Source: Ustilaginoidea virens
Taxonomy: Eukaryota; Ascomycota; Sordariomycetes; Hypocreales; Clavicipitaceae
Length of the DNA stretch: 64,000 bases
Direction: 5' to 3'
Assembly (NCBI RefSeq): GCF_000687475.1
Contig: NC_057317.1
Location: 5,332,501-5,396,500 of the forward strand
The translations under genes were made by a program, and so were the position numbers. Below the pieces are notes generated by a model. It made no database searches. It saw only the letters and a list, made by a program, of their open reading frames with translations, and had not been told where the DNA came from. Position 1 is the stretch's first letter; every line of letters begins with the position of its first letter. Shown here in pieces: positions 1 to 64,000 of this stretch.

Positions 1-2752
1 AGAGGAATATATTTTTATTTCTTATATTTAGGCTCTTTCGCCTTAGAGAAGTATAGGGATTTCTTTTAATTCTAAGGGGAGTCTACTGCGTATCTAGGCC
101 TATTTCTCTAGGGACTATAGGTCTATATTTTTTATTATGGCCTTATTGATGGCTTCTCTTTATATCTAGCGCCTTTCCTATTGAATAACCTTAGTTTAAT
201 TTATTTCTGCTCTTTATACTATTAACTAGTTGAGGCTAATATAGTTTTTTCTTTAATTTCTTATAGCCTTATAGGCCGCTATTATGGCCGACTATACTTC
301 TTAGGTCTACTATAGGGCCCTTTTTAGCGGTTTGGTTCCTCTTTTAGGCATAGCGATATTAGCAATAGCCTATAGTTAGGTCGTAAGCTATTAGGCGAAA
401 ATATCGATCTCTATAGGGGATTAGGGTAGGTGCAAGGCATATAGGATAGCTATTCTGATTTTAGCTTTAGCTTAAGCGAGGATTTTATTAAGTTTCTTCT
501 ATTAGTATATTAGCAGTAATTTACGAAACTTATTTAGTCCTATTTTTACTTAAATTACCTAAGGGATATAGTTAGATCTAGTAATATCTGCCGCCCCTAT
601 AAATTCTATATTAAGGTCTCCTATACTCTATATATAGTCGATAGTGCTATTATATTTGCCTAGGGCTTATCTGGTTATCTCTCCTTATAGTATTATAAGG
701 GTTAGCTTCTATTTTAATATAAGTTCGAGAAGGGTATTATAGCTTAGGGAGGTTTTATAAGAGTGGTCTTATATAGGGTAGTAGATATTAAAGTTATTAG
801 TAAAGATGCTATAGGGGTAAGGGGTGGTTTAGGCGAATTCCTAAAGGGGGATAGACTAATTTAGGGAAGGGATTAGGGAGTAAATAGAGTAAATATCGGT
901 ATTTTAGAGTGTAATATAGTACTAGTCTAGGCCTAAGTCTATTGCCTAAGAGCTAAAAGCGTGTCTTTTATAGATATAGATTGCTATATATCTGCTATAG
1001 GCGGCTATTTAGTATCTACTAAGGCTAGAGTGTAAAAGGAGTCTATCTAAGGCTATAAATTCCTAGAAGGCGATAATATCCGGTTTAGATTTATAGTTAA
1101 AGGCGAGGTATACTAGTAGTAATTTCTTTTATATATTCTAATATAGTACCTCTATTATTAGTATTAAGGCTAAAGGATTAGGGCTTTTAGTGCGTTAATA
1201 GCAGTAGGCTTAAATAAGTTAGGTTAGAAGAATATAGCGATATTGCTACTGCTATTAGTCCTCTTAAAGGCGATAGAGCTTTCTTTATATAGTCTGCCGA
1301 TTTATTTTCTTAAGGAGTCTTCCCTTAGGGAGTTGCTAGCAAAATATTTACGGCCTTTATCTTTTAGGATAGGGGGGGGAGGCATTAATAAGGTGCTAGT
1401 AATTGCGAACTATATTAGTCTAGTGCTATAAGCCTATTTTGCGATATTTTATTGCCTATTTACTATAGGGTAGAATCGAGACTAAACCGGATAAAGTCCC
1501 TAATAGTTAAGGTAGTACTCTCTTTTATTACTAATAATATTAAGGCAGTCTTTATCTCTATTAGGGTATCTCTCCATACTATACCGTCCGCATTAAGGGG
1601 TCTTTATATAGTAATTCGCGATATATCTAAATTTAAAGTATTAATAGTACTATCTTAGGTAGATAGTTTTATTATATAGTTTAGCCTTAAAGATTTCTAC
1701 TTAGTAGATAATTCTAGTCTTATAGAGTCGGTTTACTACTTTTATATTAGTTACTCTAATAATTAGGGGGGCTCTTATTGCTTCTTCGTAGGGTTTCCTT
1801 ATAGCGATTCTACTAATACCGGGGCTATTAGCTTAGGCTAGGTTTAGTTTAATATCTTTAATAGGGATATTCTTAGAGAATTAGGTGGAGAATCCTTTAA
1901 TAATAATACTAAAAGTGCGGATATTTGGTATAGCTTTTATACCGAATATAAGGGGGATTTAGGTAGTTTCTATAGTAAAATAGGATATAGCTTCTGCGAA
2001 GGTGACGACTATATCTCTACTATAGAGTCGGCAAGCGGTAACAGCATTAATACCTCTAGTAGTAGTATTTACCACTTTTATAATCTTAATAGGGGTTCTC
2101 TATTATAGGTTTTTAATAATACTATCTCCTTTAATTATTATTTTACGGTAGATTTTCGGCGGTATAGATAAGGTAGTCGGTTTAAGTAGTATAGTCGTTA
2201 GTATGCCTTTAGTAGTAATACTAGCCTAGGTCGTTCTAAAGGGGGTCTTTAAGGCAAAAGCTTTATTTATAGCGCTCTCTACTACTTTTTCTAGATTATT
2301 AGTCGTAATAAGGTTCGAGTTCGGGTTTAGGGCGGGATTAATTCGGTTAATATATTTAATACTATCGACTAGGCTAGTGATAACATTCTATATATTTCCC
2401 AGTATAGCTACCGGGATATAATTTACGATCTTTTAGTAATACTATTTAAGCAATTCGGTTTCTTCTCGGGTTCCTATATTAGTTCGTGCGATATTACCGG
2501 TAATTCGTCTGTGATTATTATTGGCGATAGTAATACAGTGGTTATAGTGGCTCGATTTGAGTCTACCCCTATTTCCTCTATCTAAGTCTATAATTTCCGC
2601 CGCTTCGATTGCGCCTTCCTCCCGGTGCCGATACACTATCGGCGGATAGGGTAAGACGAGGTAAGGGATTAATTTAGCAACTTTTTAACTGTTTTAGGGG
2701 TGTATTCGCGCCGGTACCGAGGTGCGGGCGAAATCGCGAAAATTTTTTTTTT
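1..2752 (-). mobile_element. Tad1-like LINE copy L1a, 5' portion, heavily RIP-mutated, continues left of window
   Basis: The stretch matches the 5' portion of the near full-length LINE at 54852-61404 in the same orientation. Both have the same 5' terminus on the minus strand (short A-run, then cgcgatttcgcccgcacct) and similar sequence down to the endonuclease part of ORF2. The 5' end lies at the T-run ending near 2752; the rest of the element runs off the left edge. CpA and TpG are almost absent, while CpG remains. The copy abuts L1b head to head at 2752/2753. No target-site duplication can be assigned because the 3' end is outside the window. Confidence 0.75.
2442..2636 (-). pseudogene. LINE ORF1 (gag-like) N-terminal remnant of L1a
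   Basis: ORF1 of Tad-type LINEs encodes a gag-like RNA-binding protein that forms the ribonucleoprotein with element RNA. This short open piece contains IIDLDRGNRG, which aligns with VIDIDRGNRG at the same place in L1c, so it is the ORF1 frame and not a chance ORF. It opens at a GTG, but the frame extends upstream without an obvious ATG, so the true start is uncertain. It ends at a TAA that is probably a former Gln codon. The rest of ORF1 continues leftward with many stops. Non-functional. Confidence 0.55.
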
Positions 2753-5560
2753 CTAGCTTATATATATTAAGACCGGCAATTATTATATAAAAGCCCCCCC
2801 TATAAAAAATAATTAAAAGTCCCTTAACCGTTACTTTACTTAGGTTGAAACTAAAAACCGATTTACTATCTTTTATACTAAAACCCTATTTTATTCCCCT
2901 GCCGAGATAAATATATATGCCATATAGCTTACCGGCTAACTCTAGAGTATTACTAATATTATAGCCCTAAAGAAGGCACCTAAAGCCCCTAGCGTAGAGC
3001 CTTAGTAGAACTCTTGCACTAAAATGGCCTAAAATACCGCAAAAAAGGCCTACTAAAAATAGGTAGTATGCTATACCCTAGAGAATTTTAGTGCCGCGCA
3101 AAAGGTAGGGGTAATTTAATCTTATATTATATAAAAGGAATAATACCGATTATAGAGAGAAGCCTTTAATAAAGCTACCGCTTAAAATACTAACCTATAG
3201 TCCCTAGAGAAATAGGTCTATTTATATAGTAGCCTCCCGCCTAAATTAAGAAAGATCCCTCCGCTAAAATAAGGCAGCCTAAGCCTAAAAGTTATAATAT
3301 ATAAGGAAAAAGCATAAGTTCTCGCTAAATAGTTCTTCCCTACCTCTTAAGCTATTTATAATAATATCCCCGACCCAATATTCCCTTAATTTACTACCGC
3401 TATATTCCCCTTTATTAATTCCTTTTCTTATAAAGTGTCACGGGCTCGGGCTACGCCCGCGCCACAATGTGGCTAGGACTCGGGCTGCGCCCGCGACTAG
3501 CCTAAGGAGTATCGGCACGGGGTCACGAGGGCTCGCTAAGGACTCGGCCCGTGCTACGTACGGGCATAAATAGACTACTCAGAGGCCCCTATTCGGGTCC
3601 TCTTCCTTTCCTCCTTAGTCTATTTAATATATTCATTCGACGCCTATTCGCAGTAGCCCTAGGGCCAGTCCTTTACATAAAGAGGTATATATTATATTAT
3701 GCAATATAGCAGGCTAGAAAGTACTAGGCCCCGATAGGCTCCTAATAAGATTCCTTAAAGTATATAGCCCCCTACTTATTACTACTTTTATATATCTCCT
3801 AAATAAGATATACTATATTAGGTATTACCTAGCTTAGTATTAGGAGGCTAAAGTAATAGTATTATAGAAATTAAGGAAAAAGCTAGAGGAGTACTTTAAG
3901 GCAAGAGGCTAAAGACTAATATTACTCTTTAACCTAATAGAAAAAATTATAGAAGCTATAATCATATAGTAGCTTATTACTACTCTCGAAAAAGGTAACC
4001 TCCTTTTAAACTTCTAAATAGGCAATAGGGTAAACTAATTAACTAATATAATACTAAGCATATTAGTCGAAATTATATATATAACCTAGTACTATAGTGG
4101 GATCGCTTTACTACTTTAATTAAATATATTAGCTATATTTAATATTATTAATTATACCTGCCTTATCTACCTACTACTAGAGAAAGGGCTTTTACTTTAG
4201 CTAGCGGTATAGATATATAGCTTTACCGAATCGCATTTAGTGCGAATCTACTTTAAGGGGCAACTTATAAATAAACTGCTAATTACCGCTAAAGTCCCTT
4301 AAGGGTCCCCCTTTTTTTTTATCCTCTTTTTTATTTATATTATGCTACTCTATAAGAGACTATAGGAGGTTATATTAATTATTACGCTAGGCTTTGCCGA
4401 TGATACTAATATTATAGCCTATAGGAGAGATATAGGGGAGACTAAAGTACTACTAGAGAAAATATAGGCTATCTATAATAATTAGTTTAAGTAAGTAAGA
4501 CTAAATTTCAACTTTAGTAAAAGCGAGCTTATCTACTTTACCTATATACATAAGGCGGATAAGACCTTAGTACAGCTTAAGACTGCTATAATACAGCCGA
4601 AATAGTATACTAGATTCTTAGGGGTCGAAATCTACTATAAGTTAAAATAGAGGGAATACTATATTAAAATTATAAAGAAACTTAAGCGGTAGCGACTCGC
4701 GCTTATAGTAATAGCGGCCTCTACCTAGGGCTACTAATATTAAAAAGTATGCCTTATCTATATATAGGTTATCCGAACCTCTATCGCCTTTAGTATAGGG
4801 GTATAGCATACCTCTACCGCTTCTAAAGGGGTAGCAAAAAGTATTGCAAAATCCCTAGCTATAGAATAGTCAGCCTACCTCTATATAATCACTAAGGCCT
4901 TTAAAGCTATACCGCTAAATACCCTTAAGATTAAGGCAGCTATACCTCTAATTGACCTCTATCTTAATTATATCTATTAGTAATTCCTTAAAAGAATAGC
5001 TAAAATAGGTATAACTAATAAGATTAACCGTATATTAGTAGTAGTAGCGGTAATATTCTAATGCTAATAAAAGAAGGGTAATTATAGACCCCTAACCTAT
5101 ATCCTATTTCCCGACCTTAATTTTTACTAGCTTTTAGCCGAAGAAAGACTGGTAAAAGACTAATATAATTAATAGTAAAATAATCGGATAATAGTAAAAG
5201 CAAAACGCCTTTAGTATAAAACCCTAGCGGCTAAAAGGGCATTAGACTTTTATTCTATAGCGAAAATAACTCGATTATATAAAGGCCTATAAAAGTATAA
5301 ATTGGTAATACTTACTTAACTTTATACGGAAAAAATCGGCTTTAACTCTTTTTTCTGCCTCTAATAAGTTCCTTTAGTGTTATTACCTTTCTATTATTAT
5401 AAGGAAGGTCTAGAAGACCTCTATTATATTATCCTCTCCTACCTAAAGTACTATAAGTAAAAGTATATACTCTTTAGGTCTAGTCCTAGCCTTAGCCTAT
5501 TTTGCAACCGATTTAGTATATCTATTATACTAGATAAACTACGCCTTATATAAACGATCG
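2753..5560 (+). pseudogene. LINE ORF2 remnant: endonuclease end, reverse transcriptase, C-terminal Cys/His region
   Basis: ORF2 of Tad-type LINEs carries an apurinic-like endonuclease, a reverse transcriptase and a C-terminal Cys/His motif, and copies element RNA at the nicked target. The RT catalytic box is readable as LGFADDTN at about 4387-4410, with FADD at 4393-4404 and both Asp residues kept. Downstream, near 5400-5480, EDLYYIILSYLKYY looks like a Cys/His knuckle whose Cys and His have become Tyr (TGC to TAC, CAC to TAC), as RIP does. The frame is littered with TAA/TAG. The solo LTR at 3436-3677 interrupts it. Non-functional. Confidence 0.65.
3436..3677 (+). repeat. Solo LTR of the chromovirus (Gypsy-A family)
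   Basis: A 242-bp LTR starting TGTCACGGG and ending TCCTTTACA, flanked by the 5-bp duplication taaag (3431-3435 and 3678-3682). It has the same length as both Gypsy-A LTRs and is their reverse complement in this orientation. The LINE continues across the site, so it is a true solo LTR left by LTR-LTR recombination. It is less mutated than the Gypsy-A LTRs. It holds the agtctatttaa stretch (3617-3627) that would act as self-primer. Confidence 0.95.
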
Positions 5561-5642
5561 CTTATTAGATACTTAATATCGATCGATTTAACTAATTCTA
5601 GCTTACTTAATCCCTTTAAGCTAGTATAGCTAAAGGCGCTAC

Positions 5643-6401
5643 TGTTAAAATCCTATAGTAGCCTACTAGGCTGCTGGCCTTCTTACCGCCTTTTTGACTT
5701 ACGGTAGTCTTACCAACCCAGGCCCTTGCCTTTTACCTTAAGGATTTTCAGTAGATTATTTACTGTATATCAAGTAAGGTAGGCCTTAAGGTAGGTCTTG
5801 TTAAAAAAGGTGTGGCATTGCTAAATTAGCGTAGTAGCCTACTAGCGTGGTGGCGGCCTACTAGTGTGGTGGCTAGTCTACTAGTGTGGTGGTTAGTTAC
5901 TAGCGTGGTGGCTAGTCCACTAGTGTGGTGGCTAGTCCACTAGTGTGGTGGTTAGTCCACTAGCGTAGTGGCTAATTACTAGTGCGGTGGTTAGGGTGGT
6001 TGGAAAGGCCGGATATAGCGGGGCTGCTGACGTATTGTATATGTGGCAAGTGAGTATTACGGGGAGCTTTCTTACTGGCTACCTTGGATGCCTAGGCCCA
6101 CCCCTCCTTCGTGTATATATAGGATAGCTTTCCCCCTTCTTTCTAGATAGTAGAAGGGCAGCACAATCGAGTCTGTTAATGCACTATATGCCTCTTAACT
6201 TCTTACCTTCCCTGCGTTTTCTAGTTATCTTATATTTGCCTTGCCTTTACACTTGCCCTGCTTTATAGCACTTGTATAGTCTTAGGACTTAGTGAAAAAT
6301 CTAGTATTATACTAAGATTAGTTCACAGGTCGCAGACAGTCTTGTGCCATCTAGCTAGCTAGTAAGGCTCTGCTTTTGTAGTAACCTTGAGAATTGCAAT
6401 A
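5643..6401 (+). repeat. Copia-1 5' LTR
   Basis: 759 bp, TGTTAAAATCC...AATTGCAATA. The 3' terminus is TA rather than CA, as in every LTR of this copia group here. It contains a minisatellite of roughly 20-bp units (ctagtgtggtggctagtcc-like) at about 5830-5990. A possible TATA-like tatatatagg lies near 6114-6123. Confidence 0.95.
5826..5992 (+). repeat. LTR-internal minisatellite, units of about 20 bp
   Basis: Degenerate tandem copies of a unit like ctagtgtggtggctagtcca, about eight in a row, differing by transitions. The same array is present in the 3' LTR (about 11765-11930) and, inverted, in the solo LTR (about 9890-10010). Unit phase is slightly irregular. Confidence 0.85.
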
Positions 6402-6416
6402 GGTTATGAGCCCGGG
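6402..6416 (+). other. Primer binding site, complementary to the initiator tRNA-Met anticodon arm
   Basis: ggttatgagcccggg follows the 5' LTR with no spacer. Its complement contains GGGCTCATAACC, the anticodon stem-loop of eukaryotic initiator tRNA-Met, rather than a tRNA 3' end. Drosophila copia is known to prime with the 5' half of tRNA-iMet; the same is inferred here. The 12-nt core recurs in Copia-C and Copia-D. Confidence 0.7.
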
Positions 6417-6479
6417 TTTTACTTCTTTGTTTTAACCCTACCTTTTTGTGTTCACCCCTTGGTCTCTTTTGCTTATTAG

Positions 6480-6960
6480 TACTACTAATATAGCTATCCT
6501 TTGGTATCTTCGGCTTACCCTTATTAACTTCGGCTTACCTATTATCACCTTTGGCTTACCCTTATTACCTACGGTATTACCCTACGGCATTCAACGGCGT
6601 ACCTAACGGCAACTTACGGCGTAACCTTACGGCACTTTTAGCGTAACCTTACGTTACTTTCGGCGTAACCTACGGCACCTACGGATTTTATAGTGTGATA
6701 TCTACTACACTATACTACTGTATAACACTTTTGCCTCTAGTGCACGACACCCACTGCACTATACGGCACCTGTTATACTCTCCCACTTATAGCACTTTTG
6801 GTACGGTATTTACGGCACCTTTTATATTACGGCACCTATAGCACCCACGGCACCTACGGCAGCTACGGCACTTACGGCACCTTTATATTACGGCACTATA
6901 TAAGCACCTTGAATACCAACGCTATAATACGGACTTGCACAACGCCTACGGCATCTGTGC
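6480..6960 (+). repeat. Copia-1 leader, dispersed tacggca(c/g) repeats
   Basis: The untranslated leader between the priming site and the polyprotein ATG holds more than twenty copies of tacggcacc, tacggcgtaacc and close variants. Copia-C has a comparable RIP-eroded array at 20440-20830. No ORF of note lies here. The role is unknown; packaging or internal ribosome entry is possible but unsupported. Confidence 0.8.
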
Positions 6961-8857
6961 TTTTATACTGAGACCGGCCGCTATAATCTGCGGCTATTTT
7001 TATAGTAGGCTACTAGCCACTATATATACTGGCAATCCGACTAGTTATTCGACTATTTTACTAGCTATTTTACCAGTTACTCGACTATTTTGCTAGCTAT
7101 TTAGCTAGTTATTCCTCTGCTAATTATTCCTCTGTTATTATAACTATCGGCACCATTTTTCAACGGATTTTCAAACCCTTTTTGCCCACTATGGCAGAGT
7201 CAGGATCCTATAAGGCCACTTTGGATTCCGACTCTAAAGCTGATCTTACTGTACAACTACAGCTAGATATAGACTATATAAAGTCCCAGATGAACACTCT
7301 AACTATCCTTATACAAGGCTTAGTTAGTAGGCGAAATAGTAACGTTCCTACTATTATAATTAGCAAGGAACTAGTAGAGGCTACTAGCCCTACTATCTCC
7401 GGTCCTACTAATATGAACAGCAAGGACCCTGTAGAGGCTACTAGTCCTACTAATACTAACGCCGCTTCTACTAATAATAGCAAGAATAATTCTACTAATA
7501 ATAGGAAAAAGAAGTAGCAACAGAAGAAGAAACAAGACTCTAGCAGCAAACAGCAAAATGTCGAGTCCTTTATTATAGGCAATTATAATACCCAGGATAC
7601 TAATATATCCTATTCCTCTTCTTCTACCACTATATCCACTGATATAAGCTATAGTGCTAAATCATGCGGTAGGACCCCTAAGGATGCCCTCCTTTACGAT
7701 ACAGGATCCACTTGTCATATTATTAATGATAAAAAGCATTTCACCACTTTTCACCATTTTGAGAAGGATGATAAGCCTGTAATTACTACTGGTGGTTGCC
7801 CTATTTCCCCTATTAGTTGGGGCACGGCACGATTTACTGTGCTACAGGGCATTAATCCTACGAAATGGGGTATTATAGAGCTCAAGAATGCACTATATAT
7901 TCCTGCCTTGGATATTAACATCATTAGCGGTGTAAAGCACTATGCCGCTAAAGGGGTACTAATTAAAAATCAGCTTTGGTTAGCAAGCCGTAAATGCATC
8001 GGCATTTTTAACTTTGATAAATACGGCTTTTTCCTTCCACAGAAAGGAATAGACACACTACTACTACATCAATCTTGTAGCCATTATACTGTTACTAATA
8101 GTATAGCAGTAGAGGTCCCCAGCCCTACTAACCCTGCTGATTATAGTGATCCTGAGGATACCACTATTACCCCCGTTCCTACTACTGCAACTAGTAAGGA
8201 ACCTGTAGAGGCTACTAGCCCTACCACCCAACCTCCTGCTATTACGACTAGCAAAGAGCCCGCTATTACGATTAGCGAAAATCCTGTAGTGGCTACTAGC
8301 CCTACTCCTGCCCTTATAGCAGCTGATACAGAATATCAGAAGCTATTACAATTAGCCGGCATTTGGCATATACGGCTAGGGCATATAGGTATTCAGCTAC
8401 TTAAAAAGACCTGTGCTAATACCTACCTGGTTTACCCTTTAAAGAAGAAGGATATTACTAGAACAACCTTTATTACCTTTATCCACCAAAATGAAGGTAT
8501 AGGCCCTATTTCTAGTGGCCCAGAAGGAGACTTTTATAGAGGGCAAAATATAGGTTTAGAGGGGGTATCTAGCAGAAAACCTGCTATTTTACTGGATGAC
8601 CTAGAAAGCATTTCTGACCCCACTAACTCTACTAACCTTACTAACATTACTGACACTAATGTTATACCGGATGACCTGGAAAGCATACCGGACCCTACTA
8701 ATTTTACTAGCATTACTAATGCTACCCCGGATGATATTACTAATACTAATGCCACCGTGGATTACCTTCCTAAGTCAGAACGTACTATACTACAGTCCCC
8801 GGCTACTGCAAAAGATGACCTTATAGATATCCTTACTAGCCTTAATCCTACCGACTT

Positions 8858-8990
8858 TGCTGGCTCTGCTGGCCCTACTAGCCCTGCTGGCCCTGCTGGC
8901 CCTGCTGGCCCTACTGGTCCTACTGGCCCTGCTGGCCCGACTAATCCTACGGGCCCTACCGACCCTATTGGCCTTACTGACTTATTCCCT
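8858..8990 (+). repeat. Collagen-like Gly-Pro-Ala/Thr coding repeat in the integrase-RT linker
   Basis: Nine-base units such as ggccctgct/ggccctact encode GPA/GPT triplets between the integrase remnant and RT. Copia-C has a shorter version (GPTNPTGPTNP) and Copia-D a different Pro-rich repeat at the same place, so the linker tolerates expansion. Confidence 0.85.
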
Positions 8991-9470
8991 AATCAGGATT
9001 TATGCCACCTGATATGGGATTCCTGCTATGCAGCTAAGCGTAAGCTAGCTAAAAAGGCCCCTGATGGTACGCCTAATAGCTGGAAGGATGTGCTACGATG
9101 CCCTGAAAAAGAAAAAGACCTTTGGATAAAGGCACTATTTAAGGAATTCGAGCAGCTTTTGGATACTAAAGTCTTCCAATTTATTCCTAAGTCTAGCGTT
9201 CCTATTGATAGGAAAATTATACGCAATAGGCCTGTTTTTCGGGTTAAAAAGGATGCTAATAATCAGCCTATAAAATATAAGGCTAGATTAGTTGTTAAGG
9301 GCTTTATGCAAGTCGAAGGAAAGGATTTCCAGCATACCTATGCTTCCACCTCTATCCCACCTACCTGGAGGGTTATACTGGCTTTGGCAGCTAGTAATAA
9401 CTGGGAAATAAAGCAGATCGACTTTATAGGCGCCTTCCTAAATAGCGAACTTTCTGAGACTATTTATATG

Positions 9471-10210
9471 TATTGCAATTCTCAAGGTCACTATAAAAGC
9501 AGAGCCTTACTAGCTAGCTAGATAGTACAAGACTGTCTGCGACCTGTGAACTAATCTTAGTATAAATACTAGATTTTTCACCAAGTCCTAAGACTATACA
9601 AGTGCTATAAAGCAGGGCAAGTGTAAAGGCAAGGCAAATATAAGATAACCAGAAAACGCAGGGAAGGTAAGAAGTTAAGAGGCATATAGTGCATTAACAG
9701 ACTCAATTGTGCTGCCCTTCAACTGTCTAAAAAGAAGGGGGAAAGCTATCCTATATATACACGAAGGAGGGGTGGGCCCAGGCATTCAGGGTAGCCAGTA
9801 AGATAGCTCCCCGTAATGCTCACTATGCCACGTATATGATACGTCAGCAGCCCCACTATATCCGGCCTTTCCAACCACCCTAACCACCGCACTAGTAATT
9901 AGCCACCACGCTAGTGACTAACCACCATGCTAGTGACTAACCACCACACTAGTGGACTAGCCACTACGCTAGTAGGCCGCCACCACACTAGTAGGCCCAC
10001 CACGCTAATTTAGCAATGCCACACCTTTTTAACAAGGCCTACCTTACTTGATATACAGTAAATAATCCACTGAAAATCCTAAGGTAAAAGGCAAGGGCCT
10101 AAGGTTGGTAAGACTACCGTAAGTCTAAGAGGCGGTATAAGGGCTAGAAGGTCAGTAAGTCAGTAGGGCATTAGGCCAGCAGCCTAGTAGGCTACTATAG
10201 GATTTTAACA
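9471..10210 (-). repeat. Solo LTR of the Copia-1 family inserted in Copia-1 RT
   Basis: 740 bp, reverse complement of the Copia-1 LTR (plus-strand ends TATTGC...TTAACA), with TSD atatg at 9466-9470 and 10211-10215. It splits the RT after ETIYM; the protein resumes at the second atatg with DIPDGF. The insertion plus TSD is 745 bp, which accounts for the shift from frame 3 to frame 1. Confidence 0.95.
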
Positions 10211-11581
10211 ATATGGATATCCCTGACGGATTCCTTGAATTTACGGAAAGTCTACTAACTGATAGCAAGCTTTGGTCTAATATATAGCGTCAACGGCTAC
10301 TAATTCTGCTTAAAGAAGCTGGCTTTAATTCCTCTATTAAGCAAGCTATTTTACTAAAGAAGGCCCTATACGGGCTAAAACAAGCACCCCGCGAATGGCA
10401 ATACCGGCTAAAAGACCTGATTTCTAGTGAAGGCTTCTTACCTTTAGCATCTGATGCTGCCGTCTTTTATAATAAGCAAACCAGCACCTTTATCGTCACC
10501 TATGTTGACGATTGCCTATTAGTTGGTCTAAATATAACTTATATTAACCAGCTAAAAAGGAAATTCCATAAGGTCTATGCTATAGAAGACCGCGGTCCGG
10601 CTTCCTTCTTCCTAGGCGTACAGATTATACGAAATAGGAAGGAAGGTCTATTATGGCTATACCAAGCCCAATTTATAGCAGAGGTCCTAGCTAAATTCGG
10701 TCTATAGGATACTAAACCTCAGCTTATTCCACTTCAACTAGGGATTCTAAATGAATCTAGTGGAAAAGACCTTAGCCCTACTGATCAGAGCCTTTATCAG
10801 AGCCTTACTGGCACTATAATGTGGCTTATGATGATGACTAGACCCGACCTAGCATTTCCTACACAATACCTCTCCCGGTTTATGTTGAAAGCAACTAATG
10901 TGCATCTAAATGCTGCAAAAGGCAGCTTTAGTTACCTTAAAGGCACTGAGAACCTAGCTATTTGTTTTACTAAAAGCAACCAACAGCCTATTATAACCGC
11001 TTATTCTGATAGCGATTTTGCTGGCTGTAAAGAAACTTCTAAATATACTGGAGGCTTCTTAACTACTATTAATAGTGGTCCTATTAGCTGGCGTTCTAAA
11101 CGAGCCTCTTTAGTAGTGCTATCTACTTTAGAAGCTGAATCTGATGCCTTACTTGAGACTATCCGTGAGGTACAGTGGCTTTCTAACCTTTTTAAGGAGC
11201 TAGAAATTGATATCTTACGCCCTATACCGCTATACTGCGATAACAAGGGCTCTATTTCAAATTCTAACGACCCTAATCAGCATGCTCGCACTAAGCATAC
11301 GCTATTAAAATTCCGGTATATTAGGGAGCAAGCCCAGCTGGGCTTGGTGAAAATTACCTACTTACCTACTAATAGCATGCCTGCTGACGGTCTTACCAAG
11401 CCACTACCGGGCCCTAAATTTACTAGGTTCCGCGAGTTACTAGGCCTTAGGGCCTGCTAACTTATACTAACTTACTAAGGTTTTTTTTTTTTCCTATGTT
11501 TTTCCTTGGGACCTTTATTGCATTTTCTTTCCCTATTCTTTACACGATTAGCTTGATACTATAGTAGCTAATCAGAGGGGG

Positions 11582-12340
11582 TGTTAAAATCCTATAGTAG
11601 CCTACTAGGCTGCTGGCCTTCTTACCGCCTTTTTGACTTACGGTAGTCTTACCAACCCAGGCCCTTGCCTTTTACCTTAAGGATTTTCAGTGGATTATTT
11701 ACTGTATATCAAGTAAGGTAGGCCTTAAGGTAGGCCTTGTTAAAAAAGGTGTGGCATTGCTAAATTAGCGTGGTGGCCTACTAGCATGGTGGCGGCCTAC
11801 TAGTGTGGTGGCTAGTCTACTAGTGTGGTGGTTAGTCACTAGCATGGTGGCTAGTCCACTAGTGTGGTGGCTAGTCCACTAGTGTGGTGGTTAGTCCACT
11901 AGCGTAGTGGCTAATTACTAGTGCGGTGGTTAGGGTGGTTGGAAAGGCCGGATATAGCGGGGCTGCTGACGTATTGTATACGTGGCAAGTGAGTATTACG
12001 GGGAGCTTTCTTACTGGCTACCTTGGATGCCTAGGCCCACCCCTCCTTCGTATATATATAGGATAGCTTTCCCCCTTCTTTCTAGATAGTAGAAGGGCAG
12101 CACAATCGAGTCTGTTAATGCACTATATACCTCTTAACTTCTTACCTTCCCTGCGTTTTCTGGTTATCTTATATTTGCCTTGCCTTTACACTTGCCCTGC
12201 TTTATAGCACTTGTATAGTCTTAAGACTTAGTGAAAAATCTAGTATTATACTAAAATTAGTTCACAGGTCGCAGACAGTCTTGTGCCATCTAGCTAGCTA
12301 GTAAGGCTCTGCTTTTGTAGTAACCTTGAGAATTGCAATA
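11582..12340 (+). repeat. Copia-1 3' LTR
   Basis: 759 bp, collinear with the 5' LTR and differing by about a dozen C/T or G/A changes. Preceded by the purine tract agaggggg at 11574-11581 and followed by TSD gctac. Confidence 0.95.
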
Positions 12341-12345
12341 GCTAC

Positions 12346-13882
12346 TAACCACCCTTATGCAGCCCCTATATAATATTTATAGTAATCCCGTAATAGGAAC
12401 AAAAAGCACTAAGAATAAGTAAATCTCTTAAGCCCTATAGGCCGAAACTAGTTAATAGTTATTATATTAGTAATAGGGGCTCTCTCCCTTTTTCCCCCCC
12501 CCTCGCCCTTTTTACTATTCTCCCCCCTTTTATTTTTAGTTTATTCCCCCTCTAAAGCCCCCTCCCCCCCCTCCTAGGCTAAAAAAAACCTATAATAATA
12601 TAGCGATATTCTTTTAGGTATAGGCTTATTATTCTAAGATAAAGACCTTTTTCTTTTCGAAGTTTAATATCTGCCGGGTTACCTTAGGAGTACTAAGGCC
12701 CCTTATTGCTACTACTGCTACTATTACTGCCGCCAAGCTATACCCCCGAGAAGTAGACGCCTATTTAGCCCTCTACTAAAAGGCCTTATAATTATCTATC
12801 TAAAGATAAAAATAGTCAGCCGATAACCTATACTATATATAAATCGAAAATGCACTTTTATCCCTCTGGTAATAGTCTCTTATACATCTAGGAGTTTTTA
12901 TATTAGGACCTGGTTCCTAAGGGTCCTTTCTAGGGGTATATATATTTTGCCCGTAAGGGTATAAAGATAGCAGGCTATATTAGTCCCTGCTTATATTAGC
13001 CTCGCTAAAGAGCGGGTATAACCTAGTTTATACCTTATTAGCTATAGTATCTATATTTAGGATCCTCTAAGTGCATTAGATATAGCCCGTATAGCTATAT
13101 GCATAGTTCGCCAGGCTACTATATAAGGGTCAGCTATAGTTCTACTGCGCGCAAGATCCGTACTTACCCCCTTATCTAATATTACTAACTGCTTTAGTAT
13201 CTTTATTCTTATTATTATTATTTTTATTATTGTTATTATTGCTACTGCTATTATTGCTACTACTGCTGCCGTTCTACTAATAGGGTTAGCACCGGCCCTA
13301 TACCGCAATAGAAGGGTTATTATATATTTTAAAATTAGCGCTATAGAGGAAAAGAAGAAAAAAAGGAAAGGCACTAAATTGGGGGGCATTACTAACTTAT
13401 ATATTAATATAGTACTTAAGGCCGCCCGCTTCTACCTTTAGAGTTAGCTTACTTTCTCTTCTAACTAAAAAATTAATATATACCGAGAAGCGCCCGGGCC
13501 ACTATAGATACGCGCTCGGCGAGAATACGTCTATCGCAAGCGTGCTGCTGGCCCTACCCCCCTAGCTTTACCCTCCCCTTACTTCTCATCCGGATAAAAC
13601 TACCGACCTAGACCCGATATTCTAGGACTTTTTACTCGCACTCTTCCTATATAATACCGCTAGATATAGTCTTAAGCGGTTGCGCATCCTACTCTCTTAT
13701 GCATTAGATACCTGCCGCCCCTACTATAGGGCGATAAAAAGCAGTAATTAAGAATGTAAGAAGGGTTTTCCTTTTGGCTATTAGGTTTTTCTTTTCCGAA
13801 TCATCTTTATAGAAGTACTAGATAGGTTATTTAGCTCTAAATAGCCTCTAGCGTAATTTAATAATAATAATAATAATAGCTA
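12346..13882 (+). repeat. L1b 3' region with LINE tail
   Basis: Collinear with the reverse complement of about 54852-56560 in L1c. It includes an unusual conserved block (13057-13389) that is open on the minus strand as 110 residues, while its sense frame has a hydrophobic Ile/Ala-rich stretch and only RIP-type stops. Two other copies (31917-32231, 55523-55807) keep the same antisense frame open. The copy ends in the family 3' module and TAA repeats. Confidence 0.75.
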
Positions 13883-14243
13883 TCCTTAATAATATCTTAG
13901 ACCTATAATTCCCCTACCTTACTAATATAATATTTGCCCTTAACGATAAATTCTTAAAAATAGATATTTATAATGCCTTCTGATATATAGTTAATTAGAA
14001 AGCATTAGGCCCTAATAGTATACCGGTAGGATTTTTTAAAGCCTATAGAGAATTAATTATTAGAGCCCTAATAATACTCCTTAATACTATATATAGAACC
14101 GGTTATTACTTAATATAATTCTAAAAAGCTAAAGTCGTAATACTAAGAAAACCTAGTAAAATACCTAAAGAATACTAAAGAGTTAAAGCCTAACGCTTAA
14201 TATCCCTCTTAAACCTCTTTAGAAAAGTATTTAAAGCTATAGT

Positions 14244-15108
14244 TATTACAATTCTAAGGGTAAATATAAAGTGAAGCCGGTATAAGGCAAGATAGATATA
14301 AATAACTAGAAACGTAGGAAAGGTGAAAAGAGTCAAGAGGCATATAGTGCATTAAGAAGTTCGATTGTGCTACCCTTTTACTATCTAGAAAGAAGGGGAA
14401 AAGCTATCCTAAATATATCTAAGAGAGAGGGTAGGCCCAGGCATCCAAGGTAGCCAGTAAGAGAGCTCCTCGTAATATCCATTATACCACAATATATCCA
14501 GCCTTACTATATATTTAAAAATAAGGTCTGATACTCTATATCAAGCCTTACCAAATATTTAAAATAATGCCCGGTATGCCACGTAATATCCAGCCGTATT
14601 AAATATTTAAAATAATGCCCGGTGTGCCACGTAATATCCAGCCGTATTAAATATTTTAAATAATGCCTGGTGTGCCACGTAATATCCAGCCGTATTAAAT
14701 ATCTTTTTAAATAAGGCCCGGTATGCCCACGTAATATCTAGCCGTATAAATAAGGCCCGATGTTCCCACGTAATATCCAGCCGTATTAAATATTTTTTAA
14801 ATAAGGCCCGGTGTGCCCACATAATATCCGGCCATATTAAATATTTTAAATAAGGCCCGGTACGTCATATGCCGCCTTACCATATATTTTAAAAATAAGG
14901 CTCGATACGTCATATCAAGCCTTACCAAAAATAAGGCCCGGTAAAGGCCTACCTTATTTGGTATACAGTATTAATCCACTGAAAATCCGAAAGGTAAACG
15001 GTAACGGCATAAGATTGGTAAGACCACCGTAAGTCCGGTGGGATAGTCGTGAGTCCAAGAGACGGTAGAAGGGCCAGCAGTCTAGTAGACTATTATAGGA
15101 TTTTAACA
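14244..15108 (-). repeat. Copia-C 3' LTR
   Basis: 865 bp; on the plus strand it starts TATTACAATTC and ends GGATTTTAACA, so the element-sense ends are TGTTAAAATCC...TA. It contains a tandem array of about 45-63 bp units (aaataaggcccggtgtgcc, then acgtaatatccagccgtatt) at about 14520-14940. An apparent reading frame at 14607-14822 is only a translation of this array. Confidence 0.93.
14520..14940 (-). repeat. LTR minisatellite of Copia-C
   Basis: About seven imperfect units with the core gtgccacgtaatatccagcc and an A/T-rich spacer (gtattaaatatttaaaat). The second LTR has the same array at about 28555-28990 with one more complete spacer, which explains most of its 10 extra bp. Confidence 0.88.
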
Positions 15109-15228
15109 CCCCCTCTGATTAGCTACTGTAGTAGCAAGCTAATTGTTTATAAAGGATAGGGAAAGAAAATGCATTAAAAAGGACCAAGGAAAAATATATA
15201 TAAAAAACCTTGGTAAGAATAATATAAG

Positions 15229-18200
15229 TTAGCAGGCCATAAGGCCTAGTAACTTATGGAACCTGGTAAATTTAGGGCCCGGCAGTGGTTTGGTAAGATT
15301 GTTAGTAGGCATACTATTAGTAGGTAAGTAGGTAATATTAACCAAGCCCAGCTGGGCTTGCTCCCTAATATACCGGAATTTTAATAGCGTATGCTTGGTG
15401 CGAGCATGCTGATTGAGGTCATTAGAATTTAATATAGAGCCCTGGTTATCGCAGTATAGCGGTATAGGGCGTTCTATATTAATATCTAGCTCTTTGCAGA
15501 GGTTAGATAGCCACTGTACCTTACGGATCGTCTTAAGTAAAGCATCTGATTCGGCTTTTAAAGTAGATAGTACTACTAAAGAGGCTCGCTTAGAACGCCA
15601 GCTAATAGGACTACTATTAATAGTAGTAAGAAAACCTCCAGTTGATTTAGAAGTCTCTTTATAGCTAGCAAAATCGCTATCTAAATAAGCGGTTATAATA
15701 GGCTGTTGCTTGCTATTAGTAGTACAATATTAAATAGCTATATTCTTAGTGCCTTTAAGATAGCTAAAAGCGCTCTTCGCAGCATTTAGATACACAGTAG
15801 TTGCCTTAGTTATAAACCGAGAGAGGTATTGTATAGAAAATGCTAGGTCGGGCCTAGTCATTATCATAAGCCATATTATAGTGCCAGTAAGGCTCTGATA
15901 AAGGCTTTAATCCGTAGGGTTAAGGTCTTTTCCACTAGATTCATTTAGAACCCCTGGTTGTAGTAGAATTAGCTGAGGTTTAACATCCTGTAAGCCAAAT
16001 TTAGCTAGGACCTCTGCTATAAATTAGGCTTGATGTAGCCATAATAAACCTTCCTTCCTATTCCATATAATCTGTACGCCTAGGAAGAAGGAAGCCGGAC
16101 CGCGGTCTTCTATAGCATAGACCTTATGAAATTTCCTTTTTAGCTAGTTAATATAAGTTATATTTGGACCAACTAAAAGGCAGTCGTCAACATAAGTGAC
16201 AATGAAGGTGCTGGTTTGCTTATTATAAAATACAGCAGCATCAGAAGCTAATAGTAAAAATCCTTTATTAGAAATCAGATCTTTTAGCCGATATTGCTAT
16301 TCGCGGAGAGCTTGTTTTAGTCCGTATAAGGCCTTCTTCAATAAAATAGCTTGCTTTATAGAAGGGTCAAAGCCAGCTTCTTTAAGCAGAGTTAGTAACC
16401 ATTGCCGCTATATATAAGACCAAAGCTTGCTATCAGTTAATAACAGGCTCTCTATAAATTCAAGAAATCCATTAGGGATATCCATATAAATTGTTTCAGA
16501 AAGTTCGCTATTTAAGAAGACGCCTATAAAGTCGATTTATTCTATTTCCCAATTATTACTAGCTGCTAAAGCTAGTATAACCCTCCAGGTGGGTGGGATA
16601 GAGGTGGAAGCATAGGTATGCTAGAAGTCCTTTCCTTCGACTTGCATAAAACCCTTAACCACTAATCTAGCCTTATATTTTATAGGCTGATTATTGGCAT
16701 CCTTTTTAACCCGAAAAGCAGGCCTATTGCGTATAATTTTCCTATTAATAGGAACGCTAGACTTAGGAATAAATTGGAAGACTTTAGTATCTAAAAGCTG
16801 CTCGAATTCCTTAAATAGTGCTTTTATCCAAAGGTCTTTTTCAGGGCTTTATAGTATATCCTTCTAGTTATTAGGCGTACCATCAGGGGCCTTTTTAGCT
16901 AGCTTACGCTTAGCTGTATAGCAGGAATCCCATATTAGGTGGTGTAAGGTATTACCTTCCTGGGGGAATAAGTCGGTAAGGCCAATAGGGTTGGTAGGGC
17001 CCGTAGGATTAGTAGGGCCCGCAAGGTCGGTAGGGTTAAGGCTAGTAAGGATATCTATAAGGTCATCCTTTGCAGTAGCTGGGGACTGAACTATAGGAGT
17101 GGTATTAATATTAATAATACCGGGGACGCTTTTAAGGTCATCCAGTATAACATTATTATTAGTAATGTTAGTAGGGTCAGGGATGCTTTTTAGGTCATCC
17201 AGAATAACATTAGTATTATTAATGTTAATAAGGTTAGTAGGGTCAGGGATGCTTTCCAGGTCATCCAGTAAAATAGCAGGTTCTTTACTGCTAGATACCT
17301 TATCTGAACCTGTATTTTGCCCTCTATAAAAGTCTTCTTCTAGGCCACTTGATATAGGGCCTATACCTTCATTTTAGTAGATGAAGATAATAAAGGTTGT
17401 TTTAGTAATAACCTTCTTTTTTAGAAGATACACTAAATAGGTATTATTACCTAGAGTGGCAAGGAGCCTATTAGGCTCGGTTCGGGGCGCTAATTTGCGG
17501 CTTTTTACACGCTTTTCGTGTGGTATAAGCACCTCAATAGTAGCTCCAATAGCCCTAAGGTTAATAAGATCAGGATAGTGCTTAGGAGTTATTTAGTCGT
17601 AATCTTTTAATAGCTCTAAATAAGGGCTAGAAGGTCTATTAGTAACTATCGTAATATTTACCAGCATAACAACGCTAGTAGTTACGGCGGACCAAAGGTT
17701 AGAAGGTAACCTTAACCAGGTCATAGTGGCACGTAACCTATCAGCTATAACCCTAATAGAACGTTCAGCTAGGCCGTTTTATTCGTATATATAGGGGCAA
17801 GAGGTATTAAACGTTATACCTTATAAGGTAAGCCAATTGTTGAGCATTTTATTAATTTCGTTACCACCATTATAGTGGAACTCAATAGGGGTTTTACCAT
17901 ATCTGACCTGCAGGCTTTGTATAAAGCCCTGTAATGCTGTAAATACAGTGGTGCCTTCTCTATTAGGCAGTAAATAAAGCCAATGGAATCGGGATTTTCT
18001 GTCTACTAATATAAGGGCAATAGGTCGTTTATTATATGGTGTGGGTGATATAGCAAAAGTATCACCTTCTATAATATCTAGGCATTTAGCTGGATTAGGT
18101 ATCGCATCCTTAGAAGGTCGCCTAACCTTCTTGGCCTAAATACAGGCTAGGCAGCGAAAATCAGCATCTTTAACCTTATCAAGATTAGGTAAACTAGGGG

Positions 18201-20250
18201 TATTAGCATAGGTCTTTTTAAGTAGCTGAATACCTATATGCCCTAGCTGTATATGCTAAATACCGGCTAATTGTAACAGCTTCTGATATTCTATATTAGC
18301 TATTATAGGGGCAGGAGGACTAGTAGTACTAGTCTGTATAGGCGTGGTAGAGTTAGTAACCTCTACGGGATCTTCGCTATTTATAATAGCGGGCTCTTCG
18401 CTAGTCGTGATAGCGGGAGGGTTAATAGGGCTAGTAGCCTCTATAGGTTCCTTACTATTTATATTAGTAGGAACGGGGATAATAGTAGTATCCAGAGGAT
18501 CACTATAATCAGCAGGGTTAGTAGGGCTGGGGACCTCCACTACTATACTATTAGTATAGTGGCTGCAAGGTTGATGCAGTAGTGGTGTGTCTATTCTTTT
18601 TTATAGAAGGAAAAAGCCGTATTTTTCGAAGTTAAAAATGCCGATGCATTTACGGCTAGCTGACTACAGCTGATTTTTAATTAATACCCCTTTAGCGGCA
18701 TAGTGCTTTACGCCACTAATAATATTAATATCTAGAGCAGGAATATATAGTGCATTTTTAAGCTCTATAGTGCCCCATTTGGTAGGATTAATGCCTTATA
18801 ACACAGTAAATCGTGCTGTGCCCCAGCCGGTAGGAGAGATAGGGCCACCACCAGTAGTAATTATAGGCTTATCACCCTTCTCAAAGTAGTGAAAAGTGGT
18901 GAAATGTTTCTTATTATTAACAATATAACAAGTAGAGCCTATATCGTAAAGGAGGGCATCCTTAGGGGTCCTGCCGCCTGATTTAGCACTATAGCTTATA
19001 GCTAAGGGCTGGGTATCAGGTGATATAGTGGAAGAAGAATAAGATATATTAGTATCCTAGGTATTATAATTGCCCATAATAAAGGACTCAACATCTTGCT
19101 GATAGCTATTATTATTAGAGTTATTATTAGAGTCTTATTTCTTCTTCTATTACTGCTTCTTTTTAGTAGAATTATTCTTACTATTATTAGTAGAAGTGGT
19201 ATTAGCAGACCCTTTATTCTTAGGGTCCTTAGAAGCCTTATGATTTTTATTATTAGCAGCTACTTTACTAGACCCCTTAGAACGCTATTCTTTTAGTAAG
19301 TCAACCATAAAATACTGGAGGTTAAATTTGCTGCTATTAATAACGCCCTGGGCGCTATAAGCCCTAATCATAGAGCGTTAGCGTTCGGTCCAGCAGGTAA
19401 ATACCCCCTCTACAGCCTATAAATACTGGTTAATTTAGTTGAAAGAGTCGATCTTGGAACCTAGGATTTTAAGGCGAGAAATATAGCTATTAAATTCGCT
19501 ATTAAAAGCCTCTAAGGTGCCCTTATAACTAGTGAATATAAGGGTATAAAAAGTAGGGTATAAGTGTGCCCGCTGTACTTCTAGTGAGTGGCAATATTGG
19601 GCCACTAGTAAAAGGTAGGCTTCCTCTGGGTCATTATACTAGTCTATAGCCTCTGCAGCCTCTTCACCACAGCTATTTCTTAATATTAGTAGTAGAAGGG
19701 CCTGTTCAGACTTATCAAAATGCCTAGCTATAGAGGGGTCGTTAATAAAGTTAGCTATTTTAAAGGCCCTAAGTTGTATTATAAAGGCCTGCTTCCACTG
19801 GTCGAAATTATAGTGACTTTTTAGCTTCTGTGACTCCTTAAAGCGGTTGGCAGTCTTAGCTAATTCTTTAATAGCCCCATCACTAATTTGGTTAGTAATA
19901 GTAGGTGCTGGGTTATTATAAATAGGCTGTTTACCCTTATATCTTATAGGGGTAGAAGGTTGGTCTTAGTCTATTTCCATAACATCATCCTCATCAGTAT
20001 CCTTAGTAGTGGTCATCCTAGTGGAAGGTCTAGCTTCAGTAATATTAGTACGCTCCTTTTTAATAGCCTGGGTGGCCTAAGGGGTCTATAGGTTATTATT
20101 TTGCTTAGTAACTAGGTCTTATATAAGATTAGTTAGGGTATTCATCTGAGACTTCATATCGTCCATATCTAACTATAGTTATATATTAGGATCGGCTTCA
20201 GAGCCGGAATCTATAGGGACCTTATAAGTGGAAGGCCCTGATTATGCTAT
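15229..20250 (-). pseudogene. Copia-C polyprotein (Gag-PR-IN-RT-RNase H), RIP-inactivated
   Basis: One minus-strand frame of 1673 residues, broken mainly by TAA/TAG and with no apparent frameshift between domains. The start aligned to the Copia-1 ATG is ATA at 20250-20248, a G-to-A loss. Gag spans about 20150-19130. Protease reads DIGST near residue 436 (DTG altered by C-to-T). GAG_pre-integrase HIQLGH and an HHCC-like region lead into integrase (about 18230-17440), with DRKSRFHW and EQNGLAERS-like text whose Gln is TAA. RT has an intact YVDD at residue 1353. RNase H has SDSDFA-like and LKAESDAL text. It ends at TAA 15231-15229. Full coding capacity apart from RIP changes marks it as the likely autonomous relative of Copia-1. 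Confidence 0.88.
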
Positions 20251-20928
20251 TACAGTGGTTAAAAGTCGTTGAAAAATAGTGCCGATAGTTGTAAAAGCAG
20301 AGGAATAACTAGCTTGCTGGCTAGTAAAATGGTTGAATAAGTAATTAAATAACTAATATATATAATGACTAGTAGCCTACTATAATTAATAACCGCAGTA
20401 TATAGCGGTAGGTCTTAGTATATAAGAAAAAGCACAGATGCGTAGGTGCCGTAGGTGCCGTGAAGTAAATCCCGTAAGTACCGTAGGTGCCGTAGGTAAC
20501 GTGATATAAATATTATCACTGCCGCAAGTGCCTTAATATAAGGGTACCGTAAGTGCCGTACTACAAATATTATATATAAAATAATATAACAGGTGCCGTA
20601 AAGTGCAGTAGGTATCGTGCACTAGGTGCAAAGGTGTTATATAGTGGTATAGTATAATAGATATTACACTTATAAAATCTGTAGGTGCTATAGATTACTC
20701 CAAGGGTGCCGTAAGGTTACGCCGTAGGTTGCCGTAAGGTTATGCCAAAGGTTGATATAAGGTTATACCGTTAATTACCGTAGGATAACGCTATAGATTA
20801 CCAAAGGATTAGCCGAAGGTGATAATAGGTAAGTAGAGATACCAAAGGGTAAGCCGAGAGGTATTAAAAGATTTAGCTGTATTAGTAGTACTAATAAGCA
20901 AGAGAGACTAAAGATTGAATATAAAAGA
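20251..20928 (-). repeat. Copia-C leader with eroded tacggcac repeats
   Basis: On the minus strand this is the leader between priming site and polyprotein, collinear with 6417-7190 of Copia-1. It contains many ggtgccgta/cttacggcac variants at about 20440-20830. Gypsy-A inserted near its upstream end, 38 bp from the priming site. No gene seen. Confidence 0.8.
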
Positions 20929-21170
20929 TATAAAGGACTGGCCCTAGGGCTACTACGAATAGGCATCGAATAAATATATTAAATAGACTAAGGAGGAAAG
21001 GAAGAGGACCCAAATAGGGGCCTCTAAATAGTCTATTTATGCCTATACGTAGCACGGGCCGAGTCCTTAGCGAGCCTTTATAACCCCGTGCCGATACTCC
21101 TTAAGCTAATCGCAGGCGCAGCCCGAGTCCTAGCCATATTATAGCGCAGGTATAGCCCGAGCCTATAATA
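20929..21170 (-). repeat. Gypsy-A 3' LTR
   Basis: 242 bp; plus-strand TATAAAGGACTGG...CTATAATA, RIP-altered from TGTAAAGG...GTGACA. Next to it inside the element lies the minus-strand G-rich tract ggaggaggggggta (21171-21184). Confidence 0.93.
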
Positions 21171-21563
21171 TACCCCCCTCCTCCGCCTCAGAATCGGGAA
21201 AATCGCCTTCTATTATCAATTAGTATTCTATTAGGGACCAATCATATCGCCGATTACTATACCGTAATATCCTCAAATCAATATATAGGCTAATTACTAG
21301 GTATAAGAAGGATTCGTCTATAAGTATAGTAGATATAGCTATATAATTAATAGGAGTCGTATAGTCGTCAATTAGGAATAGTATAGTAGAAGCGTATAGA
21401 AGTTTATCATCGCGCTATTAGTTAGAGGTTAACCGGTATAGCTAGGAATATTATAAAAAATTTTTCGCTAGCTGCCGGCTGGAAATCTCCCTATAGTCTT
21501 TATTATTTTTCGCTAAGGGCTCTTTTCCTTCTTCCCTTCTTCTTATTAAGGCTATTACTAAGC

Positions 21564-22960
21564 ATTAAAGGTCCCTATTATCGTAAGTTTTTATCCCGCA
21601 TTAAGCCCGTATTATATGCTAATCGGTTGAAGTATTATTTCCGCCCTTTCTGCATTAGTATTCCTTACTAAATTCTGTCTTTATTGCAATTAGCTACTAA
21701 CTCCTTTTATAGCGAGACCTGATTTAGCCTATATATGAAGCCTATTGGTAAATCTTAAGTCCCTACCTATATCGCGAGCGTCTTATGCTAACCCTATTTA
21801 AAACCCGAATATATCCTTATCTACCGCTAGTAGTACCCCTGCCGGGGGGGAATCAGGTCCTACTTATCCCTAGAAGCTATATTATACTATTAGTAACTAT
21901 CTTTTAGAGGGGGACTCCTTAGATAAAAAGTATTAATATATAAAAGACAAAGAGTTCCTATACGATAGATATACTAAATATATATAAGCGACCGGAGAGC
22001 TACCTATTTATAAGCGTTATAGAAGAGTAAAGGGGTGTAAAAGCTATACTAATTCCTATGCATCCTATATATAGCTTGATTAATATCTCGCGGGGAACCC
22101 TATACTATAATGTATTTTATGCAATTAGATTAAGGCAGTAAAAGAAGGGAGGGCTGTTATAAAGCCTGCCTATCCTAAAATAGATACGCAGAAAGCGTAT
22201 ATTATTATCCTAACCCCTAAGTTTCGGGCTTTAAATAATTAATAGCATTATGCTTTTGCTGCCGAATAGGTGGCCCCCCGCGCCCTATATTTGGCATTTA
22301 GGCTATAAGATGCTTCCAGTATAGTTTCTACTATATCTGCGGTATTAATGCCCTCCTAGCGCTAGGCTAGGTCTATTATAAATCTCGCCCTTATGCTAAA
22401 TATTATAAGGGAAATATAAATAGAAGCCTGGGAATATTATACTAGGATAAAGCAGTATTAGGTTAGAGCTTAATATCTTTGGCTGCCCCTGCCCCTATTT
22501 TATCCCGCCTTCCCTATATATTATATAGAGGGGGAACTATTATACGACTAGGGCGGCTAGTATTATATAGAGGCTCCGCTACTACTAGCATAAGGTTATC
22601 TATTACAATCTTTATAATAGTAGGCAGAACCTACTCTATAGCCCCTTATACCCTCGTTGTCTTTATCGCAGCTACTACTATAGATGCTATATCGCCTAGC
22701 CCTATCTTATTAAGAGGTCTTATTGTCTCTTAATATACCCCTACTATATTCGCCTTACGGTAGCCTATAGACTCTATTACGTTATAGATATATAGGGAAC
22801 TATCCCCGTCTAATATATAGTCTATATACGCGCCTTGCCCTATAAGGACCCCTATTATTATTAGCCTATATGCTATTATAAGGATAAGAGGAGGCTTAGG
22901 GAGATAGAGAGTAGCCCTAAGAGGGGGCATATTAGGGGTAAGCCTATATCGGCCCCGGTT
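21564..22960 (+). pseudogene. Opposite-strand ORF of Gypsy-A 3' region, unknown protein (RIP-disrupted)
   Basis: On the strand opposite to gag-pol, one frame runs about 1.4 kb with stops that are nearly all TAA/TAG, as expected of mutated Gln codons. It contains QCILC-type text with CxxC at 22111-22122, then a block TPKFRALNNQQ near 22213-22245, and a Pro/Leu-rich C-terminal half. The equivalent frame of the diverged Gypsy-B gives CIVC and YPKFNTLYRQQ at matching spacing. Several Tyr residues around the CxxC could be former Cys. I do not recognise the protein. It lies between the chromodomain and the 3' LTR, where some plant elements are known to have extra opposite-strand ORFs. Start and stop are uncertain. 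Confidence 0.5.
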
Positions 22961-23039
22961 TAATTTATTATATTTTTTTTTTTGAAGTGTTTTTATTATT
23001 TTATATTTTGCTTATAGTAGTAGGCGTTTAGCGTTATTT

Positions 23040-26000
23040 ATTAGTCTAATAGACCCTATTTCGGGACCTAGCTAGGCCTATTATAAGTCCTAATATCTCC
23101 CTATTTGGCCTCGAATATTTCTCGTGCGATAGTATCCTTAAAGTTTTTTAGGAGTTCCTATATCAATAAATTATACCCTTTCTATTTTACGAGTATATTG
23201 CGTTTCTATCTCTAGCCCTATATATTTTTCGCTATAAGTATCTTTTTAACCTTATACTCTTTATGTGGGTTTATAGAGTCTTAAGGAAGGATAAATAGGG
23301 GCCTAGGTTATATATTAGTTATTACCTAACTAAATAATAGATCGAAAGCGGCTTATTCGATTAAATTAATATAGAAAACTAAATAGATGCCTTATAGGAT
23401 ATTAAGCTAAATATTAAGTGGTAATAAGATAGTAATAATAGTATATTTAGTAGAGACTTAATCGAGCTTCTTATATAGGCAGTTCGTTTTAATATTCTAG
23501 AGGTTTAATTATATTTAGTTACTAACCTAAAAGCACTTAGCCGGGTATTATAAATAGTTAATAGTATCTTACTATTATTATTATACGAAGGTAATAGTAG
23601 CCTAAGCTAATTTTTATCCTTTTTTAAGGTTATTAAAAAAAAGGGCTATATACCTCTTTAGGGTAATTAGGCTTAAGGTTACCTCTAAAGGTAGGGCGAT
23701 AATCGGAATATTAAACCTATTAAGCAGCCGGTTTAGGCTAAACCTAATAATAAATAATATCCGGTTATTTAACGCGAGTTAATATACCGCAAGATAGTAT
23801 AGCCAATTATACTAATTAAAGGAAACTATAATATAAAGGACTGCCTATACCTCTTAGTTCGTTCGCTTTATACTGCTATCGGTTTAGGGGTAGTATACTA
23901 TTAATAAAAGTTACTTAATCCTAATTGATTTATATAGTATAGACTAAAATTAGCCTACTTAATCTGAACTTTAATTACTAATAATCTCCTTAAAGAAGCT
24001 ATAAAAGCGCTATTAGCACTATTAGAAGCATTTTATATAATCTTCTGCTTTTATTAAGTATATAGCCTTAAGCTAGATATACTTCGATAAGCGATTTATA
24101 ATAACTATAAGGAATTATAGGTTAAAGGCATTATAGGCAGGAAGGTCGGTTATAAAGTCGATTGATATCTATAATTAGAAGTAGTCTATAATTAGTAGCA
24201 GTTATAATAACCCCTAGCGCAATTAGCGGCTCTTATATACCCTATAGCATCGGCAATTCTAAATATATCTTACTACTTTAGACGATATATTATCGAAGTA
24301 ATAATCCTATCGTAATAATTAGAAGGTAGTGTTTTTCCCTAGGTGGCCTACAATAGGCGAGTTATAGTAGTATTAGATTACTATAGTGGTTAAAGGCTTA
24401 AACGATAGAAGTTATACCTATACCCGGTAAAAGAGCACGCTATATATATTTAAGATATAGTCGGCAATTTATTCTTATATTGCCGCTTCTACTAGAAATC
24501 GTTATTTCCTATTTGCGATTATTATCTATTAGGCCCGATATATACTATCTTTAGATATTGCTTAGTTTTAAATAGCTTAAAGGTAAGAATCAGCGAAGAT
24601 ATATAGGCCATAAGGTAGGGTGGTCTATAGGGCTAAAGTTGGTATTATCTCGCCTTCTATTTTATCTATATCGAATACTAAAATAAATAGTAGTTTTAGG
24701 ATCTAGCCGATTTATAGTTCTACCCTATCTGCCTTTTATTCCTATCGAGAAAGTATATTAGGGCGTTAGGCTTATAACCCTAGCCTATACTAAAGATAGA
24801 AATTAAAAAGCACTAGAGTCTTAGCCTATCGGGCTTATCGCTTAGATATTTTTTATAATTAGGCGAAGTACTTTAGATTCTTATAGTCGGTAAGGATAGT
24901 AAAAAGGGAGGCTATTAAGTAAAGTTCTATTAACTATACCTTAAGGTAAAAGATAATAGCGAGGAGTTCCTTATTATATATAGTATAGTTCTATTCTATA
25001 TCTAATAAGCGAGCGGAATAATATATAATAGGGTAGAGTATATTATCCTCCCTAATTTACGATAGATAGCTACTAAGGGCCGTACTAAAATTATCTGCCT
25101 TAAGGACTATCTCCTTATTAGGGTCCTATTAGGCGAGAACTAAAGACGATATAAAATACTATTTAAGCGCTTAAAATGCCGCCTCTTTTTCGTTTAGCTA
25201 TTAGAATAAGACCCCTTTTTTTATTAATTTAATTAAAGGGTCGATAAAATAGGAGAAGTCTAGGATAAAATCGCAATAGAAGTTAGTAAAACCAAGGAAA
25301 TTATAAATGCCTTTTAATTTTATAAGTGCTTCCTAATTCTAGATAGCCTTAATCTTTTTAGGGTCTAAACGGATTTCCTTTTTAGTTATTATAATATATT
25401 TTAGATACTAGACCTCCTTTACTATAAAGTCGTATTTATTAAAATCTAAATTTAAGCCGGCCTTTTATAGTTATTGAAGGACTTCCTTAATGCGCCCTAT
25501 ATAGTCTGCCTTTAATCCCCTAGTATAAATTAAAATGTTATTAAGGTAGGTAGTTATAAAGTCTCTTAGTATATTCCCTAAGGCCCTATTAATATATCTT
25601 TAAAAGATCGTAAGGGCCCTAATTAGGCTAAATAGTATAATAAGCCATTTAAATAGTCTAAATCGTATATAGAATATAATTAAGTGTTTATCGCCCTCTA
25701 TAATATATATCTTATAGAACGCTATATATATATTAACCTTAGTAAACTATTTCGCCTAGGATAGGGATCGTAAAGTCTTTTTAATTAAAGGGAAAGGGTA
25801 TCGGTTTTAGATTATAACCTTATTAAGGGCCTAATAGTCGATGCAAAAATACTACCTATTATTCCCCTTTCTAACTAATAGGATTAGTATTACTACCAAT
25901 AAGGAGCTCGCTTAGATTTATCTTTTATCTATTAGGTTAATTACTTATCTCTAAACCTTAAGTAATTAGTCTCGTGGCATATTATATAATAGGCCCTAAG

Positions 26001-27650
26001 GTAGGTCTAGCTGGCTCCTATCTATAGTCTTTTTAAGCTAGATATAGTAATCTAATATACCCTAGTATAAAGGGAGACTAGAAGCTTTCTCCTTATTAAA
26101 GAGGTCGATAAATTCCTATAATTCTATTAGGAGTACCTATAGCTTTTATAATCGTAGGGTAGAATCTTAATAAGGTAATAGTATAATATAGAGGATGCGT
26201 ATTATCTCCTATAAGCTTATCGCAATAAAGGAAATCAACCGGTCCCTAAAGTATTTCACCCGCTTTAGTATACTATAAAAGATTAAGCTAAGGATATTTA
26301 CTATAGTTAGATCCTATCGCCTTTTTATCGATTCTTTAACGATAAAGCTATCTGCCGATCTAATCTTTAATTAATACTATTTTGCCTATAGTATAATATT
26401 ATAGTGCTCTATTTAAGGCATCCTAAAGATAATATCGTAGGTAAGGCCTAGGATAATATAAAGTATAACTATAGATAGCTATCTATCGATATTAATCGCT
26501 ATATAAATAATATAGGTAATAAAAGAATATATTACCTTATATTCTCCTAAATGGCTCTAAATATTTACTGCTATTCCGATTTCCCTATATTATAGTAGGC
26601 AGATAGGTTAGAGGCTTAACTATTATACTATCTTTTCGCTTATAGCATTATAGCAGTTATATCCCGAGTCGATTAAAATATTAATAAAGGTATATAATTT
26701 ATATAGGATTAGTATTAAAAAAAGGTATTTATCTATTCGTTTTGCGATCTCTTTTAATTCCTTTTATAATTAAGCTAGGGTCTATATGTATATCTAAAGC
26801 CCTCTAATAAGATTAAGTTTAAAGGCTATTCTTTTTCCTAATCTTTATTACTACTTTTGACCTCTACGACTTATAAGTTAAGTAAAGCTATTTTAGCTCT
26901 ATTAGGTCGGATTATTAGCAGTAGGTAGTATATAAATATCTAATAATTAAGAAAGCTATACTAAAAATAAAGGCCTTTCTTCTTACGATCTTTATACTAT
27001 TCTTTAAAGACTTATATCGCCTTAGGCGTATATTAATTACCCTTTAAGTCTAGCTTATTAATACCCGATATTTATATATCGCCCTTAGAATCCTAGGCGT
27101 ATATCGGTTAGGAACGGATCGAACCTATATAATAATTAATAGTTAAGCTAGTCTTAATATCGATAGCAATTTATTAGTAATAGTCTACCGCCGAATAGTA
27201 ATCGTAATAGGAAACCCTAAGGCTAATAATCTTATTAGCTATACGAGCATTAAACGCCAATTAAAGGTATTTAAGCTTAACTTTCTTAGGCTAATTAAGA
27301 CCGCTAGTAAGCATAAGTTTTTCCTCGAATTGCATAAAAAAAACAGCAAAAGGTTCCTTAGGGCCTTAGCATAAAGAGTGCTTAAGCTTAGTAATAGCGC
27401 GATCCTATTAGTATAGGTCCTTAAAGAGATATTAGAGGTATTTAAAGAACTTTATTATATTATAATCGTAAGCCGCATTATTCTTAAAGAAGGCCGCGAC
27501 CTATAATTAGACTATAGACGAAAGGTTCTAAAAGATAAATATCTATTAAATCTTCTTATCCTTAATAAAATCCTTATCGACCTTAAGCTTATATTGCATA
27601 AAGGTCCATTAGGCTGTAAATATAGCCTTTTTGCTATTAAAGGGGTCCCC
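23040..27650 (-). pseudogene. Gypsy-A gag-pol: gag, protease, RT, RNase H, integrase, chromodomain
   Basis: Blocks readable on the minus strand, in order: gag (KEPFAVFFMQFEEKL, about 27360-27310); a zinc knuckle with Cys turned to Tyr near 26980; protease ILIDSG near 26670; RT whose active site reads YLNNILIYT near 25535-25560, so both Asp of YLDD are now Asn; RNase H (SARLLDIEQNYTIYNKELLAI) near 24990-25060; integrase (DFITDLPAYN, later TDSSIKRTNQ where the catalytic Glu is Lys) at about 24160-23860; and a chromodomain (EYKVKKILIAKN, LVKQKGYN) at about 23250-23130. Stops are mostly TAA/TAG. Element ends are known; ORF ends are approximate. The chromodomain would target integration to modified histones in related elements. 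Confidence 0.8.
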
Positions 27651-28001
27651 TATTGGGATTGGCTTGCGTTTTAGCTAGGTATCCTAAGCCGTAGGGAGGG
27701 GGGCGTTCTATTATACGACCGGGGCCGGTTAGGGGGCAGCTTAAGAGCTATTTAACTAGTTTATAAGGAGGGTCTATAGCGAGGCAGTAATAGCAGTAAA
27801 GTATTACGCATTAGTCTGTATCTACGCCTCTATCTATTATAACCCTAATGCAAGCTACTTTACTCGGGTATATATATTACATTGGGGGCATTATAGTCTC
27901 GGGTTATTTATACCCGTTTCTCTAGGAGTACTTATCTCGATATCTTATATAGCCTATATTATCGGCTCTATAATGTGAGGTTATAATAGTAAGGCTGAGA
28001 G

Positions 28002-28013
28002 AGTCTATTTAAA
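28002..28013 (-). other. Candidate self-priming site of Gypsy-A
   Basis: Element-sense tttaaatagact lies directly after the 5' LTR. Eleven nt (ttaaatagact) are perfectly complementary to agtctatttaa inside the LTR of the same element. Tf1/sushi-type elements prime by folding the first 11 nt of their RNA onto such a site; the same is inferred here. Confidence 0.6.
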
Positions 28014-28255
28014 TGTAAAGGACTGGCCCTAGGGCTATTGCGAATAGGCATTAAATAAATATATTAAATAGACTAAGGAGGAAAGGAAGAGGACCTGAAT
28101 AGGGGCCTCTAAGTAGTCTATTTATGCCCGTATATAGTATGGGCCGAGTCCTTAGCGAGCCCTTGTGACCCCGTGCCGATACTCCTTAGGCTAGTCGCGG
28201 GCGCAGCCCGAGTCCTAGCCATATTGTGGCGCGGGCGTAGCCCGAGCCCGTGATA
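28014..28255 (-). repeat. Gypsy-A 5' LTR
   Basis: 242 bp; plus-strand TGTAAAGGACTGG...CCCGTGATA. It contains ttaaatagact at 28064-28074, the complement of which could anneal to the adjacent priming site. Confidence 0.95.
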
Positions 28256-28286
28256 AAAGATAGGGTGAAACAAAGAAGTAAAACCC

Positions 28287-28298
28287 GGGCTCATAACC
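28287..28298 (-). other. Copia-C primer binding site (tRNA-iMet anticodon-arm type)
   Basis: gggctcataacc on the plus strand, directly abutting the 5' LTR that begins (plus strand) at 28299. It matches the anticodon stem-loop of initiator tRNA-Met; the element-sense sequence is ggttatgagccc, as in Copia-1. Confidence 0.7.
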
Positions 28299-29173
28299 TA
28301 TTACAATTCTAAGGGTAAATATAAAGTGAAGCCAGTATAAGGCAAGACAGATATAAATAACCAGAAACGCAGGAAAGGTGAAAAGAGTCAAGAGGCATAT
28401 AGTGCATTAAGAAGTTCGATTGTGCTACCCTTTTACTATCTAGAAAGAAGGGGAAAAGCTATCCTAAATATATCTAAGAGAGAGGGTAGGCCCAGGCATC
28501 CAAGGTAGCCAGTAAGAGAGCTCCTCGTAATACCCATTATACCACAATATATCCAGCCTTACCATATATTTAAAAATAAGGTCTGATACTCCATATCAAG
28601 CCTTACCAAATATTTAAAATAATGCCCGGTATGCCACGTAATATCCAGCCGTATTAAATATTTAAAATAATGCCCGGTGTGCCATGTAATATCCAGCCGT
28701 ATTAAATATTTTAAATAATGCCTGGTGTGCCACGTAATATCCAGCCGTATTAAATATCTTTTTAAATAAGGCCCGGTATGCCCACGTAATATCTAGCCGT
28801 ATTAAATATTTTTAAATAAGGCCCAATGTGCCCACGTAATATCCGGCCGTATTAAATATTTTTAAATAAGGCCCGGTGTGCCCACATAATATCCGGCCGT
28901 ATTAAATATTTTAAATAAGGCCCGGTACGTCATATGCCGCCTTACCATATATTTTAAAAATAAGGCCCGATACGTCATATCAAGCCTTACCAAAAATAAG
29001 GCCCGGTAAAGGCCTACCTTATTTGGTATACAGTACTAATCCACTGAAAATCCGGAAGGTAAACGGTAACGGCACAAGATTGGTAAGACCACTGTAAGTC
29101 CGGTGGGACAGTCGTGAGTCCAAGAGACGGTGGAAGGGCCAGCAGTCTAGTAGACTACTGTAGGATTTTAACA
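28299..29173 (-). repeat. Copia-C 5' LTR
   Basis: 875 bp, collinear with 14244-15108 apart from one longer spacer in the minisatellite and scattered transitions. Followed by TSD atagt. Confidence 0.93.
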
Positions 29174-31200
29174 ATAGTAGTAAAGAGACTAATAATAATT
29201 ATAGAAGAATAGAAATTACTATTAGATATATAAATAGACAATAAAGCAAATAGATTAATAGATATAGCACTATATACCTTAGTAGAAGTAGTTAAGACTA
29301 CTTAATAATATAAAAGAATAGTATTACTGCTATAATTGGATATCTCTATGGTATTTAATATTATTAATTATACTAGACTTATATACCTCCTCTTTTAAAG
29401 CGGTATCCCCCGATAGATAATAGCCTAAGTCTAAGGCTTTATTATATTATATTTAGCTAAAATCTTCTTTAAAGGCTAATCTACCTAATAATTTTTAATT
29501 ATAATAAGAGTGCCTTAAGGCTCCCTAATCTCTTTAGTCTTTTTCCTTTTTATATTATATTTTTATACTATAGACTTAAAGCAGTAGATAACTCGCTAAC
29601 CTTAGAATTTATAGACGATATTAATATAATTATATATAGTAAAATAATATAGGATATAATCGTAATCCTTTTAAAAGTATAAAAGATCTATAAAAAATAA
29701 TTAGTAAAGGCTAGACTAAAATTTAACCTAATAAAGAGCGAGCTAATATACTTTACTAAATAGTACCGACTAAATATTATAATAATACAAATCAATAATA
29801 TAACTATTTAGCCTATATAATATACTTAATTCCTTAAAATAGAGATTAACTATAAACTTAATTAGTCTAACTATAAGGCCTAAATAATAAAGAAACTAAA
29901 AAGGTAGAAACTTACCTTTATTACTTTAGTAGCCTTTATATAGGGTTGCTAGTTCCGCGAAGCCTAACTACTATATATATAGGTTATTAGAATTATAATC
30001 GTCTTTAGAGCTAGAATTTAATATACTCTTATTAAGCCGGGAGATATAGTAAAAGGTATTATATATAGTCTAGCCGCTGAATAGTTGAAATATCTCTATA
30101 TAGTTATAAAAGCCTATTAAGTAATACCTAATGCAATTATAGAAACCAAAATAGTAATCCCCCTACTTAACCTCTACCTTAATTAAGCCCGATAATAATT
30201 CTTTATTAGTACCTAAAAAAGTAATATAGCTAACCTTATCTTTAATATTTATACTATTATCTAGGCTCGGCTATAATAAAAACCTATTTATAGATAAAGG
30301 CAATTAACTAAAAATAGAATACTAAACTATATAGCCTTTAAAGACTTAATTCTACTCTAAGATAATAAACCATCCCTTGCCTATACTCTAGCTTTTAAAT
30401 AGATAAAAAGATAGTAATCTAAATAGCAACTTGCCTAAATATAATACCTACTAAAAAGCCGCCCTACTGCCGAATATACCTTTAATTTTACCTTTATAAA
30501 AAAGATACTAAACCTCTATAAAAACCTCTATAAATATAAATCCTCCTTTTTTACCTAATTTAAAATAGAAAAAATAGGCCTTAATAAGTTCCTAGATAAT
30601 ATAAAGGTCCTATCTATTCATCACCTATACTATTAATATAAACCTAATATAGAAAATATTAAATATATAATCCTAAAGTATAGTAATTATCTTAGGCACG
30701 CGCCCGGCGAGACCACCGCTAGCCCCACCCCCCTAACCTCACCTTCCCATCACTTCGCACCCGATAGAAATCCGACCCGGGCCCGACACTCCCGGAACTT
30801 ATACTTGCACTCTTCCCAAGCAATACCGCCAGATATAGTCCTAAGCGGTTGCGCACCCTACTCTCCTATGCACCGGACACCCGTCGCCCCCGCCGCGGGG
30901 CGATACACAATAGGAATTAAGAACGCAGGAAGGGTTTTCCCCCCGGCCACCAGGTTTTTCCTTTCCGATTTATCTTATAGAAGTACTAGATAGGTTATTT
31001 AGGTTTAAATAGCCTCTAGAGTAATATAATAATAATAATAATAGTAATTATCTTAGAAACCTTCTCCTTTATATCTAAAACCGCCTTATATTAAATAAAT
31101 ATAGTATTATCTAAGCACTTAAAAATAAAGATTTAGCTAAATAGGTTATTAAATAGGTCTTTAATACCCGCCGGCTTAAATAGTTTACCTTAGCTATTAT
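29174..31200 (+). pseudogene. L2 ORF2 remnant: reverse transcriptase and C-terminal Cys/His region
   Basis: Reading TAA/TAG as former Gln codons, one frame gives RT blocks: VPQGS around 29507, and EFIDDINIII around 29605-29634 with both catalytic Asp kept. Near 30625-30690 and after 31056 comes YCQYKPNIENIKYIILKYSN, similar to a LINE Cys/His motif whose Cys and His have become Tyr. A 346-bp LINE fragment (30696-31041) is inserted within that motif. RNase H was not recognised. Inactive. Confidence 0.6.
30696..31041 (+). mobile_element. 346-bp 5'-truncated LINE (L1) 3' fragment, apparently not RIP-mutated
   Basis: Flanked by the 15-bp duplication tagtaattatcttag (30681-30695, 31042-31056), it ends in the L1 3' module and a TAATAATAA tail. 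It is collinear with the RIP-mutated 3' end of L1b (13495-13882), but keeps CpA/TpG and is GC-rich, with text such as cccgtcgcccccgccgcggg. It interrupts the L2 Cys/His motif. A 62-residue open frame inside (30805-30993) is not considered a gene. Confidence 0.92.
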
Positions 31201-31280
31201 ATTTACCGCCTATATAGACTTCAGCTCTAATAGCAACCTAATATAATTATACCCTAACCCTAGAATGCATATATATATAT

Positions 31281-32790
31281 ATATTACTCTAGCTAAGCTA
31301 TCTAGGGGGATAAGTCCCCGTCTAGCCTAGTACTAGTACCTCTATGCCTAATCTATATAAGAAACCCGAGTGCCGGGAGGAAAACCTATATACCGTCCTT
31401 GATCGGTAGTAGAATACATATTATTATTATTAAATTACGCTAGAGGCTATTTAGAGCTAAATAACCTATCTAGTACTTCTATAAAGATAATTCGGAAAAG
31501 AAAAACCTAATAGCCGGGAGGAAAACCCTTCCTACATTTTTAAATTCTACTTTTTATTGCCCTATAGTAAGGGCGGCGGGTATCTAGTACGTAAGAGGGT
31601 AGGATACGCAACCGCTTAAGACTATATCTAGCGGTATTATATAGGAAGAGTGCGAGTAAGAAGTCTTAGAATATCGGGTCTAGGTTGGTGGTCTTATCGG
31701 GTGAGAAGTAAGGGGAGGGTAAAGCTAGGGAGGGTAGGGCTAACAGCGCACTCGCAATAGGTATATTCTCGCCGGGCACGCGTCTATAGTAGCCCGGGCG
31801 CTTCTTAGTATATATTAATTTTTTAGTTAGAAGAGAAAGTAAGCTAATTCTAAAGGTTAAAGTAGGCAGCCTTAGGCATTATATTAGTATATAGGTCGGC
31901 AATACCCCCCGATTTAATGTCTTTTCTTCTTTTCTTCTTTTCCTTTATAATACTAATTTTAAGGTATATAATAACCCCTCTATCGCGGTATAAGGCCGGT
32001 ACTGACCTTATTAGCAGTACGGCAGTAGTAGCAATAATAATAGCAATTACACTGATAATAATAATAATAATAACAATAATAGCAAAAATGCCTAAACGGT
32101 CGGCTATACTAGATAAGGGGGTAAGTACGGGTCTTACGCGTGGCGGAACTGCAGCTAACCCTTATATAGTAGCCCGGAGAACTACACATATAGCCTTACG
32201 GGCTATATCTAATACGCTTAAAGGATCCTAAGTATCGATACTGCAGCTAATAAGGTATAGACCGGGTTATACCCGCTCGCTGGCGAGGCTAATATAGGTA
32301 GGGATTAGTGCGGCCTGCTATCCCTACGCCTTAGCAGGCAAGATATATATGCCCTTGGAAAGGACCCCTAGGAACCGGGTCCTAGTATAAAAACTCCTAG
32401 ACGCATAAGAAATAATTGCCGGGGGGGTAGAAGTGTGTTTTCGATTCGTATACGGTATAGGTCACCGGCTAACTATCTTTGCCTTTAAGTAGATGACTAT
32501 AAGGCCCTCTAGTAGAAGGCTAAATAGGCGTCTGCCTTTTAGGGGCGTAGATAGGCGGCGGCAGTAGCGGCAGCGGCGGCGGTAAGAGGCCTTAGCGCTC
32601 TTAGGGTAACCCGGGAGATGCTAGACCTTGAAGAGAGGAAGGTCTTCGCTTTAAAACGATAGGCCTACGCCTAAGAGGATATCGCCGTATCGTTGTGGGT
32701 TTTCCTAGCCTAGGAGGGGGGGAAGGGGGCTTTGGAGGGGGAGTAGACCGGGGACGAGAGGGGGGAGAGCGGTAGGGGGAGCGAGGGGAG
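31281..32790 (-). mobile_element. Chimeric LINE insertion: L1 3' segment joined to the 3' end of another LINE family
   Basis: A single 20-bp duplication, tagaatgcatatatatatat, flanks the whole block (31261-31280, 32791-32810). On the minus strand it begins with the 5'-truncated 3' half of L1 (32790 down to a TAA tail near 31420), then runs directly into about 140 bp that match the 3' end found at 63230-63380 (cctcccggcactcgggt, agattaggcatagaggt, ctagatagcttagctagagt). The right edge joins L1 directly to the duplication. A template switch during reverse transcription is the simplest reading; L1 insertion into a tiny older copy is the alternative. Confidence 0.65.
31917..32231 (+). other. Conserved frame antisense to the L1 3' region
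   Basis: 104 codons open on the strand opposite to the LINE, with a hydrophobic Ile-rich middle and the block KMPKRSAILDKGVSTGL. Homologous frames are open at 13057-13389 (-) and 55523-55807 (+). The sense frame of the same stretch (DPLSVLDIARKAI..., hydrophobic segment, EKKKRRKD) is also continuous except for RIP-type stops, so I cannot say which strand was coding. The Ile run comes from an ATT/ATA microsatellite. Confidence 0.35.
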
Positions 32791-32810
32791 TAGAATGCAT
32801 ATATATATAT

Positions 32811-33488
32811 AGATAATTATAGGTAATAATACGACTAACCTTTCGGATAAAGAAAATATATCCTTTCTATATAAGCTATCTATACTATTATTAGCTTTAA
32901 ACCCTTAGCTTTCTTAATACCTCTAATTCTCTAATTTTCTATTTACTTTATATTACCCTTATTATTACTATAACTATTATTAGGAGTTATTTTTGCCTTC
33001 TTTTTTGCCTTCTTTTTCCCCCCTAAAGAGGGGGATACTATAGTTAAGCAAGTCTTTTATTTAACCCTAGTATATAAACCTAATATCCCCTTTATAGGCA
33101 GCTTTATTGCCTTTAACCCCTCTTTTTTCTACTTAAAAGGGGAAAGGGTAGGGGTATTAGCCTAAAGGTAAAGGGAAGATAGTAATAGAACTACCAGTTT
33201 AGCTTACTTAAGTAGCGATAGTATAGCGGGCGGGAGGAGCTTTAATAATAGTAGTATAGATAGCACCCTAGAGGCAAAAGCCACTAGCAATAACTCCGCT
33301 TAAGATTTTATAAACTTTAAAAACGTAATTATTTACTATAATTTACTAGAAAAAGGTAATATAGGATTCTCCGATTAGGTTAGTAAAGCCCCTTCGCTAT
33401 AAGGCAGTTCTCCCTTAATAGCCGGCCTAAAAGTAGGCTCGTTATTAATAATAATAATAGAACTAATAGGGCTTTTATTACCAGTAAT
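32811..33488 (+). other. Unassigned repeat-like sequence upstream of Gypsy-B
   Basis: A/T-rich sequence continuing the host repeat after the chimeric LINE. Reading TAA/TAG as Gln, the frame entering Gypsy-B's left TSD (about 33325-33488) continues after the right TSD at 62151, so Gypsy-B inserted inside this unit. No known domain recognised. There is an ATTATTA-rich low-complexity part near 33440-33465. Confidence 0.5.
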
Positions 33489-33732
33489 TATAAAGGACTA
33501 GCCCTAGGGCGGCTGCGAATAGACGTCAATAATATATATTAAATAGACTAAAGAGGAAGGAAAAGGATCCAAATAGGAACCTTCTATCTAGTCTATTTAT
33601 ATCCTAATTATAATACGTATCAGAGTCCTAATATAGTCCCGTAACTCCGTCTATTACCCTTCTTAGGCTAGACGCAGGCGCAGCCCGAGTCCTAGCCACA
33701 TTATAGCGTAGGCGTAGCCTAAGCCTATAATA
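33489..33732 (-). repeat. Gypsy-B 3' LTR
   Basis: 244 bp, TATAAAGGACTAG...CTATAATA on the plus strand, RIP-altered at the ends. Inside the element it is followed by tacccccctcctctgcc, the complement of a G-rich priming tract. Confidence 0.92.
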
Positions 33733-35744
33733 TACCCCCCTCCTCTGCCTTAGAGGCAGAAGAATAACCATCTAATATTATCCCCTATATATATCGCCCC
33801 CCAATTAAAACCTCTTATAGCCCTTAAAAATAACTTTAATTAGATATATAGGATAATAATCGGGCGTGTAGATATACCGATATATGACCGATATGAATAT
33901 AGTAGGGGCTAGAATCGGTATGCTTTAGGCAGATGTAAGGGAATCCTATCGAAGCCGGTTATAATGCCATCAGCTAGAAGGAACTATATTGCAGCTATTG
34001 TAAAGCAGAAAAATTTTTATTGCTAGCCGTCGGTTAGAAATCTATTTATACTAAGGCTTCCTCCTTTATCTACTTCTCTTTTATACTTTTTTCTCCCTCT
34101 CTCTATTCTTATGCCTACTATTACCGAGGCTATTATTCCTAATAATAAATCTATGGTATTACTACTATCGTGAGAATTATCCCTATTAATAGAGTTACGC
34201 TATCGAAAGTTCTTAAATCGTTCGTATTAAGTCTATATAGTAAATCGTCTGGTACTAATAGGTATTTAAATCCCCCCTTTATTTGCTATTATATTAGATT
34301 TATTACTATATCATCTGGAGGACTAATAGATAGGAATATACCTATTGCCTAAGACCCTTTTATAACCCTATTAGGTCTATCCTAAGCGTCTATTAAAAGC
34401 TCTAGAAGTATTAAGCATAAAAGAGGTTTTTAGCTAAAAATACTATTATAGCTGCTATAGTCTATACCTTCCTTAGGATAATTATATATTTCCCCCCCTA
34501 GCTCTAAGCTTATTATTATTTCCGATAATAATAAGAGTCTGGTAGAACCTTTATCGCCTAATATAAGAGCCCTATTATCGCCTTTATATTCTCCCGCCCC
34601 TTTTTGTATAAAAGTCTTATTATTAGTAGGGGTAATACTAATAAAAGCTTCTTCTTTAATAGCTATTACCCCTAAGACCCTATCTAAAGTACTATTAGCT
34701 CCCTCCTTATCTACTATTATGCCCTAGATACCTTTATGCATTAGGAAAACGCCGCTCTTACCTACTACTAGATTATTATATTAGCGGTTATAAAAAAAGC
34801 GTACTATAAGAGAGTTTTTTATCTAAAGGGATTTTAAAGGATTAAGTACTAACGATATTAAAGAGGTAGAGTATGCCTATATCGCCTATATATAATATAC
34901 TATAGATACCAGAGAATATATCGTCTATATATAGTTTAATCGCTCTTAGGCTTATATTCGATACCATTAGAAATATAAGACGTATATTTAGTGCAAGTGT
35001 ATAATATCGATAAATCCCTAACTATAGTAGGTAATAAAGTGTATCGTCTGTATAGCATAAAAAAAATAAAGCATTAAGGAGGCCGCCCGTCTAAAGATAG
35101 GAGATATCTTAGGCCGAAAGACCTATCTTTACCCTAAGTTTAATACGCTATATCGTCAATAGGATAAACTATAGGCTATAGCGTAAAAGTATACTATAAC
35201 GGCCCTTTCTGTATATACCCTGGCTGCTAATATTGGCAGGTTGATTCCTATTACGCCTATAACGACTATTATTCCCTCTACCTTAACTACTAAATCTTAA
35301 TAGGCTAGCGGTAACTCTATAGCGCCTATTATATAATTATTTACAAAGTAATAATAAGATATACGGATTATAGCGGAAGCGATAACTAGCTTCGCATATT
35401 AGGTCACCTTTACTATACCCGCGCCCTATACTCCGCCTATTTCCTTTTAATTAGCATCTTCCCTATATGCCGGTATAGCCTCGCCTTAGGCCCTTATACT
35501 AATAACCACGCTACTAACTAAGGCCGGTTTTATTACTACCGGCCTAATATTATAAGTATATCCCCCTAAACCTATTACGCCTTATTATAGGTACCTAGGC
35601 TATACTAGGCCGAGTTAGTATCTGCTAACTATACCGCTAATACTGCTGCTACCTTTCCTACCTTATTATCCTATAGTCCCCCCCTTTCCCCTATATGCCC
35701 CCCTACTAAATCCTATAAGAGGGTAAGGGAATGCCAATAAAGAT

Positions 35745-36469
35745 TATTGCAAAATGGTGATTCAGAACACTGTTGGAAATGTACTGGATACCGACAGTGG
35801 CGTACAAGGCGTTGCAGAATAAAACAAGAGCTGGTTAAAGATTTAAAGCGCACAAGAGGTTGACCAGAGCAAAGATGTTAGGGAAATCTGATTCTAATTG
35901 TTGGTGGTTATTCTAGCTAGAAAGAGGGAATTTTGGGCATATTTCTACCATCTTGAAAAAGTGGTTGAAAATAATGAAAAACCGCAAAAATAGCGAAAAA
36001 CCCGACGAAAAGTCGGTCTGCCCAACCGTGCCCAGTCTGTGCCCAATATCCTACCCAGTGCATACCCAACCAAGCCCAGTGGCTTATAGCGGTGTGCCGG
36101 ATGCCCTATAACAGCCTGCCGTACGGGCCGGAAGCCCTATATCGGTCTGCCGTAAATGACCGGTGTAGCGGGTGACTATATGTAGAAGGCCGAAAGTGCT
36201 GGTATTAGCAAGGTTTGCCCATTTGGTAATCCCGTAGAAATGCGCCGCCTGTTGTGGGCCCTGTGGCCCGCTGTGACCGGCCGCTATGGCCGGCTGTGGG
36301 GCGCTGTGCCGGTGCCGTGACCGGCGCTGTGGCCCACTGTAATCGGCGTTGTGGGGCGCTGTGCCCCACCATAGCGCCTGGTATAGCCACCGCGATATCT
36401 CAACATAAAGACGTCGTACGGTAGCGAGACCAGTACCAAAATATAGCTAAAAAGGCGCTGATTTCAATA
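35745..36469 (-). repeat. Copia-D 3' LTR
   Basis: 725 bp; plus-strand TATTGCAAAATGG...TTTCAATA. A GC-rich stretch at 36240-36370 repeats gctgtgg/ccgctgtgaccgg units. Inside it a 61-residue minus-strand frame (36205-36390) is identical in both LTRs; it is a property of the repeat and I do not call it a gene. Confidence 0.95.
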
Positions 36470-36555
36470 CCCCCTCTGATTAGCAATATGGCTAATCCTA
36501 GTGTTAGAATAAAAGAAAGAAACCCTGTAAAAAATCAGAAAAAAAGATGATGATG

Positions 36556-39500
36556 CTATAGGGATTGCAGCCCTAATAGCTGCCGAAATATGGGGAATTT
36601 CGGGCTTGGAAGTGGTTTGGTAAGTCCATCCGCAGGCATATCTATCGTGGGTAAATAAGATATTTTTACTAGGCCACCGTGGGCCTTCTCACGTATATAC
36701 CGGAATTTAAGCAAGGTATGCTTAGTACGGGCATGCTGATTTAGGTCATTTGCATTAGAAATAGACCCTTAGTTATCGCAATATAGTGGTATCGGGCGTT
36801 GAATATCGACCTAGATTTCTTTAAATAAATTAGATATCCACTCCACTTCGCGAATTGCCTTAAGCATTGCATCAGACTCGGCTTTAAGCGTTGATAAAAC
36901 CACAGTCGAAGACTGTTTTGACCTCTAGCTAATAGGCCCACCATTCAAGGTAGTAAGATAACCACTAGTAGACTTCGAAGTCAGCCGGCACCTAGCAAAA
37001 TCACTATCAGAAAATGCAGCTAATACTACGGTAGCTTTAGCGGCTCGGTAACAAATGGCTGTATTTGCCGTACTAGCTAAGTAGCGAAAGGCGCCCTTAG
37101 CAGCATTAAGCTGTATAGTAGAAGCCTATTGCATATATCGTAACAGGTATTGCGTTAGAAAGGCAAGGTCAGGTCTTGACATCATTATCAACTATATCGA
37201 TGTCCCTACTAGCTGCTAGAATAAGTATTGATTATTAGTATCTAGCGGCGTATCGTCATTAGCCTCAGCAAGTATACCGGGCTATAGCGGGATTAGATGC
37301 GGTTGTGCGTCCTTAAAGTTGAATTTCTTAAGGACTTCTGCAATAAATTGCGATTAGTGCAGCTATAACAGGCCCTTTTCTCTATCCCTAATAATTTGCA
37401 CTCCTAGAAAAAAGGAGGCAGGTCCTCGGTCTTCTATAGCATATACCTTATGGAACTTAGCCTTAAGCTGGTCAATATAGCTAAGGTCTAGACCGATAAT
37501 TAAGCAGTCATCCATATAGGTCACAATAAAGGTATGCGTTCCTTTATTATAGAAGACGGCAGCATTAGAAAGTAATAGCTTAAAACCCTCTTACACTAGA
37601 AGGTCTTTTAACCGTAATTGCCACTCGCGAGGGCCTTATTTTAGCCCATATAAGGCTTTCTTCAATAATATGACCTGTGATGCAGAGGGGTTATATCTAA
37701 CCTTAGTAAGTAAGGCTAGAAGTCGACGACGCTGCTAGTCAGACTATAAGGCTGGGTTAGGTGAGAGTAGGCTTTCTGCAAATTCTAGAAAACCAGCTAG
37801 AATTTCCATATAAATCGTCTCCAGTAGTTTACTATTTAGAAAGGCATTAATAAAGTCGATCTGCTCTATTTCCCAGTTATTTGCAGCAGCAAGAGCAAGG
37901 ATAATCCTCTATATTAGTGGGATCGAAGTCGAGGCATAGGTCTCCGTAAAGTCTTGCCTAGATACCTGCATAAAGCCTTTAATAACTAATCGTGCCTTAT
38001 ATTTAACCGGGTTATTATTCGCATCTTTCTTAACGCGAAAAATAGGCCGGTTACGCAATATTTTCCTATTAGTAGGAACACTAGTCTTAGGAATAAATTA
38101 GAAGATATTTAAATCGATTAATTGCTCGAATTCCAAAAATAAGGCTTTTACCTAGCTATCCTTATGTGGGCTATATAAGACTTCCTTCCAGCTATTAGGC
38201 ATACCTTCTGGGGCCCGTTTTGCAGCCTTAATCTTTGCTGCACAGCAAATATCGTATATTTGCTGGTAAAAAGCATAGGAAGGGGGGAAATCCTATGTGG
38301 GAGCCTCTGGGGGGCTACCTAGGTATCCGAAAATCTAGTCGTTTTTCGGCTGGGTGGGTGGGAAAGCACCCTATTGGTTAGTCTGTAGGTCAGACTATTA
38401 GTCAGACTGTTGGTCAGTCTATAAGTTAGGCTGTTAGTTAGCCTATAGGTCCAAAAGTGACCTATAGTATCCATAACCTAGGATACCTTGTACGTCTTAT
38501 ATCTGTGGTATTCTTCCTCGAATTCTACCCCTAGTAGCCCTAACCTGGTATGGCTGAATAGGTACCTTTTCTAATACTCGAAATATTTTTTCCTACGGTC
38601 TCTCATTTGAGGCGATATCTAGACTCTCGAATTTTAGATGTTCTAGTGTAGGCAGCGTTTTACTATAGCGAAATGCTGTATTTATTAGGAAGCCGGGCGA
38701 AAAGGCAGAATCTATTGTATCGGAAAGTCGCAGAAAATCAGTATATATGGGGCTTTAAGATTCGGACTATTGAAAATTTTCTATATAGGGCGAGTCAGAA
38801 TTTTCATATGTGCGGGGTATGCCCACTTTTATGACGGATTTAGAAAATCTCTATAGTTGAGATTCCTAGTAATGAGAGCTTTCTATATTTCCTAGCATTT
38901 GCAGCCTTTTTGTATGGGAAAAAGGCGCATTTTCCTTAGCCGGTAAAAGCGGACCGTCTTACCTAAGCTAAAAAACTGAGTTAGGCTGAAGCGATTTGGA
39001 ATCGAAGGATGGCGAATTGCTAAGAAATATTGCAGAGTGCTATAGCGGGCTAATTAGTAGGCCCACTGGTTATAGCAGGCCTATTGGTTATGGTAGGTCC
39101 GCTGGTTGTGGTGGATCCGTGTGCTGTATTAGGCCTATTTATAGTGGGCCTGTGGGCTGTGTTGGATCCGTGGCCTGTGGTAGGCCTATGCCTTCGATTA
39201 GGCCTATACCGTCGGTCTTAGACGAAATAGGCATATTTAGGCGAGGCGACTTCTAGATAGGCTCTTCTAGAGCAATTTGGTCGATATTTACCCCCTCTAA
39301 ATTAGAAGGCGGTTGGAAATTAAAAGTGCCCTTTAGGCCACTTAAAATAGGGCCTATACCTTTATTTTGGTAGGTAAAGGTAATGAAAGAGGTCTTGGTG
39401 ACGACCTGGCGATATAGGATGTAGACGAGGTAGGTGCCATTACCTAGCGTAGCTAGTAACCTACCTGATTCGGTCCGGGGGGCTAGCTTATAGCTGATAA

Positions 39501-42297
39501 CCTGTTTTTCTGGAGGGATTAGCACCTCTATAGCCGCACCAATAGCCCTAAAGCTAGTAAGGTCGGGTAGGTAGTAGTGCATAATTTCCGGAAAGTCCTT
39601 CTTTAATTCCTCGAAAGGTAATAAGGAACAGTTTAAGATTACTGTTAGATTTACTAAGGTAGTAATACTAAGAATTACTACAGACTAAAGGTAAGAAGGT
39701 AATTGAGACTAAAGTATAGTAGCTCTAAGTCGGTTAATGATGACCCGTATAGAGCGTTCTGCTAACCTATTTTGCTTATAAATATAAGGGGAAGAGGTTA
39801 AAAAATCTATGCCCTTAAGAGCTAGCCAGGCTGTAATGATGTCGTTAATTTCCTTACTACCATTATAGTGGAATTTAATAGCTGATTTACTGTAGCGATT
39901 CCTAAGACCTTAGAAGAACCCCTGTAATACTGGGAATACCGTGGGTCCCTCCTTATTAGGTAGTAAATGTACCTAACGGAAGCGTGATTTCCGGTTAATT
40001 AAGATAAGGCAAATGGGGCGTTTATTGTATAGTAGAGGGTTAATTTGGAAGATATCACCCTCTATAATATCCAAACAATGCATAGGGTCTGGTATAGCCC
40101 CTGATGTAAAACGCCGAACTGACTTTGCCCTTTTATAGGCGATACAGTTAAAATCAGAATCTTTTACCTTACTGAGATTAGGTAACCCTGTGGTTGATGC
40201 ATAGGTTTTCTTTAAAAGTTGGATTCCGATGTGCCTAAGCCGGATATGCTAAAGTCCGGCTAATAATAGCAGCTTTTGATATTCTGTATCAGCAGCTGGT
40301 ATTGTGACTGGGGCTGGGTTGAGGGCGACCGGGGCCCTCTATAGTAGTTGGGCTGTATTGGGAATAGCAGCCTCTATTGGTACCACCGAAAAACCAGGAC
40401 TAGCTAGTGGGTTAGCTTGCGAATTAGCTGGTGGAAGTGGAAGGTCTGAGTTAGCTGGTGAGGTAGGTAAATCCTCTGGCAGGGGATATTCCTTATATTC
40501 TTCTGGGTTGGCTAGGGCAGGTATTTCGACTGAGATACTGTGTGAAGCCGGTTGGCTGGTATAGTGTAAAAACGGCGAATCTACCCCTTTTTGTTGTAAA
40601 AAGAAGCTATACTTCTTAAAATTAAGAAGCCTAATGCACTTATTATTGCTGTTAACTAGGCTTTAGCCCTAAATACTACCACGATTCAAATAGTGTTTAA
40701 CGCCGCTAAAGATATTAATATCAAAAGCTGGTATGAAGAGGGCGTTGGTCAGCTCTAAGGTGCCCCACTGAGGTAGGTTAGTAGCCTATAGCATAATAAA
40801 ACGCGCTATGCCCTACCTACTGGGCTTAATTGGGCTACCACCTGTGCTGATGACTGGTCTGTTTCCGGTATAGTGTTGGAAGTAGGTAAAGTGCTTTTTA
40901 TCGTTGATGATATACACCGTAGAACTAGTATTATAGAGTAAAGAATCTGTTGGCGTTTTCCCACCGGATTGTGCACTATAGCTGGTAGCTAGAAATTGCA
41001 TACATTCGCGGTCTTAGAAGGAAGAATAGGCTGTCTCACTAGGTATAAGACTTAGAGTGTTATAATTCCCTAATACGAAGGAATCAATAGTCTTTTCGTC
41101 GGTCTTTTGTGGGGTATCTGCTTTATTAGCTGAATCTTTCTTTTCTTTATTCTTCTTTTTATTTTCCGGCTTGCCTTATGTGGCAGAAGAAGACCCTTAT
41201 TAGGTAGAAGACCCCTATTTCTTTTTATTGGCGTTGGTGGTAGTATTTTTACTACCCTTGCTAGTGTTATTACTAGCTGGCTTGCTACTGTTGCTGTTAG
41301 TAGCGGCACCCTTGACCTTTGCAAGGTGGGTGGTAGCCCTTACTACTAATGACCCTTTAATGCGTTATTCTTCCAGTAAATCAACCATATAAAATTGCAG
41401 GTTAATATTTAATGTATTTCCCTAAGTATAGGCGATTCTCATCATTATATAGTGCCGTTCTGCCCACTGAAAAAAGACCCCTTCTATAGCATGTAAATAC
41501 TGGCTGATTTGGTCGAAAGGTTATATGTGGGAGCCTAAAATTTGCAGCCTAGATAGGTAGCTATTAAAGGAGGCGTTAAAAGATTCTAAGGTACCCTTGT
41601 AGCCTGTAAAATTTAGTTGATGGAAGGCAAGGTATAGGTGGGTCTGCTATACGTCTGATGAGTGAGAATACTATTTAGTAAGTAACGTAAAGGCTGACTC
41701 TAGGTTAGTACACCAGTTGATAGCGGCAGCTAGTCCTTCTGTGCAACTATTCTTGATAAGTAATAGTAAAAGTGCTTGCTCTGAATCGTTGAACTTGCTA
41801 GCAATAGAAGGTTCTTCGATAAATTTGGCGATGTTAAGTGCCCTAAGTTGAATCATAAGGGCCTATTTCCATTAGTTGAAGTTAGATGCCCCCCTTAGCT
41901 TTTGGGATTCCTGGAATCTATTGGCTGTCTTGGCTAGTTCCTTAATAGCTATAGCGCTGACTTGGCTGCTAATACTAGATGGGACCGGTAGGGGTTGTTG
42001 CTGGGCTTTGGGTAGAGAGGTATTTCCCTTACCCACAGGAGTTTAGAAGGTATCCACATCCATTATATCTTGGGATGGTGGGCTAGTAGCAGGCTTGATT
42101 AGTTTATTTACTAAGGTGCCCACCTTATCAGCCAAAAAATCGATTTTAGAATTAATTCGATTAAATTTATGGTTGAATTCTTTTCTCATTTCCTATTGGT
42201 CTTCCCTGAGCTGGGCAATTTCCTAGTTATTATCAGATTCTTCTACCTCTGCCGTATAGCTTGGGTTATCGGCGGTAGGAACGTTCTGACTGGCTAT
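36556..42297 (-). pseudogene. Copia-D polyprotein (Gag-PR-IN-RT-RNase H)
   Basis: One minus-strand frame of 1913 residues, broken by nonsense changes only as far as I can follow. The presumed start is ATA at 42297-42295, aligned to the Copia-1 ATG, so the start is lost. Gag has an open piece at 41856-41671 (MIQLRALNIAKFIEEPS). Protease reads LLYNTSST near 40930, with the catalytic Asp changed to Asn and Gly to Ser. GAG_pre-integrase HIRLRHIG and integrase span about 40250-39600; an open piece (39582-39253) covers the integrase C-terminal part. A long Pro-rich linker with tandem repeats follows (39210-38380). RT has YMDD at residue 1594 and RNase H ends in DGLTKPLPSPKF before TAG at 36558. It is longer than Copia-C mainly through the linker. 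Confidence 0.88.
38380..39215 (-). repeat. Coding tandem repeats in the Copia-D integrase-RT linker
   Basis: Two arrays. At 39040-39210, units of about 18-21 bp (ggcctattggttatggtag-like) encode Pro/Thr/Asp-rich text on the minus strand. At 38380-38460, units of about 12-15 bp (gtcagactgttg-like) encode Gln/Ser/Asp/Thr text. Between them (about 38480-38990) is a segment without counterpart in Copia-1 or Copia-C. Confidence 0.75.
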
Positions 42298-42564
42298 TGT
42301 AGGAAGAGAAAAGGTGCTGGAAAGTCTTAAAAATGCGAAGAAAATCAAGACTGAAAATCTAGATAAAACTAGAAGAAAGCTGCGTTAAGGAATAACCTTA
42401 GAAAATCCTGTTGCAAGGATGTGTTGCAGCTTGGTGTGGTAGCTGGGTTCCTAAATCTGGGATGATCAGTCCCTTGTTAGTAGATTTCTGGAAGGTTAGC
42501 TGCCAAATGCGTTAAAATCCTAAGTTAGCGTAAAAAAGTCTTAAGCTGGAAGCCTTAAGACACC

Positions 42565-42576
42565 GGGCTCATAACC
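42565..42576 (-). other. Copia-D primer binding site (tRNA-iMet anticodon-arm type)
   Basis: gggctcataacc on the plus strand abuts the 5' LTR. The 12 nt are the same as in Copia-1 and Copia-C although the sequence beyond them differs, which delimits the paired region. Confidence 0.7.
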
Positions 42577-43301
42577 TATTGCAAAATGGTGATTCAGAAC
42601 ACTGTTGGAAATATACTGGATACCGATAGTGGCGTACAAGGCGTTGCAGAATAAAATAAGAGCTGGTTAAAGATTTAAAGCGCACAAGAGGTTGACCAGA
42701 GCAAAGATGTTAGGGAAATCTGATTCTAATTGTTGGTGGTTATTCTAGCTAGAAAGAGGGAATTTTGGGCATATTTCTACCATCTTGAAAAAGTGGTTGA
42801 AAATAATGAAAAACCGCAAAAATAGCGAAAAACTCGACGAAAAGTCGGTCTGCCCAACCGTGCCCAGTCTGTGCCCAATATCCTACCCAGTGCATACCCA
42901 ACCAAGCCCAGTGGCTTATAGCGGTGTGCCGGATGCCCTATAACAGCCTGCTGTACGGGCCGGAAGCCCTATATCGGTCTGCCGTAAATGACCGGTGTAG
43001 CGGGTGACTGTATGTAGAAGGCCGAAAGTGCTGGTATTAGCAAGGTTTGCCCATTTGGTAATCCCGTAGAAATGCGCCGCCTGTTGTGGGCCCTGTGGCC
43101 CGCTGTGACCGGCCGCTATGGCCGGCTGTGGGGCGCTGTGCCGGTGCCGTGACCGGCGCTGTGGCCCACTGTAATCGGCGTTGTGGGGCGCTGTGCCCCA
43201 CCATAGCGCCTGGTATAGCCACCGCGATATCTCAACGTAAAGACGTCGTACGGTAGCGAGACCAGTACCAAAATATAGCTAAAAAGGCGCTGATTTCAAC
43301 A
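42577..43301 (-). repeat. Copia-D 5' LTR
   Basis: 725 bp; plus-strand TATTGCAAAATGG...TTTCAACA. Element-sense termini are TG...TA. Almost identical to the 3' LTR, so this insertion is young relative to its surroundings. Confidence 0.95.
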
Positions 43302-43439
43302 AAGATAAAGGTAGTAGGAGCAATAGGAATTAAAAATATAAAAATAGGGCTAGAATTGCTAAGAAATAAAAGATAAATGCTAAAACTTATTAGATTGCTT
43401 TACTAGAAAAGAAAAGGATTAATTTTTTTTTTATATTAT

Positions 43440-46400
43440 TAGACGATATTAAAGTTATAGGTCTAAAATCCAATCCTAAGGCTATATAGGTTTATTATAT
43501 ATCTAAATATCCCCCTATTTAGCCTTAAATGCCTCTTATACCATTATCTCTAAAAAATTCTCTAGGGGTTCCTATATAAGTAAATTATATTTTTTCTATT
43601 TAATGAGTATATTACGATTCCGCCCTTAACCTTAAGTATTCCTTATAGCTAAAATTTCTTCTACTTTATATTCCTTATATAGCCGATTAGAATCTTAAGA
43701 TAGTATAAATAGGGGACTAAATCGTATATTAGTTAGCTTTTAATTTAGAAATAAATTAGAGGCCGCTTATTCGACTAAATTAATATAAAAAATTAGGTAA
43801 ATACCCTATAAGATATTAAGTCGAATATTAAGCAGAGATAGTATAGCTATAATTATATACTTTACCGAGACCTAATCGAGCTTTTTATAAGGCCGGTTTA
43901 TCTTAATATTATATAAGGTAAGCTATACCTAATCCCTAACTTAAAAACGTTCTGCTAAGTAGTGCGAACGGTTAGTTGCATCCTACTATCGCTATTATAT
44001 AAAGGCGATAGTAGCTTAGGCTACTTCTTATCCCTTATAAAGGATAGCTAAAAATAAAGCGGCCTGCCCTTTTAGGGTTATTAAACTCAGTATTATATCT
44101 AAAGGCAATATAACTATTAGAATATTAAATCTATTAAGGAGCCGATTAAGACTAAAACTAATTACTAATAATATCTAATTATTTAATGCTAATTAGTATA
44201 CCGTAAGGTATTTTAGCTAATTATATTAGTTAAAAAAGACTATAATACGTAAGATAGCCTAGACCTTTTAGTTTATCTATTCTATACCGCTATTGGTCTA
44301 AAGGTAATATATAATCGAAAGGAGTTATTCGGTCTTAACTAAATTGCAAAATATAGTCTAAAATTATCCTACCTAGTTAGACCTTTAGTTACTAATAATT
44401 TCTTTAGGGAACCTATAGAAATACTATTAGTACTATTAGAACTATTTTATATAGTTTTCCGCTTTTATAGAGTATATTGCCTTAAGCTGGATATACTTTA
44501 ATAGGCAATCGGTAATAACTATAAGGAATTACAGGTTAAATATATTATATGCGGGAAGATCTATTATAAAGTCGATAGAAATCTATAATTAAAATCGGTC
44601 TAAAATAGCCAATAGCTATAGTAGGCCTTAGTGTAATTATCGGCTCTTATATGCCCTATAGTATCGGCAATTCTAAATATATCTTGCTACCGCTAAAGAT
44701 ATATTATCGAAATAATAATCGCGATATAATAACTAGAATATAGTATTCTTCCCTAGATAGCCTACAGTAGGTAATTTATAGTAGTGCTATATAACTATAG
44801 TAGTTAGGGGTTTAAAAGAAGGGAGCTATATCTACCTCTAGTAGAAAAGCATACTATATGCATTTAGGGTATAATTTGTAATTTATTCCCTTATTAAAGC
44901 CTTAGTTAGGAAGCATCTTTCGCCTATCGCTACTACTACCTAGTATACCTAATATATTTTATCCTTAGTAATAGCCTAATCTTAAAGTGCCTAAAGGTAG
45001 GAATCAGTGAAAATATACAAACTATTAGGTAAGCTTAACCCTAAAAGTATAGCTATAGGAACTAATTCGGTAATTAAGTCTAAATAGAGTATTAAGATCG
45101 ATAGTAGTTTTAAAATCTAGCTAATCTTTAGTATTATGCTACCGGCTTTTTATTCCTATCGAGATAAAGCATTAGGGTATTAAGCCTACGACTTTAGCCT
45201 ATACTAAAAATAGAAATTAAAAAGCACTAATATTTCGGCCTATTAGGCCTGCCGTTCTAATATCTTATAGGGTTAAATAAAATACTTTAGATTCTTATAA
45301 TCTATAAGAATAATAAATAGGGAGGCTACTAATCGGAATTTAGCTAATTATATCTTAAGATAAGAGATAATAGTAAAAAGCTCCTTATTATAAATTATAT
45401 AGTTCTATTCGGCATCTATAAGGCATATAGAGTAGTATACGATAGGGTAAAAGATTTTATTCTCCCTAATTTAAGAGAGGTAGCTACTAAAAGTAGTATT
45501 AAAGCTATCTACTTTAAGAATCATCTCTTTATTAGGGTCCTATTAGGCGAAAACTAGGTATAAAATAAAATAATATTTAAGCGCTTAGAATACCGCCTCT
45601 TCTTTATCTAACTATTAGAAAGGAACCCCCTTCTTTATTAACTTAATTAGGGGTTTAGCAAATCGGGAGAAATTAAGGATAAAATCGTAGTAAAAATTTA
45701 TAAAGTTAAAGAAGCTTTAAACCCCCTTTAGTTTTATAGGGGCTTTTTAGTTTTAAATAGCCTTAATCTTTTCGGGGTTTAAGCGGATCTCTTTTCCTAC
45801 TATAATAATATAATCTAGATATTAGACCTCTATTATAGCAAAATTATACTTTTCTAAGTTTAAGTTAAGACCGGCAGCTTAAAGTTATTAAAGCATATTC
45901 TTAATATATTCTATATAGTCCTCTTTTAATCTTAAGGTATAAATAAAGATATTATTAAGGTATATAATTGCAAAATCCCTAAGTATATTTCCTAAGGCCC
46001 TATTAATATATTATTAGAATATTATGGTGGCTCCAATAAGGCTAAAAGGTATAATAAGCCATTAAAGAGGCTAAATCGCATACAAAATATAGTAAGGTAT
46101 TTATTGCCTTTTATAATATAGATTTTATAGAATGCTATATATATATCGATTTTAGTAAACTATTTTGCTTAAGATAAAGATCGTAAGGTCTCCTTAATTA
46201 GCAAAAAGGGGTATTAATCTTAGGCTATAACCTTATTTAGAGCTCGGTAATCTATATAAAAACGCTACCTTTTATTCCCCTTCCTAACTAAAAGGATTAA
46301 AACTATTATTAATAAAAAGCTCGCCTAAATCTATCCTTTATTTATAAGGTCGGTTACCTATCTCTAAACCTTAAATAGCTAGTCCTATAGTATATTATAT

Positions 46401-46880
46401 AATAGGCCCTAAAGTAGGTCTAGTATACTTCTATCTAAGGCCTTCTTAAGCCGAATATAATAATCTAATATACCTTAGTATAAAAGAAGGCCAGAGGCCT
46501 TTTCCTTATTAAATAGGTCGCTAAATTCCTATAACTTTAGGGGTAGAACCCGTGGCTTTTATAGAGATAGTATAAAGTCTTAATATAGTAAAAGTATAAT
46601 ATAGAGGATATATATTATCTCTTATAGGCTTATAGTAATAAAAGAGGTCAATTAGTCTTTAGAATACTTCGCCTACTAAAGTATATTATAGAAGACTAAA
46701 CCGAGAATATTAACCGCAATAGGGCTAAAGTATTATACTACTGATTTTTAGACGATAAGATTACCTACTGCTCCGATTTATATTTAATATTATTTCGCTT
46801 GCAATATAATATTATAGTATTCTATCTAAAAAAGACCTAAGATAATATTATAGGTAAGGCCTAAGATTATATAAAGTATA
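43440..46880 (-). pseudogene. Gypsy-B pol piece 1: RT, RNase H, integrase, chromodomain
   Basis: Minus-strand text parallels Gypsy-A: RT and RNase H at about 46000-45300, integrase at about 44600-44300, and a chromodomain at about 43690-43500 (YKEYKVEEILAIRN, IKQKKYNLL, EPLENF). It is heavily mutated, with a TAA/TAG stop every few codons. It stops at 46880, where Copia-E inserted (TSD gtata), and continues at 53806. Confidence 0.75.
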
Positions 46881-47435
46881 TGTCAGAATGAAATTATTTG
46901 TTATTTTATTTTATTATTTTTGGATATTAATCGCCGACAATTCTTACGCATCGCCGCATCATCAGATTGAAAAAGGTACTAAGTATTCAGTACTTATATT
47001 TATATGGCGGCTGCTAGCAAAGTTGAGTACCTAATACTTACACACATTCCCTTACGCGCAAATGTATGATGCATCACAAATTGATCACACTACTTTATCG
47101 TCGCAAATCTCGATGCACTACAAATGCACATTTCGCCACATATCTATGATATCACAGTATGGTCAGGATATTTACGTCAGATTGATTTCACTAGGGATAT
47201 TCTATGTTGGAATATTATGTATTTAAATCCCTAGATATTCCTACCCAAATAGTGGGAAGGAATGTATGGAGGGAGGCATGCAAGCAAGTATGCAGAATTA
47301 ATGCACATCAGATTGTCCCTATGCCTTAGTCTCGTATCTTATCTGTGCCTTTTACCTTACTGCGATTTTACCATTCCACTGCCTTTATCCTTCGCATACT
47401 GCATTATCTTAGCAGGCGAAAAACTTTTTTTGACA
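46881..47435 (+). repeat. Copia-E 5' LTR
   Basis: 555 bp. Short open frames that overlap its 3' part (47262-47462, 47345-47554) run into the leader and show no similarity to a known domain. Confidence 0.95.
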
Positions 47436-47448
47436 GTTATAAGCCCGG
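47436..47448 (+). other. Copia-E primer binding site, probably tRNA-iMet half type
   Basis: gttataagcccgg directly follows the LTR. It equals the ggttatgagcccgg site of the other copia families apart from the first base and a G-to-A change that RIP could have made. Confidence 0.5.
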
Positions 47449-48276
47449 TTTGCACCCGGTAAATCGCTTTATTCTATCTATTTTATCCTTTCGATTTCTT
47501 TCCGACTATTATTCGCGTGCATTTATTGCCAGCTGCACGCCGACAAATTACTAGCTGGTCCGACGGATTACCAGCTGTTTCCCCCTTTTATTATATACGC
47601 AAAACAACTGCGTACTGACTTTAGCCAGCTGCACGCAGCTGTGCATAGGTTTGCAAGAGTGCAATTACGCATTCTATGCAATATCAATCTTTTCTTGCTG
47701 CTATATTTCTTATACCTCTGTGCTAATATTATTACTAGGACCGTATAAACGCGTGATAAATAGCGTGCAAACCAGCACAATCGCGCATTTTCACATTGCA
47801 ATTCTGTCACCTTAATCCGACCTTCGCTGTATAACGTGCAATAGGCATACCGACTGCTTACCTACGCACCTTCTATTATATCATCGCTATCTTACCAGAC
47901 GATTTTCTACGATTAAATATTCTTTCCGACGAAGAAATCAGCCTTAGGCAAAAGTTCTACTAGGGCACCCATGCCGCCATACAAATTACTAATACAAGGC
48001 ACAGCCCAAAAGAACGCAATAGTGCCGACATATTTGCCTGCGCGAAACATTTCTTCTGACTTAGGAAGCCGGCAAGCGACTTTTAACTACTAAGACCGGA
48101 AGACCATAAGTATGGTATATTGTGACTGGATTGACTGGATTAACCACCTGGATTGATCCCTTTTGCCTAGGACTATTCACCGGGACTATTTTGCCTTTTG
48201 GATTTACTTAGACTTTTATCCATTAGATTTTCTTTAACTAAAGCTAGGTTATTATTCTTTCTTATTGTTATTCTTT

Positions 48277-48362
48277 CCTATCTATCTTACCTATCCTACC
48301 TATCCTACCTATCCTACCTATCCTACCTATCCTACCTATCCTACCTATCCTACCTATCCTGC
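48277..48362 (+). repeat. Ten-bp microsatellite in the Copia-E leader
   Basis: About eight copies of ctatcctacc lie just upstream of the gag ATG at 48382. A 64-codon frame across them (LSYLSY repeats) is an artefact of the array. Confidence 0.9.
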
Positions 48363-48381
48363 CTTTTCTACCTATTCTATT

Positions 48382-51300
48382 ATGGCTACTAATACCGACC
48401 TAGGGAACCCAGCAAACTTCTAACTGCTAGGCAGTAAAGACTGGTTTAAATGGATCTCGATTATTAAGAAGTTCGCTATCAACGAAAACATCTGGGCCTA
48501 TATCAACCTTTCTGTGGAGGAACCTAATAGGCCTACCTTATAACAGCCCGTTAAGCCTACCGCTTCTACCATTAAGCCTCATACTTCCTCTATCCTTAAC
48601 CTCGACGATTCTGATTTTACTAAATTGCAGTATATAACGAATGTCTATAGGACTGCCCTACAGGATTATAAGGATAAGAAAAAAGCTCTCGTTAATATCC
48701 AACACTGGATTATCGCAACTATAGGCAACTACTACGATACTATAAGCCAGGAGAATGATGTTGCCGCATAGCTATACCTGTTAAAATAATGCTTGCAGCC
48801 CACCACTTAGGACTATGAAAAAGATATCCGCCAGCGCTATACAGCTATACTGCGAAGTCCTAATAGGACTAAGATATCCAGCTAGATTACTTCCTACAAG
48901 AAAGTCCTTGCAGAAGCTATTAATATCAATATACTAGATACACAAGGACTCCGACCAACCCAGGATTTTATCGACGCTGTGGAATCTATTGTACTAGCCT
49001 TTTCTAATTATTAGAAGAATAGAATCAAGGAAAAGCAATGCAATAATAAAGAAGGATAGGAGAAGAAGATACCCGACGGTCATTATATTAGTGATTTATT
49101 CGAGTAAGAGTTTGCCTCATAACAATAAAGAGCATAAGGTGCCTTTGCCTCTTTCTAGGATATAGATACCAATAAAAATCAACAAAAAACAACTGACATT
49201 ACTAAGCTAAAATAACCATGCATTTGTGGCCTTTTATATCGCTGGGAAGATTATTATGTTTTAAACCAGCAAAAGGCGCCCAAGGATTGGAAGCCTAATA
49301 CCACTATACTTAATAAAATCCAATCCAAGTTTTCATCTGATCAGCGCTTTAAGGATATAGTTGTTAAAGCATTATAAGCGAAAGGAATCACAATTAATCC
49401 TATTATGTTACAGCCACCCTCTCCTTTTATATCACTTGGAATTGCGTTTGCTAGTAAGGATAGTAATACGTTATACAACCTTATGCAACCCGAACCGACT
49501 ATATCGTTAATGACTATTACCAGCCCATAGGCAAGCCCATAGGCATCCCTATCTATTACCAGCCTATAGGCATCTCTCTTAACTACACCCTATCTACTTA
49601 AAGATTCCTGGATACTGGATAGTGGCTCCAACACTTATATCACCAATAATAAGGACCGGTTACTAGATTACGTTCCAAATATCGAGCCCGAAACAGCATT
49701 TGCTAGTGAATCTAATCCTTCTATACTAAGATATAGAAGAGTGCGATTAAATACTAATAAAGGCATCTTCGAGCTACTATATATAGCATATATACCGATA
49801 TTTCATACTAATGTGGCAAGCTTGGAACGATTTATGCATGCGAATTACCACTAGAACTCACAGACTAGCTAGATTACACACAATAAGAACCGTTTATTTT
49901 ATACTAACCGGATGTTTAGCCAGCAGGTTATTGAGTATAGCGAAGTCGCTATTGCTGCCACCACTACTACTACTGAGGATACTATGGTATCTTACCCTTC
50001 TGACGATACTACAGTATCTTGCCCTTCCACATCTAGTACCTCTAAGGATACTACGCCGCCTTCATCTATTATTAGTAGGGAAGACCCTACTATATCAGAT
50101 AAAAATATACCTCCATCAATCAACAATTCTGCGGCTATACAATACACATCATCTCATCCCATTCCAACCACTACAGCGCCCGCTACAGCAGTGGCTATCT
50201 CAAAGGATACCTATAATGCATCTGCCTCGGAAGCTACAGCTACGATATGGCATAAGCGACTAGGCCACCCTAATAAGGAAGCCTTAGAAAGGATAGTCCA
50301 GTCGACTACCGGCGCTAAAATTAAGGGATTACTTACTATTAATTATAAGCAGTGCTCACTATCTAAGGCCACTAGGATTATCAGCCGGCAGCCCCATCTA
50401 CCTAGCCCAAGACCTTTCTGGCGGGTATATATTGATATATTTATACTAGACCAAGCTTATAATGGTGCTATTACAGTACTATTACTACGGGATGATGATA
50501 CTAAATTTATCTTCTGTTATCCTTTATATTCTAGGACCCAGTCGGAAATCCTAGGAAAGCTAGCAGACCTTGACAACTATTTACAGCGCCAGTGGAACCT
50601 TGCTATCTCTATTGTTCATCGCGATAATAACCCTGCTTTCTAGCAATAATACCATAATTGGAAGACATCCTTAGGTATAGAGGATGAAGTCACAGCGCCT
50701 TATACCTTAGCCTAAAACGGCCCAGCTAAACACTCGGGGGGTATTATAGGGACTAAAGCTAGGACCTTACGACTAGCTGCTAACCTACCTAAAGATCTAT
50801 AGCCGGAACTATAGAAAGCCGCAACCTTCTTATATAATCGCACACCACAATAAGGCCTTCAGTGGATTACACCACATCAACGACTTCATTCCTGGCTAGC
50901 TAATAACGCTAGGGATACCCAATATACTGATCCTAGGCCTTCTATATCATTCCTCAAGGCTTACGGTTACAAGGCCTATCCATTAATAACAACAGCATTA
51001 AAAGGCACTAATCGACGAGAATTAAAGCTAGCACCACACGCTGAGATAGGATATTTAGTAGGTTACGATTCTACTAATATCTACCGTGTGTGGATTCCCG
51101 ACCCTTATGAAGTACGACGAATTCGCGATATTACTTTCGATAAAAACAGCTTCTATAGTGGTAAAGCCACTGCCACTATACCACAACGAATTAAGATACA
51201 ACTGCCACAATATATCGACAACGCATCTAAGTATAAGGATATAGACGAACTCTATATATCTCACCCTTCTACTACTATTATACCTGTTCCTTCTACCCCT

Positions 51301-53208
51301 AGCACTACTCAGCCTTATATTCCTAGTCCTACCATGCCTTCTACTAGCATAACATTACCTTCGACTTCTATACCTACTAGTGAACAAGCTGTTCCTAGTA
51401 AACAACAACATCTTACAGTCCAGCTACCTACCCCAGCTTCTATACATCCTTCTGAAGCAAGCGCTAAGATTAGTCCTATACTACGAAGGTTAGCTAGGCT
51501 GGCTAGTAAGAATGCTTCTAGTACGGCTTTTATTAGCAGTTCTTTTCTAGGCACTAAGGAACGCCTACACCGATCATCCCTACCGCCTAAACCTAGGTTT
51601 TGGAAAGACCTAAAAGGTCACCGTTTCGAACCAGAATTTAAAGAGGCCGTAAAGAGTGAATTCTGCGATAATTAGAATAAAGGAACCTTCAAGCCTACAC
51701 AACTATCAGACCTTCCTAATAATTATAAGCCTATACCACTTACGTGGGTGTTTAAATATAAGTGTGATAAACATGGCTTTCTCACTAAATTTAAAGCCCG
51801 AATTTGTGTGCGTGGTGATCTTCAACCTTACAGTAATAAAGAGACCTATGCCGCTATACTAGCTGCTAAATCCTTCCGAATCTTAGTAGCTATTATAACG
51901 AAGTTCGACCTTAATACTATACAAATGGATGCTATATCGGCATTTACTAACAGCCTACAGGACGAAGTCGTCTATATCGATTATCCAGATGGATTTAAAA
52001 GACCTGGATAGGCACTATTATTACAACGCGCCTTATATGGTCTTCATAGGTCCCCTTACCTATGGCAACAAGAGCTTTTATCAACCCTTAAATCTCTCGA
52101 CCTTACTCTTATCACAAAAGACCCTTGCATTATGATTACTACCACTATAGTAGTCTTTTATTTTGTGGATGATATAGTAGTACTATTTTAACTAAAGAAT
52201 CGTCCTAAAGCAGAATCCCTCGTTAATAAATTAAAAGCAGCCTATAAAATGAAGGACCTTAGTACTCTAAAATAGTTCCTAGGTATCCGAATTATACGGC
52301 ATCGGCCTACTAAGACCTGGCTATTGCAAGACTCTTATATGGAAAAGCTTGTATACAATTTCTTAAAAGGAAGAAATATTACACATAAAGACTATCCAAT
52401 TCCAGAACAGCCTCTTAATAAATATACTGGTATCGCTACGGCACACGAGATATACCAGTACCAAAAACTCATAGGCTCTATAAATTACCCAACCACTATG
52501 ACCCGACCTGATACTGCTATAGCAGTCTCCCGCCTTTCAGAACATCTACACAACCCTTCCCCTCACTATTACCTACTAGCCATAGGGGTCACAATGTACC
52601 TCTATATCACACGTTACTTAGCTATTCAATATACTGCCATACAACAACAACTAAGTGATGATATCCAGCAGCAACCTTCTACTAAAGAGTTATTAATATC
52701 TTCTGATGCTGCTTTTGCCGATGATAAAGAGACCCGGAAGTCTACCCAAGGCTCTTTCTTCAGCCTATTTGGCGGACCTATTAATTGGGAAGCCATTAAA
52801 CAACATACCGTTACTACATCTTCTACCGAAGCAGAGCTACTAGCACTATCGTCAACTGCTAAGACCACTATATCTGTAACCCGTCTCATGGAACAACTAG
52901 GACTTAAGCTTGATCATAAGGTCACTATTGAGTGCGATAACCTACAAGCTATACGCCTAGTAACAACAACAATGCCCCGTATTAACACTGCATTAAAGCA
53001 TGTTGATATCCACAACAGCTGGCTGCGACAGGCTTATCAGCAGGGTTTATTCGACCTAGCTTATATCCCTACTAATAATATAGTAGCGGATGGGCTCACA
53101 AAGGCTCTTATAGGCCAACGATTTACTACCTTCCGCAACCAACTAGGCCTAGTAGATATTGAGGACCTAGTACGAAATACAGAAGATGACGAGAGTGATA
53201 CCGACTAG
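48382..53208 (+). pseudogene. Copia-E polyprotein (Gag-PR-IN-RT-RNase H)
   Basis: A single frame of 1608 codons from ATG 48382 to TAG 53208 with no frameshift; the breaks are nonsense codons, mostly TAA/TAG at likely Gln positions. Gag has a CxC...H...C-type knuckle (PCICGLLYRWEDYY, 49216-49257) in which His and the last Cys are now Tyr. Protease WILDSGSNTYIT has Asp at residue 413. GAG_pre-integrase WHKRLGHPN begins at 623. Integrase runs to about 50960, with VYIDIF and VHRDNN; the Glu region reads LAxNGPAKHS, so Glu is now Lys. RT has IQMDAISAFTN (from about residue 1181) and YFVDD at 1260. RNase H has SDAAFADD at about 1440, then TSSTEAELLALS. The longest open pieces are 49912-50643, 51088-51675, 51748-52011 and 52324-53208. 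Of all elements here it is the closest to a working copy. Confidence 0.92.
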
Positions 53209-53245
53209 CTAGATAGAGCTATATTCTAGCCTATCTAGGGGGGTA

Positions 53246-53800
53246 TGTCAGAATGAAATTATTTGTTATTTTATTTTATTATTTTTGGATATTAATCGCC
53301 GACAATTCTTACGTATCGCCGCATCATCAGATTGAAAAAGGTACTAAGTATTCAGTACTTATATTTATATGGCGGCTGCTAGCAAAGTTGAGTACCTAAT
53401 ACTTACACACATTCCCTTACGCGCAAATGTATGATGCATCACAAATTGATCACACTACTTTATCGTCGCAAATCTCGATGCACTACAAATGCACATTTCG
53501 CCACATATCTATGATATCACAGTATGGTCAGAATATTTACGTCAGATTGATTTCACTAGGGATATTCTATGTTGGAATATTATGTATTTAAATCCCTAGA
53601 TATTCCTACCCAAATAGTGGGAAGGAATGTATGGAGGGAGGCATGCAAGCAAGTATGCAGAATTAATGCACATCAGATTGTCCCTATGCCTTAGTCTCGT
53701 ATCTTATCTGTGCCTTTTACCTTACTGCAATTTTACCATTCCACTGCCTTTATCCTTCGCATACTGCATTATCTTAGCAGGCGAAAAACTTTTTTTGACA
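53246..53800 (+). repeat. Copia-E 3' LTR
   Basis: 555 bp, 552 identical to the 5' LTR by eye. Followed by TSD gtata. Confidence 0.95.
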
Positions 53801-53805
53801 GTATA

Positions 53806-54838
53806 ACCATAAAAAGCTAGCTATTAATATTAATATCTATATAAATAATATATATAATAGAGGAAATCGCTTTTTTATATTCCCCTAAACGGCTCTAAAT
53901 CTCTACTGCCATTCTAATTTTCTTATATTATAGTAGGCAGATAGGTTAGAGACCTAACTATTATACTATTTTTTCGCTTATAGCGCTATAGCAATTACAA
54001 CCTAAGTCGATTAAGGTATTAATAAAAGTATAAGATTTATATAATATTGGTACTAAAAAGGGGTGCTTATTTATATATTTTATAATCTTTTTTATCTCTT
54101 TTATATAAAATCCTTTTCGTAATCAATTAAGGTTCTAAGTATATACTTTAAGCCCTCTCGCAAGATTAGGCTTAAGAGCTAATCTTTTCCTTAAGAATTA
54201 TCGCTACTATTATTTTTAGTAGCCTAAAAGTCTACTATAGCTACCTTAACTATTCCTAGTCTGCGGGTCCTTTATAAACGGTATTTCTATATATAATAGG
54301 TAGAAGCACTATAATAAAAGTAAAGGTCTTTCTCCTATCGCTTATTAAAAACCTCCTATAAGACCTATTTAGCTATATATTACTTACTCTTTAAAGTAAG
54401 TTAGTTAATACCTATTATCTATATATTACCTTTTGCATTTTAGTTATTATTTTATCGATCGCAAAGAGGACTAAAGTAATACCTAATTATTAAGCTAATC
54501 TTAAGGTTAATAACAATTTAACGATAGCGGTTAACTACTATATAGTAGTTATTATAGGAGACCTTAAGTCTAATAATCTTATCGGCCATCTTAATATTTA
54601 ATATAGAACAGAGGTATTTAAATTTTACTTCCTTAGGCTAATTAATTCCTCCTATAAGTGCTAATTTTTCCTTAAATTAGATGAAAAAAGCAGCAAAAGG
54701 TTCTTTAAGGCTTTAGTATAAAGAGTATTTAAGTTTAGTAATTATATAATCCTATCGATATAGATCTTTAAAGAGACATTAGAGGTATTTAAAGAACTTT
54801 ACTATATTATAATCGTAGGCCTCGCTATTCTTAAAAAA
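53806..54838 (-). pseudogene. Gypsy-B pol/gag piece 2: protease and gag C-terminal part
   Basis: Collinear with about 26460-27495 of Gypsy-A. The protease reads NTLIDLGCNCYSAISEK near 54030-53980; the DSG motif has become DLG by C-to-T while the catalytic Asp remains. Gag text lies toward 54660-54800. Copia-E bounds it on the left and the L1c duplication ggctgcgacttat (54839-54851) on the right. Confidence 0.72.
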
Positions 54839-55269
54839 GGCTGCGACTTATATTATTATTAAATTACGCTAGAGGCTATTTAAAGCTGAATAACCTATCT
54901 AGTACTTCTATATAGATAATTCGGAAAGGGAAAAACCTAGTAGCTGGGAGGAAAACCCTTCCTACTTTCTTGATTTCTGCTTTTTATCGCCCCGCATTAG
55001 GGGCGGCAGGTATCTAGTGCGTAAGAGAATAGGGTACGCAACCGCTTAGGACCATATCTAGCGGTATTATATAGGAAGAGTGCGAGCGAGAAATCCTAGA
55101 ATATCAGGTCTAGGTTGGTGATCTTATTGGGTAAGAAATGAGAGGAGGGTAAAGCCGGGGGGGTAGGGCCAGTAGCATACTCGCGGTAGGCGTATTCTCG
55201 CTGGGCGTGTATCTATAGTAGCCTAGGCGCTTCTCGGTATATATTAATTTTTTTAGGTCGGAAGAGGAA

Positions 55270-55621
55270 GTAAGCTAATTCTAAAGGTTAAAGCGGGCAG
55301 CCTTAGGCACTATATTAGTATATAGGTTAGTAATGCCTTTGATTTAGTGCCTTTTCTTCTTTTCTTCTTTTCCTTTATAGCGCCAATTTTAAGGTATATA
55401 ATGACCCCTCTATTGCGGTATGGGGCTAGTGCTAACCCTATTAGCGTAAGCTAATTCTAAAGGTTAAAGCGGGCAGCCTTAGGCACTATATTAGTATATA
55501 GGTTAGTAATGCCTTTGATTTAGTGCCTTTTCTTCTTTTCTTCTTTTCCTTTATAGCGCTAATTTTAAGGTATATAATGACCCCTCTATTGCGGTATGGG
55601 GCTAGTGCTAACCCTATTAGC
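55270..55621 (-). repeat. 176-bp tandem duplication in the L1c 3' region
   Basis: 55270-55445 is repeated at 55446-55621 almost exactly (gtaagctaattctaaaggtt starts each copy). L1b and the chimeric fragment have a single copy, so it arose in L1c or its source. The copies differ at about one site (gcgccaatt versus gcgctaatt), so the duplication probably came after most RIP changes. Confidence 0.93.
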
Positions 55622-56599
55622 AGTACAGCAATAGCAGCATCGATAATAGCAATAATAACAATACTAGCAATAATAAAAATAATAATAGCGAAAATGCCTA
55701 AGCGGTCGGTAATATTAGATAAGGGGGTAAGTATAGGTCTTATATATAGCGGGACTGCAGCTAACCCTTATGATATAGCCCGGAGAACTATACGTATAGC
55801 TTTATAGGCTATATCTAATGCGCTTGGAGGATCCTAAGTATTGATACTATAGTTAATAAGGTATAGACCGGGTCGTACCCGCTCTTTAGCGAAGCTAATA
55901 TAGGTAGAGACTGGTATAGCCTACTATCCCTATGCCTTAGCGGGTAAGACGTATATACCCCTAGAGAGGACCCCTAGGAATTAGGTCTTAATATAAAAGC
56001 TTTTAGATGCATAGGAGACTATTGCTAAGGGGATAAAGGTGTATTTTTAATTTATATATAGCGCGGGCTACCGGCTGACTATCTTTGGCTTTAGGTGGAT
56101 GACTATAAGGCCCTCTAGTAGAGGGCTAAATAAGCATCTGCCTTTTAGGGGTATAATCGGGCGGTAGTAGTAGCGGCGGCGGCGGCGATAAGGGGCCTTA
56201 GCGCTCCCAGGGTAACCTAAGAGATGCTAGACCTTAAAGAGAGGAAGGTCTTTATTTTAGAATGATAGGCTTATGCCTAAGAGGATATCGCTATATTATT
56301 ATAGGTTTTCCTAGCCTAAGAGGAGGGGGAGGGGGCTTTAGAGGGGGAGTAGACTAGGGATAAAGGGGGGGAGAGTAGTAGGGAGGGCGAGGGGGAGGAA
56401 GAGGGGGAGAATACCCCTATTGCTAATATAATAACTATTAACTAGTTTCGGCCTATAGGGCCTAAGAGATTTGCTTGTTTTTAGTGTATTTCGTTCCTAC
56501 TATGGGATTACCGTAAATATTATGCGGGGGCTATATAGGGATATTTAGTAGCGCTTTTAGCTATATTATATTAGAGGGATTAAGCGAGTTAAAATTAGT

Positions 56600-59500
56600 T
56601 AAGTCGGTCGATATTAAGTATCTAATAAGCGATTATTTATATAAAGTATAATTTATCGAGTATAATAGATATACCGTATTGGTTATAAAGTAAGCTAGGG
56701 CCGGGACTAGGCCTAAAGAGTATATGCCTTTATCTATAGTACTTTAGATAAAAGAAGATAATATAGTAGAGGTCTTCTAGGCCTTCCCTATAGCGGCAGA
56801 GAGGTAATAATACTAAGGGAATTTATTAGAGGTAGAGGAAGGAGTTAAAGCCGATTTTTTCTATATAGAGTTAGGTAAATATTACCGATTTATACTTTTA
56901 TAGACCTTTATATAGTTAGGTTATTTTCGCTATAGATTAGAAGTCTAATACTCTTTCGGCCGCTAAGGTCTTATACTAGGGGCATTTTGCCTTTACTATT
57001 GCCTGATTACTCTACTATTAGTTATATTAATTTTTTATTAGTCGTTTTTCGGCTAAAAGCTAATTAGGGTTAGGATCGGGGAATAATATATAGGCTAAGG
57101 GTCTTTAGTAACCCTTCTTTCGATAGCATTAAAATATTACTATTACTACTACTAATATATAGTTAATCCTATCGGTTATACCTATTTTTTCTATTCTTTT
57201 AAGGAATTACTAGTAGATATAATTAAGATAAAGGTTAATTAGGGGTATAGCTGCCTCGGTCTCGAGGGTATTTAATAGTATAGCCTTAAAGGCCTTAGTA
57301 ATTATATAGAGGTAGGCTGACTATTTTATAGCTAGGGATTTTATAATACCTTTTACTACCCCTCTAGGGGCGGTAGGGGTATATTATACCTTTACGCTAA
57401 AGGCAATAGAGGTCTGGATAACCTATATATAGATTAGGCGTACTTCCTAGTATTAGTAGCCCTAGATTAAGGCTGCTATTACTATAAGCGCGAGTTGCTA
57501 CTACTTAAGTTTCTTTATGATTTTAATATAATATTCCCTTTATTTTAACTTATAGTAGATTTCGACTCCTAAGAATTTAGTATACTATTTCGGCTAGATT
57601 ATTATAGTCTTAAACTATATTATAGTCTCGTCTGCCTTATATATATAGGTAAAGTAGATAAGCTCGCTTTTACTAGGGTTAAAATTAAGTCTGGCTTATT
57701 TAAACTAGCTATTATAGATAAGCCATACTTTCTTAAATAATACCTTTATCTTCCCTATATTTCTCCTATAGGCTATAATGTTTATATTATTGGCGAAGCC
57801 TAGTATAATAGTTAAGGCTACCTCTTATAGCCTCTTATAGAGTAGTATAATATAGATAAAGAAGAGGATAAAAGAGAGGGGGGACCCTTATAGTACCTTA
57901 GCGGTAATTAGCAATTTTTTTATAAGCTATCCCTCGAAGTAAATTTATACTATTTGCGAATTAGTAAAGCTGCGTATTTATACTGCGAGCTATAGTAAAA
58001 GCCTTTTATTAAAGAGTAAATAGATAAGGCGGGTATAGTTAATTATATCGAATACTACTAATATATCTAATTAAAGGAGTAAGGCGATCTTACTATAGTG
58101 CTAAATTATATAAATAATCTCTATTAGTATACTTAATGCTATATTAGTTAATTAATTTGCTTTATTATCTATTTAAAAATCCGGAAGGAGGTTGCCCTTT
58201 TTAAGGGTAGTAGTAAGCCGCTTTACGATTATAGCTTTTATAACCTTCCCTATTAGGTTAAGTAATAATATTAGTCTTTATCCTCCTGCCTTTAAGTATT
58301 CCTTAGGCCTTTTCTTAGGTTTTTATAGTATTACTATTTTAGCCTCCTAAAATTAGGCCGGGTAATACCTAATGCAGTATATTTTATTAAGGAGGTATAT
58401 TAGGGTTTAAATAAGTAAAGGGCTATATACTTTAAGGAATCCTATTAGGAGCCTATTAAGGCCTAATGCTTTCTAGCCTACTATATTGCGTAATATAATA
58501 TATATCTCTTTATAGGTAAAAAAGTCTATAAGGGGGAATATAATAGTAGTAAGCTAGGGGAATATTAGGTTAGGGATATTATTATAAATAGCCTAAGAGG
58601 TAGGGAAGAATTATTAGGCGAGTACTTATGCTTTTTCTTCGTGTATTATTACCTTTAGGCTTAGACTGCTTTATTCTAATAGGGGGATCTCTTTTAATTT
58701 AGGCAAAAGGCTACTATATAGGCGAGCCTATTTCTCTAGAGACTATAGGTTGGTATTTTATACGGTTGCTTTATTAAGGGCCTCTTATTATAACTAGCGC
58801 TATTCCTTTTAGATAATATAGGATTAAGTCGCTCCTACTTTTTAGGCGGCGCTAAGATTCTCTAGGGTATAATATACTACCTATTTTCAATAGGCCTTTT
58901 TTGCTACTATTTAGGCTATTTTAGCGCGGGAGTTCTATTAGGGCTCTATACTAGGAGCTTTAGGTGCCCTTTTTAGTGCTATAATATCGGTAATACTCTA
59001 GAGTTAGCTAATAAGCTATTTGGCGTATATATCTATTTTAGTAGGGAAGCGGAGTAGGGCCTTAATATAGTAAGTAGTAAATCGGTTTTTTGCTTTAGTT
59101 TAAATAAGGTATCGGTTAAAGGACTTTTAGCTATTCTTTAAGGGGGGGGCTTTTATATAATAGTTATCGATCTCGATATATATAAGCTAAAGGATATAAT
59201 CGGACCTAATAAGGTTAGTATTTTTAAGATATTTAATTATAATATCTAGTGTGACCTATATATAGTCGATAGTGCTACTTCTCTTTTTTAGGGCCCTCTT
59301 TATTATTTTACTGTAAAGAGTAATTAGCCTAAGCTACTATTATATCGTAAGTTTAAAGAGAGTATTAATACTAGGCGAGGTTTAGTCTAGGCTATCCTAA
59401 AGAGGGTAATATATATTAAAGTCCCTAATAAAGGTATTATAAGGGCGGGGTAGGAGCTTAGCAAGCGCAATAAGGGGGGTTATTTAGTTTAGCTTATAGC

Positions 59501-59750
59501 CTAAAGAGTAGATAGAGTAGATATTAGTATATAGTAAGGAAATTTTATATTAGTTGGTTCTTTTATTACTAGACTATATACCGGGCCTATACCGCTTATA
59601 GATATATATCGCTATTCTCCTACTATATGCTACTAATATATATCTTCTAAAGCTAAGGCTTAATAGGGTCTATCTAGGCGCAGTAGGTTTTTAAATCGCT
59701 ATAATATTAGGCTTATACTAGTAATAAAGTACTAGTCTTATAAGGGTGGT
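56600..59750 (-). pseudogene. L1c ORF2 (endonuclease, reverse transcriptase, C-terminal Cys/His)
   Basis: Collinear with the ORF2 remnant of L1b. The RT active site near 57785-57800 reads GFANNIN on the minus strand, where L1b keeps GFADDTN, so both catalytic Asp were changed to Asn by G-to-A. Endonuclease-region text matches 2753-3435 of L1b at about 59180-58670. Stops occur every few codons. Limits are approximate. Confidence 0.6.
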
Positions 59751-60179
59751 TTTTTTCTATATATTCTAATAGAGGACTATTATTATATAGATAATTGCAA
59801 AAGGGTTAGTAGCAGCGGTATATTAGAGGTGGCTATAGGTTAGGCATCTAGGGTAGGTATAGTTATACTATAGTTTTATATAGGGGCGGCTTAGAGGAAG
59901 GCAGTAATACTACTATTAGCCCTAATACAGGGGGTCCTATTAATGCTTCTGACCGATTGGCCTTATTTTTAGGGGGAGGGCTTATATAGGGGAGATCTAC
60001 TAGCTATACGGCAGTAGCCCTAGTCTGCAATTAGGATAGTATTAGCGTTTAATGCTATATATAAGGCAAAAAGCCTTAGTCTATCGCTATAGGAATTTCT
60101 AGTTTTTTCCTATTATTTATTCGCTACTTTATAAAGGCGGGACTACGCTAGGTATAATTTATAATAGTTAAGATAGGAT

Positions 60180-61300
60180 TCGCATTAGTTCTATATAGTA
60201 GCTAGGCAACTTTAATTGCTATCTAGGTAGTATTTAGAGCCGCACTAGCCGTAGCGAGCTATTATTATATAGTATATAGCAATATAGCTGAATTTGAAGC
60301 AATTATAGTATTAACAAGAGTATATAGTATCGTTATAAGGTTCAGCTTTAAATATCTCTACTTAGTATATAATACCGGCTTTATAAAGCTTATTTATAAG
60401 GTCGATAGAGTCTACCCCTATAATTAAGGGCGCCTATATTATAGTCCCTTTAAGGCAGTAAAGAGAGACCCTAGTAAAGCCCTCTCTATTAACTTTAGTA
60501 AGATTCAACCGGATATCTTTTATTATAGCATTCGCAGTATAGTAGGTCGGAAAGCTTTTAATAATAATACTAAATAAGCATCAATTAGGTTCTGCCTTTT
60601 AGCCGAAAGCAGGGTATACCTAGGTTATATCTATAATATACTTCGCTTTTTCTTCTTTAAAGGTAATAATTATATTACTACTATAGAGCCTATAGGCTAT
60701 AATTACTACTCTTTTAGTAGTAGCCCTATTGATTGCATTAACGATTTCAATTAGGGTATAATTCTAGAGGATTTCGCTAATAGTATTTCCTTTAATAAGG
60801 ACTTCGCAGTAAATATAAAGGGGTATTATAAAGGGAGTTAGGCTATATTAGGGTAGTATAGCGGCTGCAAGCCTTTATACGGCGATAGATGCCTATATAG
60901 TAGGGGCTATAGTAGGTTTTAGGAGATTCTATATAGCCTTATTAACTACAGTCTCGATTATCTATATAAGGGTTCCGATAGGGGTATAGATATTGCCTAG
61001 GTCGGCCTCTTGCTAAGCAGTCTCTACTATAAAGTTTATAGCCTCTCGCACTCTTCTTAGTACTGCTAGGGGAATATAATCCTAAAGCTCTTTTATAAAA
61101 TCTATAATAATATCGGCTACTAGTTGCTTCCGCCCTTAGGCAGGTTCGGTCTCGGACTGGTTGCACTATATATAATTTGCGATTATGGTATTAAGGTTAT
61201 GGCGGCTATATGCTATGCCGCCCCTATTCCCTCTGTCGATATCTATTACTTTATTTGCGCCTGCCGCGCCTACTCTTTGGACGCGATATGCTATAGGTGA
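60180..61300 (-). pseudogene. L1c ORF1 (gag-like protein with zinc knuckles)
   Basis: Reading minus-strand TAA/TAG as former Gln: VIDIDRGNRG near 61240; ADIIIDFIKEL and LAVLRRVREAINFIVETA near 61115-61015; VVIIGYRLYSSNIIITF near 60640-60690, typical of fungal LINE gag proteins; and KAEPYNDTIYSC near 60290, followed by two knuckle-like motifs whose Cys/His are partly Tyr (CYYxNCFKF, then CGSKYYLDSN). ORF1 proteins of Tad-type LINEs bind element RNA. The 74-residue open frame at 60942-61166 is in a different frame and is not the protein. Inactive. Confidence 0.65.
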
Positions 61301-61417
61301 GGGGGGTAAACGGACGAGAAAAAGCGATTAAAAATATTAGAATTGATTTTAGAGGCGGTTCTATGCCGCTACCTAGGTGCGGGCGAAATCGCGAAAGTTT
61401 TTCCGGCTGCGACTTAT

Positions 61418-61889
61418 AATTAGACTATAAAAAATAGGTTCTAAAAGATAAATATCTACTATATCTTTTTATCCCTAATAAAATCCTTATTAACCTTAAG
61501 CTTATATTATATAAAAGTTTGCTAGGCAGTAAATATTATCTTTTTGCTATTAAAAGGGTCCCCTATTGAGATCGGCTTATATTTAGGTTAGGTATAAGCC
61601 GCATTAAGAGTAATAGGGGGGATAAGTCTGCCCTATTATATTACTAGGACCGGTTGGTATTCCGGTTAGGGTTTACTCGCCTGCTCTACGAGATAAGCCT
61701 ATAAAGAATTTATTTGCGATTAAATCTATTGCATTCCCTTAGAGAGTTACTGCATTTAGGTATATATATTACGTTAGGGGCGCTACTACCCTGTGCCGTC
61801 TGCCCCCGTCTTATTAGGTATGCTTATTTCGATATTGTATAACGCTTATATTATTGGTTCTATAATATAGAGTTATAATAGTAAGGCTG
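61418..61889 (-). pseudogene. Gypsy-B leader and gag N-terminal piece
   Basis: Collinear with about 27505-28000 of Gypsy-A, starting after the second L1c target duplication (61405-61417) and ending at the priming site. It is heavily mutated and no start codon can be assigned with confidence. Confidence 0.65.
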
Positions 61890-61901
61890 AGTCTATTTAA
61901 A
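61890..61901 (-). other. Candidate self-priming site of Gypsy-B
   Basis: Element-sense tttaaatagact abuts the 5' LTR, the same 12 nt at the same position as in Gypsy-A although the flanking leader and LTR have diverged. It is complementary over 11 nt to agtctatttaa of its own LTR. Confidence 0.6.
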
Positions 61902-62145
61902 TATAAAGGATTAGCCCTAGGGCGGCTGCGAATAGGCGTTAATAATATATATTAAATAGACTAAAGAGGAAGGAAAAGGATTTAAGTAGGAACCTTCTAT
62001 TTAGTCTATTTATATCCCGATTATAATATATATCGGAGTCCTAGTATAGTCCCGTGACTCCGTCTATTGCCCTTCTTAGGCTAGACACGGGCGCAGCCCG
62101 AGTTCTAGCCACATTGTGGCGCGGGCGTAGCCCGAGCCCGTAACA
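61902..62145 (-). repeat. Gypsy-B 5' LTR
   Basis: 244 bp, TATAAAGGATTAG...CCCGTAACA on the plus strand, followed by TSD gtaat. It carries ttaaatagact at 61952-61962. Confidence 0.92.
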
Positions 62146-62150
62146 GTAAT

Positions 62151-63380
62151 AATATTACTAATAGTAGTAAGAGGCTAAGGCTCTTTAAATATAGAGAAGG
62201 GTAAAAGCCCCCCGTTATAGGCTTGCTCTAGAGCTAAAACTCCTTTTTTAATAAATCTAAAGAAATCGACTAAAAATACGATTAAGACTATAGGCATTAT
62301 TATTTATATTACGATAGTAAAATTATTTTAGCCTTTTTAGGGAACTAAAGTAACTAGCGTAATAGACCGATATACGGCCTATTAGACCTTATAATACTTA
62401 TCTTTATCTACCTACTAAGGTCAGCTATTAAGTTAAAAAATACTAGTAAGCCGCTATACTTACTTCCTAATCGTAAGTAAAGGCCTTCTATAATATTATT
62501 ATACTTTCTACCGGTTTGCAGTTTGTAGTATTACATTCGAGAATACAATAAGGCTTCCGCTTTAAAGTATAAGCGAAATAAGCATCTTTAAGCCCTACCT
62601 ACTATTAGCAAAAGGCAGATAATAAATAAAGAGAACCTCTCACCCTATTAGTTATAATAATAAGCGGCTATATTAGTACTATAGTATATATAGGGACGAT
62701 ACAGCTATTTTCGGGCTAGATTAAGACCTAATTCTAAAATATTTAGCATTTTAAAGAATAAAGGGCATATAAAAGCTTTAGTAGCATAATTAAGGCAGAG
62801 CTATATATAAGGGAGTAAAGGAAAATTTTTAATAACTTTTAATAAGGAGCAAAAAGGGAGGAGGAAAAAAATAAAAAGGTAGGGCAAGTAAGGGAGACTT
62901 TATACCGCTATATACCCGCACTAGATCACTCGACCGTCTATTAGCTGCCCTAACCTATATTAGATAAAGTCAATAATAATAAAATGCGCGATTTACCGTA
63001 TTACTACTGCCTACCCAATATTAACGTTATCGCTACTACCCCTACCTAATAATACTGCCCACGCCAAACCCGATATATACTCACCCTAGAGCCAACCTAA
63101 TGCCCACTAACGCATACTACTACGCCTATTAAGGTATTCCTACTATTTATACTTTCCTAGCCCTGCCGCTAGACCTAGTCTTACGCGATAGGATACCTCC
63201 TCGTAATATATAGTAAATCCCCTTTGAATTTAAAGGGATACTACCGATTAAGAACGGTATATAGGTTTTCCTCCCGGCACTCGGGTTTTCTATATAGATT
63301 AGGCATAGAGGTATTAGCACTAGGCCAGACAGGGACTCATCCCCTCTAGATAGCTTAGCTAGAGTAATATATATATATAT
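62151..63380 (+). mobile_element. Unclassified repeat copy X with LINE-type 3' end
   Basis: Continues the unit that Gypsy-B interrupted. The first 630 bp are homologous to copy Y at 63381-64000. The last 150 bp are a LINE-like 3' end (ggttttcctcccggcactcg, then agattaggcatagaggt and a TA-repeat tail near 63364-63380), the same end found in the chimeric insertion at 31281-31420. Reading TAA/TAG as Gln, a frame with FQPFQGTKVTSVIDRYTAYQ and RDDTAIFGLDQDLILKY is shared with copy Y. I do not recognise the protein. Confidence 0.55.
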
Positions 63381-64000
63381 AGTAATATTACTAGTAGTAG
63401 TAGGAGGCTAAGGTTCTTTAAACGAAAAAAAGGGCTAAAGCCCCCCGCTATAGGCTTACTCTAAAGCTAAAACCCCTTTCTTAATAAAACTAAAGAAATT
63501 AGCTAAAAATACGATTAGAACTATAAGTACCGATATTTATATTATAAAGGCAGAATCGTTTTAGCCTTTTTAGGGAACTAAGGTAACTGGTATAATAGAC
63601 CGGTATATAGCCTACTAGACTTTATAGTACTCGTCTTTATCTATCTACTAAAGTTAGCTATAAAGTTAAAAGATACTAATAAGCTGCTATACTTACTTCC
63701 TACTTATAAGCAAAAGCCTTTTATAATATAAATATACTCTCTACCGGTTTATAGTTCGTAATATTATACTTAAAAATATAATAAGGCTTCTACTTCAAAT
63801 CATAAGCGAAATAGGCACCCCTAAGTCCTACTTACTATTAGTAAAAAGTAGATAATAATTAAAGAAAACCTTTTACCCTATTAGTTATAATAATAAGCAG
63901 CTATATTGGTACTATAGCATATATAGAGACAATATAGCTATTTTCAAGCTAGACTAAGACCTAACTTTAGAATATTCGGCATTTTAAAGTATAAAAGGTA
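63381..64000 (+). mobile_element. Unclassified repeat copy Y, continues right of window
   Basis: Starts right after the TA tail of copy X and is collinear with 62146-62780, with transitions as the main difference. The shared frame reads FQPFQGTKVTGIIDRYIAYQ and RDNIAIFKLDQDL, matching copy X residue by residue in most places. No known domain recognised. Confidence 0.5.

What the first reader, a model, noticed from the sequence alone, without database searches (positions are those of the whole stretch)
21564..22960. Chromovirus carries an unknown protein frame on the strand opposite to gag-pol (Gypsy-A)
Seen: between the chromodomain end of pol (about 23100) and the 3' LTR there are 1.8 kb without pol function. 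The plus strand, opposite to gag-pol, holds a frame of about 1.4 kb whose stops are nearly all TAA/TAG, and it contains CILC (22111-22122) and TPKFRALNNQQ. The diverged Gypsy-B gives CIVC and YPKFNTLYRQQ at the same place, in order. Established: some plant Ty3/gypsy elements have additional opposite-strand ORFs, and these can affect expression. Inference: a third, oppositely transcribed gene, possibly with a Cys-rich zinc-binding region since many Tyr codons nearby may be former Cys codons. Caveat: in RIP-mutated DNA TAA/TAG stops are common in any frame, so the shared residues carry the weight.
Basis: partly seen in the sequence, partly recalled or inferred. Interest (0 to 1): 0.75.

Follow-up and report, generated by a model that had tools for sequence, protein, structure and literature searches.

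The report
Backwards cysteine-rich gene in fungal retrotransposons
Mutated copies of a fungal jumping-gene group carry the remains of a third gene, written on the opposite strand, whose protein kept six cysteines in a fixed pattern and was under selection; such backwards genes are known in other jumping genes, but no relative of this protein turned up in the databases searched.

Summary
On the + strand at about 21739-22956, between pol and the 3' LTR of the minus-strand Gypsy-A element, lies the RIP-damaged remnant of a protein gene antisense to gag-pol. Stop codons do not show this; the pol frame holds as many fixed stops. Transversions, which RIP does not make, do: 16/10/33 variable columns at codon positions 1/2/3 within the family, 69/52/101 fixed differences between two families. 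The frame is conserved in further groups at 36-47% identity and weakly in Gypsy-B (best E 2.4e-8). Where a reverse transcriptase is detected it is usually convergent, about 2.4-2.6 kb away. Six Cys/Tyr columns form C-x2-C-x12-C-x8-C-x2-C-x6-C, found exactly twice in 127,996 window codons, once per Gypsy element. Antisense genes at this place are known (brtn of Boty; Grande; Retand), so this is a new member of a known kind. Relation to BRTN is untested. Most likely function, inferred: a zinc-binding accessory regulator.

The parts
21739..22956 (+). remnant of the antisense protein gene (about 406 codons; start codon, possible upstream exon and exact stop not determined)
   Evidence: frame conserved in A, C and Gypsy-B groups; transversions favour third positions, mainly in 21844-22473; no shared indel inside
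21961..22068 (+). six-cysteine module C-x2-C-x12-C-x8-C-x2-C-x6-C (Cys/Tyr columns at 21961, 21970, 22009, 22036, 22045, 22066), with a basic stretch between the third and fourth
   Evidence: all six are Cys in L062
22213..22245 (+). TPKFRALNN** segment, conserved in groups A and C and resembled in Gypsy-B
22474..22773 (+). less conserved Pro/Gln-rich segment (the matching 97 residues of L062 hold 23 P and 12 Q)
22792..22833 (+). conserved C-terminal motif (IGNYPRLIYSLYTR in the window)
22957..23050 (.). spacer between the convergent genes, with a T tract of variable length at about 22972-22983
23050..26900 (-). pol remnant, limits approximate: reverse transcriptase at about 25.3-25.9 kb, chromodomain-like end at about 23.1-23.2 kb
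   Evidence: read by eye; Pfam did not recognise the RIP-damaged pieces
20928..21170 (-). 3' LTR, matching part (LTR limits not fully mapped)
28013..28255 (-). 5' LTR, matching part, 88-89% identical to the 3' one
34503..35744 (+). homologous antisense frame in Gypsy-B
   Evidence: search from it hits six A copies in the A frame, best E 2.4e-8
34878..34985 (+). Gypsy-B six-position module, all Tyr in the window; Cys at positions 2, 3, 5 or 6 in other copies

Best explanation
These chromovirus-like Ty3/gypsy elements carried a third gene of about 400 codons, antisense to gag-pol and lying between pol and the 3' LTR. It would be transcribed from a promoter near the 3' LTR towards pol (inferred). 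Its protein has an N-terminal six-cysteine module, probably zinc-binding (inferred), with a basic patch; a conserved middle region; a Pro/Gln-rich stretch; and a short conserved C-terminal motif. Shown: the frame was under purifying selection and is conserved across several groups of elements. Inferred: it acts as a nuclear nucleic-acid-binding accessory regulator of the element, as has been proposed for other antisense genes. The copies seen here are inactivated by RIP.
For: Purine/pyrimidine columns by codon position 1/2/3: 16/10/33 of 406 each within 40 A copies (p = 7e-4); 20/30/55 of 382 each within 10 C copies (p = 9e-5); fixed A-C differences 69/356, 52/350, 101/314; pol as positive control 20/15/79 of 1200 each. 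Transversion rate at positions 1+2 over fourfold sites 0.46, bootstrap 95% 0.22-0.91. The + frame pair scores best in 12 of 12 A x C comparisons. No indel shared by copies from 21734 to 22950, several just outside. Gypsy-B's frame finds six A copies, all in the A frame. Six-Cys/Tyr pattern: 2 matches in 127,996 window codons, one per Gypsy element; 20 in 359,960 codons of 20 A loci, one per locus at the homologous place (the pattern was taken from A and C, so Gypsy-B is the independent match). Geometry: 18 of 60 A/C-group frames have an RT downstream on the opposite strand within 6 kb, 14 of them at 2434-2563 nt; Gypsy-B 11 of 35, 9 at 2506-2523 nt.
Against: No intact copy was found: every full-length hit listed has in-frame stops (lists capped). 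Constraint is weaker than in pol, the bootstrap reaches 0.91, the first 35 codons show no signal (15/32, 7/32, 7/27), and within C position 2 exceeds position 1 and almost all of the signal is single-copy variants (2/1/3 when at least two copies are asked for). No relative in Pfam, PDB, IMG/VR or the protein database, so the function rests on a Cys pattern and composition. A Chromo search of the genome gave 8 matches, none beside a listed antisense frame. No transcript or start codon was shown.
Confidence: 0.65

Rival explanations
1. The frame is a homologue of BRTN, the antisense gene of Boty elements, so the protein family is already described.
For: [quoted passage not shown] PMC4227169; PMC8365987).
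Against: None direct. The BRTN sequence was not at hand and the 2011 paper was not read. Three protein searches found nothing, but whether BRTN is in that database was not established.
Confidence: 0.4
2. The region works as antisense RNA (dsRNA feeding silencing, or a promoter), and the frame is incidental.
For: Convergent transcription would make dsRNA; such regulation is discussed for these elements (passage).
Against: Transversions follow codon positions, amino-acid similarity is best in this one frame, and six Cys/Tyr columns are kept across groups. An RNA role in addition is not excluded.
Confidence: 0.06
3. Chance: a frame that only looks open because RIP makes TAA/TAG everywhere.
For: Stop statistics alone do not separate this frame from the pol frame or other frames.
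Against: The RIP-insensitive tests.
Confidence: 0.02
4. A host gene captured by an ancestral element, or an unrelated nested transposon that became part of it.
For: Gene capture is known for LTR elements (passage).
Against: The frame is present in several diverged groups at a fixed distance from RT. Among the listed hits the stop-free ones are short fragments (for example L066). A capture before the groups split is not excluded.
Confidence: 0.1

Closest known systems
Boty / brtn of Botrytis cinerea (Zhao et al. 2011, Virology; not read, seen only as cited in passages of PMC8365987, PMC7264820, PMC4227169, PMC5987419)
   Same: additional gene antisense to gag-pol in a fungal Ty3/gypsy element whose gag-pol has a chromodomain
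   Different: BRTN sequence not available here, homology untested; the passages seen do not mention a six-Cys module
[quoted passage not shown]
   Same: antisense ORF at the same place, conserved, function unknown; nuclear protein (Grande) or predicted DNA binding (TRP28)
   Different: plant elements; Pfam scans of this frame gave no TRP28 (PF04195) match
Fungal Zn2Cys6 cluster, PF00172 (name and pattern recalled)
   Same: six Cys, a C-x2-C-x6-C second half and a basic stretch
   Different: 12 instead of 6 residues between the second and third Cys; no Pfam match

Membership tests
antisense additional ORF between pol and 3' LTR (aORF-3R) | lies between the end of pol and the 3' LTR | tested here: met
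   21739-22956 lies between the pol end at about 23050 (by eye) and the 3' LTR; regular gap to RT in other copies
antisense additional ORF between pol and 3' LTR (aORF-3R) | protein-coding on the strand opposite to gag-pol | tested here: met
antisense additional ORF between pol and 3' LTR (aORF-3R) | present in most copies of the element family | tested here: inconclusive
   102, 102 and 100 scored hits with three queries, overlapping and capped; the share of element copies that carry it was not measured
antisense additional ORF between pol and 3' LTR (aORF-3R) | transcribed from its own antisense promoter | not testable with these tools
   no RNA data
BRTN protein family (Boty) | sequence similarity to BRTN | not testable with these tools
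   BRTN sequence not available; protein searches without hits
Zn2Cys6 (PF00172) | C-x2-C-x6-C-x5-12-C-x2-C-x6-8-C (recalled) | tested here: not met
   observed C-x2-C-x12-C-x8-C-x2-C-x6-C; no Pfam match
chromovirus (Ty3/gypsy) | reverse transcriptase on the strand opposite to the frame | tested here: met
   RVT_1 hit C6:371368-371850:+ beside the L062 gene; 16 of 77 RT hits on four contigs pair with A/C-group frames within 6 kb. The window's own RT was read by eye only and not recognised by Pfam
chromovirus (Ty3/gypsy) | chromodomain at the integrase C-terminus | tested here: inconclusive
   chromodomain-like end read by eye in the window, L058 and L059; not recognised by Pfam in the window piece; none of 8 Chromo matches in the genome lies beside a listed frame

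The most novel reading that the evidence does not exclude
A previously undescribed six-cysteine zinc-binding protein family, unrelated to BRTN and older than the split of several chromovirus-like groups, is encoded antisense in these elements and regulates them much as the antisense genes of some retroviruses do.
Probability: 0.3. Interest if true: 0.6.

Novelty: new member of a known kind. Interest (0 to 1): 0.45.

Why it matters
Antisense genes recur in LTR elements of plants and fungi without a known function or, mostly, a protein class. Here several groups of elements in one genome share one such protein with a defined, testable cysteine module. The case also shows that selection on a gene can still be read after heavy RIP, by using transversions and Cys/Tyr columns instead of stops.

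Tried and rejected
Stop-codon statistics as proof: rejected, because the pol frame gives the same. CILC/CIVC as zinc ligands: rejected for A and for the first position in Gypsy-B. A minus-strand frame at about 22300-22950 that looks fairly open: rejected, since the + frame pair scores higher in 12 of 12 comparisons. Pfam nulls as proof of novelty: weakened, because the RIP-damaged RT and chromodomain pieces of Gypsy-A gave no Pfam match either. Protein, PDB and IMG/VR searches led nowhere; no positive control for the fungal content of the protein database was run. Matches to S14 ribosomal protein (E 0.14), a PP2A subunit (E 0.64) and DAG1 (E 0.5) were taken as chance. Papers PMC3248453 and PMC9910759, searched for antisense or additional ORFs, held no passage on them.

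Full report
Setting. The window lies in an unnamed 37.2-Mb genome of 8 contigs. Gypsy-A runs on the minus strand: matching LTR parts at 28013-28255 and 20928-21170, RT with YLNNILIY and a chromodomain-like end at about 23.1 kb (by eye). The DNA is RIP-damaged: (CA+TG)/(AC+GT) is 0.32 in 23100-28000 and 0.58 in the region at issue.

Observation.

Why stops prove little. Forty copies, the window and 39 others from the best 40 matches, were aligned. The frame has the fewest TGA of six (11 of 16,127 codons), but 19 of its 404 codons are stops in >=95% of copies; the pol frame has 27 of 590 and 21 of 600, on up to 18 records.

RIP-insensitive evidence. RIP makes transitions, so only purine/pyrimidine columns were counted. 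Within A, positions 1/2/3 show 16/10/33 variable columns of 406 each (p = 7e-4); with the rarer class in at least two copies 8/1/15. Within 10 copies of family C: 20/30/55 of 382 each, but only 2/1/3 when at least two copies are asked for, so that signal is almost all single-copy variants, and position 2 exceeds position 1. Fixed A-C differences (each family >90% one class): 69/356, 52/350, 101/314. Pol control: 20/15/79 of 1200 each. The A-C codon alignment was made through the proteins in this frame, which favours the frame somewhat, and copies are related, so the p values are rough. The transversion ratio (positions 1+2 over fourfold sites, 18 of 60) is 0.46, bootstrap 0.22-0.91: purifying, imprecise, looser than pol. 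By region the signal is clear in 21844-22473 (15/17/36 and 12/9/28), weak after it, and absent in the first 35 codons, so the 5' limit of the gene is open. Copies share indels at 21516, 21588, 21733 and 22972 but none from 21734 to 22950, where three single-copy ones occur.

Conservation across groups. A genome search with one A copy's masked frame scored 102 of 188 candidates; the hits include a further family at 40-47% identity in the same frame. A search from L062 (102 of 170 scored) showed groups at about 68-69, 61-65, 48-57 and 38-45%. In 12 of 12 comparisons (4 A x 3 C copies) the + frame pair scores best (157-212 bits; runner-up 105-138; 36-40% identity). Gypsy-B's frame as query (101 of 104 candidates scored) hits six A copies at E 2.4e-8 to 0.0026, 25-29% identity; all six lie in the A frame by coordinates.

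Cysteines. Columns with only Cys or Tyr (A of 40; C of 10): 21961 (A C10 Y30; C C8 Y2), 21970 (C11 Y29; C1 Y9), 22009 (Y40; C4 Y6), 22036 (C20 Y20; C4 Y6), 22045 (C19 Y21; C6 Y4), 22066 (C13 Y27; C7 Y3). Tyr for Cys is what RIP does to Cys codons. 22009 is Tyr in all A copies; its Cys origin is inferred from C and Gypsy-B. Column 21937 (Y40; C3 Y7) also qualifies but was left out of the module. Spacing: C-x2-C-x12-C-x8-C-x2-C-x6-C. With [CY] at each place the pattern occurs twice in 127,996 window codons (21961, 34878) and 20 times in 359,960 codons of L009-L028, once per locus at the homologous place. The pattern came from A and C; the Gypsy-B match is the independent one. Of five further Gypsy-B stretches fetched, one (L068) missed the module; the other four match, with Cys at positions 2, 3, 5 or 6 in three of them. 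L062, the least damaged of ten C copies by index (1.27), has all six Cys in a stop-free stretch. The CILC columns instead contain Arg and His.

Architecture. On contigs C2, C4, C6 and C7, 18 of 60 A/C-group frames have an RT hit downstream on the opposite strand within 6 kb, 14 of them at 2434-2563 nt; other pairs: 6 upstream/opposite, 1 downstream/same, 1 upstream/same. For Gypsy-B 11 of 35, 9 at 2506-2523 nt; 2 upstream/opposite. L058 and L059 show the chromodomain-like end of pol just after the gene (by eye); Pfam Chromo found none of it.

Database searches. Pfam: none. Protein database: none in three searches. PDB: none significant. IMG/VR: none (one search was flawed). Since RIP-damaged RT and chromodomain pieces also failed in Pfam, these nulls are weak for A and stronger for L062.

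Known kind. [quoted passage not shown] function unknown, nuclear protein in Grande, predicted DNA binding for TRP28 (passages of PMC7264820, and PMC11963269). brtn is cited as an additional antisense gene of Boty-like elements (passages: PMC8365987, PMC4227169, PMC5987419). The original paper was not read. Eight library searches showed no description of this six-Cys protein in the listings and passages seen; that does not show that none exists.

Mechanism. Shown: a selected, conserved antisense protein frame with a Cys module. Inferred: zinc binding, nuclear action, own promoter near the 3' LTR. The basic run between Cys 3 and 4 (KRYRRVKG in the window) and the Pro/Gln-rich stretch (23 P and 12 Q of 97 residues in L062) suit a nucleic-acid-binding regulator.

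Noticed in passing
window 35850-36467 and 42682-43299: Two repeats 99.4% identical over 618 nt (match starts at the edge of the slice compared) flank an insertion, copia-like by eye, that splits Gypsy-B between its antisense gene and pol: a young insertion into an old element.
   Followed up: partly
L066 (G000:C6:756000-756560): A short stop-free stretch without RIP signs (GC 0.588) matches the Pro-rich end of Gypsy-B's antisense frame at 40% identity: a fragment that escaped RIP or a reused piece.
   Followed up: partly
window 28593-28957: Seven copies of a repeat at 48-52 nt spacing beyond the matched 5' LTR part of Gypsy-A.
   Followed up: no
window 7065-11460 and 49787-53208: Copia-type regions (by eye) with long open frames and a milder (CA+TG)/(AC+GT) of 0.94-0.95 in the stretches measured, though TA/AT is high there too.
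   Followed up: no
G000:C2:1350755-1351993 with C2:1354504-1354986: A Gypsy-B-group copy with 16 in-frame stops in 413 codons, beside an RT hit in the convergent arrangement at 2511 nt.
   Followed up: partly
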